Assembly: GCF_036226925.1 (NCBI RefSeq)
Contig: NZ_CP109031.1
Coordinates: 2,542,001-2,606,000 of the forward strand
Source: Streptomyces sp. NBC_00659
GTDB lineage: Bacteria > Actinomycetota > Actinomycetes > Streptomycetales > Streptomycetaceae
DNA length: 64,000 nt
Direction: 5' to 3'
Shown here: positions 1 through 64,000 of the stretch, one piece after another
How positions within the stretch are numbered: position 1 is the first letter of the stretch
How the letters are laid out: the number at the start of each line of letters is the position of its first letter
Position numbers and translations under genes: made by a program
The notes under the pieces: generated by a model
What the model was told of the DNA's origin: nothing
The model's input: only the letters and a program-made list of their open reading frames with translations
Database searches by the model: none

Positions 1-410
1 TGGTGGCCGGCAAGATCACGGGGCGCTACGGGCCGCGGCTGCCGATGCTGGTGGGACAGCCCGTGGCCGCCGCCGGGCTGATCGCCCTCCTCTGCGTCGA
101 CGCCCGCACGTCCCCGGTGCTGGTGGCCGTCCTGCTGGTCCCGCTGGCGCTGGGGTGCGCTCTGACGGTGCCGCCGCTCACCGCCGCGATGATGGACGCC
201 GTGCCCGCCGAGCGGGCGGGGCTGGCGGCCGGTGTGCTCAACGCGGCCCGGCAGGTGTCCGGGGGCCTGGGCATCGCGGTGTTCGGGGCGCTGGTCGCGA
301 GCGGTTTCGAGACCGGGATGCGGCTGAGCCTGGCCGTCAGCGCGGCCCTGCTCACCGTGACGTTCGCCCTCAGCTTCCGTCTCTCAGGTCGCTCGGCCAG
401 TCAGGCCTGA
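1..410 (+). CDS. MFS transporter, C-terminal fragment (cut by window edge)
   Basis: The reading frame enters from outside the window (frame 3) and stops at 408-410. The 135 visible residues are the end of a major facilitator superfamily drug/proton antiporter. There is a cytoplasmic loop with the motif GRYGPR, hydrophobic segments around residues 13-30, 38-55, 85-103 and 107-125, and the typical DHA-family loop (VPAERAGLAAGVLNAARQ) between two of the last helices. Substrate cannot be told. Its last 41 bases overlap, tail to tail, the convergent DUF1349 gene. Family call is confident; the N-terminal part is unseen. Confidence 0.85.
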   Translation, partial: VAGKITGRYGPRLPMLVGQPVAAAGLIALLCVDARTSPVLVAVLLVPLALGCALTVPPLTAAMMDAVPAERAGLAAGVLNAARQVSGGLGIAVFGALVASGFETGMRLSLAVSAALLTVTFALSFRLSGRSASQA

Positions 411-978
411 ACTCGATGCCGTCGTAGGTCACTACGCAGCCCTCCCCCATCGGCGACTGGGTCATGAAGCCCACCAGCGCAGCCCCGGTCTCCTTCTCGC
501 CGTCCAGGGTGAACAGACGGACGAAGGTCCAGCGCTCGCCGTCGCGGGAGGCGTGGAAGGCGAAGGCGCGGCCCGTGCGGCTGACCCGCAGCCAGACGGA
601 ACTGCCGTCCACGGTGAAGGAGTTGGCATCGTCGGAGTGTCCCCGGGTGACCACCGTGCAGACGGTGGGCACGTCCGGGGAGTACTCCAGGCACAGCTTC
701 GCCCAGGCCCGCTCCCCGACATGGACGTACAGCACGCCCGCGTCGAAGGCCGCCCCGAAGCCCACCGTCACGCGGGCGATCAGCTGGAAGTCCCCCTCCG
801 GCGAACCGAGCAGCCTCGGCGCGTCGGAAGCCGGGTCGAGTCCTTCGCCGGTGGGCGGCACGAAGCGGTCCTGCCGAGGCCCGGCCCAGCCGGTGAGGAC
901 ACCGTCCTCGTACGACCAGTTCCCGTCGGGGCCGTAGGTACGAAGGGAGAAGGGGAGTTCGGGGAGTGTGACGTCCAT
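370..978 (-). CDS. DUF1349 domain protein (concanavalin-like beta-sandwich)
   Basis: This is a 202-residue cytosolic protein with no signal peptide. It has the DUF1349 pattern: an N-terminal stretch rich in W/D (WSYEDGVLTGWAGPRQD), then FGAAFDAGVLYV, WAKLCLEYSPD, WLRVSRTGRAFAFHAS and a C-terminal VTYDGIEFRPDW. DUF1349 folds as a concanavalin A-like jelly roll related to the accessory domain of GH43 enzymes, and function is unproven. The ATG at 978 is chosen because the conserved MDVTLPELP start follows it. The longer open frame upstream is GC-driven. It lies downstream of the aldehyde dehydrogenase gene on the same strand, separated by 182 bp of repetitive GC-rich DNA. Confidence 0.85.
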   Translation of the reverse strand: MDVTLPELPFSLRTYGPDGNWSYEDGVLTGWAGPRQDRFVPPTGEGLDPASDAPRLLGSPEGDFQLIARVTVGFGAAFDAGVLYVHVGERAWAKLCLEYSPDVPTVCTVVTRGHSDDANSFTVDGSSVWLRVSRTGRAFAFHASRDGERWTFVRLFTLDGEKETGAALVGFMTQSPMGEGCVVTYDGIEFRPDWPSDLRDGS

Positions 979-1005
979 GGTCGGAAGTCTCTCAGGTTCT
1001 CGGCC

Positions 1006-1155
1006 GGCCCCTCCGGGAAAGGTCCGGCTCCTTCGGGAGAGGGAACCGGGCCGTCCCCCGAACGAGCCGGCCCGGCACACAACCGACCGCACACTGAACC
1101 GGTCCGGACCGGCACGGAACCGGCCCGCCCGGCACGGAACCGGCCCGGCGCGGAC
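1006..1155. repeat. Degenerate GC-rich tandem repeats between two minus-strand genes
   Basis: The spacer consists mostly of imperfect copies of CCGGCACGGAACCGGCCC (three clear copies around 1107-1155), preceded by related CCGG-rich words. No gene or clear terminator was recognised. Similar but non-identical arrays occur in several other spacers of this window. Confidence 0.6.
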
Positions 1156-1160
1156 CCGAC

Positions 1161-2690
1161 CTAGCGCTCCAGGCGCCCGTCGTACCGTCGGGGCAGCCCC
1201 AGCGGGTTGTCGTCGCGCAGCTCGGGCGGCAGCAGCGCCTCGGGCACGCCCTGGTAGGCGACCGGCCGCATCCAGCGCTCGATGGCGGTGCCGCCGACCG
1301 AGGTGGACGTCGAGGTCGTCGCGGGGTACGGCCCTCCGTGGTGCTGGGCCGCCGCGACGGCGACCCCGGTCGGCCAGCCGTTCACCAGGACCCGGCCCGC
1401 GAGGGGGGTGAGTTCGGCGAGGATCTCCGCACCGCGCCCCTCGCCCGCGGCCTCCTCCGCGGAGAGCTGCACCGTGGCCGTGAGGTTGCCGGGGAGCCGG
1501 GAGAGCACCGCGCCCGCCTCGGACTCGTCCTCGTAGCGCGCCACGACCGTGAGCGGCCCGAAGCACTCCTCGAGCAGCAGATCGTGCTCGCCCTCGGCCG
1601 CGAGCCTGCTCGCGGGCACGGTCAGGAAGCCGGGGCTCACCGTGTGCGCGCCGGCCGCACCCGGCGTCACCGGGGCCTGGACGTCCGGGAGCCCGGCACG
1701 CTCGGCGACCCCGGCGATGAAGTTGTCGCGCATGCGGTGGTCGAGCAGGACCCCGGCGGCGGTGTCGCTCACCGCGTCGGTCAGGGACTTCAGCAGACGG
1801 TCGCCCGCCGCGCCGGCCGGAGCGAGCACCAGGCCCGGCTTCACACAGAACTGGCCGACACCCAGGGTCATCGAGCCGGCGAGTCCCGCGCCGATCTCCT
1901 CGGCGCGCTCGGCGGCCGCGGCCTCGGTGACGACCACGGGGTTCAGGGAGCCCAGCTCGCCGTGGAACGGAATCGGCACCGGACGCGCGGAAGCCGCGTC
2001 GAACAGCGCGCGCCCGCCGCGGACGGAACCGGTGAACCCGGCCGCCGTGACCAGCGGGTGCCGGACCAGTTCGACGCCGGCCTCGAAGCCGTGGACGAGG
2101 CCGACGACGCCCTCGGGGATGTCGTGCCGGCCGGCCGCGCGGCGCAGGACGGCCGCGACGAGCTCGGAGAGCGCCGGGTGGTCGGGGTGGGCCTTGACCA
2201 CGACCGGGCAGCCCGCCGCCAGCGCGCTGGCCGTGTCACCGCCGGCCACCGAGAAGGCGAAGGGGAAGTTCGAGGCCGAGTACACGGCGACGACGCCCAG
2301 CGGCACCTTGTAGCGGCGCAGGTCCGGGATCGGCGGGGTGGCCGTGGCGTCCGGGTGGTTGATCACGACATCGAGGAAGGCGCCCTCGTCGACGATTCCG
2401 GCGAATGCGCGCAACTGGTAGCAGGTGCGGGCGAGTTCACCGGTGAGCCGGACCGGGCCGAGCGCGGTCTCCGCGTCGGCGGCCTCGACGAGCAGGTCCT
2501 TGGCCCCTTCGAGCAGGTCGGCGGCGGTACGCAGGAACGCGGCGCGTACGGTGCGGTCGGCGAGAGCGGAACGCGCGGCGTGCGCGGCGCGGACGGAGTC
2601 GTCCACCTCCTGGGCCGTGGCCTCCACCGCGACCTGCTCCCGCTGCTTCCCGGTACGGGGGTCGACACTCCAGACTGGTGCTGCTGCCAC
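1161..2690 (-). CDS. Aldehyde dehydrogenase, probable 2-oxoglutarate-semialdehyde dehydrogenase
   Basis: The protein is about 509 residues in the aldehyde dehydrogenase superfamily, of the NADP+-dependent sort that oxidises 2-oxoglutarate semialdehyde (2,5-dioxopentanoate) to 2-oxoglutarate at the end of pentonate and hexarate pathways. Visible motifs are VYSASNFPFAFSVAGGDTAS, CPVVVKAHPDHP (NADP site), AGFTGSVRGGRALFDAA, the glutamate in FHGELGSLNPVVV, and the nucleophile cysteine in GVGQFCVKPG. I chose GTG at 2690 because AAGGGA lies 6 nt upstream; an upstream GTG at 2735 lacks a ribosome site. The divergent IclR regulator and the kdgD/udh and pectinase genes in the same window support the substrate assignment, which is inferred. 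Confidence 0.88.
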   Translation of the reverse strand: MAAAPVWSVDPRTGKQREQVAVEATAQEVDDSVRAAHAARSALADRTVRAAFLRTAADLLEGAKDLLVEAADAETALGPVRLTGELARTCYQLRAFAGIVDEGAFLDVVINHPDATATPPIPDLRRYKVPLGVVAVYSASNFPFAFSVAGGDTASALAAGCPVVVKAHPDHPALSELVAAVLRRAAGRHDIPEGVVGLVHGFEAGVELVRHPLVTAAGFTGSVRGGRALFDAASARPVPIPFHGELGSLNPVVVTEAAAAERAEEIGAGLAGSMTLGVGQFCVKPGLVLAPAGAAGDRLLKSLTDAVSDTAAGVLLDHRMRDNFIAGVAERAGLPDVQAPVTPGAAGAHTVSPGFLTVPASRLAAEGEHDLLLEECFGPLTVVARYEDESEAGAVLSRLPGNLTATVQLSAEEAAGEGRGAEILAELTPLAGRVLVNGWPTGVAVAAAQHHGGPYPATTSTSTSVGGTAIERWMRPVAYQGVPEALLPPELRDDNPLGLPRRYDGRLER

Positions 2691-2822
2691 CGCGGGTCCC
2701 TTCAGATGTGATGCCACAGTTCTTGTGTCACTCACCAGGGGTGTTCGATATGCTGAACGCTGTCTCTGATGGTGAATCTCCTGTCGGAGACTATTTCCCG
2801 TCCAACGAAGGGGTCAAGGGCG

Positions 2823-3596
2823 ATGTCGGCAGGCGAGACAGGTGGCGGGGCGCAGGTCAAGTCCGCGGTGCGGACCGTTGAATTGCTGGAGTACTTCGCC
2901 GGCCGGCCCGGAATGCACTCCCTCGCCGCGGTCCAGGAGGCCGTCGGATATCCCAAGTCCAGCCTGTACATGTTGCTGCGCACGCTCGTCGAGCTCGGCT
3001 GGGTCGAGACGGACGCGACGGGCACGCGGTACGGCATCGGCGTACGGGCCCTGCTGGTCGGCACCTCGTACATCGACGGCGACGAGGTGGTCGCCGCGGC
3101 CCGCCCGACGCTCGACCGCCTCTCGGACGACACCACCGAGACGATCCACCTCGCGCGTCTGGACGGCACGAACGTCGTCTATCTGGCCACCCGGCAGTCG
3201 CAGCACTATCTGCGCCCCTTCACCCGGGTCGGCCGCCGGCTCCCCGCCCACTCCACCTCGCTCGGCAAGGCGCTGCTGGCCACGTACGGCGACGAGCAGG
3301 TCCGCAAGATGCTGCCGGAGACGCTCCCCGCGCTGACCGAGCACACGATCACCGACCGGGAGAAGCTCATCGAGGAGCTGCACCAGGTACGGGAGCAGGG
3401 CTTCGCGGTGGACCGCGAGGAGAACACGCTGGGGCTGCGCTGCTTCGGTGTGGCGATCCCGTACCGCACGCCCGCCCGTGACGCGATCAGCTGCTCGGTG
3501 CCTGTGGCCCGGCTCACCCCCGCGCACGAGCAGATGGTCAAGGACGCCCTGTTCGACGCCCGCGACCGGCTCACCCTGGCCACCCGCAGGCTCTGA
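2823..3596 (+). CDS. IclR-family transcriptional regulator
   Basis: This 257-residue regulator has an N-terminal winged helix-turn-helix (VKSAVRTVELLEYFA ... SSLYMLLRTLVELGWVE, about residues 12-70). A C-terminal GAF-like effector domain follows, with the usual IclR phrases LPAHSTSLGKALLA, GFAVDREENTLGLRCFGVAI and SCSVPVARL. The ATG at 2823 follows GAAGGGG with about 10 nt spacing; the frame is open further upstream without support. It is transcribed divergently from the semialdehyde dehydrogenase gene, with a short shared promoter region (2691-2822), so it most likely controls that gene in response to a sugar acid. The effector is not visible. Confidence 0.9.
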   Translation: MSAGETGGGAQVKSAVRTVELLEYFAGRPGMHSLAAVQEAVGYPKSSLYMLLRTLVELGWVETDATGTRYGIGVRALLVGTSYIDGDEVVAAARPTLDRLSDDTTETIHLARLDGTNVVYLATRQSQHYLRPFTRVGRRLPAHSTSLGKALLATYGDEQVRKMLPETLPALTEHTITDREKLIEELHQVREQGFAVDREENTLGLRCFGVAIPYRTPARDAISCSVPVARLTPAHEQMVKDALFDARDRLTLATRRL

Positions 3597-3692
3597 GGGC
3601 GGGACGGCCGCCCGGTGGCCCCATGAAGGATTGATGAGAAAACCGGGCGGACGGGAACGATTCACCCCGGATCGCTCGTCCTTCTGTGCGGG

Positions 3693-5144
3693 ATGAACAA
3701 GACGATCAGGCGTGCCGCCGTCTTCTCACTGCTGCTCGTGCTCTCTCTGCTGATCAGGGCGACCTGGGTGCAGTTCTACGACGGCCAGGCACTCGCGGAC
3801 GACAAGGACAACCGACGGAACGCGATCGCGCTGTACGCGAACCCGCTCGGGAACATCATCGTGGCCGGCGACGCGATCACCGGCTCCGCGGAGACGACAG
3901 GGAGCGACCTCAAGTACAAGCGGACGTACAAGAACGGCAGCCTGTACGCGGCGGTCACCGGCTACAGCTCGCAGGTCTACGGCGCGACCCAGCTGGAGGG
4001 CATCTACCAGAAGCTGCTGGACGGCTCGGACCTCCAGCTGAAGAACCCGCTGGACACGCTCACCAACAGGCGCGCCGACCCCGGTGACGTGGTCACGACG
4101 ATCGACCCGGCCGTCCAGAAGGCCGCCTACAACGCGCTCGGGGACAACAAGGGCGCGGCCGTCGCGATCGACCCGAAGACCGGCAAGATCCTCGCGGTCG
4201 TCTCGACACCGTCGTACGACCCGACGTCGATCAGCGCGGGCAACAACAGCGTCTGGCAGAAGCTGACCAAGGACGCCGACAAGCCGCTGGTCAACCGCGC
4301 GCTGCGGCAGCCGCTGCCGCCGGGCTCGACCTTCAAGCTGGTCGTGGCCGCCGCCGCGCTGGAGAACGGGCTCTACTCCGACGTGGACGCGAAGACGACC
4401 AGCCCGGACCCGTACACCCTGCCGGGCACGACGACCGTCCTGAAGAACGAGAACGCGTCCGCTCCCTGCGAGAACGCCTCGATCCGGGTCGCGCTCCAGT
4501 ACTCCTGCAACAACGTCTTCGCGAAGATGGCGGTCGACCTCGGCCAGGACAAGGTCCGGGCCATGGCGGAGAAGTTCGGCTTCAACAACACCGAGCAGGA
4601 CGTGCCGGTGCGGGCGTACGCCAGCGTGTACCCCACGGGCATGGACAGGTCGTCCACGGCGCTGACCGGCATCGGGCAGTTCGACGTCACGGCCACGCCG
4701 CTCCAGATGGCGATGGTGTCCGCCGCGATCGCCAACGACGGCAAGCTGGTCTCGCCGCACATGGTGTCGCAGACCGGCGACGCCGACGGCAATGTGCTGA
4801 AGAACTACGACGACAGCGCGGACACCAAGGAGATCGTCAGCTCGGAGACGGCCCGGCAGCTCCGGTCCGCGATGCAGACGGTCGTCGAGGACGGCACGGG
4901 CACCAACGCCCTGATCCCCGGCGCGACCGTGGGCGGCAAGACCGGCACGGCCCAGCACGGCGAGAAGAACAGCAAGACGCCGTACGCCTGGTTCACGTCG
5001 TTCGCGAAGTCCGACTCGAACGGCAAGGAGGTCGCCGTCGCGGTCATGGTCGAGCAGTCGGACGCGGCGCGCTCGGAGGTCAGCGGCAACGGACTGGCGG
5101 CGCCGGTCGCCAAGGCGATGATGCGGGCGGCGCTGAAGAACTGA
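3693..5144 (+). CDS. Penicillin-binding protein, PbpA-like transpeptidase
   Basis: A 483-residue class B penicillin-binding protein with one N-terminal membrane anchor (residues 7-24) and the transpeptidase domain outside. It cross-links peptidoglycan. All three active-site motifs are intact: S212-T-F-K215, S271-C-N273 and K416-T-G418. The short dimerisation region is typical of actinobacterial PbpA. Those genes usually sit next to an ftsW/rodA gene near the origin; here there is none, so this looks like a stand-alone paralogue. Transcription ends at a 14-bp GC hairpin 25 bp after the stop. A role in sporulation or secondary wall synthesis is possible but not shown. Confidence 0.9.
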   Translation: MNKTIRRAAVFSLLLVLSLLIRATWVQFYDGQALADDKDNRRNAIALYANPLGNIIVAGDAITGSAETTGSDLKYKRTYKNGSLYAAVTGYSSQVYGATQLEGIYQKLLDGSDLQLKNPLDTLTNRRADPGDVVTTIDPAVQKAAYNALGDNKGAAVAIDPKTGKILAVVSTPSYDPTSISAGNNSVWQKLTKDADKPLVNRALRQPLPPGSTFKLVVAAAALENGLYSDVDAKTTSPDPYTLPGTTTVLKNENASAPCENASIRVALQYSCNNVFAKMAVDLGQDKVRAMAEKFGFNNTEQDVPVRAYASVYPTGMDRSSTALTGIGQFDVTATPLQMAMVSAAIANDGKLVSPHMVSQTGDADGNVLKNYDDSADTKEIVSSETARQLRSAMQTVVEDGTGTNALIPGATVGGKTGTAQHGEKNSKTPYAWFTSFAKSDSNGKEVAVAVMVEQSDAARSEVSGNGLAAPVAKAMMRAALKN

Positions 5145-5168
5145 GGCGCGCCCGGCCCCACACGTGAG

Positions 5169-5200
5169 GCGGCCCCGCACCCCATCGGGTGCGGGGCCGC
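5169..5200. terminator. Strong hairpin terminator between convergent genes
   Basis: A perfect 14-bp GC stem (5169-5182 with 5187-5200) closes a 4-nt loop (CATC) just after the pbp stop and before the end of the convergent permease gene, so it can serve both strands. It lacks a T run, as is common in Streptomyces. Confidence 0.85.
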
Positions 5201-5209
5201 CGCGCGCAA

Positions 5210-5375
5210 GGACTCCGTCGGACGGGCCGTCGCCACAGAACCCGGCCCCATCGGACGGGCCGTCGCCACGGGCCGTCGCCTCAGGAACCGGCTCCCACCG
5301 ACTGACCGGTCGCCTCAGGAACCGGCTCCCACCGGCCGGCCGGTCGCTTCAGCCACCGGCACCCTGTGCGGGCCG
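5210..5375. repeat. Imperfect direct repeats downstream of the permease gene
   Basis: Two direct-repeat families follow each other. TCGGACGGGCCGTCGCCAC occurs twice (around 5218 and 5252), and CGCCTCAGGAACCGGCTCCC occurs twice (around 5277 and 5311). Nothing coding is evident. Confidence 0.7.
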
Positions 5376-5376
5376 G

Positions 5377-6828
5377 TCACTTCACGCCGAGCACCTGCTC
5401 CACCGGGTCGATCGCGAAGTACACCAGGAACAGCGCCGAGACGGCCCACAGCAGCCAGTGGACCTCCTTCGCCTTGCCCAGGACGGCCTTGATGACGACG
5501 TAGGCCAGGAAGCCGGCCCCGATGCCGTCGGTGATGGAGTACGTGAACGGCATCACGGCGATGGTCAGGAACGCCGGGATCGCGATCTCGTACCGGTCCC
5601 AGTCGATGTGCTTGACGTGGGTCATCATCAGGAACCCGACCGCGATCAGCGCGGGCGCCGCGGCCTGGAGCGGGACGATGGTCAGCAGCGGGGTGAGGAA
5701 GAGGGCGAGGCCGAAGAGGCCGCCGGTGATCAGGTTGGCGAAGCCGGTGCGGGCGCCCTCGCCGACGCCGGCAGCGGACTCGATGTAGGCGGTGTTGGAG
5801 GAGGCGGAGCCCACACCGCCCGCGACGGCGGCGGCGCCGTCGATGAACAGGACCCGGCCGATGCCCGGGACCTGGCCCTGCTCGTCGAGCAGCCCGGCCT
5901 CGGCGCTGATCCCGACGATGGTCCCCATGGCGTCGAAGAAGTCCGACAGGACCAGCGTGAAGATCAGCAGGACCGCGGTGAGGACACCGGCCTCGGCGAA
6001 GCCGCCGAACAGGCTGAAGTGACCGATGAGCCCGAAGTCCGGAGTGTCGACGATCTTGTCCGGGACCTTGGGCGTGGTCAGGCCCCAGCTCTTGATGTCG
6101 GCGACGGCGTCGATGACGATCGCCACGACCGTCATGGTGACGATGCTGATGAGGATCGCGCCCTTCACCTTGCGGGCGAGCAGCGCGATGGTCAGCAGGA
6201 CGCCGAGGCAGAAGACGAGGACGGGCCAGCCGGTGAGGCGGCCCACGGCACCGAGCTGCACCGGGACGGTGGTGTGGGCGATGTCCGGGATACGGCTGAC
6301 GAACCCGGCGTCCACGAAGCCGATGAAGGCGATGAACAGACCGATGCCGACGCCGATGGCCTGCTTGAGCTGCTGCGGGATCGCGTTCATGATCGCTTCC
6401 CGGAGGCCGGTGAGCACCAGGACGCAGATCAGGACGCCTTCGAGGACGACCAGGCCCATGGCGTCGTCCCAGCTCATCAGCGGCGCGAGCTGGAAGGCCA
6501 CGACGGCGTTGAGGCCGAGACCCGCCGCGATGGCGAGCGGAAGGTTGCCTCCGATCCCCATGATGACGGTCATGACACACGCCACCAGCGCGGTGGCGGT
6601 GACCAGTTGGCCGGTGTCCAGCGTGTGCCCGAACTTGTCCTTGGCGCTGCCGAGGATGATGGGGTTCAGGACGAGGATGTAGGCCATGGTGAAGAAGGTG
6701 GCGAACCCGCCGCGTATCTCCCGGCCGACGGTGGAGCCTCTGGCGGATATCTTGAAGAAGGCGTCGACCCCGCCTGCCGCCGGTGGGGCGGTACTTGGCC
6801 GGTTGTCGACCTTCTGCGCTTCGGACAT
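5377..6828 (-). CDS. NCS2-family purine permease (AzgA/GhxP-like)
   Basis: The protein is 483 residues with about 12-14 hydrophobic segments and matches the adenine/guanine/hypoxanthine AzgA branch of nucleobase:cation symporter-2. Diagnostic phrases are GRGFATFF-like text after the N terminus (EIRGGFATFFTMAYILVLNP), LGLNAVVAFQLA, LSDFFDAMGTIVGISAEAGL and ESAAGVGEGARTGFANLITG. It imports purine bases across the cytoplasmic membrane. The start at 6828 has a GAGGAG site 7 nt upstream. It is monocistronic, divergent from the sigma factor, and ends near the shared terminator. Family is confident; the exact base transported is not. Confidence 0.9.
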   Translation of the reverse strand: MSEAQKVDNRPSTAPPAAGGVDAFFKISARGSTVGREIRGGFATFFTMAYILVLNPIILGSAKDKFGHTLDTGQLVTATALVACVMTVIMGIGGNLPLAIAAGLGLNAVVAFQLAPLMSWDDAMGLVVLEGVLICVLVLTGLREAIMNAIPQQLKQAIGVGIGLFIAFIGFVDAGFVSRIPDIAHTTVPVQLGAVGRLTGWPVLVFCLGVLLTIALLARKVKGAILISIVTMTVVAIVIDAVADIKSWGLTTPKVPDKIVDTPDFGLIGHFSLFGGFAEAGVLTAVLLIFTLVLSDFFDAMGTIVGISAEAGLLDEQGQVPGIGRVLFIDGAAAVAGGVGSASSNTAYIESAAGVGEGARTGFANLITGGLFGLALFLTPLLTIVPLQAAAPALIAVGFLMMTHVKHIDWDRYEIAIPAFLTIAVMPFTYSITDGIGAGFLAYVVIKAVLGKAKEVHWLLWAVSALFLVYFAIDPVEQVLGVK

Positions 6829-7083
6829 GGCGATACTCCTCGTTGCCTGCGTGACTCGTGTGCGGATGCTGGCTGGATTGTTCCCCCGATCAAGGGGTTT
6901 CAGGTTTTCCCCGTGTTACGGAATCGAGTTCGGCCCGCCATACGCCGTTCGAAGGCCCGTACGACCGGCTGGTACGCTCACGCATCCCGCTCCGCCGGAA
7001 CTCCCGTGCTCCACACCGGAATCACGGATCCGTACCCACCGCACCCGCACCGGTGCCGCAGCCGAAGCGAGGGGAGGCACCCC

Positions 7084-7650
7084 GTGGGCACGCTCGTCGA
7101 CGACGCCGCCTCGGTGGAGTTCCACGCCTTCTTCGAGCGGCACTACGCCGAACTGGCCCGGCTGGCCCATCTGTTGACCGGTGAGCCGGATGCCGCAGAC
7201 GATCTGGCCGCCGAAGCTCTGCTCGCGCTGTGGCACCGCTGGGACCGGGTGCGGGCGGCGGACCGTCCGACGGCGTACGCGCGCGGAGTGGTCGCCAACC
7301 TCGCCCGCACCCGGATCCGCGCCGCCGTGCGGGAACGCCGGCGGATCACGCTCGTCTGGTCGCAGCGCGAGGACAGGGCCGAGAACCCCGACGTACCGGG
7401 GACGGTCGATGTCCGACAGGCCCTGCGCCGGCTGCCGTTCCGCAAGCGCGCCTGTGTCGTGCTGCGGCACGCCTTCGACCTGTCGGAGAAGGACACCGCG
7501 CTCGCCCTCGGCGTCTCGGTGGGTACGGTGAAGAGCCAGACGTCCAAGGGCATGGCGGAGCTGAAACGGCTGCTCGGCGCGGACGAGGCGTCGGTACGGA
7601 TGCACGCGGGGGCGCTGCCCACGGGTGGGACCGGAGGACGGGACCGGTGA
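7084..7650 (+). CDS. ECF-type RNA polymerase sigma factor (SigE family)
   Basis: A 188-residue ECF sigma factor. Region 2 spans about residues 12-85 (FFERHYAELARLAHLLTG, then DDLAAEALLALWHRWDRV), and region 4 about 105-165 (LPFRKRACVVLRHAFDLSEKD, then SVGTVKSQTSKGMAELKRLL). The GTG at 7084 is supported by GGGGAGG 6 nt upstream. The frame is open for 1.9 kb before it, only because it shadows the permease gene. Its TGA overlaps the GTG of the next gene, so the two are translationally coupled. Such pairs usually form a sigma/membrane-bound regulator module; the inducing signal is unknown. Confidence 0.9.
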   Translation: MGTLVDDAASVEFHAFFERHYAELARLAHLLTGEPDAADDLAAEALLALWHRWDRVRAADRPTAYARGVVANLARTRIRAAVRERRRITLVWSQREDRAENPDVPGTVDVRQALRRLPFRKRACVVLRHAFDLSEKDTALALGVSVGTVKSQTSKGMAELKRLLGADEASVRMHAGALPTGGTGGRDR

Positions 7651-8513
7651 GGGAGTCGCGGGAGGTGCACGACGAGCTGCGCGCCCGGCTGCGCGAGGCG
7701 GCCGGGGTCCACGAGCCGGACCGCGCGCGCATCCTGGCCCGGGTGGAGCGCGGCATGGCGGGCTCCGGCGAGCGGCGGCCCCCGCGGCGCACCGCGCGCC
7801 CGCCGCTGCTCGGCTGGGCCCGTGTCCTGGGCGCCACGGCCGCGGTCGCGGGCGTCCTGGTGGCGGGCGGCTACGCGGTCGCCTCGGCGGTGCGGGACGA
7901 CGGTCCGGCACGGCGGACCGTGGCCGTTCCCCCGGCGCCCGACCCGTCGCCGGACCCGGCCGGCCGGGCGCCGGCCACCCCCGGGGCCGGACCTCGTTCC
8001 GGGACGCCGAAGGAGTCGGGGAGGCCGCGTCCGTCACCCTCCCGGGCCCCCACGGCGAGCGGCCCCACGGCCCCGGACCGGGCGCCCGGCGGGGACACCG
8101 CGGACGGCCCGTTGCGGTCGGACGGCTCGGTCGACCCGCACAGCGACGACTACTGGGCGCAGAGCGATGTCAGCCTGCGGACCACGGAGCAACTCACCTC
8201 GCTCTCGGTCACGTTGGAGGTCAGACAGACCGGCGGGGTGAGCGAGGCGGGGGCCTGGCTCTCGCTGCCCGAGAGCGACTTCACGACGACGGTCACCGAG
8301 CGGGACGGCTTCCTCGTCTACACCTGGACGCTCAGGCCGGGTCGCACGGTCCGGCCGGGCGCGTGGATCTTCGCCGGCCAGTACGGCCACGATCGTGGCG
8401 GCCGGGACGCGAAGGACGACGGCTACACCGTGACGGCGACCGCGAAGGGCGGCGAACGGGCCTCCGTGGCCGGTGACTTCGCGAACCGGGACACCGACGG
8501 CGGCGATCCCTAG
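7647..8513 (+). CDS. Membrane partner of the ECF sigma factor, putative anti-sigma protein
   Basis: A 288-residue single-pass membrane protein. It has a charged cytoplasmic N terminus of about 55 residues, one transmembrane segment (about 58-82, LGATAAVAGVLVAGGYAVAS), a long Pro/Ser/Arg-rich linker (about 90-150) and a beta-rich extracellular domain with WAQSDVSLRTTEQLTSLSV. No classical zinc anti-sigma motif (HxxxCxxC) is visible. The anti-sigma role is therefore inferred from its coupling to the sigma gene (GTGA overlap; GGAGG 9 nt upstream). I do not recognise the extracellular domain. A hairpin terminator follows at 8572-8609. Confidence 0.7.
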   Translation: MRESREVHDELRARLREAAGVHEPDRARILARVERGMAGSGERRPPRRTARPPLLGWARVLGATAAVAGVLVAGGYAVASAVRDDGPARRTVAVPPAPDPSPDPAGRAPATPGAGPRSGTPKESGRPRPSPSRAPTASGPTAPDRAPGGDTADGPLRSDGSVDPHSDDYWAQSDVSLRTTEQLTSLSVTLEVRQTGGVSEAGAWLSLPESDFTTTVTERDGFLVYTWTLRPGRTVRPGAWIFAGQYGHDRGGRDAKDDGYTVTATAKGGERASVAGDFANRDTDGGDP

Positions 8514-8571
8514 GGCCTGGCGTTCGGATCATGCGGCGGGACGCGGGGGCGCGTTCGCCTCCCGGCGACGC

Positions 8572-8609
8572 CGAACGCCCCCGCCGATGACGACCGGCGG
8601 GGGCGTTCG
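8572..8609. terminator. Bidirectional hairpin terminator
   Basis: A 15-bp perfect stem (8572-8586 with 8595-8609) with an 8-nt loop lies between the convergent membrane-protein and acid phosphatase genes. Confidence 0.85.
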
Positions 8610-8623
8610 ACGATGGGGGCGCG

Positions 8624-9418
8624 TCAGCTCACGAAGTACGTGGGGTTCGGGAGCTTGTAGGTCTTGTCGGCGTAGCCGCCGTCGAGGTCCGAGTACTGGT
8701 CGCCGAAGTTGGCGACGATGTCGTACCCGAGGGACTCGATGTGCTTGCGGGTACCGGCCTTGTACTGCACGGTCGTGCAGTTCCAGGCGGCGGCGGTGGC
8801 ACAGCCGCTCAGGTACGCGGGCGGGTTGGCCGCGTCCTTGAGGAACATGTGCGAGGCGTCGAGGTTGATGTCGACGCCGACCTTCTTGAGGTTGTCGACC
8901 GCGGAGACGCGCTGCGACTCCTTCAGGCCGGAGTTGTAGAACACCTCGACGCCCTTGGACGCGGCGTACTTGACGAGGTCGGGGCTGCCGAAGACGGCCG
9001 GACGGTCCGCCTGGGCGACGTACGCGGCCCAGGAGGCCGAGTTGTAGGTGTAGTTGGTCTTCTTCTCGTAGTCGAGGGAGAGCAGCAGCGTGTCGTCGAT
9101 GTCGAAGACGACCGCGGGCTTCCCGTGGCGGTGGTGGGCCTTGTGGGCCGCCTGGTCGATGTACCGCTTGGCGGAGGCGTCGAGGCGGGCCAGGTCCTTG
9201 GCGTACGGGCTGTCGGGGGACGCCTGGTAGACCCCGCCGGCGTCGGCCGTGGTGCCGTAATAGGTGTCGATGTCCTTGACGAGAACACCGATGTTGTAAG
9301 GCTCGTGCGTCGAGTTCGCCGTGGACTGACCGGCGGTGGCGACGCCGGTGCCGTACAGGGCGGAACCGGCGACGACACAGGTTGCGGCGACGGCCGCTAT
9401 GCGCAGTGACTTATGCAT
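8624..9418 (-). CDS. Secreted HAD-family acid phosphatase (subfamily IIIB)
   Basis: A 264-residue secreted phosphatase. It has an N-terminal signal peptide (about 1-29, cleavage near ATAGQ) and the HAD nucleophile motif D106-I-D108-D-T, followed by FYNSGLKESQRVSAVDNL and the acidic motif FGDQYSDLDGG. The family hydrolyses phosphomonoesters outside the cell, and phosphate scavenging is the expected role. Immediately upstream of the start lies the word TGACGCGCGTAGAA (9439-9426), which recurs as an inverted repeat before the secreted nuclease gene at 50.5 kb, suggesting shared control. No good Shine-Dalgarno site is visible. Confidence 0.9.
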   Translation of the reverse strand: MHKSLRIAAVAATCVVAGSALYGTGVATAGQSTANSTHEPYNIGVLVKDIDTYYGTTADAGGVYQASPDSPYAKDLARLDASAKRYIDQAAHKAHHRHGKPAVVFDIDDTLLLSLDYEKKTNYTYNSASWAAYVAQADRPAVFGSPDLVKYAASKGVEVFYNSGLKESQRVSAVDNLKKVGVDINLDASHMFLKDAANPPAYLSGCATAAAWNCTTVQYKAGTRKHIESLGYDIVANFGDQYSDLDGGYADKTYKLPNPTYFVS

Positions 9419-9425
9419 GACAGTT

Positions 9426-9439
9426 TTCTACGCGCGTCA
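9426..9439 (-). promoter_or_regulatory. TGACGCGCGTAGAA motif before acid phosphatase
   Basis: A 14-nt word, 8-21 nt upstream of the phosphatase start codon, identical to each arm of the inverted repeat at 50372-50424 before the secreted nuclease. It is a candidate binding site for a common regulator; the regulator is unknown. Confidence 0.45.
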
Positions 9440-9540
9440 CGTCGCTGGACGCGAGGCCTTTTGCCGGATCGATACCTACTTTTCGGCCGACTTGGGCCTC
9501 GCGTCGCACGAATCGGGCCTCACGGACTGCCCGGCGGGTG

Positions 9541-10650
9541 TCAGTTCATGGTCGCGCCGATGGTCGTGCTGCCCGTCGTGAGGAAGGTGGTCGCGGGCAG
9601 TGTCCCGCTGGAGGAGCGGGAGTTGTACGTGGAGGTCGCGTCCGTGGAGATGAACGCCGGGGTGGAGACGCCGGAGTCCCAGTTGTTGCCGGCCGACGTC
9701 ACCGAGGATCCCTTGGAGACCGCGGTGCCGTTGCTCACGGCGAGGTTCTTGCCGAGCTTGGCGGCGCCGGTGGCGAAGTAGTAGCCGTACTTGCCGTTGG
9801 CGTAGGCGGTGGTGCGGTTGATGACGATGGCACCGGTGTTGGAGTTCTCGGTGAAGCCGCTGCCCGCGTCGTCCCAGGCGGCGGAGTTGTTGATGACGTG
9901 CGCGACGACCTCGCCGTCGCCGCCCAGCTTGTAGCCGTTGCCGTCGCCCGCGAAGGCCGAGTCGCTCCAGCGGTTCTTGCCGTTGCCGAAGGACCAGGTG
10001 TGTTCGACGGTGACGGGTGAGGAGAAGGACCAGAAGTCGAGGCCGTCGTCGGAGTTGTTGTACAGCCGGGCCCCGGTGATCAGGTTGCCGCTGCCCGAAC
10101 CGAACTTCACGGCGACGCCGTCCGCGTTCTCGCCGTGGGTGGCGGCGTCGTAGTTGCCGTACGCGTCGATGTTCTTGACCGTGTTGTTCACGGTGCCGTC
10201 GCCGGTCAGGGTGAAGCCGGAGTCGCCGCCGTTGATGGTCTTGATGTTGTTCCAGACGGTGCCGGTGCAGGACTGGCAGACGACCGCGCTGTCCGGGGAG
10301 TTCTGGAAGGTGATGTTGGAGACGTTCCAGTAGTCGGCGGTCAACTTGAAGATCCAGGAGCCCGAGGGGAGCGAGGAGCCGTCGATCTTCACGGTCTCCG
10401 AGCCGTACGCCGTGAGGGTGACCGGCGAGGAGGACGTGCCGTTGGCCGTGGACTGGAGGGTGGCCGTCGGGGAGTAGGTGCCGCCGCGCACCTGGATGAC
10501 GGTTCCGGCGGTGGCGCCGGAGATCGCGCTGGTCAGTTCGGCGGTGGTGTCGACGACGACGGTGGCTGCCTGTGCCTGGGTGGGGAGGACGGCGAGGCCT
10601 GCGCCGAGCGCCAGGGTGGCGCCTAAGGCGAGAGCGGTACGACGAGACAT
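9541..10650 (-). CDS. Secreted PL9-like pectate lyase (right-handed beta-helix)
   Basis: A 369-residue secreted protein with a signal peptide ending near TQAQA (about residue 30). A parallel beta-helix with repeated N/D-rich turns follows (GTVIQVRGGTY, NITFQNSPDSAVVC, DGLDFWSFSSPVTVEHTWSF, GNGYKLGGDGE). This matches polysaccharide lyase family 9-type proteins that cut polygalacturonate or rhamnogalacturonan by beta-elimination. The lysine in GNGYKLGG is a candidate catalytic base, by family analogy. ATG at 10650 is preferred over the longer frame because the signal peptide starts there. It is the last gene of a four-gene pectinase operon, 43 bp after the first pectinesterase. Confidence 0.82.
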   Translation of the reverse strand: MSRRTALALGATLALGAGLAVLPTQAQAATVVVDTTAELTSAISGATAGTVIQVRGGTYSPTATLQSTANGTSSSPVTLTAYGSETVKIDGSSLPSGSWIFKLTADYWNVSNITFQNSPDSAVVCQSCTGTVWNNIKTINGGDSGFTLTGDGTVNNTVKNIDAYGNYDAATHGENADGVAVKFGSGSGNLITGARLYNNSDDGLDFWSFSSPVTVEHTWSFGNGKNRWSDSAFAGDGNGYKLGGDGEVVAHVINNSAAWDDAGSGFTENSNTGAIVINRTTAYANGKYGYYFATGAAKLGKNLAVSNGTAVSKGSSVTSAGNNWDSGVSTPAFISTDATSTYNSRSSSGTLPATTFLTTGSTTIGATMN

Positions 10651-10693
10651 GGAGTGCGGTCCTTTCGTCGTGCTGGGGAATGGAGCGGGGGAA

Positions 10694-11713
10694 TCACGGG
10701 CGCCAGTCGCCGAGATACGCGGCACGGGTGTGCTGCTCGGCCTCCGCGTCCGTGAGCTGGGGGCGGTTCTCCGGGACGGTGATCACCGCGCCGGGTCCGG
10801 TGTTGCGGTACTCGCGAAAGCGCATGGACTGCCACGGGTAGGCCGCGCGCATGTCGGTGTAGGGCGCCACCGCGTCGATGCCGGGCCCGAGTTCGCAGCC
10901 GCGGACCACGAGCGAGGGCCACGCGGTGGTCTCGTACGACGGGACCCAGGGCCGGGCGATCTTGTACGCCCCGTCCTCGGCGCCCGAGGTGACACGGCCG
11001 CCGACGGCGAGGAAGCCGTGGGGGTTCGCGCGGGCCGTGGACGGCGCGAAGACCATGCCCTCGGGCTTGAACGAGACGTCCCGGTCGAGGGTGTGGAAGC
11101 GGCAGCGCTCGAAGACGGCGGTGGCCCGGCCGAACACGAAGTCGACGTCGCCCTCGATGTGGCAGTCGCGGTAGCAGTGCCGGTCGAAGGCGGCCAGGTC
11201 CGTCGTGTCCGCGAACAGTGTGTCCTGGTGGGCCAGCAGCCGCACCCGCTCGAAGTACGAACGGTCGCCGGTGACGTAGGCCGCGACCGCCTGTGTGCCG
11301 GTGATCTCCGGGTGGTCCGCGCGCAGCCAGTCGTTCGCGATCGTCAGCCGGCGCACGGTCAGTCCCGGAGCCGCCGAGGTGAAGGTGGCCGAGCCCGCGG
11401 TCCCGTAGGTCCCGGAGCCGTCCGGTAGCGGCGTGCCGTTCGCCCGGTCGAAGACGACGACCGCGTCGCGCGGGTCGCGGGTGGTACCACGGAGCGTCAA
11501 CTCCCCCTTTTCGGCGGGGATGTGGACCACCTCGCGGTACGTTCCCGGGTGGATGACGATCGTCTGCCCGGGACCGTCCACCGCGTCGACGGCGGCCTGG
11601 ACCGAGTCGCCGGGACGCACGTGCAGGACACGGCGGCCGTGGGCGGCGGCCGGGGCCGTGCCCACGGCCGTGACCGACGCCGCCAGACCGGCGAGGAGGG
11701 TTCGCCTGCGCAT
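10694..11713 (-). CDS. Pectinesterase (CE8), copy 1
   Basis: A 339-residue secreted pectin methylesterase with a signal peptide near MRRRTLLAGLAASVTAVGT. The carbohydrate esterase family 8 beta-helix motifs are intact: GTYREVV, TGTQAVA, AHQDTLFAD (aspartate acid/base), GDVDFVFGRATAVFE (nucleophile aspartate) and ARPWVPS (substrate-binding Arg-Trp). It removes methyl esters from homogalacturonan so that pectate lyases can act. Only 1 nt separates its ATG from the stop of the upstream paralogue (TGAGATG), implying translational coupling. Confidence 0.93.
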   Translation of the reverse strand: MRRRTLLAGLAASVTAVGTAPAAAHGRRVLHVRPGDSVQAAVDAVDGPGQTIVIHPGTYREVVHIPAEKGELTLRGTTRDPRDAVVVFDRANGTPLPDGSGTYGTAGSATFTSAAPGLTVRRLTIANDWLRADHPEITGTQAVAAYVTGDRSYFERVRLLAHQDTLFADTTDLAAFDRHCYRDCHIEGDVDFVFGRATAVFERCRFHTLDRDVSFKPEGMVFAPSTARANPHGFLAVGGRVTSGAEDGAYKIARPWVPSYETTAWPSLVVRGCELGPGIDAVAPYTDMRAAYPWQSMRFREYRNTGPGAVITVPENRPQLTDAEAEQHTRAAYLGDWRP

Positions 11714-11714
11714 C

Positions 11715-12857
11715 TCAGCACCCCTTCCACGGAGTCCAGTCGCCGAGGTACGCCTCGCGGGTCGCCGAACGGGCCTGTTCGTCCGTGAGCTGGGGACGGT
11801 TCTCCGGGACGGTGATCACCGCGCCCGGCCCGGTGTTGCGGTACTCGGCGAAGCGCTGGCTCTGCCACGGATAGGCGGCGGACATGTTCGTGTAGGGCGC
11901 CACCGCGTCGATGCCGGCGTCCAGACGGGTGTCGCGGACGGTCAGCATCGGGCGAGCGGTGAGGTCCGAGCCGGGCACCCAGGGGCGGGCCAGCTTGTAG
12001 TACGCGTCCGGCGCGGCGCTGCTGATCCGGCTGCGGGTGACCAGGTAACCGCGCGGGTCGGCGACGGCCGTGGACGGCGCGAGGACGAAGCCGTACGGGG
12101 CCCCGGCCAGGTCCGTGCGGTCCAGGGTGCGGAAGTGGCAGTACTCGAAGACCGCCGTCGCCCGCCCGAAGACGAAGTCCACGTCCCCCTCGACGTAGCA
12201 GTCCCGGTAGTACTGCCGGGCGAAGGTGGCGAGCGCGATGGAGTCGGCGTACAGCGTGTCCTGGTGGCCGAGGAAGCGGCACCGGTGGAAGGCCGAGCGG
12301 TCGCCCTGCACCTTGACCGCCACGGCCTGGGTGCCGGTGATCCCGGGGTGGTCGGCGCGCAGCCAGTCGTTGGCGAAGGTGACCGAGCGGGCGGTGAAAC
12401 CGTCGGTGCGGACCGTGGTCGTCGCGGACCCGGTGGTGCCGTAGGTGCCCGAACCGTCGGGCTTCGGCGTGCCGTTGGCGTTGTCGTACACGACGACGAC
12501 GTCGCGCGGGTCGCCGGAGGCTCCGATCCAGGTCATCTCGGAGCCGGCGGCGCCGGGCAGGCCGGTCGCCGGGTCGACGGCTCCGACCGAGACCGTCTCG
12601 CGGTACACGCCGGGCGCGATGACCAGGGTGAATCCGGCGCCGGTCGCGGCGGTCACGGCGGCCTGCACGGTGGTGTGGTCGCCGAGGCCGCCGGGATGGA
12701 CGTACAGCGTTCTCGCGTCACGCCGCGCGGACGGCGAACCGTGGCGCCCGAACGGCGAACGCCCGGTGGCGCGGGCGGGGGCCGCGAGGCCGAGAGCCAG
12801 TGCGGCTCCGGTGCCCGCGGCGACGAACGCCCTTCTGCTGACGGGGTGTCCGGCCAT
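11715..12857 (-). CDS. Pectinesterase (CE8), copy 2
   Basis: A 380-residue paralogue of the following gene, with a signal sequence of twin-arginine style (SRRAFVAAGTGAALALGL) and the same CE8 motifs: GHQDTLYAD, GDVDFVFGRATAVFE and ARPWVPG. The C-terminal ends of the two copies are nearly the same (YRNTGPGAVITVPENRPQLT), so they arose by tandem duplication. The start is 2 nt after the pectate lyase stop (TGACCATGG). The twin-arginine versus Sec-like leaders suggest that the two esterases may leave the cell by different routes; that is inference. Confidence 0.93.
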   Translation of the reverse strand: MAGHPVSRRAFVAAGTGAALALGLAAPARATGRSPFGRHGSPSARRDARTLYVHPGGLGDHTTVQAAVTAATGAGFTLVIAPGVYRETVSVGAVDPATGLPGAAGSEMTWIGASGDPRDVVVVYDNANGTPKPDGSGTYGTTGSATTTVRTDGFTARSVTFANDWLRADHPGITGTQAVAVKVQGDRSAFHRCRFLGHQDTLYADSIALATFARQYYRDCYVEGDVDFVFGRATAVFEYCHFRTLDRTDLAGAPYGFVLAPSTAVADPRGYLVTRSRISSAAPDAYYKLARPWVPGSDLTARPMLTVRDTRLDAGIDAVAPYTNMSAAYPWQSQRFAEYRNTGPGAVITVPENRPQLTDEQARSATREAYLGDWTPWKGC

Positions 12858-12859
12858 GG

Positions 12860-14188
12860 TCAGCAGATCTTTCCGGCGCCCGCGCGGTGGTCGACGATGC
12901 CGGGAACGGCCCTCGGCGGGTCGACCTTCGTCCGCAGGACCGGTGTCCATCCCGCGCCGGACTGGAGCGTCTCGGCCGGGATCTCCGCGTTGTGCACGGC
13001 GATCAGATCGGTCCGTACGCCGTTGACGTAGTTGTCGGCGGCGGTGAGCGGCGCCTCCTTCCACTTCTTCAGGATCTTCCCGGTACCGACCGAGTCCGGC
13101 AGCGTGAACGCGTTGTGTTCGGCGACGAGTTGGGACTCCATCCCGATGCCGAAGCTGTAGGAGTAGGTGGCGTCGGCGACGAAGTGGTTGTTGTAGGAGT
13201 CCACTTGCCCGAAGCGGACGCGCGGGGCGCGCTCGACGAGGCCGGTGAACAGGTTGTGGTGGAGGGTGACCTTCAGATGGCCCCGGTCCACGGCGGCGGT
13301 CGCCGCGCTGTCGCTGTTGCCGATCAGGATGGTCTTGTCGTGGTCGGCGAAGACGTTCCAGGAGGCCGTCACGTAGTCGGCGCCCTTGACGATGTCCAGT
13401 TCGCCGTCGTGCTGTTCGTAGATCCGGCCGTAGTACGTCGGCAGCGAGCTGTCCGGGTGGTCGCCGTCGGTGAACGTGTTGTGGTCGAGCCAGACGTGCG
13501 TGGCCCCGTAGACCACCGCGCTGTCGTACTCGGAGTTCCAGTTGCCGGTGTCGCCGTCGGTGGGGTCCCACTGCGGGAAGCAGTCGAGGGGACTCTCGAA
13601 GGCGAGGTTGCGGACGATGACGTTGTCGACGTCCTTGATCTGCAGGCTCGCGCCCTTGATGCCGGCGTCGCGGCCGATCCCGACGATGGTGGTGTTGGCG
13701 GGGACGTACGCCTTCATGGCGGTGTCCTGGTTGGCGGCGGAGGCGGCGCGCAGATCCTCCTGCTCGCCGCTGACCACCTGGTCGTAGCCCCACACCGCGG
13801 GGTCGTAGTCGGCGAGGTAGCGGTCGAAGTCGTAACCGGGCGCGGCGAAGGAGTCGCAGCCGTCGGCGTTGGCGTCGATCGTGCCCTTGACCTTGATGAT
13901 CTTCGGCGCGCTGCCGTCGGCGGCGAGCGCGGCCCTGAACTCCGCCCAGGTCGTGACCGTGTGGATCCGATCGGCCTTGGCGGCCGAGCCGCCGGTGGTG
14001 CCGGTCCCGGCGGACGCCCAGCCGTCGCCCGCGGCGAGCGTCTGCCGGGCGGGCTCGCCGGACCGGGCCTGGGCGGGGGTGCCGGTGACGGCGAGCACGA
14101 GGGCGGTGCAGCCCATCAGCGCGGCCGTTCTCCGCGTGGCGGTCACGCTCCACGCTATGGCATGCCCATGCCATTTCTGTGTGTTCAT
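12860..14188 (-). CDS. Secreted pectate lyase (PL1)
   Basis: A 442-residue secreted pectate lyase with a signal peptide in the first 45 residues. The family 1 calcium-site and catalytic motifs are visible: TTIVGIGRDAGIKGASL, NVIVRNLAFESP, VWLDHNTFTDGDHPD, the WDPTDGDTGNWNSEYD calcium-binding stretch and HHNLFTGLVERAPRVRFG, in which the arginine after AP is the likely catalytic base. It cleaves demethylated polygalacturonate by beta-elimination. ATG at 14188 is chosen. It heads the four-gene pectinase operon (PL1, CE8, CE8, PL9). The spacer upstream holds an octamer tandem repeat. Confidence 0.93.
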   Translation of the reverse strand: MNTQKWHGHAIAWSVTATRRTAALMGCTALVLAVTGTPAQARSGEPARQTLAAGDGWASAGTGTTGGSAAKADRIHTVTTWAEFRAALAADGSAPKIIKVKGTIDANADGCDSFAAPGYDFDRYLADYDPAVWGYDQVVSGEQEDLRAASAANQDTAMKAYVPANTTIVGIGRDAGIKGASLQIKDVDNVIVRNLAFESPLDCFPQWDPTDGDTGNWNSEYDSAVVYGATHVWLDHNTFTDGDHPDSSLPTYYGRIYEQHDGELDIVKGADYVTASWNVFADHDKTILIGNSDSAATAAVDRGHLKVTLHHNLFTGLVERAPRVRFGQVDSYNNHFVADATYSYSFGIGMESQLVAEHNAFTLPDSVGTGKILKKWKEAPLTAADNYVNGVRTDLIAVHNAEIPAETLQSGAGWTPVLRTKVDPPRAVPGIVDHRAGAGKIC

Positions 14189-14211
14189 CGTGCGGCTCTC
14201 TTTCCTTCGGC

Positions 14212-14271
14212 TCAAGGACTCAGGGACTCAGGGACTCAGGAGTTCAGGGACTCAGGGACTCAGGGACTCAG
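14212..14271. repeat. Octamer tandem repeat GGGACTCA
   Basis: About seven tandem copies of GGGACTCA, with one variant unit (GGAGTTCA), occupy the whole gap between the pectate lyase start and the acetylesterase stop, reaching a few bases into the latter's coding end. Confidence 0.85.
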
Positions 14272-15062
14272 GCGGTCGGCCAGGTGATCCAGGACTCGGG
14301 AATCTCCGCGTCGAGACGGCGTACGTCCCCGGGCGCGAGAACCCGGGAGTGCAGCAGTCCGGCCGTGACGAGACGGGCCACGGCGATGGCACCCGGCGGG
14401 TTGAAGTGCGTGTTGTCCTGCTCGGTCGCGGTCCAGTTGAAGTACTTCTTCGTCTCCTCGACGCCGAGCCGCTGCCACAGCGCGATGGACAGGGCCTGGA
14501 TGTCGAGGAGCGCCACGTGCTCGTCCGCGGCGAGCGCCCGCATCGACGCCGGGTAGTCGCCGTGCGTCGGCACCGCGTTGCCGTCCGCGTCGAACTTTCT
14601 GCGCTCCACCGGGGTGGCGAGCAGCGGCCGGGCGCCCCGGGCCCGCGCCCCGGCGATGTACTGCCGCAGGCAGTCCTGGAACGTCGTCCACGGCTCGGTG
14701 TAGCGCGTCGGGTCGGCGCTCTTCTCGTCGTTGTGCCCGAACTGGACGAGCAGGAGGTCGCCGGGCCGGATCACGTCGAGGATCGCGGCGAGGCGCCCCT
14801 CGTCGATGAAGCTCTTCGAACTCCGGCCGTTCACCGCGTGGTTGGCGACCACGACGTCCTCGCGGAGGAAGAACGGGAGGGCCATGCCCCACCCGGTCTC
14901 GGGTGCGGCGTCGGCGTACTTCTGGGCGGCGGTGGAGTCACCGGCGATGTGGAGGGTGCGCGGCCGGTGGTGCGGGGCGGCGAGCGCGGGGCCCGCCGCG
15001 GCGGCGGCGAGCGGCAGGGCGGCCACGGCCGCCGAGGTGACCTGTCTGCGCGTGAGGGACAC
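14268..15062 (-). CDS. Secreted rhamnogalacturonan acetylesterase (SGNH/CE12)
   Basis: A 264-residue secreted SGNH hydrolase with a Tat-like signal (VSLTRRQVTSAAVAALPLAA). It has all four SGNH blocks: GDSTA (serine), VNGRSSKSF (glycine), GHNDEKSADP (asparagine) and DNTHFN (Asp-His). This pattern fits carbohydrate esterase family 12, which removes acetyl groups from rhamnogalacturonan I. GTG at 15062 has GAAAGG 9 nt upstream; the longer frame to 15140 runs into repeats. It lies upstream of the pectinase operon and downstream of the sugar-binding protein gene on the same strand. Confidence 0.9.
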   Translation of the reverse strand: MSLTRRQVTSAAVAALPLAAAAAGPALAAPHHRPRTLHIAGDSTAAQKYADAAPETGWGMALPFFLREDVVVANHAVNGRSSKSFIDEGRLAAILDVIRPGDLLLVQFGHNDEKSADPTRYTEPWTTFQDCLRQYIAGARARGARPLLATPVERRKFDADGNAVPTHGDYPASMRALAADEHVALLDIQALSIALWQRLGVEETKKYFNWTATEQDNTHFNPPGAIAVARLVTAGLLHSRVLAPGDVRRLDAEIPESWITWPTA

Positions 15063-15065
15063 GGG

Positions 15066-15240
15066 CGTGTGCCTTTCGACAGAGGGTTCGGCTGAGCTTT
15101 CTACGGAAGGTCCCGGCCGACGTTCCGGCAGAGGTTCCAACAGAGGACCGCCAGAGGTACCGGCAGAGGACCAGGCAAAGGTTCCGGCTGACGACCAGGC
15201 GGAGGTTCCGGCTGAGGTTCCGACGGACGTGCGGAGACAG
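15066..15240. repeat. Degenerate tandem repeats (GAGGTTCCGGCTGAGGTTCC family)
   Basis: Imperfect repeats of a purine-skewed 12-24 bp word (GAGGTTCCGGC and variants) occupy most of the 243-bp gap between the acetylesterase start and the binding-protein stop. No clear hairpin terminator or gene was seen. Confidence 0.65.
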
Positions 15241-15305
15241 CCGCCGGGCCCCGGGCCGGCCGCGGCGCGACGCGCGCCACGGCCGGGCCCTGTGGGCGGA
15301 CCGGG

Positions 15306-16688
15306 TCAGTGGTGGGCCTTCCAGTCGGCCTGCGCCTTGTCGAGCTGGTCGGCCAGCGTGTCCAGGAAGTCCTTCACGCTCATCTTGCCGAGCAGCACCT
15401 TCTGGAAGTTCGGCTCGTTGTCGGCCTTGGAGATGGTGTTCCAGTCGGGCAGGTAGTACGGCAGCTGCACGATCTTGGTTCCGGCGCCGTTCAGCGCCTC
15501 GGCGGCGAGCTTGGTCGGCTCGGCCTGCTGGATCCAGGCGTCCTTCGCCGCGTCGGTGTTCGCCGGAACCTGACCGGCCGACTCGTTGAACTTGGAGTTC
15601 TCCGCCGCCGAGACCGCGAACTCGATGAACTTCCAGGCGGCCGCCTTGTTCTTGCCGGACTTGAACAGGCTCAGCCCGTCGACCGGGTTGGAGATCTGCA
15701 CCCGCGTGCCGTCGTCCAGCGTGGGATTCGGGATGCCGCGGAACTTGCCGGCGCCCAGCGCCTTCAGGTGGTCCTGGTAGGAGCCGAGGTTGTGGCTCAG
15801 CATGCCGATGGTGCCGCTGTCCCACTGCGCGACCATCTTGGTGAAGTCGTTGTTGACGTCGGCGGACGGGGTGGACTTCTTGTAGAGGGCGACGTACTTC
15901 TCCAGGGCCGCCACGTTCTTCGGGTCGTTGACGGTGGTCTTGTCGCCGTTCCAGAACGAGGTGATGCCGGTCTGGCCGTACGCCGCGTCCAGCGCCGGGG
16001 CGATGGAGCCCTCTCCGCCGCGGATGGTGAAGCCGAACTTGTTCTTGCCCGTGTCCGTGAGCTTCGCGGCCGCGTCGTAGAACTTCGTCCAGGAGGCCGG
16101 CTCGTCCAGGCCCGCCGCCTTGAACAGGTCGGTGCGGTACCAGAGCGTGCCGTTGTTGGCGGAGGTCGGCACCTGGTACAGCGTGTCTCCGCCGCCCGCG
16201 GCCCGGCTGACGTCGAGCAGGTTCTGGCTCAGCTTTCCGTTCAGCGCGCTCTTCTCGATCCGGCTGTCCAGCGGCTCCAGCGCCCCCTGGACGGCGACCT
16301 CGGCGAGCATCGCGGTGCCCACACCCCCGACGTCCGGCAGGCCGCCGCCCTGGATGGCGGTGTCGTACTTGGACTGGGCGCTCGCGGCCGGGATGCCGAC
16401 GTAGTTGACCTTGATGTCCGGGTACTTCTTCTCGAAGTCGGCGATGATCTGCTTCCAGATGTCGGTGCGGACACCGCCGTTGTTGTCCCAGAAGGTGATC
16501 TCGCCCTTGCCGGAGCCCTCGGTCCCCTTGTCCCCCGCGCTGCCGCTGCCGTCGTCACCACAGGCGGTGACGGTCAGCGCGAGCACGGATCCGAGGGCGA
16601 CGGCCACGGCGGCGCGCCGGGCTCCATGGACGCCGGTCCTTCTGGGACCGGTCGCCGGTGGGTTGTTCCTGAGTGGGCTGGTCTTCAT
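15306..16688 (-). CDS. Sugar ABC transporter substrate-binding lipoprotein
   Basis: A 460-residue lipoprotein with a basic leader and a lipobox ending in VTACG (about residues 38-42). The rest is a cluster B/family 1 sugar-binding fold (EITFWDNNGGVRTDIWKQ, then KYPDIKVNYVGIPA). It would deliver pectin- or hemicellulose-derived oligosaccharide to the two permeases encoded upstream (20547-22381). It is separated from them by four other genes and has its own promoter region containing the palindrome GCAAGCGCTTGC. No ATPase gene is present. In Streptomyces such importers often share the MsiK ATPase encoded elsewhere. Confidence 0.92.
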   Translation of the reverse strand: MKTSPLRNNPPATGPRRTGVHGARRAAVAVALGSVLALTVTACGDDGSGSAGDKGTEGSGKGEITFWDNNGGVRTDIWKQIIADFEKKYPDIKVNYVGIPAASAQSKYDTAIQGGGLPDVGGVGTAMLAEVAVQGALEPLDSRIEKSALNGKLSQNLLDVSRAAGGGDTLYQVPTSANNGTLWYRTDLFKAAGLDEPASWTKFYDAAAKLTDTGKNKFGFTIRGGEGSIAPALDAAYGQTGITSFWNGDKTTVNDPKNVAALEKYVALYKKSTPSADVNNDFTKMVAQWDSGTIGMLSHNLGSYQDHLKALGAGKFRGIPNPTLDDGTRVQISNPVDGLSLFKSGKNKAAAWKFIEFAVSAAENSKFNESAGQVPANTDAAKDAWIQQAEPTKLAAEALNGAGTKIVQLPYYLPDWNTISKADNEPNFQKVLLGKMSVKDFLDTLADQLDKAQADWKAHH

Positions 16689-16798
16689 CGATCGGCTCTC
16701 TTCTTCCGGATCCAACGGGGTGGTGGGGTCGGTGCGGTGTCCTCGGAGATCGGCGCCCGGCTGCTTCCGGAAGGGACGCGCCCTTCCCTCCCCATCCG

Positions 16799-16810
16799 GC
16801 AAGCGCTTGC
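16799..16810 (-). promoter_or_regulatory. LacI-type operator upstream of sugar-binding protein
   Basis: A perfect 12-bp palindrome GCAAGCGCTTGC, 111-122 bp upstream of the binding-protein start. On the gene strand it extends 5' as CGTAGCAAGCGCTT, identical over 14 nt with the site before the permease operon at 22425-22438. LacI-family sugar regulators bind such central-CG palindromes. No LacI gene is in the window. Confidence 0.7.
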
Positions 16811-16877
16811 TACGGAGGTGCTGCTTCATTGCGGCTCCCAAGGCGGACGAACGACGGACGACGGCTGACGAAGACCC

Positions 16878-18443
16878 TCAGGGGGTCGGGACGACTCGGA
16901 AACGCGTGAACGTGGCGGCCCCCGCGTGGCCCGCGCCGGACGGCGCGAGCGCGAACAGGCCGAGCAGGGCGCCGACCCAGCGCCAGGGCGTGGCGGCGAA
17001 GGCCTGCCCGGAGGGCTGCCGGCCGCCACCGACGTCGTAGGAGAAGCGGCAGCGGGCCCCCGCGCCGATCTCGATCCACAGCCGGGCCCGGCCCTCGGGC
17101 GCCGGGCGTGCCGGAGCGGCGTCGCGCTCGCCCTCGCACGGCCCCGAGCGCACGGCGGGTGCCCCGACGGCCGCGGTCTCGGCGAACCGGTGCACGAGCC
17201 GCACCGATCCGTCCGGCTCGCGCCGGAGGCCGATCCAGCCGAACGCGTCCCCGAGCACCGCGATCCCGGCCCGCGCCCCGGGCTCCTCGCTGTCGAGGCA
17301 CAGGTCGACCTGGACGGTGGCGGCCGCGCCCGGTATCCGCTGGGTGAGGACATGGGGCAGCCGGCGCAGGTCGTGGGCGTCCGCCGTACGGACACAGGTC
17401 AGCCGGAGTCCGTCGCCGGAGTGCTGGGTGGCCCAGCCGTCCTGGGGGTTGGCGGTCCACTGCCACTGGCGCCCGAAGCGGCCGCCCGGGAAGTCGTCGT
17501 CGGTGGCGGGTGCGGACGGCGGCTGGGCCGGCAGGTCCGGCTTGCGGTGGACGGCCACGGGGGCGCCCCGGTCGCCGAGCACCGGCCAGCCGTCCTCGCC
17601 CCAGCGCATCGGCTGGAGGTGGACCACCCGCCCGTAGGGTCCGCGCTGCTGGAAGTGCGCGAACCAGTCCTCGCCCGCCGCCGTGCGCACCCAGCCGCCC
17701 TGGTGCGGGCCGTTGACCCGGGTGTCCCCCTGTTCCAGCACCACCCGTTCCTCGTAGGGTCCGAAGAAGCCGCGCGAACGGAAGGCACCCTGCCAGCCGG
17801 TCTCGACTCCCCCGGCGGGCGCGAAGATCCAGAACCAGCCGTCGTGACGGTAGGCCTTGGGCCCTTCGAGGGTGAACCAGCCGGGAATCAGGTCGGCGTC
17901 GACGATCACCTTGCCCTCGTCGATCAGCCCTGTGCCGTCGGGACGCATCCGGTGCCCGGTGAGCCGGTTCTTCACTCCCGAACGGGACCTGGCCCAGGCG
18001 TGCACGAGATACGCCTCGCCACTCTCCTCGTCCCACAGCGGGCAGGGGTCGATGAGCCCCTTGCCCTCCTTCACCAGCTGCGGCCGGGTCCAAGGGCCCC
18101 TGATCTGAGGGGCGTTGACCTGGAAGATGCCGTGGTCGGGGTCGCCCCAGAAGATCCAGAAACGGTCGTCGTGGTGACGCAACGCGGGGGCCCACACCCC
18201 GCAGTCGGGCCTGGGATTCCTGAACTCGCGCGCGGGCTCCAGGCGTTGGAGAGCGTGCCCGACGAGGGTCCAGTTCACCAGGTCCCGGGAGTGCAGCAGC
18301 GGCAGGCCGGGGGCGCGGCCGAAGCTGGAGGCGGTGAGGTAGAAGTCGTCGCCGACGCGCAGCAGATCGGGGTCGGACCAGTCGGCGTCGAGGACGGGGT
18401 TGCGGTAGGTGCCGTCACCGAGGTCGGCGGAGGGCAGGGCCAT
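16878..18443 (-). CDS. GH43 glycoside hydrolase with C-terminal beta-sandwich
   Basis: A 521-residue cytosolic protein with no signal peptide. The five-bladed beta-propeller of family 43 spans about residues 12-310 with the three conserved acids D24 (SDPDLL), D132 (IDPCPLW) and E193 (EGPKAYRH). A C-terminal concanavalin-like domain (about 330-515) is of the beta-xylosidase/DUF1349 type. Family 43 enzymes release L-arabinose or D-xylose from arabinan and xylan side chains. Without a signal peptide it would act on imported oligosaccharides. Its ATG overlaps the stop of the DUF6807 gene (TGATG). Confidence 0.9.
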   Translation of the reverse strand: MALPSADLGDGTYRNPVLDADWSDPDLLRVGDDFYLTASSFGRAPGLPLLHSRDLVNWTLVGHALQRLEPAREFRNPRPDCGVWAPALRHHDDRFWIFWGDPDHGIFQVNAPQIRGPWTRPQLVKEGKGLIDPCPLWDEESGEAYLVHAWARSRSGVKNRLTGHRMRPDGTGLIDEGKVIVDADLIPGWFTLEGPKAYRHDGWFWIFAPAGGVETGWQGAFRSRGFFGPYEERVVLEQGDTRVNGPHQGGWVRTAAGEDWFAHFQQRGPYGRVVHLQPMRWGEDGWPVLGDRGAPVAVHRKPDLPAQPPSAPATDDDFPGGRFGRQWQWTANPQDGWATQHSGDGLRLTCVRTADAHDLRRLPHVLTQRIPGAAATVQVDLCLDSEEPGARAGIAVLGDAFGWIGLRREPDGSVRLVHRFAETAAVGAPAVRSGPCEGERDAAPARPAPEGRARLWIEIGAGARCRFSYDVGGGRQPSGQAFAATPWRWVGALLGLFALAPSGAGHAGAATFTRFRVVPTP

Positions 18444-19285
18444 CAGGGGCTCACCGCCTTGCGGACCAGCGCGGCGGCCCCGCTCCGGTCGAGGGTGCCG
18501 TCGGCGACGACGGTGACGACCCGGCGTACGAGCGTCTCCCCCGCCTCGACGGCCAGCCGCTCGTCATGGGCCAGGGAGGAGCCGACGCCCGGGTACTCGG
18601 CGGTGCGGACGAACCACGGGTCACGGCGGGTCGCGCCGGTCGCCCCGGCGAGGACGAGCGTCCAGCCGGCGCCCGCGAGGGCGAGCCAGTCGGCGGGGCG
18701 CGCGTGCACGGCCTCCTCGCCCTCGGCGTCGGCGGTGAACACGCGCGGGGCGTCCTGTTCCTTGCGGGCCCGCCAGAAGAAGCCTCCGTAGGCCGCGCCC
18801 GGCCGTCCGTTGGTGGCGGGGCTGCCGATCGACAGGCCGCGCGCGGTGACGTTCGTGAGGGAGAAGGTGAAGTCCAGCGCCCAGGCGGTGTCGGTGAGGG
18901 CGACGGCCGCGACCGTACGGCGCTCCCGCAGCAGTTCGGTGCCCGCGGCCATCCAGCGCAGCTCCTCCACGAAGCCGTCCGGGTCGCGCAGCTGGAAGCC
19001 GGCGTGCCGCTGGGCGCCGTGGTTGTCGAGCTCGGTCGGTCCCTGGTCGCGGACGTAGGTGCGCCCGCCCCAGAAGTTGTGCCCCTCGACGTCGGGTACG
19101 GCGACACCGACGCCGAGGTGGTGGGTGTGGTCGGCCGGGCTGAGCTCGGTGACGGCGGTGCCGGCCAGGGTGGTGACGGGGTGCAGATACGGGCGCGGGG
19201 AGAGCCGGGCGGGGAGTGCGGGCCGGGTGACGTAGCGGGCGACGGGGCGGCCCGCGATCCGCAGGAGCTGCGTGTCGTCGTTCAT
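18443..19285 (-). CDS. DUF6807 (PmoA-like) protein
   Basis: A 280-residue protein of the DUF6807/PmoA family, with the characteristic ARLSPRPYLHPV and DHTHHLGVGVAV (paired histidines), GHNFWGG and GRPGAAYGGFFWRA phrases. These proteins look like galactose-mutarotase-type beta-sandwiches and are often encoded with Gfo/Idh oxidoreductases and sugar transporters. The activity is not established. Both ends overlap neighbours (ATGA with the oxidoreductase; TGATG with GH43), placing it firmly in a coupled operon. A role in processing an unusual sugar intermediate is inference. Confidence 0.85.
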   Translation of the reverse strand: MNDDTQLLRIAGRPVARYVTRPALPARLSPRPYLHPVTTLAGTAVTELSPADHTHHLGVGVAVPDVEGHNFWGGRTYVRDQGPTELDNHGAQRHAGFQLRDPDGFVEELRWMAAGTELLRERRTVAAVALTDTAWALDFTFSLTNVTARGLSIGSPATNGRPGAAYGGFFWRARKEQDAPRVFTADAEGEEAVHARPADWLALAGAGWTLVLAGATGATRRDPWFVRTAEYPGVGSSLAHDERLAVEAGETLVRRVVTVVADGTLDRSGAAALVRKAVSP

Positions 19286-20550
19286 GGGGTGCTCACCTCT
19301 TTCGGGAGCGCCCAGGAGGCGCCCAGCTCGGAGTAGAGGGCGAGGGTGTCGGCGGCGGCCGCGACGAATCCGTCGACGCCGGGCACGACGCGGCGCTGTT
19401 CGCCGGGGACCGTCTCCCAGGCGTCCGGGGGCAGCGCGACCGGGTCGGGGGCCTGCCGGATCGCCTCGACGACCTTCATGAAGGCGCCCGTCGACTCGGG
19501 CGGGACCAGCAGTGGGGCGCCGCCCGACAGATGCCCGGCCAGGTTCTCCAGCAGGTCGGTGCGGCCGTACTCGATCTCCTCGGGGCCGTGTCCGGACCGC
19601 TGCACGAGCACCCGGTCCTGCTTGTACCAGAAGGTGATCCGGCCGCCCGTGCCGTGCACCAGGACGTACGGCTCGCCGGGGCGTTCGGCGCAGAGCGTGG
19701 CGGCGACGGTGATCCGGCCCCCGGTGGTCGTCACCCGCACGCACGAGGTGTCGTCGGACTCGATGTCGTTGGCCCGCAGCAGTTCGGTCCGGATGCCGGT
19801 GACGTCCTCGGCGCGGGTCGAGCCGTCCAGGGCGAGGGCCGTGGCGACGGCGTGGGCCAGCGGGTTCGTCAGGACCCCGTCGACGACGTCGGCGCCGTCG
19901 AGGCGGCGTCTGCCCGCCCAGGGCGCGCGCCGGAAGTACGCCTCGTCGCGGACCCAGGCGCCCGCCCCGCCGATTCCGGTCACCCGGCCGATGGCGCCCT
20001 CGGTGATCAGCTTCCTGATCGCCGGCACGGCGTGCGAGCCGAGCGACTGGAAGCCGATCTGGCAGACCACTCCGGCCGCCGCGACTCCGTCGGCCATCCG
20101 CCGGAACTCGGCGTAGGACGGCGCGGGCGGCTTCTCCAGGAGCAGGTGGACGCCCCTGCGCGCGGCGGTCAGCGCGAGGTCGGTGTGGGTGGGGATGGGG
20201 GTGCAGATCACCGCGACGGCGGCGCCGGTGGAGTCGAGGAGGGCACCGAAGTCGGCGGACTGCTCGACGCTTCGCCCGCCCAGCTCCTCCTCGGTGAGCG
20301 GGGTCAGCTCGCAGATCCCGGCGAGGCGTACCAGGCCCTTGTCCTGGAGCCGGCCGATGTTGTCCAGGTGCCAGCGGCCGTGGCCCCGTGCACCCGCGAG
20401 GACGACGGGCAGCGGGAGCCGGGCCGTCGTGCCCGCCCGGGCGGAACCGGCCGGCCGCGGGAGCCCGGGGCCCGTCGTCGCCTGGACGCCGGACGCGGAC
20501 GGCCGGCTGTCCGGGTGCGGGTCGCCGCTCCGGCGCGAGGTGGCGGTCAT
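19282..20550 (-). CDS. Gfo/Idh/MocA-family oxidoreductase
   Basis: A 422-residue NAD(P)-dependent sugar oxidoreductase. After a Pro/Arg-rich N-terminal extension of about 45 residues comes an unusual Rossmann start (LAGARGHGRWHL), then ICTPIPTHTDLALTAARRG and the catalytic LLEKPPAPSYAEF (Glu-Lys-Pro), with a C-terminal alpha/beta substrate domain. Members oxidise or epimerise sugars and their derivatives. The substrate here is unknown but is presumably the product handled by the neighbouring GH43 and DUF6807 proteins. It overlaps both neighbours by ATGA. Confidence 0.88.
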   Translation of the reverse strand: MTATSRRSGDPHPDSRPSASGVQATTGPGLPRPAGSARAGTTARLPLPVVLAGARGHGRWHLDNIGRLQDKGLVRLAGICELTPLTEEELGGRSVEQSADFGALLDSTGAAVAVICTPIPTHTDLALTAARRGVHLLLEKPPAPSYAEFRRMADGVAAAGVVCQIGFQSLGSHAVPAIRKLITEGAIGRVTGIGGAGAWVRDEAYFRRAPWAGRRRLDGADVVDGVLTNPLAHAVATALALDGSTRAEDVTGIRTELLRANDIESDDTSCVRVTTTGGRITVAATLCAERPGEPYVLVHGTGGRITFWYKQDRVLVQRSGHGPEEIEYGRTDLLENLAGHLSGGAPLLVPPESTGAFMKVVEAIRQAPDPVALPPDAWETVPGEQRRVVPGVDGFVAAAADTLALYSELGASWALPKEVSTP

Positions 20551-21449
20551 CCCTTCACCGCCCCGGCGCTGAATCCGGTGATCAGCCATTTCTGGATGAA
20601 GGCGAAGACGACGACCACGGGGACGGCGGCGACGATGCCGCCCGCCGCGAGCGCGCCGAGGTCGACGCTGTCGGAGCTCAGCAGGGTGTTGAGGCCGACC
20701 GGGATGGTCTGCTTGCTCTGGTCGCTGAGGAACATCAGGGCGAACAGGAAGTGGTTCCAGGCGTGGACGAAGGCGAAGGAGCCGACGGCGATCAGCCCGG
20801 GCCGCAGCAGCGGGAGGACGACGATCCGGAAGGCGTCGAAGCGGTTGCAGCCGTCGACCCAGGCGGCCTCCTCCAGGGTGTACGGCACGTTCCTGATGAA
20901 CCCGCTGATGAGGATCATCGACAGCGGAAGCTGGAAGACCGTCTCGGCGATGACGACACTGACCAGCGAGTTGATCATCCGGAGCTCGGCGAAGATCTGG
21001 AAGAGCGGGACCAGGAGCAGGGCGCCCGGCACGAACTGCGAGCAGAGCAGCGCGAGCATGAAGCCGCGCTTGATCCTGAAGTCGAAGCGGGCGAGGGCGT
21101 AGCCGCCGGCGAGGGCGACGAGCGTGGTCATCACCAGGGTGGAGACGGCGATGATCACGCTGTTCTGGAAGTAGGTCCCGAAACTGCGCTCGGTCCACAC
21201 CTTGTCGAAGTGCTCGAAGGTCATGGGCCAGGGCACGAGGGAGGTCGACCCGGCCGGGCGCAGCGCGAAGAGCAGGATCCAGTAGAAGGGGATCAGGGTG
21301 AAGAGCAGATAGACGCCCAGGGGGACGTAGATCTGCCAGCGCGGGGCCTCGTCCCAGGCGCGCCGCTTCCTCCCCGCGCGCGGGCGGGGTTCCTCCCTGG
21401 GCGGGGCGGGTACGGCCGGGGCGATCGTCCCGGCGTCCTTGGTGATCAC
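20547..21449 (-). CDS. Carbohydrate ABC transporter permease (MalG-type)
   Basis: A 300-residue inner-membrane permease with six hydrophobic segments and the EAA loop EEAAWVDGCNRFDAFRIVVLP that docks the ATPase. It is the second permease of the sugar importer. Its GTG start overlaps the stop of the first permease (GTGA), and its own stop overlaps the oxidoreductase ATG. A long Arg/Pro-rich cytoplasmic N terminus (about 35 residues) precedes the first helix. Confidence 0.92.
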   Translation of the reverse strand: MITKDAGTIAPAVPAPPREEPRPRAGRKRRAWDEAPRWQIYVPLGVYLLFTLIPFYWILLFALRPAGSTSLVPWPMTFEHFDKVWTERSFGTYFQNSVIIAVSTLVMTTLVALAGGYALARFDFRIKRGFMLALLCSQFVPGALLLVPLFQIFAELRMINSLVSVVIAETVFQLPLSMILISGFIRNVPYTLEEAAWVDGCNRFDAFRIVVLPLLRPGLIAVGSFAFVHAWNHFLFALMFLSDQSKQTIPVGLNTLLSSDSVDLGALAAGGIVAAVPVVVVFAFIQKWLITGFSAGAVKG

Positions 21450-22381
21450 TTGTCCCCGCCTCCGAACTTGCTCAGCCGCAGATAGACGATCGAGCAGAAC
21501 AGCAGAATCACGAACGCGACCGTGGTGAGGGCCGAGGCGTAACCGAAGTTGTGCGCGTCGACACTGGTGTTGGCGATGTAGAGCGGAAGGGTCGTCGTCT
21601 CGCCCGCGGGGCCGCCGCCGGTGAGGGTGTAGAGCAGGTCGACGTTGTTGAACTCCCACACCGCGCGCAGCAGGGTGGAGAGGATGATCGCGTCCTTGAG
21701 GTGCGGCAGCGTGATGTGCAGGAACTGCCGGACGCGGCTCGCTCCGTCGACCTCGGCGGCCTCGTACAGGTCCTTGGAGACGGACTGGAGGTCGGCGAGG
21801 ATCAGGATCGCGAAGAAGGGCACCCCGCGCCACAGGTCCGCGACCACGGCCGCCGGGAAGACGGTGGAGGTGTCCGAGAGCCAGCTCGTCCCGTACGAGC
21901 CCATGCCCGCGTCGGCGAGGTAACGGGTGATGCCCGTCTGGGAGTTGTAGAGCAGCACCCAGATCGCGGAGGTCAGCACCCCGGAGACGGCCCAGGGCGA
22001 GAAGACCAGGGCGCGTCCGGCGGCCCGGCCGACGAAGGTCTGGTTGACGATCAGCGCGAGCGCCAGGCCGAACAGCAGCTGGAGGCCCACCTCGACGACG
22101 ACCCACTTCGCGCTGAAGGTCAGCGTGTCCCAGAACTGGGGGTCGTCGGTGAAGGCGTGCACGAAGTTGCCGAAGCCCGCGTAGCCGTTGCGCCACGGCT
22201 TGGTCGGGTTGTAGTTCTGCAGGCTGTAGTAGAAGACGCTGATGACGGGGTAGGCGATGAAGCCCAGCATCAGCAGCGCCGCCGGGGCGATCAGCAGATA
22301 CGGAAGCCTGCGCGGGGTCGCTGAGGCACGGCGCCGCCGGGGTGGCGCGGGCGGTTTCGCCACGGCTGCGGCTTGGGCCAT
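21446..22381 (-). CDS. Carbohydrate ABC transporter permease (MalF-type)
   Basis: A 311-residue membrane protein with six segments and the coupling loop YEAAEVDGASRVRQFLHITLP. It is the first gene of a coupled chain (permease, permease, Gfo/Idh, DUF6807, GH43). ATG at 22381 is chosen because the upstream extension is not conserved-looking and would run through the operator at 22425-22438. Confidence 0.92.
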   Translation of the reverse strand: MAQAAAVAKPPAPPRRRRASATPRRLPYLLIAPAALLMLGFIAYPVISVFYYSLQNYNPTKPWRNGYAGFGNFVHAFTDDPQFWDTLTFSAKWVVVEVGLQLLFGLALALIVNQTFVGRAAGRALVFSPWAVSGVLTSAIWVLLYNSQTGITRYLADAGMGSYGTSWLSDTSTVFPAAVVADLWRGVPFFAILILADLQSVSKDLYEAAEVDGASRVRQFLHITLPHLKDAIILSTLLRAVWEFNNVDLLYTLTGGGPAGETTTLPLYIANTSVDAHNFGYASALTTVAFVILLFCSIVYLRLSKFGGGDK

Positions 22382-22424
22382 GACTGTTCTCCGTTCGCAG
22401 TGGGGCAGGTACAGCGGGTACAGG

Positions 22425-22438
22425 AAGCGCTTGCTACG
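22425..22438 (-). promoter_or_regulatory. Operator CGTAGCAAGCGCTT before permease operon
   Basis: This carries the core palindrome AAGCGCTT, 44 bp upstream of the permease start. The 14-mer is identical to the one before the binding-protein gene at 16.8 kb, indicating that both transcription units answer to one LacI-type regulator. Confidence 0.65.
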
Positions 22439-22480
22439 ACGCCATGGGTCGGGCACGTCCACGTGCGGTCGTGGGGGGTC

Positions 22481-24211
22481 TCAGCCCGCGTACGGGTCCG
22501 GCACCTTGCCCGGGCGGGCCAGGAACGCGAAGTCGCAGCCGGTGTCGGCCTGGGTGATCTGGTCGTTGTAGAGCGCGCCGTAGCCTCGCTCGTACCGGGC
22601 GGGCGGCGGGGTCCACGCGGCCCGCCTGCGCTCCAGCTCCGCGTCGTCCACGTGGAGCCGGAGTGACCGTGCCTCGACGTCGAGGGTGATCGGGTCCCCG
22701 CTCCGTACGAGGGCGAGCGGGCCGCCGACGTACGACTCGGGCGCCACGTGCAGCACGCACGCGCCGTAACTCGTGCCGCTCATCCGGGCGTCGGAGATCC
22801 GCACCATGTCCCGGACGCCCTGCTTCAGCAGGTGGCCGGGGATGGGCAGCATCCCGTACTCGGGCATGCCCGGACCGCCCTTGGGGCCGGAGCCCCGCAG
22901 CACGAGGACACTGTCCGCGGTGATGCCGAGCGACGGGTCGTCGATGGTCCGCTGCATGGTGCGGTAGTCGTCGAAGACGACCGCGGGACCGGTGTGCCTG
23001 AGCAGGTGCGGCTCGGCGGAGATGTGCTTGATGACGGCGCCGTCGGGGCAGAGGTTGCCGCGCAGGACGGCCACCCCGCCCTCGGCCGCGACCGGGTTCT
23101 CCCGGGTGCGGATGACGTCGTCGTTGTGCACCCGGGCGGTCGCCAGCTGCTCGCGCATGCTGTCGTGGGACACCGTGGGCCGGTCCAGGTGCAGCAGGTC
23201 GGTGATCCGGGAGAGGAACCCGGGCAGGCCGCCGGCGAAGTGGAAGTCCTCCATGAGGTACTTCTGTCCGCCGGGCCGGACGTCGGCGAGGACGGGCACG
23301 GTCCGGGCGATCCGGTCGAAGTCGTCCAGGGTCAGGGTGACCCCGGCCCGTCCGGCCATGGCGATCAGATGGATCACGGCGTTGGTGGAGCCGCCGAGGC
23401 CGAGGACGGTCGTCACCGCGTCCTCGAAGGCCTCGGCCGTGAGGATGTCGGACAACACGCGGTCCTTGTGGACGAGTTCGACGATCCTGAGCCCGGCCGC
23501 GGCCGCCATCCGGTCGTGTCCCGAGTCGACGGCGGGGATGCTCGACGCGCCGGGAACGGTGACGCCGAGCGCCTCCGCGGCCGCTGTCAGCGTGGACGCG
23601 GTGCCCATCGTCATGCAGTGCCCCGGCGACCGGGCGAGCCCGCTCTCCAGCTCGGTCATCTCGCAGTCCCCGATGAGGCCCGCGCGCCTGTCGTCCCAGT
23701 ACTTCCACATGTCGGTTCCGGACCCGAGGACCTCGTCGCGCCAGTGGCCCGGGAGCATCGGCCCGGCGGGCACGAAGACGGTCGGCAGGTCGACCGAGGC
23801 GGCGCCCATGAGCAGCGCGGGCGTGGTCTTGTCGCAGCCGCCCATCAGCACGGCCCCGTCCACCGGATACGACCGCAGCAGTTCCTCGGTCTCCATCGCG
23901 AGCAGGTTGCGGTAGAGCATCGGGGTCGGCTTCTGGAACGTCTCGCTCAGCGTGGACACCGGGAATTCGAGCGGGAATCCGCCGGCCTGCCACACGCCCC
24001 GCTTGACGGCCTGCGCGCGGTCGCGCAGGTGCACATGGCACGGGTTGATGTCGGACCAGGTGTTGAGGATCGCGACGACCGGCTTGCCCAGGTGCTCCTC
24101 GGGGAGGTAGCCGAGCTGCCGGGTCCTGGCCCGGTGGCTGAACGAGCGGAGCCCGTCGGTGCCGTACCACTGATGGCTTCTGAGTTCCTCGGGCCGTTTC
24201 ACAGGGACCAT
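22481..24211 (-). CDS. IlvD/Edd-family dehydratase, probable L-arabinonate/pentonate dehydratase
   Basis: A 576-residue iron-sulfur dehydratase of the IlvD/Edd family. The cluster ligands C58 (INPCHVH), C126 (GGCDKTTPA) and C199 (SPGHCMTMGTAST) are present, with GLGGSTNAVIHL and SDARMSGTSYGA further on. Length and cysteine pattern fit the sugar-acid dehydratase subgroup (arabinonate, xylonate, galactonate) rather than amino-acid IlvD. It would convert a pentonate to a 2-keto-3-deoxy acid, which the adjacent DHDPS-family enzyme could process. The start lies inside the end of that upstream gene (13-nt overlap). Exact substrate is inferred. Confidence 0.87.
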   Translation of the reverse strand: MVPVKRPEELRSHQWYGTDGLRSFSHRARTRQLGYLPEEHLGKPVVAILNTWSDINPCHVHLRDRAQAVKRGVWQAGGFPLEFPVSTLSETFQKPTPMLYRNLLAMETEELLRSYPVDGAVLMGGCDKTTPALLMGAASVDLPTVFVPAGPMLPGHWRDEVLGSGTDMWKYWDDRRAGLIGDCEMTELESGLARSPGHCMTMGTASTLTAAAEALGVTVPGASSIPAVDSGHDRMAAAAGLRIVELVHKDRVLSDILTAEAFEDAVTTVLGLGGSTNAVIHLIAMAGRAGVTLTLDDFDRIARTVPVLADVRPGGQKYLMEDFHFAGGLPGFLSRITDLLHLDRPTVSHDSMREQLATARVHNDDVIRTRENPVAAEGGVAVLRGNLCPDGAVIKHISAEPHLLRHTGPAVVFDDYRTMQRTIDDPSLGITADSVLVLRGSGPKGGPGMPEYGMLPIPGHLLKQGVRDMVRISDARMSGTSYGACVLHVAPESYVGGPLALVRSGDPITLDVEARSLRLHVDDAELERRRAAWTPPPARYERGYGALYNDQITQADTGCDFAFLARPGKVPDPYAG

Positions 24212-25107
24212 CCGGCGGCTATGGCGGCGACCTCGGAACGCTCGCTCGCGGGCAGCGGTCTGCTCGGCGGGCGCACGTCACGGCGGCACAGGCCGAGCGA
24301 GGACAGGGCTTCCTTGACGACGGTGACGTTGTTCGCGGAGGCGTCGGCGGCGCGCAGTTCCTCGAAGCGGCGGATCCGCTCCCAGACCTTCATCGCGGCC
24401 GGGTAGTCGCCGGACCGGAGCGCCTCGATCATGTTCAGCGAGACGGCCGGAGCCACGTTCACCAGGCCCGAGGTGAACCCGGTGGCGCCGGCCGAGAAGT
24501 ACGAGGGGGCGTACGGCTCGGCGAGTCCGGCCACCCACACGAACCGTTCGAGACCGGCGTCCCGCGCGAAGGACGCGAAGCGCGCCGCGTCGGGGACGGC
24601 GTACTTCACGCCGATGACGTTCGGGCAGGCGTCCGCGAGTTCGGCGAGCCGCGAACCCGCGAGCAGCGGATTGCGGATGTACGGCACGACGCCCAGCTCC
24701 GGCACGGACTCGGCGATCGCCCGGTGGTAGTCGACCCAGCCGCCCTCCGAGACGTACGGGTGCACGGGCTGATGGACCATCACCATCGGTGCGCCGAGGG
24801 CACGGGCGTGCCGTGCGGAGGCGACGGCGGTGGGCAGGTCGTGCCCGACGCCGACGAGGACGACCGCGCGGTCGCCGGCCTCCTCGATGGTCAACTCGGT
24901 GATGGTGCGGCGCTCTTCGGGGGTGAGGGCGTAGAACTCGCCGGTGTTGCCGTTGGGGGTGAGGGTGCGGACGCCGCCGTCGATCAGCCGGCGCAGCAGG
25001 GCCCGGTGGGTGTCACGGTCGATCGTGCCGTCCTCGGCGAAAGGGGTCACCGGGATCGCCACGACCTCGGCGAGTGCGGCCCGTTGGGTCTCGAACGTCG
25101 CTGTCAT
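24199..25107 (-). CDS. DHDPS/NAL-family lyase or dehydratase for a 2-keto-3-deoxy sugar acid
   Basis: A 302-residue TIM-barrel enzyme of the dihydrodipicolinate synthase family, with the Schiff-base lysine K168 (VIGVKYAV) and the carboxylate-binding motif NGNTGEF (about 52-58). It is not DapA: the GTTGES motif is replaced. Position next to the IlvD/Edd dehydratase suggests dehydration of 2-keto-3-deoxy-L-arabinonate to 2-oxoglutarate semialdehyde (Weimberg-type route), or an aldolase reaction. The ATG overlaps the regulator stop (ATGA). Confidence 0.85.
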   Translation of the reverse strand: MTATFETQRAALAEVVAIPVTPFAEDGTIDRDTHRALLRRLIDGGVRTLTPNGNTGEFYALTPEERRTITELTIEEAGDRAVVLVGVGHDLPTAVASARHARALGAPMVMVHQPVHPYVSEGGWVDYHRAIAESVPELGVVPYIRNPLLAGSRLAELADACPNVIGVKYAVPDAARFASFARDAGLERFVWVAGLAEPYAPSYFSAGATGFTSGLVNVAPAVSLNMIEALRSGDYPAAMKVWERIRRFEELRAADASANNVTVVKEALSSLGLCRRDVRPPSRPLPASERSEVAAIAAGWSL

Positions 25108-25760
25108 TCCTGTCCGCCCTCTTCCTGGCCCTGCGGGAAGGCCCGTCGCACGAACGAGGCGATGTGCGCGTGCAGTGCCACGGCCGCGCCGTCGGCGTCA
25201 CCGTCGAGGGCGAGCCGCAGGATCTCCCGGTGCTCGTTCGCCTCCCGCTCCCAGGAGGGATCGGACGCCCAGGCGACCGCCGAGACGAGGGCCGCCTGGT
25301 CGCGCACCTCGTCGAGCATCCGGCCGAGCAGCGGATTTCCGCAGGGCGTGTACAGGGCGCGGTGGAACTCCCGGTTGGCCAGGGAGCGTTCGGCGGTGTC
25401 GGCGGCGTCGTCGGCACGGGTGAGCGCGTCGCGGGCGGCGTCGAGGGAGGCCCCCCGGCGCACCACCCGCCGCAGAGCCTCGGGTTCGAGGAGCAGCCGC
25501 ACGTCGTACACCTCGCGCGCCATGTCCGCGTCCACCATGCGCACCGTGACGCCCTTGTACTGGTTCATCACGACGAGCCCGGTGCCGGCCAGGGTCTTGA
25601 GCGCCTCGCGCACCGGGGTCTTCGACACCCCGAACTGCGCGGCGAGGTCGGTCTCGACCAGGGCCTGCCCTGGGGTCAACTGCCCGGTGAGGATGCGGTG
25701 TTTGATCCCTTCCAGCACGAACTGCGTGCGGGACGGGATCGGGGTGGGCACAGAGGTCAT
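25104..25760 (-). CDS. GntR-family regulator (FadR/FCD subfamily)
   Basis: A 218-residue regulator with an N-terminal winged HTH (IKHRILTGQLTPGQ, then QFGVSKTPVREALKTLAGTG, about residues 15-70). The C-terminal FCD ligand domain has the metal-binding residues expected of the family (ANREFHRALY, ANEHREILRLAL). It is the first gene of the operon with the DHDPS-like and IlvD-like genes, so it likely represses its own operon until a sugar acid binds. AGAGAGG precedes the ATG at 25760. A consensus promoter and a palindrome at the predicted transcript start lie just upstream. Confidence 0.9.
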   Translation of the reverse strand: MTSVPTPIPSRTQFVLEGIKHRILTGQLTPGQALVETDLAAQFGVSKTPVREALKTLAGTGLVVMNQYKGVTVRMVDADMAREVYDVRLLLEPEALRRVVRRGASLDAARDALTRADDAADTAERSLANREFHRALYTPCGNPLLGRMLDEVRDQAALVSAVAWASDPSWEREANEHREILRLALDGDADGAAVALHAHIASFVRRAFPQGQEEGGQE

Positions 25761-25854
25761 GCGCGCCTCTCTGGTCTCACGTCTCGGATCGCGGGAGCCG
25801 GGCATCGGTCGCGGACGCCGATCCCCGATCTCGCATATCGCGTCTCATATATGA

Positions 25855-25904
25855 CGTACGAAGTACGACGCGTTGAAGGTAGGAGCGTGACCGTGTTTCG
25901 TCAA
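25855..25904 (-). promoter_or_regulatory. Promoter and palindromic operator of the gntR operon
   Basis: On the minus strand TTGACG (25904-25899) and TACCTT (25881-25876) are spaced by 17 bp. The perfect palindrome CGTAC-GAA-GTACG (25867-25855) starts about 9 bp downstream of the -10, where a repressor would block the transcript start. Confidence 0.6.
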
Positions 25905-26203
25905 CGCTTCCGGCAGAGGAAGTTCAGGAGACATGTGCGGCGCGCGGCGCCGGAGGGTCCGGACTCCTCCCCCGGGGCGAGGCCTGTCGGATGTTCGCTC
26001 TCGCGATGACGTCCGGGAACACACGTACGGGCCGCCCGCTCGACGGGCAGCCCGTGACACTTCAGGAGAGCGGTATTTCAGCGGGGAGGAGTGGATGGTG
26101 CCCGACGGGGTGCCGGGCTTCGGGCCGCATCCAGGCCCTCACGGACCGTGTGCTTCCGTGAAGCGATGGCGGCCGACGGCGGCTTGCGTCGATGGCTCCT
26201 CCG
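25905..26203. other. Non-coding gap with no recognised feature
   Basis: About 300 bp between the gntR promoter and the stop of the TIGR03086 gene. I see only GC-biased frames without conserved content, no hairpin of note and no repeat. Confidence 0.5.
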
Positions 26204-26791
26204 TCACGGCTTCCAGCCCGGGTCACGGCCGCTGAGGCCGATCACGCGGTCGAGGAGCGGGGCGTCGTCGGGTACCGGGACGACGGGGCCGAAGATGCCT
26301 CCGACGCGGGTCGGGTCGTCGGCCACGCCCACGAGGAACTGCTGCGTCACCTGAAGGGCGGTGGCGTCGGGCGTGTACTCCTGGCCGGTGGCCCGCGCGA
26401 GGTCCCAGCCGTGCACCACCAGTTCGTCGGCGGCGACGGCCGCCGCGACTCCGGCCGGGAGCGTCACTCCGCCCGCCCGGGTCGTGCCGGTCCAGGCGGC
26501 CGGGTCCCGCCAGGCGTCGGCGAGTTCGTCGAGCGCCTTCGGCAGGGCCTCGCGCCAGCCCGGCTCGATGTCGGGCACGGCGGCGGTCGGGCTGGTGTCG
26601 GTCGTCGGTCCCAGGTCCTTGCGCCCGGCGTCGCGGAAGGCGACGGCCAGTCCGGTCAGATGCCCGAGCAGGTTACGCACCGCGTACTTCGGACAGGGGG
26701 TCACCCCGTCGAGCCGTGCGTCCGTGACACCCGCCGCGAGGCGCGCCACGACGAGGGCCTGCGGGCCGAAGTCGAAGGTCTGGCCGGTCAT
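26204..26791 (-). CDS. TIGR03086-family metal-binding protein (DinB/mycothiol fold)
   Basis: A 195-residue protein of the TIGR03086/DinB-like four-helix family. The histidines in NLLGHLTGL and ELVVHGWDLARATG are the expected metal ligands. Relatives include mycothiol-dependent maleylpyruvate isomerases, and this member's reaction is unknown. ATG at 26791 has GAGGAGAA 6 nt upstream. It is monocistronic with a long repetitive spacer upstream. Confidence 0.85.
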   Translation of the reverse strand: MTGQTFDFGPQALVVARLAAGVTDARLDGVTPCPKYAVRNLLGHLTGLAVAFRDAGRKDLGPTTDTSPTAAVPDIEPGWREALPKALDELADAWRDPAAWTGTTRAGGVTLPAGVAAAVAADELVVHGWDLARATGQEYTPDATALQVTQQFLVGVADDPTRVGGIFGPVVPVPDDAPLLDRVIGLSGRDPGWKP

Positions 26792-26864
26792 CCGATTCTC
26801 CTCAGAACGCGTATCCGTTGTCGTAATCCGTTGTCGTATCTCCGGTGCGGGGACACCGTGGGAC

Positions 26865-27055
26865 GAGCCCGCAGGGGCACTCCCGAGCGGGACCCGGTGC
26901 CGAGCCCGTCGGGGCACCCCGCGAGGGCCCGTGGGACCAGCCCGTCGGGGCACCCCCGCGAGGGAAACCCGCGGGACCAGCTCCTCGGGGCACTCCTGTG
27001 AACGGAGAGCTCCGGGGCAAGCCCGTGGGGCCGTCCCCGTGGGGTAGACCCCGCC
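26865..27055. repeat. Degenerate tandem array, unit about 40 bp
   Basis: Four to five imperfect copies of a unit built from GGGACCAGCCCGTCGGGGCA and CCCCGCGAGGG occupy most of the 441-bp spacer between the DUF1963-like gene and the TIGR03086 gene. I see no gene in the spacer. Confidence 0.65.
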
Positions 27056-27232
27056 CGCACCGGAAAGTCATCGGTACCCCGGCCAGGGATTCCCGCACCG
27101 GACTCATCGGCCCCCGGCCCAGGGTCAGAAGTTTTGACAGGTGGTGACCGGGCTCCGGTTCCGCCCCAGGGGCGCTCTGCGGCGTCTCGAACCGGCGACA
27201 GCGTCACCGTCAGTAACCATCGCGGGTGGCCC

Positions 27233-27880
27233 TCAGTCCGTGAGGAAGGCTCCCTCGCGACAAGGGCGGCAGACGAAGACGTAGCCCAGCTGACCGCCGA
27301 GGTTCATCGCGGTCTCCCGGGTTATCCCCTCCTCCAGGTGTGCCGCGAACTCCATCGTGCCGGTGCAGGAGGGGCACACGGGCAGGCGGTCGTCCTCAAG
27401 GTAGGAGGGACTGCCTCCGAGCGACCCGAGCACTTCGCGCTGCTTCCCGAATCGGTCTTCGGGTTCCCTCTTCCATCCCGAGCGGGCAAGGTCGTACGCG
27501 TCAGGCTCGATCCCCTCGTCGTCGTCGGCCTCCTCGGGGTCGATCGTCACGACATGGGTGCGGATGGCCGAGGTGCCGGGCAGCAGCGTCAATCCCGCCT
27601 CGGGCACGGCCACCGGTAGCAGTTCCTCCCGGGGAAACAGATAGACCCTGTTCGCGCTGGAGCTCGCGTCCCAGAACTCACACGCGCCAGGGTCGTTCTG
27701 GCACACGAACACCGACAGGACAGCGCCCTCGACGGGGAGATGGGCGAAGAACTGCAGCGGCCCTCCGCAGCCGCACACGGGCCAGGCGAATCCGGCCGGA
27801 GCCAGCGGCACGCCCCCGGTACGCGGGGTGTCGGAATCGGCCGGTGCGGGGCCGTCGTAGATCATCAGCGCTGTCTGCAT
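27233..27880 (-). CDS. DUF1963-like protein with cysteine pairs
   Basis: A 215-residue cytosolic protein that resembles the YwqG/DUF1963 group. It begins with GGVPLAPAGFAWPVC and LQFFAHL, typical of that family, and contains CGCGG, FVCQNDPGACEFWD, CPSCTGTMEFAAHL and CRPCREG. The cysteine pairs could form a zinc site. Function is unknown. It is divergent from the maleylpyruvate isomerase-like gene across 165 bp. Confidence 0.75.
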   Translation of the reverse strand: MQTALMIYDGPAPADSDTPRTGGVPLAPAGFAWPVCGCGGPLQFFAHLPVEGAVLSVFVCQNDPGACEFWDASSSANRVYLFPREELLPVAVPEAGLTLLPGTSAIRTHVVTIDPEEADDDEGIEPDAYDLARSGWKREPEDRFGKQREVLGSLGGSPSYLEDDRLPVCPSCTGTMEFAAHLEEGITRETAMNLGGQLGYVFVCRPCREGAFLTD

Positions 27881-28045
27881 GGCGAGAGGCTACTGGTCAC
27901 GGTTGGAACGAGAATGACCGTGTGTGACGCACGGTCGGCGGCGGAGAGGTCCTCCATCATTTCTCCGCGGTGGTGAGGGTCCGCCCGCGATGGCGGCTGT
28001 GAAAATCGCTGTCCGATTGTCGGAACGCAGTGATAGAGCTTCAGG

Positions 28046-28849
28046 GTGACAACGACACTCGAGTTCCCCGTTCTGCTGCGACTGATCGACGAACGGTCGA
28101 CTGCCTTCCGCGCCGCGGTCGCCTCCGCGCCCAGCCTCGACGTACAGGTGCCGACCTGCCCCGAGTGGACGCTGTTCGATCTGGCGCAGCACATCGGCGA
28201 GGGGCGCCGCGACTGGGCCGCCACCGTCGCCGCAGGGCCCGCTCCGGCCAAGTCCGCAGCGGAGGGCGCCCCGGCTGCGCCTCGGGAGCGCGAGGCCCTG
28301 CTGGCCTGGTTGGCGGAGTCCACGGAGCAACTGCTGGACGCGTTGCGGAAGGCCGGCCCGGATCGCGGTTGCTGGACGTGGTGGGGGACGTCGCAGTCGC
28401 CGCAGACCTCCGGTGCCGTAGCTCGGCACCAGCTCCAGCAGTTCGCGGTGCACACGTACGACGCCCAGATCACCGTAGGTGCTCCGCAGCCGCTGCCGGA
28501 CGAGGTGGCGCTCGACGGTGTCGACGAGTTCCTGTCCACCTGCGTCGCAACGACAAGTGCCTGGCCGCACAAGCCCGCTGCCATCGACTTCCACGCCTCC
28601 GAGGGCCGCTCCTGGCGCCTCCGGCTCTCCGCCGACGGCGCACGGACCACCCGCCTCCCCGGGCCCGGCACCATGCCGGCCACCGCCGCCGGCCAGGACC
28701 CGGACGCGGCCGCCGCCTTCTTGTCCGCTCGGGGCACGGCCAGCGAGCTGGTCTTCATCCTGTACGACCGTATCCCGATCAACTCTCTGAAGCTCGACGG
28801 CGACCGACGTCTCTTCGAGCAGCTCAGCGCCTGGGACCCGGATGAGTAG
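28046..28849 (+). CDS. Maleylpyruvate isomerase-family mycothiol-dependent enzyme
   Basis: A 267-residue protein with the N-terminal DinB-type helical bundle (VPTCPEWTLFDLAQHIGEG; RHQLQQFAVHTYDAQ) carrying the metal-binding His/Glu pattern, and the C-terminal SCP2-like MDMPI_C domain (WRLRLSADGARTTRLPG ... ELVFILYDRIPINSLKLDGD). Such enzymes use mycothiol as cofactor for isomerisation or detoxification. GTG at 28046 is the likely start. The physiological substrate is not evident. Confidence 0.88.
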   Translation: MTTTLEFPVLLRLIDERSTAFRAAVASAPSLDVQVPTCPEWTLFDLAQHIGEGRRDWAATVAAGPAPAKSAAEGAPAAPREREALLAWLAESTEQLLDALRKAGPDRGCWTWWGTSQSPQTSGAVARHQLQQFAVHTYDAQITVGAPQPLPDEVALDGVDEFLSTCVATTSAWPHKPAAIDFHASEGRSWRLRLSADGARTTRLPGPGTMPATAAGQDPDAAAAFLSARGTASELVFILYDRIPINSLKLDGDRRLFEQLSAWDPDE

Positions 28850-28865
28850 GACGTGACGATGCGCC

Positions 28866-29009
28866 ACCTCGTACGCCCCGGGGCATGCCGTTGATCGCGT
28901 TCAGCCAGGTGATGCCCCTCTTCTTCGCGAAGTACTTGGGGCTCGGCGCTGCGCCGATGGTACGGACGGGGACGACGAAGCGCAGGCCGTCGACGGAGGC
29001 GAGCAAGCC
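28866..29009 (-). pseudogene. Remnant of a Tn3-family transposase
   Basis: About 45 codons on the minus strand read GLLASVDGLRFVVPVRTI, then GAAPSPKYFAKKRGITWLNA and ING. This matches the highly conserved stretch of actinobacterial Tn3-family transposases before the second catalytic acidic residue. Both flanks have decayed: no start, no rest of the roughly 1000-residue transposase, and no visible 38-bp terminal repeats. It sits in the 332-bp gap between the isomerase-like and serine hydrolase genes and marks an old transposon insertion. Confidence 0.8.
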
Positions 29010-29181
29010 CTTGCCCCGGGGCCCCGTACACGGCCAGCCGGACGGCCCAACACCGGGCTGCCCGCTCCTCCGTATGCAGCAGCGGCGCAGGCGAGCCGAT
29101 CGCCCCGGACCGAAGCTGGGCGTGCCCCGGCCCCCGCCCGACCCGGGAGGGGGCGTGCCCGGCCCCGACTCGGGAGAACCC

Positions 29182-30357
29182 ATGCCTCTGCCTCGCCGCC
29201 TCCGGCCGCGTCCGTCCCTCGGCGTCCTGCTGGCCGCCGCCTGTCTGACCGGCGCCGTGTCCGGGCCGGCCGACGCCGGCTCCGGCTCCGCGGACCGTGA
29301 CCACGACCGCGCTCTGCGGAAGCAGCTCGAAGAGCTGGTGCACAGCCCCGGCGGCCCGCCCGGTGTCATCGCCGTCCTGCGCCGCGAGGGCGGGTCCCGC
29401 ATCGTGCGCGCCGGAGTCGCCGACCTCGACAGCAAACGCCCGATCCGGGCGGACGACCACACGCGGATCGCGAGTACGGCGAAGGCCTTCAGCGGTGCCG
29501 TGGCGCTGCGCCTGGTGGACCGGCGCGCGCTTTCTCTCGACGACACCATCGGCCGCCGGCTCCCGTCACTGCCCCGGCAGTGGCGCTCCGTGACGCTGCG
29601 CCAGCTCCTGAACCACACCAGCGGGCTGCCCGACTACACGCAGTCCCCCGAGTTCCTGGAGATCCTCACCGCCGATCCGCGCCACCACTTCGACTCGCGC
29701 CGACTGCTCGACTACGTGGCCGACGAACCGCTACTGTTCCGGCCGGGCTCGAAGTACCAGTACTCGAACTCGGACAACATCGCGGTCGCGCTGATGGCCG
29801 AGGCGGCAACCGGCCGGCCCTACGAGCAGTTGCTGCGGGACCTCGTCTACCGGCCGCTCGGCCTGCGCGACACGAGCCTCCCCCAGGGCTACGAGATGCC
29901 CGAGCCGTACATGCACGGATACGACGTCACGCCGCCGAATCCCCCCGAGGACGTCAGCGAGGCGCTCAGCGCGTCGGGCGTGTGGGCGTCGGGCGGGATC
30001 ATCTCCACCCCGGCGGACCTGACCCGCTTCATCCGCGGGTACGCGGGCGGGGCCCTGATCTCCAAGGCCACCCTGCGCGAGCAGCGCCGATGGATCGACG
30101 GGGCCTCGGAGCCCGCGGGCCCCGGCGTGAACAAGGCGGGAGAGGCGATCTTCCGCTACGCCACCCGCTGCGGAGTGGTCCTCGGCCACACCGGCAACTT
30201 CCCCGGCTACACCCAGTTGATCGCCGCCACACCGGACGGCCGGCGGTCACTGACCTTCACGCTCACCACCCAGGTGAACAAGACGACCAAGCCCGAGCTG
30301 CTGAAGCGGCTGCGTGCGGTCGAGGAGAATTTCGTCTGCGCGCTGCTGAAGAACTGA
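29182..30357 (+). CDS. Secreted serine hydrolase, beta-lactamase/DD-carboxypeptidase fold
   Basis: A 391-residue secreted enzyme with a signal peptide (about 1-32, ending near GPADA). The catalytic motifs of the class C beta-lactamase/D-Ala-D-Ala carboxypeptidase superfamily are complete: S98-T-A-K101, Y194-S-N196 and H336-T-G338. Likely substrates are peptidoglycan stem peptides or small esters/amides. ATG at 29182 follows GGGAGAA. The open frame further upstream runs over the antisense transposase remnant and is not used. A 13-bp hairpin terminator follows. Confidence 0.9.
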   Translation: MPLPRRLRPRPSLGVLLAAACLTGAVSGPADAGSGSADRDHDRALRKQLEELVHSPGGPPGVIAVLRREGGSRIVRAGVADLDSKRPIRADDHTRIASTAKAFSGAVALRLVDRRALSLDDTIGRRLPSLPRQWRSVTLRQLLNHTSGLPDYTQSPEFLEILTADPRHHFDSRRLLDYVADEPLLFRPGSKYQYSNSDNIAVALMAEAATGRPYEQLLRDLVYRPLGLRDTSLPQGYEMPEPYMHGYDVTPPNPPEDVSEALSASGVWASGGIISTPADLTRFIRGYAGGALISKATLREQRRWIDGASEPAGPGVNKAGEAIFRYATRCGVVLGHTGNFPGYTQLIAATPDGRRSLTFTLTTQVNKTTKPELLKRLRAVEENFVCALLKN

Positions 30358-30368
30358 CGAAGTCCCCC

Positions 30369-30398
30369 GAGGGCGCCCGGACCGCTCCGGGCGCCCTC
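30369..30398 (+). terminator. Hairpin terminator after serine hydrolase
   Basis: A 13-bp perfect GC stem (30369-30381 with 30386-30398), 4-nt loop, 11 bp after the stop codon. Confidence 0.85.
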
Positions 30399-30407
30399 CG
30401 CCCTTGT

Positions 30408-30442
30408 CCGCCACCCGCCACCCGCCACCCGCCACCCGCCAC
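30408..30442. repeat. Heptamer tandem repeat CCGCCAC x5
   Basis: Five perfect tandem copies of CCGCCAC directly after the terminator, bordering the AT-rich promoter region of the next gene. Confidence 0.9.
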
Positions 30443-30464
30443 CCGCGGAGCATTCACCTTCAGC

Positions 30465-30600
30465 CCATTGCAACGTATGGAACGAGAGACGTTGCATTAA
30501 AACCAGAACCATTGCAATGAAATCTCGGCATCTACCTGCAATAGCAACAGTATTGCGCAACAAGCATGTTGCCCGATCTTCGAATGCAACGTAGCGTTTC
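30465..30600 (+). promoter_or_regulatory. AT-rich promoter with repeated TTGCAA-type half-sites
   Basis: About 135 bp of unusually AT-rich DNA. It contains ATTGCAACG (30467), CGTTGCATT (30490), ATTGCAATG (30511), TGCAATAGCAAC (30537), TATTGCGCAAC (30551), TGTTGCC and ATGCAACG (30584). The first two form an inverted repeat and the third is itself palindromic. This looks like a multi-site operator over the promoter of the DUF4097 gene. The binding protein is unknown. Confidence 0.6.
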
Positions 30601-30650
30601 CAATGTCAGAAACACAGGGAACGCACGCGACGCAGACCATGGAGAGCATC

Positions 30651-31325
30651 ATGCAGAAGTTCGACACCCCCGCCCCCGTCTCGGCCGTCCTCGACATCCC
30701 CGCCGGACGCATCCGGTTCATCGCCGCCGACCGCGCCGACACCACTGTCGAGGTCCTGCCCGCCGACGCCTCCAAGGGCCGCGACGTGAAGGCGGCGGAG
30801 CAGGCCGAGGTCTCCTACTCCGACGGCGTCCTGCGTGTCGAGATCCCGGAGGCGAGGAACCGGAGCATCGGCTCTTCCGGGTCCGTCGAGGTGACCGTGC
30901 AGCTTCCGGCCGGCTCCCGGATCGAGGCGAAGGCGGCCGCCGCCGAGTTCCGCGGCGTGGGACGGCTCGGCGAGGTCACCTTCGAGGGCGGCCACCGCTC
31001 GGTCGAGCTCGACGAGGCCGACAGCGTCCGCCTGACCGGCCTCGACGCCGACATCACCGTCGGCCGCCTGAACGGCCCCGCCGAGATCAGCACCCAGAAG
31101 GGCGACCTGAAGATCACCGAGGCCGCCCGCGGAACGCTCACGCTGAGCACCCAGAAGGGGAACATCACCGTCGGCGCCGCCCCCGGCGTCTCCGCGGCCC
31201 TGGACGCCGGCACCACGTTCGGCCGGGTCAGCAACACGCTCAAGAACGCCGACGCAACTCCCGGCCTGACCATCCACGCGACCACCGCCCACGGCGACAT
31301 CACCGCCCGCACGGTGACGGACTGA
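30651..31325 (+). CDS. DUF4097 beta-strand repeat protein
   Basis: A 224-residue cytosolic protein of the DUF4097 (DUF4098) family, a right-handed beta-solenoid in which short strands repeat (VEVTVQLPAGSRIEAKAAAA, DSVRLTGLDADITVGRLNG, AEISTQKGDLKITEAARG, TLTLSTQKGNITVGAAPG). Function is unknown; relatives are thought to be structural or adhesion-like. ATG at 30651 is preferred because GGAGAG precedes it and MQKFDTPAP is the usual start; ATGs at 30603 and 30639 are alternatives. Its distinctive AT-rich promoter suggests tight control. Confidence 0.88.
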   Translation: MQKFDTPAPVSAVLDIPAGRIRFIAADRADTTVEVLPADASKGRDVKAAEQAEVSYSDGVLRVEIPEARNRSIGSSGSVEVTVQLPAGSRIEAKAAAAEFRGVGRLGEVTFEGGHRSVELDEADSVRLTGLDADITVGRLNGPAEISTQKGDLKITEAARGTLTLSTQKGNITVGAAPGVSAALDAGTTFGRVSNTLKNADATPGLTIHATTAHGDITARTVTD

Positions 31326-31386
31326 AGTCACGGCCCGCTCTGCTCTCCTTCGCCCCCTTCACCCCGTCCGGGGCGCAGGGGGCGGA

Positions 31387-31426
31387 GTGGGTGCAGCCGA
31401 GTGGGTGCAGCCGAGTGGGTGCAGCC
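31387..31426. repeat. 14-bp tandem repeat x3
   Basis: Three copies (the last truncated) of GTGGGTGCAGCCGA between the convergent DUF4097 and kdgD-operon genes. Confidence 0.9.
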
Positions 31427-31454
31427 CCGCGTGAGCGCGGAGAACGAGACCCCT

Positions 31455-32645
31455 CTAGTCGTCCAGCGCCGCCAGCCCAGCCAGCGCCCCCCGCACCGCC
31501 TCCAGATCGGCGTCCGAAGCCAACCCCGCGTGATACAGGCGCAGTTCCGTCGCGCCGAGCTCGGCCGCGCGGGCCGCGTCGGCCGCCAAGCCGTCCGGCC
31601 GGCCCTCCATCCCGGACACCACGGTGAAGTTGGCGGCCAGGACCCTCCCCCGCGCGCCCGCCCGCACCGCTTCCGCGAACGGCGTCAGCAGGCCCGCTCC
31701 TCCGGTGCACGGCACGACCACACCGTCGGCCACGGACAGGATGTGCCCGGGGTCCACCCCGGCATTGGCCCCGCAGTGGAAGGAGACGGGGTCGGCGTGC
31801 AGCAGCACCTGGAACCCGGCCGGCGCGGCGGAACGGACCGCCGCGACCGTCTCCTCCTGGAGCGAACGGGCCACCTCGTCGCGCCACACACGGGTGGCCG
31901 CCGCCGTCCCCGCCCCGAGCAGCTTCTCCACTCCGGCCCAGCCCCCGCCGGACGGCTCCCCCCGCCACACCGGCTCCAGCGCTCCGCGCACGAAGGACGC
32001 CAACTCCTCGGCGTCGAGGCCCTGTCGGTCGTACCCGTCCGCACACACGGCGCAGAAGCAGAGGGACATCAGATACTGCCCGGCGTCCCCGAGCGGCACC
32101 CCGCCGGTCTTGTCGTGGGCGTGCAGATGGGCGAGCCCGTACCAGCCGAGCGACTCCAGCTCCGTGCCCGCCGCACCGGGCCGGACCGCTGCCTCCACCG
32201 CGAGGCTCGCCAGGTAGGCCCGGGTGGCCGGCTGGGCGACGCAGGGAGCCCAGGGGTAACGGTCCCCATAGGCGTTGACGACGGACGTCGCCGGATGCTC
32301 CTCCCCCATAAGGGAGTTGTGCGCGAGCACGACCCAGGTGTGCACGTCGAGCCCCGCCCCGGCGAGCGCTGCGGCGGCCTCGCCGTACGCGTCACCGGGC
32401 GCCCAGTCGCCGGCCGGGTACGGGCGAAGGGCCCGGCCCCGCCATCGCGCCTCGTCCACCGGGTGGAGCACGGCGGCGTGCGAGGCCGTGACGATCCGGT
32501 GCCGGGGATGGCGGGGCGTCAGCGCGCGCGTGGAGTGGTAGGCGGAGGCGAGGGTGACCTGGCGGACGCCGAGCCCGGCCGTCCTGGCGGCGGCCTCCGG
32601 GTCCCCGTTGACGTCCCAGGGGTACAGGAACGCGGACGTCCTCAC
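31455..32645 (-). CDS. Unknown Ala-rich protein coupled to kdgD, possible TIM barrel
   Basis: A 396-residue cytosolic protein I do not recognise as a characterised family. The alternation of strand-like and helix-like segments (VRQVTLASAYH, GLDVHTWVVLAHN, LGWYGLAHLHAHD, FQVLLHADPVSFHCGANAG, VADGVVVPCTGG, RVLAANFTVVSG, ATELRLYHAG) suggests a TIM barrel. The conserved-looking His/Asp/Cys clusters are LAHLHAHDKTG and LCFCAVCADGY. Its GTG overlaps the kdgD stop (GTGA), so it is made with KdgD. The step between uronate dehydrogenase and KdgD lacks a recognised enzyme here, so this is a candidate, but only by context. Confidence 0.75.
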   Translation of the reverse strand: MRTSAFLYPWDVNGDPEAAARTAGLGVRQVTLASAYHSTRALTPRHPRHRIVTASHAAVLHPVDEARWRGRALRPYPAGDWAPGDAYGEAAAALAGAGLDVHTWVVLAHNSLMGEEHPATSVVNAYGDRYPWAPCVAQPATRAYLASLAVEAAVRPGAAGTELESLGWYGLAHLHAHDKTGGVPLGDAGQYLMSLCFCAVCADGYDRQGLDAEELASFVRGALEPVWRGEPSGGGWAGVEKLLGAGTAAATRVWRDEVARSLQEETVAAVRSAAPAGFQVLLHADPVSFHCGANAGVDPGHILSVADGVVVPCTGGAGLLTPFAEAVRAGARGRVLAANFTVVSGMEGRPDGLAADAARAAELGATELRLYHAGLASDADLEAVRGALAGLAALDD

Positions 32646-33583
32646 AGGTCCTCCTCGATGAGCGCGTACCCGCGCTCGATGAGCTGCGCGAGCTGCTTGA
32701 CATGGTCCTCGGCCGGTTCGTGCAGCGGGGGCCGGACCTCTCCGACGTCCAGTCCGCGCAGCCGGACCCCCGCCTTGACGAGGGCGACCGCGTAGCCTCG
32801 TCCCTGCGCCCGCAGGTCGACGAAGGGCCGGTAGAAGCCGTCCAGCAGCCGGTTCACCGTCGTGTCGTCCCCGGTGTTCAGGGCCCGGTGGAAGGCCAGC
32901 GCGATCTCGGGGGCGAAGCAGAAGACCGCCGAGGAGTAGAGCGTGATGCCCAGTCCCCGGTAGGCGAGCCCGGTCAGTTCGGCCGTGGGCATGCCGTTGA
33001 AGTAGAGGAAGTCGCCCGGTGTCTCGCTCCGTACGGCGCTGACGATGCGCTGCATCAGGTCCAGGTCGCCGAGCCCGTCCTTGAAACCGATGATCCCCTC
33101 GGTGCGGGCGAGTTCCACCACGCTCGCGGGGGTGAAGACGGCGTTGTCCCGCTGGTAGACGATGACGTCCAGGGAGGTGGCGGCGGCGATCTCCCGGTAG
33201 TGCCGGAGCAGCCCCTCCTGCCCGGCCGTCACGAGATACGGCGGCATGGCGAGCAGCCCGTCGGCCCCGGCGGCCTCCGCGAGGCGCGCGTAGCGCACGG
33301 CGAGGGCGGTCCCGTATCCGGCGCCCGCGATCACCGGGACGCACCCCCCGGCCGCCTCCACCGCGGCCCGTACACAGGTCTCGAACTCCTCGGGCACGAG
33401 CGCGTGGAACTCGCCGGTGCCGCAGCAGGCGAAGACCGCCGCCGCGCCGGCCTCGACGCCACGCCGCACATGCTCCCGGTAGACGCCGGGATCGACGGTG
33501 CCGTCGGGACCGTACGCGGTGACGGGGAAGAAGAGCGGCCCGCTGGGGATGCTCAGCCGAGCGGCAAGAGGGGCTGACGTCAC
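32642..33583 (-). CDS. kdgD: 5-dehydro-4-deoxyglucarate dehydratase
   Basis: A 313-residue DHDPS-family enzyme that dehydrates and decarboxylates 5-keto-4-deoxy-D-glucarate to 2-oxoglutarate semialdehyde. It has the Schiff-base lysine K168 (IIGFKDG), the GTGEF motif (about 55-59), and the VYQRDNAVF and NGMPTAE segments typical of KdgD. GTG at 33583 has GGGAG 6 nt upstream. It is divergent from uronate dehydrogenase across a 297-bp region with a matched promoter on each strand. Together with the aldehyde dehydrogenase at 1.2-2.7 kb it supports the oxidative uronate pathway. Confidence 0.92.
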   Translation of the reverse strand: MTSAPLAARLSIPSGPLFFPVTAYGPDGTVDPGVYREHVRRGVEAGAAAVFACCGTGEFHALVPEEFETCVRAAVEAAGGCVPVIAGAGYGTALAVRYARLAEAAGADGLLAMPPYLVTAGQEGLLRHYREIAAATSLDVIVYQRDNAVFTPASVVELARTEGIIGFKDGLGDLDLMQRIVSAVRSETPGDFLYFNGMPTAELTGLAYRGLGITLYSSAVFCFAPEIALAFHRALNTGDDTTVNRLLDGFYRPFVDLRAQGRGYAVALVKAGVRLRGLDVGEVRPPLHEPAEDHVKQLAQLIERGYALIEEDL

Positions 33584-33653
33584 GGACTCTCCCTAAAGAA
33601 GGTGCCCACCGAGTGCATGTTTCTGATCCACGTCCATATCTCTGAACTCGCCC

Positions 33654-33683
33654 ACGCTAAGCCGCCACCTCGGGGCCGGTCAA
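33654..33683 (-). promoter_or_regulatory. kdgD promoter
   Basis: On the minus strand TTGACC (33683-33678) and TAGCGT (33659-33654) with an 18-bp spacer: a good vegetative-type Streptomyces promoter, about 70 bp upstream of kdgD. It mirrors the udh promoter on the other strand. Confidence 0.65.
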
Positions 33684-33732
33684 GCACGCAAACGCGCAAC
33701 ACGAAGGCGGATTCCACCCCTCCGCGCGACAC

Positions 33733-33788
33733 TTGACGCGGCACGTCAGCCCTCTTAGCGTGTCCATGGATATGAATGCCATACACGC
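33733..33788 (+). promoter_or_regulatory. udh promoter with overlapping inverted-repeat operator
   Basis: TTGACG (33733-33738), a 17-bp spacer and TAGCGT (33756-33761). An imperfect inverted repeat (33758-33788; GCGTGT..ATGG with GCCAT.ACACGC) overlaps the -10 and the predicted transcript start, as expected for a repressor site. Confidence 0.6.
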
Positions 33789-33880
33789 ATACGGCTGACG
33801 GGTAGAGCCCCCGCCGACCGTCCCGGCACCCGGCCCCGCCCCGGCACCCGCCACACCGTCCCGCACGGAGGAGACCCCGC

Positions 33881-34690
33881 ATGCCCGCTCCCCGCACCGT
33901 TCTGCTCACCGGCGCCGCCGGCGGACTCGGCACCCTGATGCGGGGGCTGCTGCCGGAGTACGGCTACGAACTGCGCCTGCTCGACATGCTCCCGGTCGAG
34001 GGCGAACCGGAGGCGATCACGGCGGATCTGGCCGACCGGGCGGCGCTGCGCGAGGCGGTGCGGGGCGTCGACGCGGTCATCCACCTCGCGGGCATCTCCC
34101 TGGAAGCCTCCTTCGACAAGATCCTCAAGGCGAACATCGAGGGGACCTACAACCTGTACGAGGCGGCGCGCGAAGAGGGCGTACGCCGTGTCGTCTCCGC
34201 CTCCTCCAACCACGCGGTGGGCTTCACCCCCCGCCCGCAGGGCGACGACCCCCTGATCCCGGTCGGCACCCCGCGCCGCCCCGACACCTTCTACGGGCTC
34301 TCCAAGTCGTTCGGCGAGGACCTGGCCCAGCTCTACTGGGACAAGCACGGCCTGGAGACCGTCTCGGTGCGCATCGGGTCCTGCTTCGCGGAGCCGTCCA
34401 GCGTGCGCATGCTCTCGGTGTGGATGAGCCCCGAGGACGGCGCCCGCCTCTTCCACGCGGCCCTGACCGCGAAGGACGTGGGACACACGGTCGTCTACGG
34501 CTCGTCCGCCAACACCCGCCTGTGGTGGGACCTTTCGACGGCACGTGCCCTCGGCTACGAACCGCGCGACGACTCCGAGCCGTACGCCGAGAAGCTCATC
34601 GCAGAACAGGGTGAACTCGACCCCGGCAACCCGGACCACGCCCACCTGGGCGGGCACTTCACGACACACCCGCCGATCTGGCCGTACTGA
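33881..34690 (+). CDS. udh: Uronate dehydrogenase (NAD-dependent)
   Basis: A 269-residue short-chain dehydrogenase/epimerase-fold enzyme that matches bacterial uronate dehydrogenase in length and motifs: GAAGGLG nucleotide loop (11-17), VIHLAGISLE, SASSNHAVGF and the catalytic Y138-x3-K142 (FYGLSKSFGED), then RIGSCF and SVWMSPED. It oxidises D-galacturonate or D-glucuronate to the aldaro-lactone, the first step of the oxidative route that ends via KdgD and the semialdehyde dehydrogenase. It is divergent from kdgD. Identity is by pattern only, but the context is strong. Confidence 0.9.
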   Translation: MPAPRTVLLTGAAGGLGTLMRGLLPEYGYELRLLDMLPVEGEPEAITADLADRAALREAVRGVDAVIHLAGISLEASFDKILKANIEGTYNLYEAAREEGVRRVVSASSNHAVGFTPRPQGDDPLIPVGTPRRPDTFYGLSKSFGEDLAQLYWDKHGLETVSVRIGSCFAEPSSVRMLSVWMSPEDGARLFHAALTAKDVGHTVVYGSSANTRLWWDLSTARALGYEPRDDSEPYAEKLIAEQGELDPGNPDHAHLGGHFTTHPPIWPY

Positions 34691-34695
34691 CGCGG

Positions 34696-34810
34696 CCGGA
34701 ACGGTGTACGCCGGGCGGACAGCGGAACCGCCCGGCACAGGGGGCGGGCGGACAGCGGAACCGCCCGGCGCAGGAGCGGGCGGGCACCGAACGGGCCCGC
34801 CCGCTCCCGT
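34696..34810. repeat. Direct repeats after udh
   Basis: Two near-identical copies of GGCGGACAGCGGAACCGCCC plus flanking bases, followed by GC-rich inverted words. They lie in the 324-bp gap between udh and the DeoR gene; the remaining 200 bp show no gene. The repeats can each fold into small hairpins and may act in termination. Confidence 0.65.
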
Positions 34811-35014
34811 GTTCGGGCACGGTCCCTGCCCGACTCTCCTTCCTCACCCGCTCCACCCCAGGTCCGCCGCGGGCGGCCACGGCACCGAACGGGCACAGCC
34901 GGGCAGCATCGGGCCCGTAACAGGCCTGGTCAGTGGCAGACACCCGCTGTAGAACTTCCCTCAAGGGCCCACCGGGTCCGAACGGGCAGTGCGCGACGGA
35001 GCGCGAGGAAGCGG

Positions 35015-35794
35015 GTGACGGCGATGACGGCCATGACGGCGGAAGAACGGCAGCGCGAGATCGTCCGGGCCGCGCGCCGCACCGGCTCGGTCGACGTCAC
35101 CGAGCTCGCCGGCGAACTGGGCGTCGCCAAGGAGACCGTACGGCGGGATCTGCGCACCCTGGAGGACCACGGGCTGGTGCGGCGCACCCACGGTGGCGCC
35201 TACCCCGTGGAGAGCGCGGGTTTCGAGACGACGCTCGCCTTCCGTACGACGAGCCATGTGCCCGAGAAGCGCCGGATCGCCGCGGCGGCGGCCGAGTTGG
35301 CCCAGGACGCCGAGACCGTCTTCGTCGACGAGGGATTCACCCCGCAGCTCATCGCCGAAGCGCTGCCCAGGGACCGGCCGTTGACGGTCGTGACCGCCTC
35401 CCTCGCCACGGCCGGAGCGCTCGCCGGGGCCGAGAACACCAGCGTCCTGCTGCTCGGCGGCCGGGTCCGCCCCGGCACACTCGCGACCGTCGACCACTGG
35501 ACGACGAAGATGCTCGCCGGCTTCGTCATCGACCTGGCGTTCATCGGCGCCAACGGCATCTCCCGCGAACACGGCCTCACCACCCCCGACCCGGCGGTCA
35601 GCGAGGTCAAGGCCCAGGCGATCAGGGCTTCCCGGCGCACGGTCTTCGCCGGTGTGCACACCAAGTTCGGCGCGGTCAGCTTCTGCCGGTTCGCCGGCAT
35701 CGGCGCCCTGGAGACGATCGTCACGAGCACACTGCTCCCGGCCTCCGAGGCGCACCGCTACTCGCTGCTGGGCCCCCAGGTCATCCGCGTCTGA
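35015..35794 (+). CDS. DeoR/GlpR-family transcriptional regulator
   Basis: A 259-residue DeoR-type repressor: N-terminal HTH (GSVDVTELAGELGVAKETVR, then RDLRTLEDHGLVRRTHGGA, about 25-65) and the C-terminal sugar-phosphate-binding DeoRC domain (DAETVFVDEGFT, LTVVTASLATAGAL, LLLGGRVRPGT, DLAFIGANGIS, VFAGVHTKFG). It stands directly before the polyol transporter operon, 134 bp upstream, and probably controls it. GTG at 35015 has GAGGAA 5-6 nt upstream; two ATGs at 35024 and 35033 are possible alternatives. Confidence 0.9.
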   Translation: MTAMTAMTAEERQREIVRAARRTGSVDVTELAGELGVAKETVRRDLRTLEDHGLVRRTHGGAYPVESAGFETTLAFRTTSHVPEKRRIAAAAAELAQDAETVFVDEGFTPQLIAEALPRDRPLTVVTASLATAGALAGAENTSVLLLGGRVRPGTLATVDHWTTKMLAGFVIDLAFIGANGISREHGLTTPDPAVSEVKAQAIRASRRTVFAGVHTKFGAVSFCRFAGIGALETIVTSTLLPASEAHRYSLLGPQVIRV

Positions 35795-35876
35795 CTCCCG
35801 ACCCACTCCGCTCTCCACCCCGTGTGAACACCCGACTCACCCCTCCGGGGCACCCCCATGCCCCGCGCCCCCCTTG

Positions 35877-35917
35877 TCCCTCCCTTTCCTCCCTTCCCCC
35901 CTTCCCCCCCTTCCTCC
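35877..35917 (+). other. 41-nt uninterrupted polypyrimidine tract
   Basis: Only C and T on the + strand for 41 bases, ending just before the AGGAG ribosome site of the binding-protein gene. Such tracts can form triplex-type structures or leave an unstructured leader. Confidence 0.8.
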
Positions 35918-35928
35918 AGGAGTGATCC

Positions 35929-37299
35929 ATGCGAACCCCGAGCCGACGGAGGCCGCGCGCACTGCTCGTCGCGGCCGCCGCAGGGACGCTGCTCACCCCG
36001 CTCCTCTCCGGCTGCTGGACCGGAGCGGGCGGGACGGGCTCCGGCGGGAACTCCATCAACGTCCTGATGGTCAACAACCCGCAGATGGTCGAGCTGCAGA
36101 AACTCACCAGGGCCCACTTCACCCGGGAGACCGGCATCGAGGTGAACTTCACCGTCCTGCCGGAGAACGACGTCCGCGACAAGATCAGCCAGGACTTCGC
36201 CAACCAGGCCGGCCAGTACGACGTCGCCACGCTGTCCAACTACGAGATACCGATCTACGCCCGCAACGGCTGGCTGCACGAGATGGACTCGTACGTGCGC
36301 GAGGACAGCGCGTACGACGAGCGGGACATCCTGAAACCCATGCGGCAGTCGCTCACCGCCGCCGACGGAAAGCTCTACGGGCAGCCGTTCTACGGCGAAT
36401 CGTCGTTCCTGATGTACCGCAAGGACGTGTTCGCCGCGAAGGGCCTGAAGATGCCCGCGCACCCCACCTGGCAGCAGGTCGGCGACCTCGCGGCGAAGGC
36501 GGACGGCGCCGAGTCCGGCATGAAGGGCATCTGCCTGCGCGGACTGCCCGGCTGGGGCGAGGTCATGGCCCCGCTCACCACCGTGGTGAACACCTTCGGC
36601 GGCACCTGGTTCGACAAGGACTGGAAAGCGCGCCTGGACTCCCCCGAGTTCGAGAAGGCCACCAGGTTCTACGTGAACCTCGTACGCGAGCACGGCGAGT
36701 CCGGCGCCGCCCAGTCCGGCTTCGCCGAGTGCCTCAACAACATGACCCAGGGCAAGACCGCCATGTGGTACGACGCCACCTCCGCCGCGGGCCTGCTGGA
36801 GGCCAAGGACTCCCCGGTCAAGGGCAAGCTCGGCTACGTGCCCGCACCGGTCGAGAAGACCGGGTCCTCCGGCTGGCTCTACACCTGGGCCTGGGGACTC
36901 CAGAAGGCCTCGCACAACCCGGACAAGGCCTGGAAGTTCGTCTCCTGGGCCTCCGGCAAGGGATACGAGCAACTGGTCGGGGACACCACCGGCTGGTCGA
37001 ACGTCCCCGCGGGCAAGCGCGCCTCGACGTACACGAACGCCGCCTACGTCAAAGAGGCCGCGGCCTTCCAGGACATGACCCGCGCGGCCATCGAGGGCGC
37101 CCGGCCGCGTGACCCCGGCGTCCAGCCCCGCCCCGCGCCCGGCATCCAGTTCGTCGGCATCCCCGAGTTCACCGACCTCGGCACCAAGGTCTCGCAGGAG
37201 ATCAGCGCGGCCATCGCCGGACGCCAGTCCGTCGACTCGGCGCTGAACAAGTCCCAGAAACTCGCCGAGAAGATCTCCAAGGAGTACGAGGGCCGATGA
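35929..37299 (+). CDS. Polyol ABC transporter substrate-binding lipoprotein
   Basis: A 456-residue lipoprotein with lipobox LLSGC (C about residue 28) and a family 1 extracellular solute-binding domain (INVLMVNNPQMVELQKLTRA ... FTRETGIEVNFTVLPENDVR). The pattern is that of sorbitol/mannitol-type binding proteins, and the dehydrogenase in the same operon supports a polyol. AGGAG precedes the ATG. Its stop overlaps the next start (ATGA). Confidence 0.9.
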   Translation: MRTPSRRRPRALLVAAAAGTLLTPLLSGCWTGAGGTGSGGNSINVLMVNNPQMVELQKLTRAHFTRETGIEVNFTVLPENDVRDKISQDFANQAGQYDVATLSNYEIPIYARNGWLHEMDSYVREDSAYDERDILKPMRQSLTAADGKLYGQPFYGESSFLMYRKDVFAAKGLKMPAHPTWQQVGDLAAKADGAESGMKGICLRGLPGWGEVMAPLTTVVNTFGGTWFDKDWKARLDSPEFEKATRFYVNLVREHGESGAAQSGFAECLNNMTQGKTAMWYDATSAAGLLEAKDSPVKGKLGYVPAPVEKTGSSGWLYTWAWGLQKASHNPDKAWKFVSWASGKGYEQLVGDTTGWSNVPAGKRASTYTNAAYVKEAAAFQDMTRAAIEGARPRDPGVQPRPAPGIQFVGIPEFTDLGTKVSQEISAAIAGRQSVDSALNKSQKLAEKISKEYEGR

Positions 37300-38231
37300 C
37301 CGCCACGACAACGGCCCGCGTGGCCGCTCCACCCGTACGCACCCACGGACAACCGTCGGCCCGGCTGCGCGCCTGGGCCCGACGCGGACCGCTGCTCCCG
37401 GCCCTGATCTTCATGATCGCGGTGACCCAACTGCCGTTCGTGGCCACGCTGGTGATCTCGTTCTTCGACTGGAACGCCCTCTACCCGAAGGCCCGCCACT
37501 TCACCGGCCTCGGCAACTACACGGACGTGCTGACCGACGCCGACCTGCGGCACTCCGTCGGGACGACGATCCTGCTGACCGTCACCGTCGTCCTGGTCAG
37601 CCTCGTCCTGGGGCTGGTCCTGGCCCTGCTCCTCGACCGCAGGTTCCGGGGGCGCGGCATCGTCCGCACCTTGTTGATCGCACCGTTCCTGGTGGTCCCG
37701 GTCGCCGCCGCCCTGCTGTGGAAACACGTGCTCTTCAACCCCGAATACGGCCTACTGAACGGCCTGTTGCACTACGTCGGCGGCCCGCAGCCCGACTGGA
37801 TCTCGAACACCCCGCTGCTCGCGGTCGAGGCGTCCCTGGTCTGGCAGTGGACACCGTTCATGATGCTGATCCTGCTCGCCGGCCTGCAGAGCCGCGACCA
37901 CCAGCAGCTCGAGGCGGCGCGCGTGGACGGCGCGAACGACTGGCAGGTCTTCCGCCACCTCACCCTCCCCCACCTGCGCCGCTATCTCGAACTGGGGGCC
38001 CTGCTGGGCTCGATCTACATCGTGCAGAACTTCGACGCGGTCTTCACGCTCACCTCCGGCGGCCTGGGCACCGCCAACCTGCCCTACACCGTGTACCAGA
38101 GCTTCTACCAGGCCCACGAGAACGGCCTCGCCTCCGCCGCGGGTGTCCTGGTGGTGATCGGCTCCATCGTCATCGCGACCTTCGCCCTGCGCGTGGTGTC
38201 GTCCCTGTTCCGCGAGGAGGGATCCCGCTGA
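37296..38231 (+). CDS. Polyol ABC transporter permease (MalF-type)
   Basis: A 311-residue membrane protein with six segments and the coupling loop EAARVDGANDWQVFRHLTLP. It belongs to the polyol importer and is translationally coupled on both sides (ATGA upstream, TGATG downstream). No ATPase gene accompanies it, so a shared MsiK-type ATPase is likely. Confidence 0.92.
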   Translation: MTATTTARVAAPPVRTHGQPSARLRAWARRGPLLPALIFMIAVTQLPFVATLVISFFDWNALYPKARHFTGLGNYTDVLTDADLRHSVGTTILLTVTVVLVSLVLGLVLALLLDRRFRGRGIVRTLLIAPFLVVPVAAALLWKHVLFNPEYGLLNGLLHYVGGPQPDWISNTPLLAVEASLVWQWTPFMMLILLAGLQSRDHQQLEAARVDGANDWQVFRHLTLPHLRRYLELGALLGSIYIVQNFDAVFTLTSGGLGTANLPYTVYQSFYQAHENGLASAAGVLVVIGSIVIATFALRVVSSLFREEGSR

Positions 38232-39082
38232 TGAGCGCCACCGCGACACCCGCCCGCCCCCGCCGCACCAGGGGCGCCGGCCTCAGCTTGGCGGCCTGGG
38301 CACTCGGCATCGTGTTCTTCCTGCCGATCGCCTGGATGGCCCTGACGTCCTTCCACTCCGAACCGGACGCGGCGAAGAACCCGCCCGCCTTCGGCGCGGC
38401 CCTGACCCTCGACGGCTACCGGGAGTTCTTCGGCACGGGCGGCGGCGCGAGCCCCTGGCCCGCGCTGATCAACTCCACCGTGGCGTCGGTGGCCTCCACC
38501 CTCCTCGTCCTGCTGCTGGCCCTCCCCGCCGCGTACGCCCTCTCGATCCGCCCGGTGAAGAAGTGGACGGACGTCCTGTTCTTCTTCCTGTCGACGAAGA
38601 TGCTGCCGGTCGTGGCGGGCCTCCTGCCCATCTACCTCTTCGCCAAGAACACCGGCCTGCTCGACAACATCTGGCTGCTGGTCATCCTCTACACCTCCAT
38701 GAACCTGCCGATCGCGGTGTGGATGATGCAGTCGTTCCTCGCCGAGGTGCCGGTCGCGGTGATCGAGGCCGCGCAGATCGACGGCGCCCGGCTGCCGACA
38801 ATCCTGGCCCGCGTCGTCGCCCCCATAGCCCTCCCCGGCATCGCGGCGACGGCCCTGATCTGCTTCATCTTCAGCTGGAACGAACTGCTCTTCGCCCGGG
38901 TGCTCACGGGTGTGGTCGCCGGGACCGCCCCCGTCTTCCTGACCGGATTCATCACCAGCCAGGGACTGTTCCTGGCGAAGGTGTGCGCCGCGTCGCTCGT
39001 CGTCTCCCTGCCGGTGCTCGCCGCGGGGTTCGCCGCCCAGGACAAACTGGTCCAGGGCCTGTCGTTGGGAGCCGTGAAATGA
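38231..39082 (+). CDS. Polyol ABC transporter permease (MalG-type)
   Basis: A 283-residue second permease with six hydrophobic segments and the EAA loop IEAAQIDGARLPTILARVVAP. The text LSTKMLPVVAGLLPIYLFAK is typical of sorbitol/mannitol MtlG/SmoG-type permeases. It starts at the A of the previous stop (TGATG) and ends overlapping the dehydrogenase start (ATGA). Confidence 0.92.
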   Translation: MSATATPARPRRTRGAGLSLAAWALGIVFFLPIAWMALTSFHSEPDAAKNPPAFGAALTLDGYREFFGTGGGASPWPALINSTVASVASTLLVLLLALPAAYALSIRPVKKWTDVLFFFLSTKMLPVVAGLLPIYLFAKNTGLLDNIWLLVILYTSMNLPIAVWMMQSFLAEVPVAVIEAAQIDGARLPTILARVVAPIALPGIAATALICFIFSWNELLFARVLTGVVAGTAPVFLTGFITSQGLFLAKVCAASLVVSLPVLAAGFAAQDKLVQGLSLGAVK

Positions 39083-40071
39083 AGGCCGCAGTCATCGAGT
39101 CCGTGGGCCGCGCCGTCGTCGCCGAGGTCCCCGACCCGACGCCGGGTTCCCGCGAGGTCGTGGTCGAGGTCGCCGCCTGCGGCCTGTGCGGCACCGATCT
39201 GCACATCCTCCAGGGCGAGTTCGCGCCGAAGCTGCCGATCGTGCCGGGCCACGAGTTCGCGGGCGAGGTGGTCGGCGTCGGCACCCGGGTCACGGAGCTC
39301 GCGGTCGGCGACCGGGTGGCCGTCGACCCGTCCCTGTACTGCCACGAGTGCCGTTACTGCCGTACGGGCCACAACAACCTCTGCGAGCGGTGGGCCGCGA
39401 TCGGCGTGACCACCGCGGGCGGCGCCGCCCAGTACGCGACCGCCCCCGTCGCCAACTGCGTGAAGCTCCCCGAGCACGTCGCCACCCAGGACGCGGCCCT
39501 GATCGAACCGCTGTCCTGCGCCGTCCGCGGCTACGACGTCCTGCGGTCCCGGCTCGGCGCCCACGTCCTGGTCTACGGCTCCGGAACGATGGGCCTGATG
39601 ATGCTGGAACTCGCCAAGCGCACCGGCGCGGCGAGCGTGGACGTCGTCGACGTGAACCCCGACCGGCTGGCCACCGCCCGGCTGCTCGGCGTCTCCGCGT
39701 CCGCGGCGAACGCCGACGAGCTGGACCGCCCCCAGGGCTGGGACGTGGTCGTCGACGCGACCGGAAACGCGGCGGCGATCCAGGACGGCCTGGACCGGGT
39801 GGCGAAGGCGGGCACCTTCCTCCAGTTCGGCGTGGCCGACTACGCGGCCCGGGTCACCATCGACCCGTACCGCGTCTACAACCAGGAGATCACCATCACC
39901 GGCTCGATGGCCGTCCTCCACAGCTTCGAACGCGCAGCGGAACTCTTCGCGGCGGGTGTCCTCGACCCGTCGGTCCTCATCAGCGACCGCCTCCCCCTGA
40001 CGAGCTATCCCGAGGCACTGGAACAGTTCGCGTCGGGCGTGGGACGCAAGATCGTCGTCGTACCCGAGTAG
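39079..40071 (+). CDS. Zinc-dependent polyol dehydrogenase (MDR family)
   Basis: A 330-residue zinc alcohol dehydrogenase of the sorbitol/xylitol-dehydrogenase-like medium-chain family. The catalytic zinc site (CGLCGTD; GHEFAGEV) and the structural zinc cysteines (CHECRYCRTGHNNLC) are complete, and a Rossmann motif follows (VYGSGTMGLMMLELAKRTGA). It would oxidise the imported polyol to a ketose. It is the last gene of the operon and is followed by a strong hairpin terminator. Confidence 0.9.
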   Translation: MKAAVIESVGRAVVAEVPDPTPGSREVVVEVAACGLCGTDLHILQGEFAPKLPIVPGHEFAGEVVGVGTRVTELAVGDRVAVDPSLYCHECRYCRTGHNNLCERWAAIGVTTAGGAAQYATAPVANCVKLPEHVATQDAALIEPLSCAVRGYDVLRSRLGAHVLVYGSGTMGLMMLELAKRTGAASVDVVDVNPDRLATARLLGVSASAANADELDRPQGWDVVVDATGNAAAIQDGLDRVAKAGTFLQFGVADYAARVTIDPYRVYNQEITITGSMAVLHSFERAAELFAAGVLDPSVLISDRLPLTSYPEALEQFASGVGRKIVVVPE

Positions 40072-40181
40072 TGCCCCGGGAAGTGCTGATGCAGCGCCCT
40101 GGGAGACATCACGTGGCCGGAGCCCTCGGACAGTGGCTTCGTGAACCGGAGCACGCGAACCGAGGCACGCGAGCCGTGGCC

Positions 40182-40212
40182 GGTGCCCGGGCCGGTCGCC
40201 GGCCCGGGCACC
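40182..40212. terminator. Bidirectional hairpin terminator
   Basis: A perfect 14-bp stem (40182-40195 with 40199-40212) and a 3-nt loop between the convergent polyol dehydrogenase and beta-trefoil genes. Confidence 0.85.
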
Positions 40213-40224
40213 TGGTTCACGCCG

Positions 40225-40824
40225 CTACTCCATGGGCTGGAACATCCATGCCTGGCGTGCGTTGCCGACGTCGAGCGGCCGCAGGGCGAGCCTGGGCGGG
40301 AAGATCCGCAGCAGGCTGAGGTCGAGGGCCAGCTCCTGGCCGTCGACGGGGCCTCCGGGGACGACGATGTGGAAGATGCCCGGCTGCGCGCTCTGGTAGA
40401 GCGCCCATTCGCGCGCTTCGGGGAACCCGGCGATCGGCTTGTTCACCTCCGGATCGGAGTCGAAGGACAGATACGTCCCGCTCCTGAGGTTGCGCATCGT
40501 GCAGTTGCCGTTGCCGAGATTCTCCAGCTGCCACTCCTGCTCGCCGGGATTGCCGGTGGGCGGCAGCAGCACAACAGCCGTCTTGGGCTCCGACGACCCT
40601 CGCTCCATGGTGAGCATCTGCTCGCCGGGACGGGTGATCACACAGGTTCCGTTCGGTACGGAGGTCAAGGCCGACTCCACTTCTGACGTGCGGCGCCCGC
40701 GCGGACACCGCTGATCGTTCGGACCGAGGCATCCCTTCCCCGTCGGCATGCGACCAAGATCGACAAAGCCCCGCGTCACTCTCCAGGGGGACAGCGAATT
40801 CATCCCGATGTTCGATCCGTCCAC
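40225..40824 (-). CDS. Hypothetical protein, possible beta-trefoil fold
   Basis: Up to 199 residues, no signal peptide. The C-terminal 150 residues repeat the trefoil-like pattern of aromatic/hydrophobic strands (GTCVITRPGEQMLTM, QEWQLENLGNGNCTMRN, GTYLSFDSDPEVNKPI, REWALYQSAQPGIFHIVV, QAWMFQPME). This recalls ricin-B-like or I66-type protease inhibitor folds. The start is uncertain: GTG 40824 is the longest, ATG 40800 and 40749 are alternatives, and none has a clear ribosome site. Function is unknown. Confidence 0.6.
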   Translation of the reverse strand: MDGSNIGMNSLSPWRVTRGFVDLGRMPTGKGCLGPNDQRCPRGRRTSEVESALTSVPNGTCVITRPGEQMLTMERGSSEPKTAVVLLPPTGNPGEQEWQLENLGNGNCTMRNLRSGTYLSFDSDPEVNKPIAGFPEAREWALYQSAQPGIFHIVVPGGPVDGQELALDLSLLRIFPPRLALRPLDVGNARQAWMFQPME

Positions 40825-41008
40825 CGAAGGAGTGATGCGGTACCGCGCGAGCGTCGCCTGCGACCGGGGCTCCGCCCAGACCTCCGAGGACTTCCTTCAC
40901 GCACCCACCAGGAGCGAATCCGAGCGTCGGGGGCGAAGGAGGACATGGCCCCGCAACTCACCCGTTGGGTAAGGGAACGGTAAAGCGCCTCCGCTCGTTA
41001 CCCCAGGC

Positions 41009-42211
41009 ATGACAGCTATGACCCCCGGCTCGAACATCCCTCTCCCCGTCTCGCGCGTGACGGTGGACGTCACCGCCCCGGTGCGGCTCGACGTGTCGAG
41101 CCTGCTGCTCACCGCCGACGGCAAGGTGCGCTCCGACGAGGACTTCATCTTCTACAACCAGCCCACCGGCCCCGGCGTGACCTACCGCTCCGGCGGCGGC
41201 ACGGCGCCGGACGCGATCACGGTCGACACCACCGCGGTCCCCCCGGGCATCGAGAAGATCGTCGTCACCGCGAGCCCCGACGCCGCGGGCCAGTCGTTCC
41301 AGGGCATCGAGCCCACCGCGACGATCCGCAACGCGGACGACAACACGGTCCTGGCCACCTTCACCCCTCCCCAGCTGGGCACGGAAACAGCCCTCGTGAT
41401 CGTCGAGGTCTACCTCCGCAACGGCGCCTGGAAGGCCCGCGCGGTCGGCCAGGGCTACGCGAACGGCCTGGCGGGCATCGCCACCGACTTCGGCGTGAGC
41501 GTGGAGGAACCCGCCCCGGCCGCACAGCCCGCCCCCGCGGCGCAGCCGCCGGCCCCGGACCCCCGCCTCGCCGCTCCCCGGCCCCCGGCCGCTCCCCCGG
41601 TCCCGCCCATGCCCCCCGCGCCTCCGGCCACCGGCAAGATCAACCTCGACAAGGGCCGGGTCAGCCTCCAGAAGAACCAGACGGTGTCCCTGGTCAAGGG
41701 CGGCGCCCCGCTCCTCTCCAAGGTCCAGATGGGCCTCGGCTGGGAACCCGCCTTCCGCGGCAAGGACATCGACCTGGACGCCTCGGTCATCGCGTACGGC
41801 CCGCAGCGCAACCACATCGACAGCTGCTACTTCGGCAAGCTCTCGATCGTGAACGGCGCGATCAAGCACTCCGGCGACAACCTCACGGGCGAGGGCGGCG
41901 GGGACGACGAGGTGATCACCGTCGACCTCGGCCGTCTCCCCCAGGAGGTCACCGGTCTGGTCTTCACGGTCAACTCCTTCTCCGGCCAGAAGTTCACCGA
42001 GGTGGCCAAGGCCTACTGCCGCCTCATCGACGCCGCCAGCGGCGAGGAGCTCGTCCGCTTCGACCTCACCAGCGCCGAGGCCCAGACGGGCGTCATGATG
42101 GCCAAGCTGATCAAGCAGTTCTCCGGCGAGTGGGACATGACGGCCATGGGCAACTTCGTCAAGTCCCGCACGGTCCGCGGCATGGTGAAACCGGCAGCAG
42201 AGTCCCTCTGA
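41009..42211 (+). CDS. TerD-family protein with two TerD-like domains
   Basis: A 400-residue protein with an N-terminal TerD-like domain (about 10-165; RSDEDFIFYNQPTGPGVTYR), a Pro/Ala-rich linker (about 168-212) and a canonical C-terminal TerD domain (about 213-395; VSLVKGGAPLLSKVQMGLGW, then GKDIDLDASVIAY). The acidic residues bind calcium in known members. The family is linked to tellurite and stress resistance and to membrane-associated stress complexes. It appears monocistronic, and the large inverted repeat downstream may terminate it. Confidence 0.9.
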   Translation: MTAMTPGSNIPLPVSRVTVDVTAPVRLDVSSLLLTADGKVRSDEDFIFYNQPTGPGVTYRSGGGTAPDAITVDTTAVPPGIEKIVVTASPDAAGQSFQGIEPTATIRNADDNTVLATFTPPQLGTETALVIVEVYLRNGAWKARAVGQGYANGLAGIATDFGVSVEEPAPAAQPAPAAQPPAPDPRLAAPRPPAAPPVPPMPPAPPATGKINLDKGRVSLQKNQTVSLVKGGAPLLSKVQMGLGWEPAFRGKDIDLDASVIAYGPQRNHIDSCYFGKLSIVNGAIKHSGDNLTGEGGGDDEVITVDLGRLPQEVTGLVFTVNSFSGQKFTEVAKAYCRLIDAASGEELVRFDLTSAEAQTGVMMAKLIKQFSGEWDMTAMGNFVKSRTVRGMVKPAAESL

Positions 42212-42302
42212 CACCCGGACCACACCCCACCCGCAGCCGGGCCGGAGGCCACCCGAACCCACAGCCCGGCCACGACGCACCCGCAGTCGGGAACGCACGG
42301 AA

Positions 42303-42415
42303 GGGGCCGTGCCGGTACATCACATGCCCGTCGCTTACGCCCGGATCGAGCAGCGGCTCCCTCCCGGACTGAGGTCTGATCCAACGGCGACGGGCGGATG
42401 TACCGGCACGGCCCC
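42303..42415. repeat. Large inverted repeat (18 + 9 bp arms) after the TerD gene
   Basis: A perfect 18-bp arm (42303-42320 with 42398-42415) continues, after a small internal loop, into a second 9-bp stem (42326-42334 with 42387-42395), enclosing a loop of about 52 nt. It could act as terminator or as a structured RNA. No transposase is associated. Confidence 0.8.
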
Positions 42416-42438
42416 GCCCCACCCACCGGAGCCACACC

Positions 42439-42554
42439 GCACCCGCGAACGCCAGCGCAGCGAACCCGCACCCGCGAACGCCAGCGCAGCGAACCCGCAC
42501 CCGCGAACGCCGGCGCAGCGAACCGGCACCCGCGAACGCCGGCGCAGCGAACCG
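42439..42554. repeat. 29-bp tandem repeat x4
   Basis: Four head-to-tail units beginning GCACCCGCGAACGCC with an exact 29-bp period (starts at 42439, 42468, 42497, 42526). The first two and last two units are more alike. The 400-bp gap 42212-42611 holds this array and the inverted repeat, and no gene. No spacers, so it is not CRISPR. Confidence 0.85.
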
Positions 42555-42611
42555 GCACGGCCCCGGCCCACCCCCACCGGGCCGCCCCCGCCCCCGGTGC
42601 CCCCCGGAGGG

Positions 42612-43178
42612 CTACGCCCGCAACCCCTCCGTCAACAACAAGAGATACCGACGGATGTACGCCCCGTCGCCACTCCCGAGCTCCGACGCGGTGGCCACCC
42701 CGTGCGCCAGCCGCAGCACGTCGATCGGCTCCACATCGGTCCGCAGGGTCCCCTCGCGCTGAGCCGCCTCGACCAGCCGCGCCGCCGCCCCCTTCACAAA
42801 GGCCCCGCACCGGTCCAGCAGCTCGGAACTCCCGTCCGCGACGGCCGACCCGAGCAGCGCCTTCAGCCCACGCACCTGGATCATCCCGAGGCTCAGCTCG
42901 TTGAGCCATTCCACGAGCGCCTCCCCCGGCGGCAGCTCCGCCGCGATCTCGTCCGCGCGCACGGCGATCGCCTCGATGGTGTCCACGTAGACCGCTTCGA
43001 GCAGCGCCTGCCGGGTGGGAAAGTGCCGGTACAGCGTCCCGGATCCCACGCCGGCCCGCTTGGCGATGTCGTCCAGAGACGCGCCTTCCCCGTGCTCGGC
43101 GAACGCGACCGCCGCCTCCGCGAGGAGCCGCTCATAGTTCCGCCGCGCATCCGCCCGCATCGGCTTCACCTGGGCCAT
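42612..43178 (-). CDS. TetR-family transcriptional repressor
   Basis: A 188-residue TetR protein: N-terminal HTH (ASLDDIAKRAGVGSGTLYRH, then FPTRQALLEAVY, about 33-65) and an all-helical ligand domain. It is divergent from the DHA2-type MFS exporter (135-bp gap) and most likely represses it until a toxic compound binds. It has the usual compact length of such repressors. Confidence 0.92.
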   Translation of the reverse strand: MAQVKPMRADARRNYERLLAEAAVAFAEHGEGASLDDIAKRAGVGSGTLYRHFPTRQALLEAVYVDTIEAIAVRADEIAAELPPGEALVEWLNELSLGMIQVRGLKALLGSAVADGSSELLDRCGAFVKGAAARLVEAAQREGTLRTDVEPIDVLRLAHGVATASELGSGDGAYIRRYLLLLTEGLRA

Positions 43179-43313
43179 TCAGATACTCCTTGCGAACCGG
43201 GGACCCTCTCCGTATCTTGGCGAGGGTTAAACGGAGACAGTCCCCGCTTATTTCGCGGGCAGTCCGTGCTGCCCACTCGCACCGTACCGGGGACGTCGGA
43301 CCAGGAGAACTCC

Positions 43314-44768
43314 ATGCCCACCGGCACCCCCGCCCCCGACAGCCCGTCAGCCGGCTTACGCCCGAGCCGACTCCGCCCCGCGGACGAGACCGGCACCACC
43401 GCCCTCCTCGTCATCGTGACGGCCTATCTGATGGTCGGAATCGACTCCACCGTCGTCAACGTCGCCCTGCCGGACGTCCAGCGGGACCTCGGCTTCACCC
43501 CCACCGGCCTGTCCTGGGTCCTCAACACCTACACCCTCGCCTTCGGCGGCCTTCTCCTCCTCGGCGGCCGGATCGGCGACATCGCGGGCCGCCGTCGCAC
43601 CCTCACCGCCGGCGCCCTCCTCTTCGCCGCCGCCTCCCTGCTCGGCGGCCTCGCAACCGAGAGCTCCTGGCTGCTCGCGGCCCGTGCGCTCCAGGGCGTG
43701 GGCGCCGCACTCATCGCTCCCAGCACCCTCGCCCTCATCACGACCGGTTTCCCCGAGGGCCCCCGCCGCCACCACGCCCTCGGCGTCTACTCCTCGATGG
43801 CCGGGATCGGCGCGTCGGTCGGCCTGGTCCTCGGCGGTCTGCTCACGTCGTGGGCGTCCTGGCGCTGGTCCCTGCTGATCAACGTGCCGATCGGCATCGC
43901 CGTCGCCGGCGCCCTGCCGCGCTTCGTCACCGAGACCCCGCGCCACGCGGGCCGCTTCGACGCGGCGGGGGCGCTCACCGGCACGGCGGGCACGGCCTCG
44001 CTGGTCTACGCGTTCATCCGGGTCTCGGAGCGGGGCTGGAGCGACACCCAGGCGATGCTGGGCTTCAGCACGGCGGCGGCCCTGCTCGTCGGCTTCCTCC
44101 TGGTGGAGACGCGCGCGGAGCAGCCGATCATGCCGCTGCGTCTCTTCGCCGACCGCAACCGGGCGGGCGGTTACGCCGGTGTCCTGCTCCTGCCCGCCGG
44201 CATGTTCGGCGCGTTCTACTTCCTCACCCTGTTCTGCCAACAGGCCCTCGGATACAGCCCGTTGCGCACGGGGTTCGCCTTCCTGCCGATGACTCTGGTG
44301 ATGTTCACGACCGTGCGTCTCGTGCCACGACTGCTCCAGCGCTTCGGCGCCAAGCCCGTCCTGCTGTCAGGCATGTCCCTGATCGCCGTCGCGGGCGCCT
44401 GGCTGTGGCGACTGGAGCCCGGCGACGGCTACCTCGCCGGCCTGCTGGGCCCGTTGCTGGTGATGGGGCTGGGCGTCGGCCTGAGCTTCCTGCCGCTGAA
44501 CGCCACCATCCTCGCGGGTGTCGGACCGCGTGAGGCGGGATCCGCGTCCGGACTGCTCCAGACCCTCCAGTGGCTCGGCGGCACCCTCGGACTCTCCGTC
44601 CTGGTCACCGTCTTCGGCACGGCGACCCGGCACTCCCGCGGCTCACCGCCGGAGATCCTCACCGAGGGCTCGGCCCGCGCGTTCGGCGCCGGTTCCCTGA
44701 TCGCCCTGACCGCACTGGTGCTGTCGGCGTTCGTGATCACCGGCACCGCACGCGAACGCGGGGCTTGA
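43314..44768 (+). CDS. MFS drug exporter (DHA2 family, 14 TM)
   Basis: A 484-residue major facilitator with 14 predicted hydrophobic segments. Motif A (GGRIGDIAGRRRTLTAG), motif C-like text (GIGASVGLVLGGLLTSWASW) and the DHA2 signature VNVALPDVQRDLGF are visible. It exports drugs by proton antiport across the cytoplasmic membrane. ATG at 43314 follows AGGAGAA. It is controlled by the divergent TetR gene and ends at a very strong hairpin shared with the convergent TROVE gene. Confidence 0.92.
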   Translation: MPTGTPAPDSPSAGLRPSRLRPADETGTTALLVIVTAYLMVGIDSTVVNVALPDVQRDLGFTPTGLSWVLNTYTLAFGGLLLLGGRIGDIAGRRRTLTAGALLFAAASLLGGLATESSWLLAARALQGVGAALIAPSTLALITTGFPEGPRRHHALGVYSSMAGIGASVGLVLGGLLTSWASWRWSLLINVPIGIAVAGALPRFVTETPRHAGRFDAAGALTGTAGTASLVYAFIRVSERGWSDTQAMLGFSTAAALLVGFLLVETRAEQPIMPLRLFADRNRAGGYAGVLLLPAGMFGAFYFLTLFCQQALGYSPLRTGFAFLPMTLVMFTTVRLVPRLLQRFGAKPVLLSGMSLIAVAGAWLWRLEPGDGYLAGLLGPLLVMGLGVGLSFLPLNATILAGVGPREAGSASGLLQTLQWLGGTLGLSVLVTVFGTATRHSRGSPPEILTEGSARAFGAGSLIALTALVLSAFVITGTARERGA

Positions 44769-44799
44769 GAGGCCGGTCCCGCCGGACCCGGCACGCACG

Positions 44800-44835
44800 G
44801 GGGCGCGGCCCGTACCGAAGTACGGGCCGCGCCCC
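44800..44835. terminator. Very strong bidirectional terminator
   Basis: A perfect 16-bp stem (44800-44815 with 44820-44835) with a CGAA loop between the convergent MFS and TROVE genes. Confidence 0.9.
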
Positions 44836-44861
44836 TGTCCCGGACCCGAGGGCCTCACCCC

Positions 44862-46451
44862 TCAGCCGGCCTGGCCCCACGGCCAGTCCGCGTCCCGCGC
44901 CGACTCCAGAAGCGGAACCATCCGGAAAGCCGCGTCCGAGAGCCCCCCGAACGTGTGCCGGTTGCCCTTCCCCGAGGGGCCGTGGCCCGCGCGGTATCCG
45001 GCGAGGTTCCAGGTGTAGACCGGGATGTGCGCCGGGACCTGCTGGGTCGGGTCGCCGTAGTGGCTGTACGCGGCCTGCTCGTCGGTGACGATGAGGACCC
45101 GGTCGTGCTTCTTGTAGTGCGCGCGGACCGCCTCGCTGGTGTTGGTGCCGCCGAGGTCGCCGAACCGCTCGATGACCTTGAGCACCGACTCGCCCTCGCG
45201 GAACTTCACCCGCTTGCTGGTGGTGCCGAACTCGACGAGATCCGCGTCCGCCGCCCGCAGCGCGAGCGCCGTGCCGAAGATCGCCGCCGCGTCGGCCCGG
45301 TTGAGCTCGGAACGCTCCGACAGACGCGAGTAGAACATCGAGCCCGAACGGTCCACGAGCACCAGGGTCCGGCCGGGCAGCGCGGGCACGTTGGCCAGCG
45401 AGTGACCGAGCGCCTGCTCCAGCGGGTACGACCAGCGCAGCGACGGCGCGTGCCGGTAGGCCGCGAGGTAGCGGAACGGGAACTGCCGCGAGCGCGCGAC
45501 CTCCGCCGGGTCACTGATCTTCGCGGCGACCTGTGCCGCCACCTCGTCGCTGACGCCGGCCTCGTCGAAGTTGCGCAGGTTGCGGACGAGCGCCATGGCG
45601 CCCATGGACGGAATGACGGCCTCCCAGGCCGCCTTGTCCATCGGCCCCTGAAGCCAGCCCGCCAGCGCCTCCCAGGTCATCCCCGCGTCAGCCAGGCGCC
45701 GCGCCCCCTGCGCACCGGTCACGACCTCGCGCCGCTCGGCGGGCCGCAGCGTCATGAGGTCACGGTGGGCGGCCAGCACGGGCAGCGACGTGGGGACGAC
45801 GGCCGTGTCCGGGTTGTGGCGCCGGTCCAGCGCGTACTGGAACAGGTCGCCCTGCCAGGACTTGTCCGGGTCCGGCGCCGCGTGGACGAGGTTGAGGACG
45901 TCGCCGAAGCGGTACCCCTTGGACGCGGTGTCGTACTTCAGCAGCGACTTGCCGTGGTAGAGACGTCGTACGGCGTCGGCGATGCCCCGCTTGACGGGCT
46001 TGGGCACGTTGCGGCCGTACCGGGAGGTCCAGTAGGCGAGCAGCTCGCCCGGCTCGTCCGGCCGGCGCAGTACGGAGGCGACGACCTGCCGGTTGGCCGG
46101 ACCGTCGGTGGCGCCCGCGTCCAGGCGCGCCTTCACGTACTCGGCGGCGCCCACGAGCGCGGCCGTGCGCAGGTTTCCCTCTCCGCGCAGCCAGCCCAGC
46201 AGTCCGGCGGTCCAGGACGGGTCGGAGACGGCGAGCTCGCGCACGAGGGCGGCGAACCGGTCGTCGCGGGCCTCGCCGGTCTCGTAGAAGGTCTGCTGCG
46301 AGACGAAGTTGGCGATCGCCAGGAGGAAGAGCTCGGAGCGCGCGTCGCGCTCCTGGCCCCGGCCGCCCTGGTGCGTCCGCAGCACACGGCCGGTGGACGT
46401 CACGCGAGAAGTGGGCTGGGCCTTCGCGGCCTTGGTGTTGAAGCGTGCCAT
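44862..46451 (-). CDS. rsr: Ro60-type TROVE/vWA RNA-binding protein
   Basis: A 529-residue ring-shaped RNA-binding protein orthologous to Ro60/Rsr. The N-terminal TROVE HEAT-repeat domain spans about residues 15-355 (start FNTKAAKAQPTSRVTSTGRV). The C-terminal von Willebrand A domain has the MIDAS motif D367-x-S369-x-S371 and later VIERFGDLGGTNTSEAV and VLIVTDEQAAY. Ro proteins bind misfolded RNAs in the ring and Y RNAs on the outside; in Deinococcus the Y RNA tethers Rsr to polynucleotide phosphorylase. ATG at 46451 is preceded by GGGGGA. Three Y RNA genes lie directly upstream on the same strand, which strongly supports the assignment. Confidence 0.95.
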   Translation of the reverse strand: MARFNTKAAKAQPTSRVTSTGRVLRTHQGGRGQERDARSELFLLAIANFVSQQTFYETGEARDDRFAALVRELAVSDPSWTAGLLGWLRGEGNLRTAALVGAAEYVKARLDAGATDGPANRQVVASVLRRPDEPGELLAYWTSRYGRNVPKPVKRGIADAVRRLYHGKSLLKYDTASKGYRFGDVLNLVHAAPDPDKSWQGDLFQYALDRRHNPDTAVVPTSLPVLAAHRDLMTLRPAERREVVTGAQGARRLADAGMTWEALAGWLQGPMDKAAWEAVIPSMGAMALVRNLRNFDEAGVSDEVAAQVAAKISDPAEVARSRQFPFRYLAAYRHAPSLRWSYPLEQALGHSLANVPALPGRTLVLVDRSGSMFYSRLSERSELNRADAAAIFGTALALRAADADLVEFGTTSKRVKFREGESVLKVIERFGDLGGTNTSEAVRAHYKKHDRVLIVTDEQAAYSHYGDPTQQVPAHIPVYTWNLAGYRAGHGPSGKGNRHTFGGLSDAAFRMVPLLESARDADWPWGQAG

Positions 46452-46513
46452 GGTGAATTCCCCCGAATTCTTTCTACGACGATGACGTCGCGTTTCGGAG
46501 GGAGACACAGCAA

Positions 46514-46667
46514 ATGGAGGGTGCCCGAGGTCAGAAGTCGGCGACGGACTTGCGCAGATGCTCTACCGTTGAGCTACACCGACCCGAAGTCGATGACGGG
46601 ATTTGAACCCGCAACCCTCTGATCCCAAATAGAAGTAACCGTTGCCTGCGCACCGGGCACCCACCAT
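46514..46667 (-). ncRNA. Y RNA with permuted tRNA-like module, copy C (UGG loop)
   Basis: About 154 nt, immediately upstream of rsr. The outer stem is 9 bp plus 4 bp across a T.T mismatch (46667-46654 with 46527-46514). The Ro-type 5' motif is GGTGCGCAGG (46654-46645) and the 3' motif GACTT (46539-46535). The inner stem is GGCaACGG/CCGTcGCC (46646-46639 with 46547-46540). Inside, in order: anticodon-like arm (46635-46616) with 7-nt loop TTTGGGA, T arm GCGGG-TTCAAAT-CCCGT (46612-46596), acceptor 3' strand CATCGAC (46595-46589), loop TTCGG, acceptor 5' strand GTCGGTG (46583-46577), D arm GCTC-AACGGTA-GAGC (46574-46560). The order is circularly permuted relative to a tRNA. Transcript ends are inferred from pairing. 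Confidence 0.88.
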
Positions 46668-46672
46668 GAGCT

Positions 46673-46750
46673 GCGCCTCCCGAGATCAAGTCGGCCGCGG
46701 CATGGATTCTTTGGAAGAGAAGTAGCCGCGGCCCGCGCACCGGGAGGTGC
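46673..46750 (-). ncRNA. Compact Y RNA, copy B (anticodon-like hairpin only)
   Basis: About 78 nt between the two larger copies. Outer stem CCTCCCG (46747-46741) with CGGGAGG (46682-46676), extendable by two pairs past a mismatch. Ro-type 5' motif GGTGCGCGGG (46741-46732) and 3' motif GACTTGATCT (46692-46683), whose ACTTGA matches the vertebrate Y RNA. Inner stem is a perfect 9 bp, GGCCGCGGC/GCCGCGGCC (46733-46725 with 46701-46693). The terminal loop holds a TTCT-CTTCCAA-AGAA hairpin (46721-46707) with a 7-nt anticodon-like loop. There is no T arm, D arm or acceptor stem. Ends are inferred. Confidence 0.85.
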
Positions 46751-46762
46751 ATGAAGTTGTGG

Positions 46763-46904
46763 TGTCCAGAGTTCAGGTTCGGCTGAACCGACGTAGGTGC
46801 TCTAACCCCTGAGCTACACCGGCGCGTTGTACCGGTGGCGGGACTCGAACCCGCGGCCGCCCCATTATGAGTGGAAGTAGGTCCTGCCTTCGCACCTGGA
46901 CAGG
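46763..46904 (-). ncRNA. Y RNA with permuted tRNA-like module, copy A (CAU loop)
   Basis: About 142 nt, first of the three. Outer stem TGTCCA (46902-46897) with TGGACA (46768-46763). Ro-type motif GGTGCGAAGG (46896-46887), one base different from GGUCCGAAGG of human Y1. Inner stem GGCaGGACC/GGTTCaGCC (46888-46880 with 46789-46781). The module contains an anticodon-like arm TTCCA-CTCATAA-TGGGG (46876-46860), T arm GCGGG-TTCGAGT-CCCGC (46854-46838), acceptor 3' strand CACCGGT (46837-46831), 7-nt loop, acceptor 5' strand GCCGGTG (46823-46817), D arm GCTC-AGGGGTTA-GAGC (46814-46799). Same permuted order as copy C. The outer stem is the weakest of the three, so the exact ends are uncertain. Confidence 0.85.
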
Positions 46905-46970
46905 CATCACTTTAGGAGGGCGGCCGCGCGTCGGGCGAGCGAATTAAATCGCCGGGGAAACGACAGGAGT

Positions 46971-48428
46971 TCAGCCGCGCTTCTGGCGCTTCCAGGGGCC
47001 GGTGATGGCGAGCATGATGCCCGGCACCTGGATGTTGGCGTAGAGGGTCCGGCCGTCGGGCGAGAAGGTGACGCCGGTGAACTCGCTGTATTCCGGCGCC
47101 TCGGCGGTGCCGATGTTCAGCTCGTTGCGGGCGATCGGGTACGTACGGCCGCTCTCGGTGGCGCCGAAGAGGTGCTGGACGCCCTCGCCGTCCTCGGCGA
47201 TGACGAGGCCGCCGTACGGGGAGACGGTGATGTTGTCGGGGCCGTCGAAGGCGCCGTCGACGGACGGGTCGGGGTTCACGCCGATGAGGACCTTCAGCGT
47301 CAGGGTGCGGCGCTTGGGGTCGTAGAACCAGACCGCTCCGTCGTGCGCCTGGCCGGGGCTCTCGGTGCGGGCGTAGGAGGAGACGATGTAGACGCCGCCG
47401 TCGCTCCACCACATGCCCTCGAGCTTGCGGGCGCGGGTGACCTGACCGGCGGTGAACTGCTTGCGGACGGACACGGTCCTGGCATCACGGTCCGTGACGT
47501 CGACCCAGTCCACGCCGTACACGGTGCCGATCTTCGTGGCACGGGAGAGGTCGTCGACGAACTTGCCGCCGGAGTCGAAGCACTTGAAGGCCTGGAGCGA
47601 CCCGGCGTCGTCGGCGAGGGTGCGGAGCTTTCCGTGGCCGTGCTCGAAGCCCTGCGGGGGCGTCCAGCGGTACAGCAGGCCGTTGGGGTTCGAGGCGTCC
47701 TCGGTGAGGTAGAGGCGGTCACGCTTGGGGTCGACGACGACGGCCTCGTGCGCGTAGCGGCCGAGCGCCTTGATCGGCTTGGGGTTCCGGTTGCGGCGGC
47801 GGTCCTCGGGGTCGACCTCGAAGACGTAGCCGTGGTTCTTGGTGAAGCCGTTGGTGCCGGCCTTGTCCTCGGTCTCCTCGCAGGTGAGCCAGGTGCCCCA
47901 AGGGGTGTTGCCGCCCGCGCAGTTGGTGGCCGTGCCGGCGATGCCGACCCATTCGGCGACCTTGTCCCGGCGCACCTCGACGACCGTGCAGCCGCCCGCG
48001 GCGGCGGGGTCGTAGACGAGGCCTTCGGTGAGCGGCACCGGGTAGGGCCAGTTGGCGCGGGGGCCGGCCAGCTCGTGGTTGTTGACCAGGAGGGTGGCGC
48101 CGCGCGGGCCCTCGAAGGTGGACGTTCCGTCGTGGTTGGAGGGCGTGAACTCGCCCGACTCCAGCTTGGTCTTGCCGCTGTGGGTGATGACGCGGTAGGA
48201 GAACCCGGCGGGCAGCGCGAGGAGGCCTTTGGGATCGGTGACGAGCGGGCCGTAGCCGACGCCGCCGTGGCGGGACTCCGCCGAGTCCTCACCCGCGCCC
48301 CCGGTCTCCGTCTCCGTGGCGGCGAGCGCGTTGGGGGCGGTGGCAAGGGCGCCCACGCTGCCGATCAGGGCCACGCCTGCACCGGTGATCGCGGACTGCC
48401 TGGCGAAGTCCCTGCGAGAGAGCGACAT
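46971..48428 (-). CDS. PhoX-like DUF839 protein, Tat-exported
   Basis: A 485-residue protein with a twin-arginine signal (SRRDFARQSAITGAGVALIG) and the DUF839/PhoX beta-propeller: NHDGTSTFEGPRGATLLVNN, GGNTPWGTWLTCEETEDKAG, DPKRDRLYLTEDASNPNGLL, GVYIVSSYARTE, FDGPDNITVSPYGGLVIAED. PhoX enzymes are calcium/iron alkaline phosphatases exported folded by Tat. The conserved glutamates and the cysteine in LTCEETE fit. Phosphate release outside the cell is the expected role, although many DUF839 proteins are untested. AGGAGA precedes the ATG. The Y RNA cluster begins about 65 bp after its stop on the same strand, with no obvious terminator. Confidence 0.88.
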   Translation of the reverse strand: MSLSRRDFARQSAITGAGVALIGSVGALATAPNALAATETETGGAGEDSAESRHGGVGYGPLVTDPKGLLALPAGFSYRVITHSGKTKLESGEFTPSNHDGTSTFEGPRGATLLVNNHELAGPRANWPYPVPLTEGLVYDPAAAGGCTVVEVRRDKVAEWVGIAGTATNCAGGNTPWGTWLTCEETEDKAGTNGFTKNHGYVFEVDPEDRRRNRNPKPIKALGRYAHEAVVVDPKRDRLYLTEDASNPNGLLYRWTPPQGFEHGHGKLRTLADDAGSLQAFKCFDSGGKFVDDLSRATKIGTVYGVDWVDVTDRDARTVSVRKQFTAGQVTRARKLEGMWWSDGGVYIVSSYARTESPGQAHDGAVWFYDPKRRTLTLKVLIGVNPDPSVDGAFDGPDNITVSPYGGLVIAEDGEGVQHLFGATESGRTYPIARNELNIGTAEAPEYSEFTGVTFSPDGRTLYANIQVPGIMLAITGPWKRQKRG

Positions 48429-48730
48429 GTGATGTCTCCTGTGACGGTGGACTCGAACTGTCTTGGGGGGGGCGGCTGGCGACCTCGGATCGCGGCCACA
48501 CCGTCCCGCCCTCCCCTGAACACGAGTTGAACGCGCGCCGACTTCCGAGGGCCCGCTTGCGTGAATCCAATCGACCGGCGTACGGAACGGGCCGCTCCGG
48601 GGAGCGACCCGCCCAGGCCAGGCACACGGGCCCGGCACACGACACACAGCGCCCGGCAGACGGCGCCGGACAAACGGCCCCGAACACAAGGCTCCGGGTA
48701 CACGGTGACCGAGTCACCTCACCGGCGGTG
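48429..48730. other. Non-coding gap upstream of the PhoX-like gene
   Basis: About 300 bp that must contain the PhoX-like promoter. I see no conserved -10/-35 pair, no clear hairpin and no small gene, only CCCGG-rich words (for example GGCCCGGCACACG). Confidence 0.5.
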
Positions 48731-50164
48731 TCACACTCCCTGCTGCGACCGGGCCTTGAACGCCGCCTTGCGGGCCTCCTTGGCGACCCTCTTGTCGGGG
48801 TGCAGACGGCCCATGGCCTCCAGGACGTCCGGGGCGGCGGGGTGATCGACCCGCCAGGCCGTGTCGAAGAAGCCGCTGTGCTGCCGGGCCAGGCCCTCGA
48901 CCAGGGACTGGAGCTCCGCGGAGTTCCCCTCCGCGGCGAGCTGTGCCGCCACCGTGTCGATGGTCAGCCAGAAGACCATCGCCTCGGACGGCGGAGGCAC
49001 GTCGGGCGCGCCGCGCTCGGAGAGCCAGACCCGCGCGAGACCGCCCAGTTCGGCGTCGTCGAGCACCTCGCGCAGCGCCGGCTCGGCCTCCGTGCCGACG
49101 AGCGCGAGTGCCTGCTGGCAGTGCAGGCGGCGCAGCGGGGCGTTCGGGTCCGCGCCACGCGCCGCGGAGAGCAACTCCCGCGCGGCGGGGAGCGGTTCAC
49201 GCCGGGCGAGCCACTGCTCGATCTCGGCCTGGGCGGCGGTCGGAGGGAAGCCGACCGTGCCGTCCAGCAGTGTGTCCGCGCCCTTGTCGGTCAGCTCGCC
49301 GACCGCGGGGGCGGAGAAGCCCGCCTCGATCAGCCGGGCGCGCAGTCCGTACAGACCGAGCGGTGTCAGGCGCACCACCCCGTACCGTGACACGTCCATG
49401 TCGTCCGCGGGGGCCGGCTCCTCGGCGGCTTCCGCCATCAGGGCCTCGTCGACCGGCTGGTACTCGACGAGTCCGATGGGTTCCAGCAGCCTGAACTGCT
49501 CGTCGAGCCGCATCATGGCGTCCGAGACCTGCTCCAGGACGTCGTCGGTGGGCTCCCCCATGTCGTCGGGGAGGATCACCGAGGCGGCGAGCGCGGGCAG
49601 CGGCACCGGCACCTCGCCGAGCGCGTCCTCGCCGACGGTCAGCAGATACAGGTTGCCGAGCACCCCGTCGAGGAGCGCGGACTCCGCGTCCGGGTCCCAG
49701 TCCAGCGAGGAGAGGTCGATCTCGCCCTCCTCGTCCATGGCGTCGACGAGACCGCCGAGGTCGGGCACGCTCGCGTCGGCCAGCACGACGTCGAGGGCGC
49801 CGAGCCAGAAGCCGAGGACGTCCTGCGGGGCGCCGGAGGTGAGCAGGGCGAGGTCCTCCCCCTGGGTGACGGTGCCCTCCGCCTCGTCCTCCTCGTCCAC
49901 GATCTCGACGAGCCCGGTGTCGACGGCCACCCGCCAGGCCTCACCGGCGAGGGCGGCCGCTTCGTCACCGGTCAGGCCGAGGACTCCGGCCGCCTCGGGA
50001 AGCTGTTCCTCGACGAGTTCGCCTCCGGCGCCGACTCGGGTGGCGGGGCCTGCCCAGCGGGCCAGCCGCGCGGCGCGGGAGAGCAGCGGCGCGGCGAGTG
50101 CGTCCCGTGCCAGCCGCGCCTCGGAGTGCAGTTGCACGGGCGGCAGGGAAGAGCTGTCTGACAT
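48731..50164 (-). CDS. Conserved hypothetical acidic protein
   Basis: A 477-residue cytosolic protein with no recognised domain. The middle is very acidic (IVDEEDEAEGTVTQGEDLAL; MDEEGEIDLSSLDWDPD). The C-terminal half (about 300-470) is helical with HEAT-like repeats (LRRLHCQQALALVGTEAEPA, LREVLDDAELGGLARVWLSE) and a basic end (VAKEARKAAFKARSQQG). A winged-helix-like phrase (YGVVRLTPLGLYGLRARLIE) sits near residue 265. ATG at 50164 is supported by GAGGAG upstream. It is divergent from the secreted nuclease. A role cannot be assigned. Confidence 0.8.
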   Translation of the reverse strand: MSDSSSLPPVQLHSEARLARDALAAPLLSRAARLARWAGPATRVGAGGELVEEQLPEAAGVLGLTGDEAAALAGEAWRVAVDTGLVEIVDEEDEAEGTVTQGEDLALLTSGAPQDVLGFWLGALDVVLADASVPDLGGLVDAMDEEGEIDLSSLDWDPDAESALLDGVLGNLYLLTVGEDALGEVPVPLPALAASVILPDDMGEPTDDVLEQVSDAMMRLDEQFRLLEPIGLVEYQPVDEALMAEAAEEPAPADDMDVSRYGVVRLTPLGLYGLRARLIEAGFSAPAVGELTDKGADTLLDGTVGFPPTAAQAEIEQWLARREPLPAARELLSAARGADPNAPLRRLHCQQALALVGTEAEPALREVLDDAELGGLARVWLSERGAPDVPPPSEAMVFWLTIDTVAAQLAAEGNSAELQSLVEGLARQHSGFFDTAWRVDHPAAPDVLEAMGRLHPDKRVAKEARKAAFKARSQQGV

Positions 50165-50371
50165 CGGCTGAGTTCTCCTCCGAACACCATCGGTCACGGC
50201 GTGCGCCGGATCCCGCCGGGCGCCGGCGGGCCCGAGGCCCGGGGGCGGCCCGGGAAATCCGTGCCGACTGCTCAGCCTAGACGGATTTCCACCCATGCCG
50301 CCCGGTTCATGTGTCCGACAGGTCTCGTACACCGTCGAAACCTTGACAACTCCCCCTGTCACACACGAGAT

Positions 50372-50424
50372 TGACGCGCGTAGAAGTTCAACAGCCTTAC
50401 GGCCAGACTCTTCTACGCGCGTCA
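50372..50424. promoter_or_regulatory. 15-bp inverted repeat upstream of secreted nuclease
   Basis: TGACGCGCGTAGAAG (50372-50386) and its exact complement (50410-50424) are separated by 23 nt, in the 339-bp divergent region between the hypothetical and nuclease genes. The arm also occurs before the acid phosphatase gene (9426-9439). It is a probable operator pair or a leader hairpin. Confidence 0.65.
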
Positions 50425-50503
50425 CTGGCCCGCAAGCAGGTCGCGCTCCCCCCACCAGTCCACCCTCGTCCCGGCGCTCACGAACGTCCCCGGAGGGATT
50501 CCC

Positions 50504-52330
50504 TTGCCGAGCAAGAGAACCGCGCGCATCGGCGCGCTGACCGTCGCCGCGGTCTGTTCCACCGTCTCCGCCGTTGTGCTCACCACACCGGCCCAGGCGG
50601 ACACCGTCCACATCCACGACATCCAGGGCACCACCCGGACCTCCCCCCTCGCGGGCACGAAGGTCACGGACGTGCCCGGCATCGTCACCGGCGTGCGGAC
50701 ATACGGTTCGTCCAAGGGCTTCTGGTACCAGGACCCCACCCCGGACGCCGACCCCGCCACCAGTGAGGGCGTCTTCGTCTTCACCAGCTCCGCCCCCAAG
50801 GCCGCCGTCGGCGACTCGGTCACGGTGACGGGCACGGTCTCGGAGTACGTCCCGGGCGGCGTCTCCACCGGCAACCAGTCGGTCACCGAGGTCACCAAGC
50901 CGACGGTCACCGTCGTCTCCAGTGACAACGCCGTCCCGGCCGCGACGGTCGTCGACGCCAGGTCCGTGCCGAACACCTACGCCCCCACCGGCGACACCGC
51001 CGCGGGCGGTTCGGTGAACGCCCTCACCCTGGAGCCGGCGAACTACGCCCTGGACTACTACGAGTCCCTCGAGGGCACGACCGTCCAGGTCGCCGACGCC
51101 CGGGTGGTCACCGCCACCGACCCGTACACGGAGCTGTGGGTCACGGTGAAGCCGCGCGAGCACGCCACCCACCGCGGCGGCACGGTGTACGGCTCGTACA
51201 CCTCGCAGAACACCGGCCGGATACAGATCCAGTCCCTCGGCGCGACCGCCGACTTCCCGACCGCGAACGTCGGCGACAAGCTCACCGGCACCACGGCGGG
51301 TCCGCTCGACTACAACCAGTTCGGCGGCTACACCCTCGTCGCCAACCAGCTGGGCACCCTGGAGAAGGGCGGCCTGGAGCGCGAAACGACGCGGAAGCAG
51401 TCGCGCGGCGAGCTGGCGGTGGCGACGTACAACGTCGAGAACCTGGACCCGGGCGACGCCACGTTCGACGCCCACGCGTCCGCGATCGTGAACAATCTGA
51501 AGTCGCCCGACATCGTGTCCCTGGAGGAGATCCAGGACGACAACGGCGCGACGGACGACGGCACGGTCTCCGCCGCCCAGACGGTCCAGAAGCTCATCGC
51601 CGCGATCACCGCGGCGGGCGGCCCGGCGTACGACTGGCGTTCCATCGACCCGGTCAACGACCAGGACGGCGGCGAGCCCGGCGGCAACATCCGCCAAGTC
51701 TTCCTCTTCAACCCCGAGCGGGTCTCCTTCACCGACCGCGCGGGCGGCGACTCGACGACCGCCGTCGGGGTCACCAAGGTGCACGGCAAGACGCAGCTCA
51801 CCGCGTCGCCCGGCCGCGTCGACCCGGCGAACGAGGCCTGGAAGAGCAGCCGCAAGCCGCTCGCGGGCGAGTTCGTCTTCCGCGGCCACACGGTCTTCGT
51901 GATCGCCAACCACCTCAACTCCAAGGGCGGTGACCAGGGGCTGACGGCGCAGTACCAGCCGCCGACGCGCAGCTCGGAGGTCCAGCGGCACGCCCAGGCG
52001 ACCGCGGTGAACGCCTTCGTCGACGAGATCCTGAAGTCGCAGAAGAACGCCGACGTCATCACGCTCGGCGACATCAACGACTTCGAGTTCTCCGACACGG
52101 CCAAGATCCTGGAGGGCGACGGCGAGCTCTGGTCGGCGATCAAGTCGCTGCCGAAGAGCGAGCGTTACACGTACGACTACCAGGGCAACGCCCAGGTTCT
52201 CGACCAGATCCTGGTCAGCCCGTCGATCCGCAAGGACTGCGGGCTGGAGTACGACAGCGTGCACATCAACTCGGAGTTCTCCGACCAGATCAGCGACCAC
52301 GACCCGCAGGTGCTGCGGTTCCGTCCGTAG
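50504..52330 (+). CDS. Secreted endonuclease/exonuclease/phosphatase-family nuclease
   Basis: A 608-residue secreted protein: signal peptide (about 1-32, ending TTPAQA), an N-terminal OB-like region (about 40-290; GIVTGVRTYGSSKGFWYQDP), then an EEP (DNase I-like) domain (about 305-605). The EEP motifs are ATYNVENLDP, SLEEIQDDNG (catalytic Glu), VFVIANHLNSKGGD, TLGDINDF and ISDHDPQVLRF (catalytic Asp-His). It should degrade extracellular DNA/RNA, releasing phosphate and nucleosides. The start is a TTG at 50504, chosen because GGAGGG lies 6 nt upstream and the signal peptide begins there. Confidence 0.9.
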   Translation: MPSKRTARIGALTVAAVCSTVSAVVLTTPAQADTVHIHDIQGTTRTSPLAGTKVTDVPGIVTGVRTYGSSKGFWYQDPTPDADPATSEGVFVFTSSAPKAAVGDSVTVTGTVSEYVPGGVSTGNQSVTEVTKPTVTVVSSDNAVPAATVVDARSVPNTYAPTGDTAAGGSVNALTLEPANYALDYYESLEGTTVQVADARVVTATDPYTELWVTVKPREHATHRGGTVYGSYTSQNTGRIQIQSLGATADFPTANVGDKLTGTTAGPLDYNQFGGYTLVANQLGTLEKGGLERETTRKQSRGELAVATYNVENLDPGDATFDAHASAIVNNLKSPDIVSLEEIQDDNGATDDGTVSAAQTVQKLIAAITAAGGPAYDWRSIDPVNDQDGGEPGGNIRQVFLFNPERVSFTDRAGGDSTTAVGVTKVHGKTQLTASPGRVDPANEAWKSSRKPLAGEFVFRGHTVFVIANHLNSKGGDQGLTAQYQPPTRSSEVQRHAQATAVNAFVDEILKSQKNADVITLGDINDFEFSDTAKILEGDGELWSAIKSLPKSERYTYDYQGNAQVLDQILVSPSIRKDCGLEYDSVHINSEFSDQISDHDPQVLRFRP

Positions 52331-52345
52331 TCGCTCCGGTACGCG

Positions 52346-52380
52346 AGAGCCCGGCCCCGTCGTCCGGGGGGCCGGGCTCT
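52346..52380. terminator. Bidirectional hairpin terminator
   Basis: A 13-bp perfect stem (52346-52358 with 52368-52380), 9-nt loop, between the convergent nuclease and SRPBCC genes. Confidence 0.85.
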
Positions 52381-52408
52381 TCGCCTGCACGGAGTGCCGA
52401 CGGGCGGG

Positions 52409-53140
52409 TCAGCCCGCGAAGACCCCGTCGAGCCAGCCCTTCCAGGCGGTCTCGTTGGCCTTGGCGTCGGCGCCGGGCGCGAAGTCGTGGACGCTCATGC
52501 CGACCGGCGCACCCCAGCGGCCTCGCCCGAAGAAGCGGATGAGCGCACTGTCGGTGCGCAGCCCGATGAAGTACGGGTTGCGGTAGTCGAGTACGGCGTC
52601 GAAGTCCTCGCCGCCGGGTCCCTTCGCCCGCACCGTCGCGCCCCCGGCGGTGTCGTCCGAGAGGCCGAGCTCCCTTCCGACGGCCGCGAAGGCGTCGGAG
52701 TCCGCGGACACGCCGGGCCCGTCGAAGGTCGCGAAGGCCACCGGCCGGCCCGCGAAGTGGGTCACGTACTCGCGCAGGGTGTGCAGGTAGAAGTCGGTGT
52801 GCTTGTCGGCTCCGTCGTACTGGTTGTCCCAGTCGTCGGTGAAGATGCCGCTGTGCACGTACCGGACCCAGGAACTGCGGCCGTCGTCGCGGGGCTCGAT
52901 GGTGTGGTCGATCTGGTTGAGGCTCTGCGTCGGGAACCCGACGTCCTCGGTGCGCACGGTCAGCCGGTGCGGCGGGTCCCAGGTGGTGATGGTGCTGCCG
53001 AAGGGGCCGGCCCCGCCCTCGCGCGGCTCGTACTCCATGGGCCACAGCCAGCCGCCGCTGCCGCTGGTGATCGCGTCCCACACCCGGCTGGGCGGAACGT
53101 CGACCTCGTACTCGCGGGCGACCTCGAATTCCTTGGGCAT
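52409..53140 (-). CDS. SRPBCC (START/AHSA1-like) protein
   Basis: A 243-residue protein with the SRPBCC helix-grip fold: VAREYEVDVPPSRVWDAITS at the N terminus, WDPPHRLTVRTEDVG and LREYVTHFAGRPVAFATFDG. Members bind hydrophobic ligands or act in stress responses. It lies 19 bp after the ArsR-type gene on the same strand; ArsR/SRPBCC pairs are a common actinobacterial unit in which the regulator controls the partner. CAGGAG precedes the ATG. Confidence 0.87.
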   Translation of the reverse strand: MPKEFEVAREYEVDVPPSRVWDAITSGSGGWLWPMEYEPREGGAGPFGSTITTWDPPHRLTVRTEDVGFPTQSLNQIDHTIEPRDDGRSSWVRYVHSGIFTDDWDNQYDGADKHTDFYLHTLREYVTHFAGRPVAFATFDGPGVSADSDAFAAVGRELGLSDDTAGGATVRAKGPGGEDFDAVLDYRNPYFIGLRTDSALIRFFGRGRWGAPVGMSVHDFAPGADAKANETAWKGWLDGVFAG

Positions 53141-53159
53141 GATGATGACTCCTGGCTGA

Positions 53160-53873
53160 TCAGTGGGTGGTTTCGGGGCCCCCGGGGGCCTCCACGGCTT
53201 CGGTCCGCGCCGCAGCTTCGGGTTCTGCCGCGGCTCCGGGTTCGGGTTCGGGTTCGGCTTCGGTCCGTGCCACGGCTCCGGCCACGGCTTCGGGTTTGAC
53301 CGTGGGGTGGACGGCGACGACGATCCGGTGCGGGCGCCCTGCCTCCGCGTCCCCGTCGTGGTACTTGCGGATGAGCGCGCTCACCCCGGCCGTCAGCTCC
53401 TCGATGAACGCGGCACGGTCGGCCGCCGAGGCGAAGGTCACCTCGCCGTCGAGCGCGTACGTCGCAAGCCGCTTACGGGCCTTCGCGGCTCCGGTGACCA
53501 GAAGGCCGACGTCCCGGACGAGCCGGGCGCCGAGCGCGAGGAGCCAGCGGGCGGACAGCTGGTCCCGGAAACGGTCCGGATCGGGCTGTACGGCGGCCAG
53601 CGCCTGGGGCGAGATGACGTACGACGCCGCGGTCGCGCGCATCATCCGCTCGGTGACGTTCCCCTTGCGGCGCTCGCCCGCCAGCTCGACCAGGCCGTGC
53701 CGCTCCAGGGTCTTGAGGTGGTAGTTCACCTTCTGCCGGGGCAGGCCGACCTTGCCGGCCAGCATGGCGGCCGACGCGGGCCCGGCGGCCAGCTCGGCGA
53801 GCAGCCGGGCCCGTATGGGGTCCAGCGACACGGCGGCGGCCTCGGCGTCCTCGATCACGGTCACGTCCAACAT
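53160..53873 (-). CDS. ArsR-family winged-helix regulator with acidic repeat tail
   Basis: A 237-residue regulator with an ArsR-type winged helix (about 15-75; LDPIRARLLAELAAGPASAA, then LAGKVGLPRQKVNYHLKTLE) and a helical middle domain. No metal-binding CxC motif is visible, so the signal is not a classic metal. The last 40 residues are a low-complexity run of E/P/A (TEAEPEPEPGAAAEPEAAA) encoded by imperfect tandem repeats (about 53190-53290) and may be variable in length. GGGAGG is 8 nt before the ATG at 53873. Confidence 0.87.
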   Translation of the reverse strand: MLDVTVIEDAEAAAVSLDPIRARLLAELAAGPASAAMLAGKVGLPRQKVNYHLKTLERHGLVELAGERRKGNVTERMMRATAASYVISPQALAAVQPDPDRFRDQLSARWLLALGARLVRDVGLLVTGAAKARKRLATYALDGEVTFASAADRAAFIEELTAGVSALIRKYHDGDAEAGRPHRIVVAVHPTVKPEAVAGAVARTEAEPEPEPGAAAEPEAAARTEAVEAPGGPETTH

Positions 53874-54022
53874 GACTCCAGCCTCCCACCGAAAACTTTT
53901 CTTGTCCAGACGATTCGAATCGTCGGTGGCCACGGGGCCGGAGTTCAAGAAGGCCCGTGTTCCGGAGCGGCCCGGGCGCTCCCGGCGGGCTTCAGGAGCC
54001 GGATCCGGGCAAGACGGCGGTC

Positions 54023-55171
54023 ATGGACGAGAAGCGACCGGAATCGAAGCAGCGCGCTCTTCCGGACCCGGTCACGGACGCGGACGCGGGCACGAGCACC
54101 GGCATCAGGACGAGTACGGGCACAGGCACGGGCACGCGGACGGCGGGGCCCGGCGGGAAGGACGGTCCCGTCAGGCTGACCGCGCGAGCGTGGTGCTCCG
54201 TGGCCTGGCGCACGGTGAAGGAGTTCCGCGACGACGAACTCGCCGACCGCGCGGCGGCATTGACCTACTACGGCGTACTGTCACTGTTCCCCGCACTGCT
54301 GGTGGTGGTCTCCCTCCTGGGTGTCATGGGGCAGCGCGTCACGGACAGACTCCTCGACAACGTGGGGGACTTGGCGCCGGGCCCGGCACGCGACATCCTG
54401 CGTGACGCGGTGACGCAGCTGGCGCACAGCGGCGGTACGGGCGGGGTGCTGGCGATCGTCGGGCTGCTCGCGGCGCTGTGGTCCGCGTCCGGGTACGTCG
54501 GCGCGTTCATCCGTGCGTCCAACGCCGTGTACGACCTGCCGGAGGGCCGTCCGGTCTGGAAGGTCACGCCGCTCAGGCTGGCGCTCACCGTCACGCTGAT
54601 GCTGCTCCTCACCGGGAGCGCGATCATCGTGGTCTTCACCGGACCGCTGGCCGAACGCGCCGGTACCGCGTTCGGGCTCGGTGGCGCGGTGATCACCACG
54701 TGGTCGATCGTCAAGTGGCCTGTCCTGCTGGTGTTCGTGGAACTGATGATCGGGCTGCTGTACTGGGCGGCGCCCAACGTCTCCGGCCGCGGCTTCCGTT
54801 GGTTCAGCGCAGGCAGCGTCCTCGCCACCCTGGCCTGGCTGACCGCGTCCGCGGGATTCGCCGTCTACGCCGCCGGCTACGGCTCGTACAACAAGACGTA
54901 CGGAACGCTCGCGGGCGCCATCGTCTTCCTCGTCTGGCTCTGGCTCACCAACCTCGCCATCCTCCTGGGACTGGAGTTCGACGCGGAACTGGCCCGCCAG
55001 CGCGCCATCACCCACGGCCGGCCCCCGACCGAGGAGCCCTACGTCGAACCGCGCGACACCCGCAAGTGGCCGCCTCGTCTGCGGGCGTTGCGCGCGGCCC
55101 GGGAGAAGGTGGAGACAGGGATCGCGCCGACGCGTGCCGAGGCCGGCCGGGACACCGCCGAGCGGGTGTGA
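54023..55171 (+). CDS. YihY/BrkB-family membrane protein
   Basis: A 382-residue membrane protein of the YihY/virulence factor BrkB family with six hydrophobic segments (LTYYGVLSLFPALLVVVSLL, GVLAIVGLLAALWSASGYVG, LTVTLMLLLTGSAIIVVFTG and others). The family motifs are DRAAALTYYG and YGTLAGAIVFLVWLWLTNLA, with an acidic FDAEL after the last helix. The first 45 residues are a T/G-rich low-complexity tail encoded by near-tandem GGCAC repeats. Function in the family is not settled. It ends at a long hairpin terminator. Confidence 0.88.
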   Translation: MDEKRPESKQRALPDPVTDADAGTSTGIRTSTGTGTGTRTAGPGGKDGPVRLTARAWCSVAWRTVKEFRDDELADRAAALTYYGVLSLFPALLVVVSLLGVMGQRVTDRLLDNVGDLAPGPARDILRDAVTQLAHSGGTGGVLAIVGLLAALWSASGYVGAFIRASNAVYDLPEGRPVWKVTPLRLALTVTLMLLLTGSAIIVVFTGPLAERAGTAFGLGGAVITTWSIVKWPVLLVFVELMIGLLYWAAPNVSGRGFRWFSAGSVLATLAWLTASAGFAVYAAGYGSYNKTYGTLAGAIVFLVWLWLTNLAILLGLEFDAELARQRAITHGRPPTEEPYVEPRDTRKWPPRLRALRAAREKVETGIAPTRAEAGRDTAERV

Positions 55172-55195
55172 GGAGAGGGCCGGCGGGGTGCGTAC

Positions 55196-55234
55196 GACGC
55201 GGCGGCGGACCGGCATCCGGTCCGCCGCCGCGTC
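55196..55234. terminator. Very long hairpin terminator
   Basis: A stem of 17-18 bp (55196-55213 with 55217-55234), all but perfect, between the convergent YihY and Cys-rich genes. Confidence 0.9.
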
Positions 55235-55274
55235 ATTCCCCTCCGGCTCCTTCGATTACCCGGCCCGGCGCGCG

Positions 55275-56000
55275 CTACCCCTGGGTTCCCCGGTCGTGCA
55301 ACTGGCCCAACTGGCTCTGGAACCAGTCGAGTCGGGCCTGGAGCAGAGCGGCCTCCGCGACCAGCTCGGCCACCCCGAGGCCGGCCGCGGCACCGCCGAG
55401 ACCGGTCATGGCACCCCCGGGACCGGCCGTGGCGCCCCCAGGACCTTCGACGCCGGCCACGGGGCGGCCTGCGGCCCGGACCCGCAGACCCTCACCGGCC
55501 AGCCGCGCGAAGGAGGCGAGCGAGAGCGACGTACGGCCGTGTACGCAGCCCGCGCACGCCGCCGTCAGGGCGCGCCAGCCCGGACGCCCCCAGCCGGCAT
55601 CGGCCAGCGCCGCGGCCACGGCGCCGCAGCCGCAGGGACCGACGTCGGCGCTGCGCACCCGCTGACGGGCGTAGCGGAATCCCCGCTCGAAGCGGATGTA
55701 GGCGCCGAGGACGGAGACTTCGAGGAGAACGGCGGCCCGGTGTTCGGCGGTGCACAGCATCGCCTCGGCGACGGCGGACTCGTGCACGCAGTGGAAGCCG
55801 CAGTCGCAGCGGCGGTGCGGGGCGCGGTGCCGCCGTCCGTAGACACAGCGCGCCTCGTCCACCACTCCGTAGGGCAGGGCACCACCCAGCGATACGCCGG
55901 TGAACCCGGCCCGGGTGCCGTCCTGGGACAGCACCGGGTGGGCGATCTTGTATCCGGTCGGAGGCTCCGCCGGGCGTTCCTCGGGGAGCCGCAGCCTCAT
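55275..56000 (-). CDS. Cys/His-rich conserved hypothetical protein
   Basis: A 241-residue cytosolic protein of unknown function with a cysteine/histidine-rich centre (about 45-150): EARCVYGRRHRAPHRRCDCG, then FHCVHESAVAEAMLC, VGPCGCGAVA and TAACAGCVHG. These could bind zinc or an iron-sulfur cluster. The C-terminal 70 residues are Gly/Ala-rich then helical (LLQARLDWFQSQLGQLHDR). Its ATG overlaps the stop of a 45-residue gene (ATGA), so both are made together. Confidence 0.75.
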   Translation of the reverse strand: MRLRLPEERPAEPPTGYKIAHPVLSQDGTRAGFTGVSLGGALPYGVVDEARCVYGRRHRAPHRRCDCGFHCVHESAVAEAMLCTAEHRAAVLLEVSVLGAYIRFERGFRYARQRVRSADVGPCGCGAVAAALADAGWGRPGWRALTAACAGCVHGRTSLSLASFARLAGEGLRVRAAGRPVAGVEGPGGATAGPGGAMTGLGGAAAGLGVAELVAEAALLQARLDWFQSQLGQLHDRGTQG

Positions 56001-56134
56001 CGGCCGGCCGGAACCTCTTCGGGCACGGAGGCAGCCTCCGGCTCCTCGACGAGGTCGGGGATTTCCGCCGTTTCCTCGTGTGCGTGGACCTGTTCCTCCG
56101 CGACTCCGGTGGCGAGTGCCTTGCCGAGCCTCAT
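55997..56134 (-). CDS. Small acidic protein (45 aa) coupled to the Cys-rich gene
   Basis: Minus-strand frame starting MRLGKALATGVAEEQV, rich in Glu/Val/Pro (IPDLVEEPEAASVPEEV) and ending AGR. ATG at 56134 is preceded by GGGAGG with a 4-nt spacer, and the TGA overlaps the ATG of the next gene. Good ribosome site, exact overlap and composition unlike a random frame argue that it is real. Possible partner or leader peptide of the Cys-rich protein. Confidence 0.65.
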   Translation of the reverse strand: MRLGKALATGVAEEQVHAHEETAEIPDLVEEPEAASVPEEVPAGR

Positions 56135-56305
56135 GACGCCTCCCGCTGTGCCGACGACTGCCGTTCAGGCCATGGTGACCCATGACGCCCCGGTTTGGCA
56201 CCAGTGCCTCGCTCATCCCCACACCCCGACGACGTAGCACTCGTTGACGACATCTCGTAGAAGATTTAAGTGGAGCTTCACAATGGAGTGGCCGAGACTA
56301 CGTTC

Positions 56306-57280
56306 ATGACCGTTCCGAGGACCACTCCCGCGACGCCCGTCCCCCCTGCCCCGGCCGTCACCGCCGGCCCGCACCCGGCGCGACCCGCTCCTCCCTTCGG
56401 CCGTGCCCTCTGCGCGATGGTCACGCCGTTCACGCGGGAGGGCGCGCTGGATGTCGAGGGCGCGCAGCGGCTCGCCGGGTGGCTGGTGGCCGAGGGGTGC
56501 GACGGGCTGGTGCTCTCCGGGACGACGGGCGAGTCGCCGACCACGTCGGACGCCGAGAAGGCCACGCTGGTGCGGGCGGTACGGGAGGCGGTGGGCGACC
56601 GGGCGTCGATCGTGGCGGGGGTGGGGACCGCCGACACCCGGCACACCGTGGAACTGGCCCTGGCGGCCGAGAAGGCGGGCGCGGACGGGCTGTTGGTGGT
56701 CGCGCCGTACTACAGCAGGCCTCCGCAGGACGCGGTCGAGGCGCACTTCCGGGAGATCGCGGACGCATCGGGGCTGCCGCTCATGCTGTACGACATCCCG
56801 GGACGCACCGGGACGCGGATCGAGCCGGAGACGATGATCCGGCTCGCGGGGCATCCGCGGATCATGGCGGTGAAGGACTGCGCGTACGACCTGCTCGGTA
56901 CGCAAAAGGTGCTGGCCCGGACGGAGTTGGCGTACTACGCGGGCTGCGACGAGTACGTCCTCGCGCTGTACGCGATCGGCGCGGCCGGGTGCGTCAGCAC
57001 GGTGGCGAACGTCGTGCCGGGCCTGATGCGGGCCGTGCTCGACGCGTTCGACGGCGGCGACACGGCGGGGGCGGCCGGGCTGACGCGGCGGGCCATGCCG
57101 CTGATCGAGGCGATGATGGCGGCGGGCCTGCCCGGCACGGTCACCGCGAAGGCGCTGCTGGCCACGCTCGGGCTGCCGGCGGGCCCGGTCCGGGCGCCGC
57201 TGCGGCCCGCCGGCCGGGAGACGGCCGACGGGCTGCGGGCGGTGCTCGCCCAGGTCACGGACGATTTCGCCGTGGCCTAG
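56306..57280 (+). CDS. dapA: 4-hydroxy-tetrahydrodipicolinate synthase (DapA paralogue)
   Basis: A 324-residue TIM-barrel enzyme condensing pyruvate and aspartate semialdehyde in lysine/diaminopimelate synthesis. All DapA hallmarks are present: GTTGES (72-77), YY and Y162 in LYDIPGRTG, R167, and the Schiff-base K190 (VKDC). The N terminus carries a Pro/Ala-rich extension of about 30 residues. Streptomyces often has more than one dapA, and no other lysine gene is near, so this may be a secondary copy. ATG at 56306 is chosen; an in-frame GTG at 56270 is possible. Confidence 0.85.
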   Translation: MTVPRTTPATPVPPAPAVTAGPHPARPAPPFGRALCAMVTPFTREGALDVEGAQRLAGWLVAEGCDGLVLSGTTGESPTTSDAEKATLVRAVREAVGDRASIVAGVGTADTRHTVELALAAEKAGADGLLVVAPYYSRPPQDAVEAHFREIADASGLPLMLYDIPGRTGTRIEPETMIRLAGHPRIMAVKDCAYDLLGTQKVLARTELAYYAGCDEYVLALYAIGAAGCVSTVANVVPGLMRAVLDAFDGGDTAGAAGLTRRAMPLIEAMMAAGLPGTVTAKALLATLGLPAGPVRAPLRPAGRETADGLRAVLAQVTDDFAVA

Positions 57281-57297
57281 CGGATCACCTGCGGGCC

Positions 57298-58536
57298 TCA
57301 GCGATCGGCGAAGAGGGGCTCCCAGCGCCCCGCCGAGCCGTCGGTGCCCTTGAGGAAGCCACTGAGCGGCACCTCTTTGTCACTGCCGATGGTGACCAGC
57401 ACCAGCCGATTGTGGAACTCGTTCTTCTCGCCCTTGGCGATGTCCCAGGCGATCAGGGACTTGTCGTCGGCCCAGGCGAGGAGCTGCTGGCCGTGGACCT
57501 CGGCCAGGTGCTTGCCGGTGCGCGGGTCGAGGATCCAGGAGGAGGTGTACCACTTCTCGCCCGCGAAGTCCCCGGCCATCTTGGTGCCGTCGGGCGACAG
57601 GCCAGCCTTGACGAACCAGGTGCGGTACCGCTCTTCGTGGGGCGCGCTCACCTCCCGGCCGGACACGTCGTAGAAGCGGTCGCCGGACGTGAGCGACTGC
57701 AGGCCCGTGATGGTCCTCCCGTCGCGGCAGAACCCGAAGTCCTGACGTGTGTTGATCTCGTTGCCCTGGTCGTCCCTGACCACCCCCACGTCGGCCCAGG
57801 CGCCCTTGCCCGAGGCCACGTCGAAGACGTAGAAGCCGGTGCGGGAGGGCTTCACCGACACAGGAACTCTGTCGATGTTGTCCATCTTGATCCGCTTGTC
57901 GGGATTCTCGCTGTACGTCGTGGCCACGAGTCTCGTGCCGTCGCGCGAGAACTCCAGCCCGCCCACCGGGTGGTCGACCGGAATCCACCGAGCGACCTTG
58001 CCGCTCGTGAGGTCGAGCAGCCCGATCCGGCTCGCGGGCAGGTGCCGCTCCAGTACGGCGGCGGTCCGCAGGCCGGGGGCCACGGCGACCCACGACCACC
58101 GGGTGTCCTTCTCGTAGTGGCCGGACTTCGGGTCGAGCAGCCAGTAGGTGCGCACCCCGATGCCCTTGCGGATGCCGTCGTGGGTGCTCTGCCAGTCGGT
58201 CTTCTGGGTGTAGTAGGCGGCCATCGCCGTTCTCCCGGCCGCGACCAGCTCGTGCACCGGTGACTGCCCCGGGTGCGCCGAGGGCACCGGGTGCGTGGTG
58301 GCCGGCTTGGGGTCCACCCCGCGCAAGGGACGTACGTCGTGCCCTCCGGAGTCCAGGCTCGGCACCGCGATCGCGGCGGTGAGCACCACGGCCGCGGCGG
58401 CCGCGACGGACGCGATGCGCCGGGTCCTGCGGCGCCTGCGGACGGCGAGCACACGGTCGGCGAATCCGGGCGGTGTGCGCGGGCCGTCCTCTGCCTGCTC
58501 CCGGAGTGTGTCGCGGAGGAGTTCTTCGACGTTCAC
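57298..58536 (-). CDS. Single-pass membrane protein with beta-propeller, sigma partner
   Basis: A 412-residue protein: cytoplasmic N terminus (1-40, MNVEELLRDTLREQAEDGP), one membrane segment (about 41-60, IASVAAAAAVVLTAAIAV) and a large extracellular TolB/WD40-like propeller (SWVAVAPGLRTAAVLERHL, GGLEFSRDGTRLVATTY, WFVKAGLSPDGTKMAGDF, ILDPRTGKHLAEVHG). The short N-terminal domain before the membrane could bind the sigma factor encoded just upstream (GTGA overlap), as in SigE-family modules; this is inferred. Confidence 0.75.
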   Translation of the reverse strand: MNVEELLRDTLREQAEDGPRTPPGFADRVLAVRRRRRTRRIASVAAAAAVVLTAAIAVPSLDSGGHDVRPLRGVDPKPATTHPVPSAHPGQSPVHELVAAGRTAMAAYYTQKTDWQSTHDGIRKGIGVRTYWLLDPKSGHYEKDTRWSWVAVAPGLRTAAVLERHLPASRIGLLDLTSGKVARWIPVDHPVGGLEFSRDGTRLVATTYSENPDKRIKMDNIDRVPVSVKPSRTGFYVFDVASGKGAWADVGVVRDDQGNEINTRQDFGFCRDGRTITGLQSLTSGDRFYDVSGREVSAPHEERYRTWFVKAGLSPDGTKMAGDFAGEKWYTSSWILDPRTGKHLAEVHGQQLLAWADDKSLIAWDIAKGEKNEFHNRLVLVTIGSDKEVPLSGFLKGTDGSAGRWEPLFADR

Positions 58537-59102
58537 CGGTGTACCTCCACGGGCGAGAAGTCACGGGACGGCGGCTGGGGCTCGTGCCCCGGGCCGAGCG
58601 CGGCCAGTTCGGGGGCGAGCGTCCGCAGCCGGGCGAGCGAGCGATGGGTCGTGGAGCGCACGGTTCCGACCGAGCAGCCGAGGAGCCGGGCCACCTCGGC
58701 CTCGGGCAGATCCTCGAAGTAGCGCAGCACGAGCACGGTGCGCTGCCGCGCGGTGAGCCGGGCCAGCGCGCCCCGCATGACGATCCGCAGTTCGGCGGCC
58801 GCCGAGGCGTCCGTGCCGGGGACCGCGGGGCCGGACGTCTCGGGCGGTTCGGCGACGCTCAGTTCGCGTCTCGGCCACTTCAGCCGCCAGCGGCTCACCT
58901 GCTGCCGGTACAGGATCCGCCGTACGTACGCCTCGGGCTCGTCGATCCGGTTCCAGCGGCCGGCCACCTTGATCAGCGCGTTCTGCAGCAGGTCCTCGGC
59001 GGCGTGCCGGTCTCCCCCGCTGAGCAGCACCGCCGTCTTCAGCAGCGCGGACGACCTGTTCGCCACGAAGTCCCGGAAGGTCTCATCCGCTTCGGCATCC
59101 AT
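58533..59102 (-). CDS. ECF sigma factor (SigE family, group of 170-190 aa)
   Basis: A 189-residue sigma factor with region 2 (FRDFVANRSSALLKTAVLLS, then DLLQNALIKVAGRWNRID) and region 4 (LARLTARQRTVLVLRYFEDL, then GCSVGTVRSTTHRSLARLR), the hallmark of the SigE family of Streptomyces. ATG at 59102 follows GAGAAGG; a GTG six bases upstream is an alternative. It overlaps its membrane partner by GTGA and is the second sigma/membrane module in the window. Confidence 0.9.
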   Translation of the reverse strand: MDAEADETFRDFVANRSSALLKTAVLLSGGDRHAAEDLLQNALIKVAGRWNRIDEPEAYVRRILYRQQVSRWRLKWPRRELSVAEPPETSGPAVPGTDASAAAELRIVMRGALARLTARQRTVLVLRYFEDLPEAEVARLLGCSVGTVRSTTHRSLARLRTLAPELAALGPGHEPQPPSRDFSPVEVHR

Positions 59103-59247
59103 CGTCACCTTCTCGTCCCCGGCGGTCCCTTGCGACCGACCTCTGTGTCCCTGGTGACGCGTGCCGTCGTCTCCCGCTATGCCTCCCGGCACGAACCGAG
59201 CCGAAAAGGTTTCCCGCCCCGGCCCCGGCGCCCTCTACGGTGACCCG

Positions 59248-59745
59248 ATGAGCCGACCCCTGCTGTTCCTCGACGTCGACGGCCCGCTCAATCCGTACGC
59301 GGCCCAGAAGGAGCGCCGGCCCTCTGGGTACACCACGATCCGCGTGGCGCTGAAGCCCGGCCGGCCGCTGCGGGTCTGGCTCCACCCCGGCCACGGCCGT
59401 GCCCTCCTGGCGCTCGGCTACGACCTGTGCTGGGCCACCACCTGGATGGACTCCGCCAACCGCTGGATCGGCCCCGTGATCGGCCTGCCCGAACTCCCCT
59501 GGGTCGATTTCACCGGCGCCCTCTTCGCCGAGCGCCCCGACGGCGTCCACTGGAAGACGGAGCGCATCGTGGCCCACGCCGAGGGCCGCCCGTTCGCCTG
59601 GGTGGACGACGAACAGAGCCCGGCCGACGAGACGTTCGTCTCCGCCCACCACCCCGCCCCCGCCCTCCTGCGCCATGTCGATCCCCGGCTCGGGCTGCGC
59701 GAGCCCGACTTCGCCGCGCTGACGGAGTTCGCGTCCCGGCTGTGA
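59248..59745 (+). CDS. HAD-like phosphatase domain protein
   Basis: A 165-residue protein beginning MSRPLLFLDVDGPLNPYAAQ, with the DxD nucleophile of the HAD superfamily. It continues with LRVWLHPGHGRALLALGYDL, CWATTWMDSANRWIGPVIGL and an acidic WVDDEQSP motif. Substrate is unknown; it lacks a cap domain, suggesting a large or protein/nucleic substrate. ATG at 59248 is chosen over 59161 because the DVDG motif is normally near the start. A hairpin terminator follows at 59773-59816. Confidence 0.82.
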   Translation: MSRPLLFLDVDGPLNPYAAQKERRPSGYTTIRVALKPGRPLRVWLHPGHGRALLALGYDLCWATTWMDSANRWIGPVIGLPELPWVDFTGALFAERPDGVHWKTERIVAHAEGRPFAWVDDEQSPADETFVSAHHPAPALLRHVDPRLGLREPDFAALTEFASRL

Positions 59746-59772
59746 GAACGCCGGACGTCGAGAGGTGACGCA

Positions 59773-59816
59773 CGAGCGCCCTCCCGGGCCGGCCTGGGGC
59801 CGCGGAAGGGCGCTCG
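59773..59816 (+). terminator. Hairpin terminator after HAD-like gene
   Basis: A 10-bp stem CGAGCGCCCT (59773-59782) with its complement (59807-59816), GC-rich loop. It marks the likely chromosome side of the AICE remnant. Confidence 0.7.
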
Positions 59817-59943
59817 ATGGCACCAGCGCCGACAACTGCCCGCGGTGCGGCGGCAGTTCGGAGCGATGAGCCGGCGGACGGCCGCGAGGCGCGGCCGCCG
59901 TCGGTCAGTTGTGGCTGTTCTGATTGCGATGCAGGTCAGGGGG

Positions 59944-60075
59944 TCAACTTGCCCCGTGGGCCGTATCGGGGCCGTCTTCGGTGCTCTCCGGATCCCGAAA
60001 GACCCGGTCGACGGCGGCCCGAGTGCGTGCCTCGCTGTTCGGCATCAGGTGCGTGTACGTCCGGAGGGTGAAACC
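59944..60075 (-). pseudogene. Tyrosine integrase C-terminal remnant
   Basis: A 43-codon frame (GFTLRTYTHLMPNSEARTRA, then AVDRVFRDPEST, ending HGAS) is the classic C-terminus of Streptomyces phage/AICE tyrosine recombinases, including the catalytic tyrosine in TYTHLMP. Everything upstream is missing and is replaced by the truncated transfer gene, so it is the product of an internal deletion. Confidence 0.8.
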
Positions 60076-60861
60076 GGCACGTTCACCGTGATCCGCTGCT
60101 CAGCCCGGATCACCTGATAGACGTCCGCCATGTGCGAGACGAGAGCTTCGAGGAGATCGAGAGCGGTGTCGGGGTTGTCGGCGAGCGCGGAGAACCGCCG
60201 TGCCAGCGGGAAGAGCTCAACCCCCTGCTTGCAGTCGATGCCGACCAGGGCGACGTCCATCGGGGCGAGGCCGGCCACCAGGTTCCGCTGATAGACCGAC
60301 TTCCCCGACTCCGTGGCGCCGAGAGTAAGGCCATGCGGGACGGCCCGGTAGTCGCGGTAGTGCACCGCACCGTCCTCCCGCAGAGCGACCGGGGACCCGC
60401 ATCGGCGCCGGATCAGCCTTGGCGGGCATCTGGACCCGCTTGAGGACGTCATAGCCGGTCATCCGCACCTCGACCACACCGGAGCGCAGCTCACGCGAGG
60501 TCACGCCGTACATGCCGAAGGAGTGGCGCAGCCGGTCGGTGGCAGCGGAGACGTCGAACGCGTCCTGCCCGGGGCGGAGTTTGAGGCGCAGGACCAGGCC
60601 GGTCCGGGTGGGGCGAAGGCGCAGGATGCGCGGGGCCCTCGACTCCGGGACGGGCCGGTTGGTCATCCGGGCCAGGGCCAGGCGCCAGCGCGAGGGCGGG
60701 ACGGTCAGCCTGCACGCGTCCATCACCGACGTGTAGTGGACCAGGACCCGCACCGTGGCGAAGACGGCACCGAAGGCCAGCCAGTACCAAGCGGGACGCC
60801 GCCACCGCAGGACCAGCACGGCAGCAACCAGTGCCACCAGGCCGATGCTTAACCCTGTCAT
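60076..60861 (-). pseudogene. FtsK/SpoIIIE-like DNA transfer gene, frameshifted and truncated
   Basis: The 5' part encodes two membrane segments (LSIGLVALVAAVLVLRW; WYWLAFGAVFATVRVLV) and runs to VQMPAKADPAPMRVP. The frame then shifts by one base in a G/C run (about 60389-60394). It resumes as VALREDGAVHYRDYRAVPHG and the Walker A box GATESGKSVYQRN, reaching RAEQRITVNVP. There the sequence passes into the integrase remnant. In pSAM2-type elements this TraSA-like pump moves double-stranded DNA between mycelia. Walker B and the rest are deleted, so it cannot work. Confidence 0.85.
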
Positions 60862-60863
60862 GA

Positions 60864-61217
60864 TCAGGCCGCCTTCGATGTCGAACCGGCGGCGGCGAGC
60901 GAGGTGACCGCGACCGCGCGGAAGGCGATCCCGTGCCGCTTCTGCCCGTTGAACTCGTTCTCCCAGGCCGAGGCCACCAGGCCCGTCAGCGCGACCGGGG
61001 TCCCCATGACCAGGTCCTCGGAGACGCCCGGCTCGGGAACAGTGAGCTTCAGGATCTCCACCTCGTCCGGCGTGGAGAACATGACCTCCACCGTCATCAG
61101 CGTGACGCCGTCCTTGTCCACGGCGATCTCACCGGTACGACGGTCCTTGATCTTCGGCTGCGGAGCCTTGGCGACCATCACGGTCGCGTTCGTGGTGTCG
61201 ACGGGAATCTGACGCAT
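60864..61217 (-). CDS. SCO3933-family AICE regulatory protein
   Basis: A 117-residue protein (MRQIPVDTTNATVMVAKAPQ; DRRTGEIAVDKDGVTLMTVE) typical of the small gene that precedes the FtsK-like gene in Streptomyces AICEs, annotated as SCO3933-family regulatory protein. Its role in transfer or regulation is not well defined. Two nt separate its stop from the transfer gene ATG. It appears intact. Confidence 0.8.
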   Translation of the reverse strand: MRQIPVDTTNATVMVAKAPQPKIKDRRTGEIAVDKDGVTLMTVEVMFSTPDEVEILKLTVPEPGVSEDLVMGTPVALTGLVASAWENEFNGQKRHGIAFRAVAVTSLAAAGSTSKAA

Positions 61218-61309
61218 TGTCTTGTCTCTTGCAACTAGGCGAAGTTGACCGGGGCTTGTCGGTGAGTTCAGGAGACCGCGAGACCCCACGGACGTATCAC
61301 GGTCCGTCT

Positions 61310-61355
61310 GGACGTTTAGGGACGTCTGAGTTACCGTCAAAACGTCCCTACGTCC
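61310..61355 (+). promoter_or_regulatory. Inverted-repeat operator of the AICE regulator
   Basis: GGACGTTTAGGGACGT (61310-61325) and ACGTCCCTACGTCC (61342-61355) are inverted copies, each built of two GGACGT-type half-sites, centred just upstream of the XRE gene. Candidate autoregulatory site controlling both divergent units. Confidence 0.6.
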
Positions 61356-61372
61356 TACGGGGAGGACACCTC

Positions 61373-62110
61373 ATGGCGAACGAGCGTCTGCGCGCGGCGA
61401 TTTCGGCGAAGGGCGAGACCATCCAGTCCACCGCTGATCACGTCGGAGTGGACCCGAAGAGCGTCGAGCGGTGGATCACGACGAATCGCACGCCGCACCG
61501 GGGTCACCGCTGGAAGGCTGCGAGCTTCCTGGGCGTCGATGAGGTCTATCTCTGGCCGACAGTGGAGAAGCAGGCGGAGACCGCGAGCACTTCTGAGCTG
61601 GTCACGTACTACCCGCACCGCGGCGCCGTTCCAGCTTCCCTGTGGTCGTCGCTGATCGAGGGGGCGAAGGATCAGGTCGAAATCCTCGTATACGCGGGAC
61701 TGTTCCTCTTCGACAATCACCCCGACCTCCCCGACCAGCTCGCAGAGAAGGCAACGGCCGGCACCCAGGTGCGTGTCCTCCTGGGCGACCCGGAGTCGCA
61801 GATGATCCGCCAGCGGGGCGAAGAGGAAGGCATCGGCGACGACCTTGCCGCCCGCGCCCGGATAACCCGCCGCTACCTCGAACCGGCAGCCAAGACGCGC
61901 GGCGTGGAGATCAGGCTGCACGACACGATCCTCTACAACTCCATCTACCGCTTCGATGATGACGTGTTGGTGAACCCGCACGTCCTCGGAGCTCCCGCAG
62001 GACAGAACCCGGTACTGCACTTCCGATACATTCCGGGTGCCCGCACGTTCCGGCACTACATGCGAAGCTTCGACTACACCTGGGAGCGCGGGACTCCCAT
62101 CGTGCTGTGA
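61373..62110 (+). CDS. XRE-family regulator with PLD-like/DUF5919 C-terminal domain
   Basis: A 245-residue protein: N-terminal HTH (about 1-60; LRAAISAKGETIQSTADHVG, then VDPKSVERWITTNRTPHRGH) followed by a phospholipase D-like domain (about 75-240; VEILVYAGLFLFDNHPDLPD, TQVRVLLGDPESQMIRQRG, HFRYIPGARTFRHYM). This domain pair is common in actinobacterial mobile elements. GGGGAGG precedes the ATG at 61373. It lies divergent from the transfer genes over a clear inverted-repeat operator, so it is the probable repressor of the element. Confidence 0.82.
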   Translation: MANERLRAAISAKGETIQSTADHVGVDPKSVERWITTNRTPHRGHRWKAASFLGVDEVYLWPTVEKQAETASTSELVTYYPHRGAVPASLWSSLIEGAKDQVEILVYAGLFLFDNHPDLPDQLAEKATAGTQVRVLLGDPESQMIRQRGEEEGIGDDLAARARITRRYLEPAAKTRGVEIRLHDTILYNSIYRFDDDVLVNPHVLGAPAGQNPVLHFRYIPGARTFRHYMRSFDYTWERGTPIVL

Positions 62111-62424
62111 CCGTCGACGGACTACCGCTGCTCGCGGAAGTCTTCCCCGAGCTGACTGCCGACATCGTGCGCTTGCTTGGCGACGATGACCCGGTCCTGA
62201 TCGCGCAGATCCCAGCCTTGCGCTTCCACGGCGTGTGCACTTGTACGCCCACCTGTAGGGCCCTCTTGACGGCGCCGCAGGGTTCGCCCACTCCCTACCT
62301 GTGCGAACTGGAGGAGCACGACGAAGTGGTGATCTGGCTCAGTCTTGATCCGACCGGGTCGGTCATCGTGGACATCGAGATCCTGGACGGAAGAGACCTC
62401 GGTCCCGCAGCGCGACGAACCTGA
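62107..62424 (+). CDS. AICE hypothetical protein
   Basis: A 105-residue acidic protein starting with GTG inside the stop of the XRE gene (GTGA). It contains a cysteine cluster HGVCTCTPTCRALLTAPQG and a beta-rich end (VVIWLSLDPTGSVIVDIEIL). No family recognised beyond frequent presence in such elements. Confidence 0.7.
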   Translation: MTVDGLPLLAEVFPELTADIVRLLGDDDPVLIAQIPALRFHGVCTCTPTCRALLTAPQGSPTPYLCELEEHDEVVIWLSLDPTGSVIVDIEILDGRDLGPAARRT

Positions 62425-62454
62425 CCCCTCGCCAGACGTGCGAGGCTGGAACGC

Positions 62455-62925
62455 ATGGCGCGCATCGACTACTTCAATGACCCGAACGCCCCGAAGGCGA
62501 ACAGCCTCGTCCCCTCCGTGACCGCGGTGACCCGCAACGAGGCCGGAGAAGTCTTGCTGATCCACAAGACGGACAACAACCTCTGGGCACTGCCCGGCGG
62601 CGGCATCGACCTGGGCGAGTCGGCTCCTGACGCGGCCGTACGCGAGACCAAGGAAGAGACCGGGTTTGACGTGGAGGTGACTGGTCTCGTCGGGATCTAC
62701 ACGAACCCCGGGCACGTCATGGCGTACGACGACGGCGAGGTACGCCAGCAGTTCTCGATCTGCTTCACAGCCCGGATCACCGGCGGCGAGCTGCGGACCA
62801 GCAGCGAAAGTAAGGAAGTCGCCTTCGTGGCCCCGAGAAGGCTGAACGAGCTGAACATTCACCCGTCCATGCGCATGCGGATCGAACACGGCCTCGCGGG
62901 CCGGGAGCAGCCGTACATCGGATAG
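62455..62925 (+). CDS. Nudix hydrolase (Pif-like)
   Basis: A 156-residue Nudix protein with an intact box at residues 49-71 (GGIDLGESAPDAAVRETKEE, then TGF). In pSAM2 the Nudix protein Pif provides immunity against redundant transfer of the element. A similar gene in the same position here suggests the same role, which cannot be proven from sequence alone. Other Nudix roles (nucleotide cleaning) are possible. The motif is complete, so it could be active. Confidence 0.85.
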   Translation: MARIDYFNDPNAPKANSLVPSVTAVTRNEAGEVLLIHKTDNNLWALPGGGIDLGESAPDAAVRETKEETGFDVEVTGLVGIYTNPGHVMAYDDGEVRQQFSICFTARITGGELRTSSESKEVAFVAPRRLNELNIHPSMRMRIEHGLAGREQPYIG

Positions 62926-62939
62926 GAGCCGGGCGGACC

Positions 62940-63164
62940 ATGACAACATCACGCGGCATGGACCGCGAAGAAGCCCTGTCCCTCGTACGACGTCTCATGG
63001 ACGCCGACTTCACGGACGAGGGCGAGGCAGACGAAGTCCTGGCCAAGCTCGAGCGCGGACTCGCCTGCCCTTACATCAGCGACTACATCTACTGGGACTC
63101 CGCGGAACCTACCGCTGAGCAGATCGTTGATCGCGCCCTGGCCTACAAACCGTTCGCGCTCTGA
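62940..63164 (+). CDS. e9imm-type (colicin immunity-like) small protein
   Basis: A 74-residue acidic protein. The helix-rich segment EALSLVRRLMDADFTDEGEA and the end CPYISDYIYWDSAEPTAEQI followed by VDRALAYKPF match the fold pattern of Im7/Im9 bacteriocin immunity proteins (SDLIxxP motif variant). Such e9imm genes are common at the edge of Streptomyces AICEs. No colicin-like nuclease is visible next to it. The gene overlaps the convergent HD gene by 22 bp. Confidence 0.7.
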   Translation: MTTSRGMDREEALSLVRRLMDADFTDEGEADEVLAKLERGLACPYISDYIYWDSAEPTAEQIVDRALAYKPFAL

Positions 63165-63730
63165 TCCGCAGCCCGCGTGAGGCGGTCCTGAGTTCGTTGG
63201 ATCGCTCCCGCGAGGTAGGGCCGTGCTTTGCTGATGGCGGTGTGCACCACGCTGCCCACCTCATAGCGGACAAGGATCTCGTCAATCCGGCGCTCGAAGA
63301 CGAATGACTGGCCGGCGGGGCCGGTCGTCATGTCCGCGTAGATCAAGGCATCGAGAAGCGGCGAGTCTTCACGCTCGTAGGCTGCCAGCTCAGCCGAGAG
63401 GCCTCGTTGCTCCGCTTCGTACACGGCACCAGAGTGGTGGGCGACGAGCCGGACCAGTCGATCAGGAGCGCCGAGACGCACAAGGTGCCGAGCCCCGTCG
63501 ATCGGGTGAAACCCGGTGTCATGAAGCTCTGGTGCGTAGCCGAGGTCGTGAAGCCATGCAGCGGATACAAGGAGATCGCGTTCGCTCTCTGGGACAGCCG
63601 CGGAGACCTCACGAGCCCGAGCCGCTACGGCCTGAGTGTGCAGCCACCGGTTCCCGAGCGGGGGCAACAGAGACTCGGCCAGTGCGGCCGCTTCTTGGGG
63701 CGTGTCCAGTGCAGAGGGCATGAATCGCAC
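63143..63730 (-). CDS. HD-domain phosphohydrolase
   Basis: A protein of 192-195 residues with the HD metal motifs: H30 region (RWLHTQAVAARAREVS), LHDLGYAPELHDTGFHPIDG (His-Asp) and RLVAHHSG, then DALIYADMTTGPAG (last Asp). HD proteins hydrolyse nucleotides or phosphate esters. The start is either GTG 63730 or ATG 63721; neither has a strong ribosome site. Possibly cargo of the mobile element, or the first chromosomal gene beyond it. Confidence 0.82.
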   Translation of the reverse strand: MRFMPSALDTPQEAAALAESLLPPLGNRWLHTQAVAARAREVSAAVPESERDLLVSAAWLHDLGYAPELHDTGFHPIDGARHLVRLGAPDRLVRLVAHHSGAVYEAEQRGLSAELAAYEREDSPLLDALIYADMTTGPAGQSFVFERRIDEILVRYEVGSVVHTAISKARPYLAGAIQRTQDRLTRAADQSANGL

Positions 63731-63818
63731 CGTATCCGAGTCGGCCGCCCAGCCAACAGTCCATGGTCGAACGCCCCAGCAGCACCAGCGCGGTAGAACT
63801 TTCCCTACTTCATCAAGT

Positions 63819-63883
63819 GCCCGCGCGAGCGCGGGCTGGCCCTTAGGCCTTGGCCCCTCTGCGCCTTCGGCGCCGGGGCCAAG
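63819..63883. repeat. Hairpin-rich non-coding region near the right edge
   Basis: Two hairpins: 8 bp (63819-63826 with 63829-63836), and a 9-bp stem (63849-63857 with 63875-63883) that encloses a 5-bp GCGCC-TTC-GGCGC hairpin. The region 63731-64000 has no clear gene. A minus-strand frame ending at TAA 63957-63959 and running out of the window could be a gene end but is too short to judge. Confidence 0.6.
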
Positions 63884-64000
63884 CCCTGGGCCGCAGCGAG
63901 TGCGGGCCCGAGTCGAGAACAGTAAACCCGTAGATGGGCCGGTTGGCTCCGAGACTTTAGGCAGCCACCATGGGGCGAGCCTCGAAGATCATGGCCCCAA

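Follow-up and report, generated by a model that had tools for sequence, protein, structure and literature searches.

Why should a bacterial Ro60 gene be preceded by three differently built small RNAs, and what could such RNAs do for the protein that binds them? The question is raised by the gap upstream of the rsr gene of Streptomyces sp. NBC_00659, which lies in the stretch of 64,000 nucleotides analysed here (the window). A sequence-only reading had described three consecutive Y RNA-like units on the minus strand of this gap, and the units were found in place, with stems that pair, upstream of a genuine rsr. They are arranged in tandem and are named copies A, B and C; their positions and those of their parts are collected in Table 1.

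Table 1. Positions of the rsr gene, the three Y RNA units and their parts in the window.
Feature	Position	Strand	Description
Predicted -10 box	46909..46914	(-)	TAAAGT, just upstream of A, in register for a start near the 5' end of A
Y RNA copy A	46763..46902	(-)	Predicted Ro-binding stem and predicted complete permuted tRNA
Anticodon arm of A	46860..46876	(-)	5-bp stem UUCCA/UGGGG, 7-nt loop CUCAUAA
Triplet of A	46867..46869	(-)	CAU
T arm of A	46838..46854	(-)	Covariation
Capped acceptor stem of A	46817..46837	(-)	7 bp, cap loop begins A73-C74-A75-A76
D arm of A	46799..46814	(-)	Covariation
Y RNA copy B	46673..46750	(-)	Predicted Ro-binding stem and one short hairpin, without tRNA body, YrlB-like
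Hairpin of B	46707..46721	(-)	UUCU/AGAA, 7-nt loop CUUCCAA
Y RNA copy C	46519..46662	(-)	YrlA-type, predicted permuted tRNA body
tRNA body of C	46555..46621	(-)	Anticodon-stem-like helix, T arm, capped acceptor stem, D arm
rsr (bacterial Ro60 orthologue)	44862..46451	(-)	529 aa, ATG at 46451

The product of rsr fits a Ro60/Rsr protein, with a TROVE domain, a vWA fold and a MIDAS motif. Pfam TROVE was matched with 49.7 bits against a cut-off of 23 (the longer GTG-start ORF, 44862-46508, being used as query), and Ro60, SS-A/Ro and Rsr structures were the profile matches of the product. The AlphaFold2 model of the protein (pLDDT 82.4) found in Foldseek the TROVE/Ro60 structures 9kop, 9l5y, 1yvp and 2nvo as best matches, the last of them, the Rsr of D. 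radiodurans, with an E value of 7.9e-14, and residues D367, S369 and S371 of the MIDAS motif were invariant in 37 aligned sequences. The closest locus to the window's rsr belongs to the same genus (G024, 94% Rsr identity). A second rsr paralogue, 71% identical, is present in the same genome (G000:C1:816275-817783, plus strand, locus L039); it is accompanied by one B-like Y RNA only, in which CCGATGCGC replaces CCGGTGCG, and CCGATGCGC was also seen in the single Y RNAs of loci L042-L045 and L047. An RtcB gene exists in the genome, away from rsr.

The three units share a common frame. The Ro-type 5' motif GGTGCG..GG and the inner stem previously assigned to A, B and C are found in all of them, followed by UACUUC, and the inner-stem mismatch falls at the identical place in A and C. 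The closing stems are TGTCCAG/CTGGACA in copy A, GCACCTCCCG/CGGGAGGCGC with one mismatch in copy B and GGGTGCCCG/CGGGCACCC in copy C. Two further motifs of the sequence-only reading were recovered, since copy A contains GGTGCGAAGG, one base off the GGUCCGAAGG of human Y1 (human sequence as quoted in that reading), and copy B contains ACTTGA. The units adjoin rsr, each has a closing stem, an inner stem and an internal loop of Ro type, and both in sequence and in covariation they have the features of bacterial Y RNAs.

Comparison of the gaps upstream of rsr across Streptomyces, suggested with the first reading, showed that the stems are conserved and covary. Covariation was evaluated by five measures with 500 shuffles on chosen representatives (26 A, 20 C and 21 B sequences). 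For A and C, 0/500 shuffles reached the observed value on all five measures, with 97.1% (A, 26 sequences) and 94.9% (C, 20 sequences) of the cells paired in the drawn structures, and 12 pairs of A had changes on both sides against 3.5 in the shuffled sets (26 representatives). The drawn structure of B, made of closing and inner stems only, had 97.8% paired cells (21 sequences) and was above shuffles on three of the five measures, but not for pairs with two-sided changes (186/500) or pair types (500/500). Support from covariation is strong for A and C and less for B. The single-sequence folding energy was remarkable only in B (z -4.2), the values of A and C being -0.97 and -1.38.

The Rfam scan also proposed at that stage gave no match in the region at gathering score, although YrlA was matched below its gathering score (69 bits) by copy C with 41.5 bits and copy A with 32.9 bits; because these scores lie under the cut-off, A and C are called YrlA-type and not Rfam YrlA. 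In both copies the T arm, acceptor stem and D arm were found in permuted order inside the Ro stem. Judged by their sequences, A and C are predicted YrlA-type RNAs with permuted tRNA modules, and B is a predicted short YrlB-like form. The units are therefore differently built, as had been said, although the first reading missed the permuted tRNA modules of A and C and the anticodon-type loop that is present in A and often in B.

Inside the Ro stem of copy A the modules are ordered as anticodon arm, variable loop, T arm, capped acceptor stem, U8-A9 and D arm, and the UACUUC motif runs into the 5-bp anticodon stem. A set of 85 distinct A sequences (84 adjoining rsr and one orphan of the window's genome) was selected with a regular expression that contained the T and D arms and left positions 32-38 free. 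The anticodon stem was complete (5/5) in 84/85 sequences, and fully paired (100%) with two compensatory pairs in the 26 representatives; the variable loop measured 5 nt in 83/85 and the acceptor stem was complete (7/7) in 81/85. The acceptor cap loop often starts with A-C-C-A or A-C-A-A, N73 being A in 71/85 sequences with CCA or CAA next in 62/85, and CCA stands exactly at 74-76 in 20/85. These features are those of a complete permuted tRNA cloverleaf, which is predicted for copy A, folding energy alone being no proof of the fold. In the MFE fold the closing stem and four tRNA arms are present and the inner Ro stem is absent, and the centroid fold has no anticodon arm. Copy A is absent by the motif test in 34/120 rsr loci (27/113 without paralogue loci). 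A pattern scan of 392 genomes, in which 23/392 is no prevalence since the pattern was one N too long for the common form, yielded copy A sequences from five loci, all adjoining rsr.

ARAGORN placed a false tRNA-Met(cat) inside A (window 46829-46905, minus strand), with calls at roughly this position in several other loci. The orphan A-type Y RNA lies away from rsr (G000:C1:8497815-8497949, plus strand, locus L008), carries the loop CUGUAAA of tRNA-Tyr(GUA) and is followed by a hairpin that by eye is terminator-like.

YrlB is a Y RNA without a tRNA body, and copy B is likewise a Y RNA without a tRNA body adjoining a YrlA-type RNA. Its hairpin loop in the window equals the loop of tRNA-Gly(UCC). 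A competing register of this hairpin, with a tri-loop, is the MFE structure for the window's copy, and the 7-nt loop register is missing in 13/96 B sequences. An anticodon hairpin is absent from copy C, where the Ro stem takes the place of the anticodon loop; all four pairs of the anticodon-stem-like helix of C covary, yet only 82.5% of the cells are paired. Among 86 distinct C sequences the D arm was of class I in 49, of class II in 33 (which we take to be Leu/Ser-like), fMet-like in one and unclassified in three, and at least 20 nt precede the T stem in 26/33 class II and 0/49 class I sequences. Eighteen switches between classes were inferred on 83 taxa (shuffled labels: mean 26.6, minimum 19).

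The order of the units was surveyed in 125 rsr-bearing loci (45, including the window's own and paralogue loci, plus 80, with some species represented twice). The orders found were ABC (55), BC (23), AB (17), AC (11), B (6) and CB (3), with ACC, A, none, BB and ABB in 2 loci each, counts that are lower bounds because the detector overlooks some units, especially C, so that AB rows may hide a copy C. The closing stem is preceded at 8-13 nt by a TANAGT box, and in 87 aligned upstream regions the box's T, A, G and T are conserved at 98-99% and the fourth base is A in 90%; in locus L014, which is without A, the box is upstream of B. A sigma-70 consensus scan found no promoter. Units are separated by spacers of 10-12 bases, which suggests one processed transcript ending in rsr, and rsr is probably in one operon with the three Y RNA genes before it. 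Some 26 nt further upstream than the predicted -10 box, a TTAATTCG-like block is conserved at window 46940-46947 (minus strand); it may be bound by a regulator, or belong in part to the end of the preceding gene.

The loop of copy A combines fixed and changing positions. C32 and U33 were found in 85 of the 85 distinct sequences, U36 in 83, A37 in 78 and A38 in 84, and the triplets were CAU (33), GAU (26), CUU (10), GUU (5), GCU (3) and UCU (2), with GUA, CUC, GGU, CGU, ACU and UUU seen once each, the CUC case in a 6-nt loop. As reference, 45 distinct anticodon loops were taken from 55 distinct tRNAs among the 72 tRNA matches of the window's genome; C37 occurs in 0/45 of these loops and in 6/85 A loops. 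Exact loops of the genome's own tRNAs were found in 9/15 distinct A loops (75/85 sequences) and in 11/36 distinct B loops (34/83 sequences). The matches of B were above column shuffles (mean 3.0; 0/10,000) and those of A were not clearly above them (mean 6.6, P 0.054), both were above within-loop shuffles, and the matches were almost confined to the loop position. At the loci with a 7-nt loop in both copies, U was found at position 36 in 63/63 A and 3/63 B loops, and the triplets of A and B were identical in 0/63. Position 35 of A is A/T-rich despite the GC-rich genome, and position 34 is mostly C or G, like the neutral sites of these genomes. The tRNA G36-G37 rule was weakly seen in the distinct A and B loops (3/8 vs 2/41, P 0.026), and mutual information of A34/35 with other A columns or the B loop revealed no convincing pairing partner.

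The rates of change of these positions were estimated on a tree built from 120 distinct rsr genes, 87 taxa of which have copy A. Position 34 underwent 31 inferred changes, the maximum among the 140 positions of A, and position 35 underwent 21, the next fastest sites of A having 15-22; at positions 32, 33, 36, 37 and 38 the inferred changes were 1, 0, 0, 6 and 0. The 229 four-fold sites of rsr had a mean of 13.8 changes, 1.7% of them reaching 31 and 16.6% reaching 21. The fast position 34 is suggestive of diversification, short of proof; as its base mix is neutral-like, relaxed constraint could explain part of its speed, and recombination could inflate the change counts. The triplet as a whole changed 42 times on the tree (shuffled labels: mean 44.2, minimum 38) and has almost no phylogenetic signal, for which recombination could be another cause. 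An intact anticodon arm in which the triplet changes while U33 and U36 are fixed suggests that something reads the loop.

Similar arrays were found in other actinomycete families and in phages. Of 296 genomes of the class, at least 235 had matches to the covariance model of copy A, many of the weaker ones among the matches listed covering the tRNA part only (27-105/108), and full-length matches of at least 60 bits came from at least five other families among the matches listed. Some of these loci have up to four Y RNAs, and differing anticodon-type loops occur in one cluster, as in L224 (CUCUCAA and UUAGGGA), L220 (UUAGGGA and CUGUCAA) and L221 (CUUCCAA and CUGUUAA). Several Y RNA units outside Streptomyces are without the anticodon-type arm. 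The shortest units of L219, L220, L221 and L224 have a T-loop-like GGTTCGA..CC hairpin and neither an anticodon nor an ordinary D arm, and they appear to be a further reduced form.

A 40.8-bit YrlA match elsewhere in the window's genome (G000:C1, 3330136-3330248) was rejected, being actually two tandem tRNA-Asn genes, the one case inspected in sequence among the partial matches to the tRNA part; low YrlA scores and copy A model matches of 27-105/108 were for this reason not counted as Y RNAs.

Two DNA searches that used the RNA region as query returned a single record each, in one case a Mycolicibacterium plasmid matching over 37 bases and in the other Gordonia phage Cashline, where the copy A model places two units immediately before a Ro-like gene. 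An Rsr homologue is encoded in 90/50,697 phage records, and ten loci from ten records were inspected (nine of the 90, and Cashline). The Ro gene lies within a tRNA array in Streptomyces phages Alone3, LuckySocke, BRock, pSt2308 and GiJojo, all five with four or five Y RNA units upstream of Ro, and in Arthrobacter phage Atuin. An annotated tRNA-Arg(tct) of Gordonia phage VanLee (L241:1204-1275) lies inside a Y RNA (105.6 bits), as does an annotated tRNA-Ser(gct) in Alone3 and LuckySocke (L239:1274-1347 and L244:1274-1347; 41.2 bits), which indicates that some tRNAs annotated in phages next to a Ro gene belong to Y RNAs. Gordonia phages Rabbitrun and Neville have the same RNA with triplets UUU and GCU respectively, flanks identical up to the T arm and one anticodon-stem mismatch in both.

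The function tentatively proposed for these RNAs, with somewhat less than even confidence, is that of Rsr-bound tRNA or anticodon decoys, most likely for anticodon nucleases. The cluster would be transcribed and processed, and the shared stems are predicted to bind the Rsr ring. As tethered decoys, copy A would present a whole tRNA in permuted order, anticodon arm included, copy B little more than an anticodon-like hairpin and copy C a tRNA body without the anticodon loop. Enzymes that read anticodons may be trapped by these look-alikes, the likeliest being anticodon nucleases that belong to toxins, phages or defence systems; the captured enzymes would be inhibited, or the cut RNA would be passed to an exonuclease such as PNPase, and competition with anticodon-reading enzymes would drive the exchange of triplets.

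The Ro-type stems, the permuted tRNA parts and the anticodon arm of A are backed by sequence and covariation, and the invariant U33, the near-invariant U36, the rapid exchange at 34-35 and the repeated class switch of C by sequence; the Y RNA arrays beside Ro genes of phages, in some cases within tRNA arrays, also count for the decoys, as do the B loops that equal real tRNA loops, the split of the position-36 bases and the differing triplets of Rabbitrun and Neville. Against the decoys stand the neutral-like base mix of position 34, the ordinary folding energy of A and its centroid without the anticodon arm, the C37 of six A loops together with one ACU triplet and one 6-nt loop among the 85, the competing tri-loop register of B, the rsr loci where A is missing, the armless units outside Streptomyces, a number of real loops in A not clearly above chance and an RtcB gene that is not beside rsr. 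The Salmonella authors considered YrlA a possible competitive inhibitor of anticodon nuclease, and according to the part of that paper available here the anticodon nuclease seen in Salmonella did not cut YrlA (PMC7790460), though YrlA is described without an anticodon arm in the accessible text of PMC8394870. A broader claim is unlikely as it stands: Ro60 rings of actinomycetes and phages would carry a Y RNA library of tRNA/anticodon decoys, with A for U36 (ANN-decoding) tRNAs, B for others and C for class I/II bodies, and an arms race against enzymes that cut anticodons would drive the turnover of the anticodons on display. If true, this library would be an RNA-based immunity and counter-immunity device on Ro60.

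The main rival to the decoys is a classical tether with a freely drifting triplet, in which the tRNA body serves only to hold an effector (PNPase, for example) or to occupy a tRNA-shaped surface, the arm of A being kept for folding and positions 34-35 drifting unread. A Y RNA tethers Rsr to PNPase in D. radiodurans, as stated in the parts available of PMC4726728 and PMC8394870, the base mix of position 34 is like that of four-fold sites, and B and C would function without a full tRNA. However, the fastest site is flanked by the near-frozen 32, 33, 36 and 38, position 35 is A/T-rich in a GC-rich genome, entire loops of real tRNAs recur among the B loops more often than column shuffling yields, and the bases of position 36 are divided between A and B. 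A tether with an unread triplet is considered less likely than the decoys.

A different target is improbable: the look-alikes would titrate or recruit tRNA-modifying or processing enzymes (for t6A37, Psi55 or dihydrouridine, or RNase P, for example) and not nucleases. U36-A37-A38 is a requirement for t6A and is kept in most A sequences, and the frequent A73 followed by CCA or CAA also fits such enzymes. YrlA is modified by TruB and DusA, as reported in the accessible text of PMC8394870. The exchange at 34-35 is not explained by modification itself, and C37 in six A sequences does not agree with it. That these are permuted tRNA genes whose transcripts mature into functional tRNAs, as the presence of all tRNA parts in permuted order and the CCA placed exactly at 74-76 in some sequences would allow, is very hard to sustain, since the acceptor ends are capped, positions 27-29 belong to the UACUUC motif common to A, B and C, the Ro stems are conserved, C has no anticodon loop and ordinary tRNAs are already in the genome. 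Decayed or neighbouring tRNA genes resembling YrlA, a source of error illustrated by the tandem tRNA-Asn genes and by sub-threshold YrlA matches in 13/14 control genomes, are scarcely credible here, where the closing and inner Ro stems covary at a fixed place adjoining rsr.

The decoy proposal would connect Ro60 with tRNA damage and with defence against phages, and the results bear on why bacterial Y RNAs mimic tRNA and on the role of Ro60 outside Deinococcus. Y RNAs, tRNA mimicry and mixed YrlA/YrlB sets were already known. Neither an anticodon arm in a Y RNA nor its triplet turnover was found in the open-licence literature searched, which did not cover the main Y RNA papers, and within the same scope there was no report of a class switch like that of C or of two copies splitting the position-36 bases as A and B do.

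The YrlA of Salmonella (RF02553) likewise adjoins rsr and combines a Ro stem with a permuted series of T arm, capped acceptor and D arm. Its domain mimics the D, T and acceptor arms as described in the available part of PMC8394870, and compared with that description copy A adds a full anticodon arm with a variable triplet; in addition, the scores obtained here are below Rfam gathering and the RtcB gene is not beside rsr. The YrlB of the Salmonella rsr-yrlBA-rtcBA operon is a second Y RNA adjoining YrlA, as is copy B here, whose hairpin often has an anticodon-like 7-nt loop and which is likened to YrlB by the lack of a tRNA body and not by sequence. The cluster had been considered unusual for holding several differently built Y RNAs; they are differently built, but plurality alone is not new, because a mixed YrlA/YrlB set is known from the rsr-yrlBA operon of Salmonella (PMC7790460, available in part).

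The RYPER of D. radiodurans has in common with this locus an Rsr partner with a Ro-type stem and a matching Rsr fold, whereas the Streptomyces cluster has three RNAs, for which PNPase tethering is a possible role. In algae and archaea, circularly permuted tRNA genes have the 3' half preceding the 5' half; in contrast, the halves found here are enclosed in a Y RNA, with ends that look capped rather than processed. A proposal stated in the part available of PMC10264068 is that tRNAs of phages counter the anticodon nucleases of their hosts, and such evading tRNAs share with the present RNAs the variation of the anticodon loop, several phage Ro genes lying in tRNA arrays, whereas the Streptomyces RNAs would be Ro-bound look-alikes and not tRNAs of translation.
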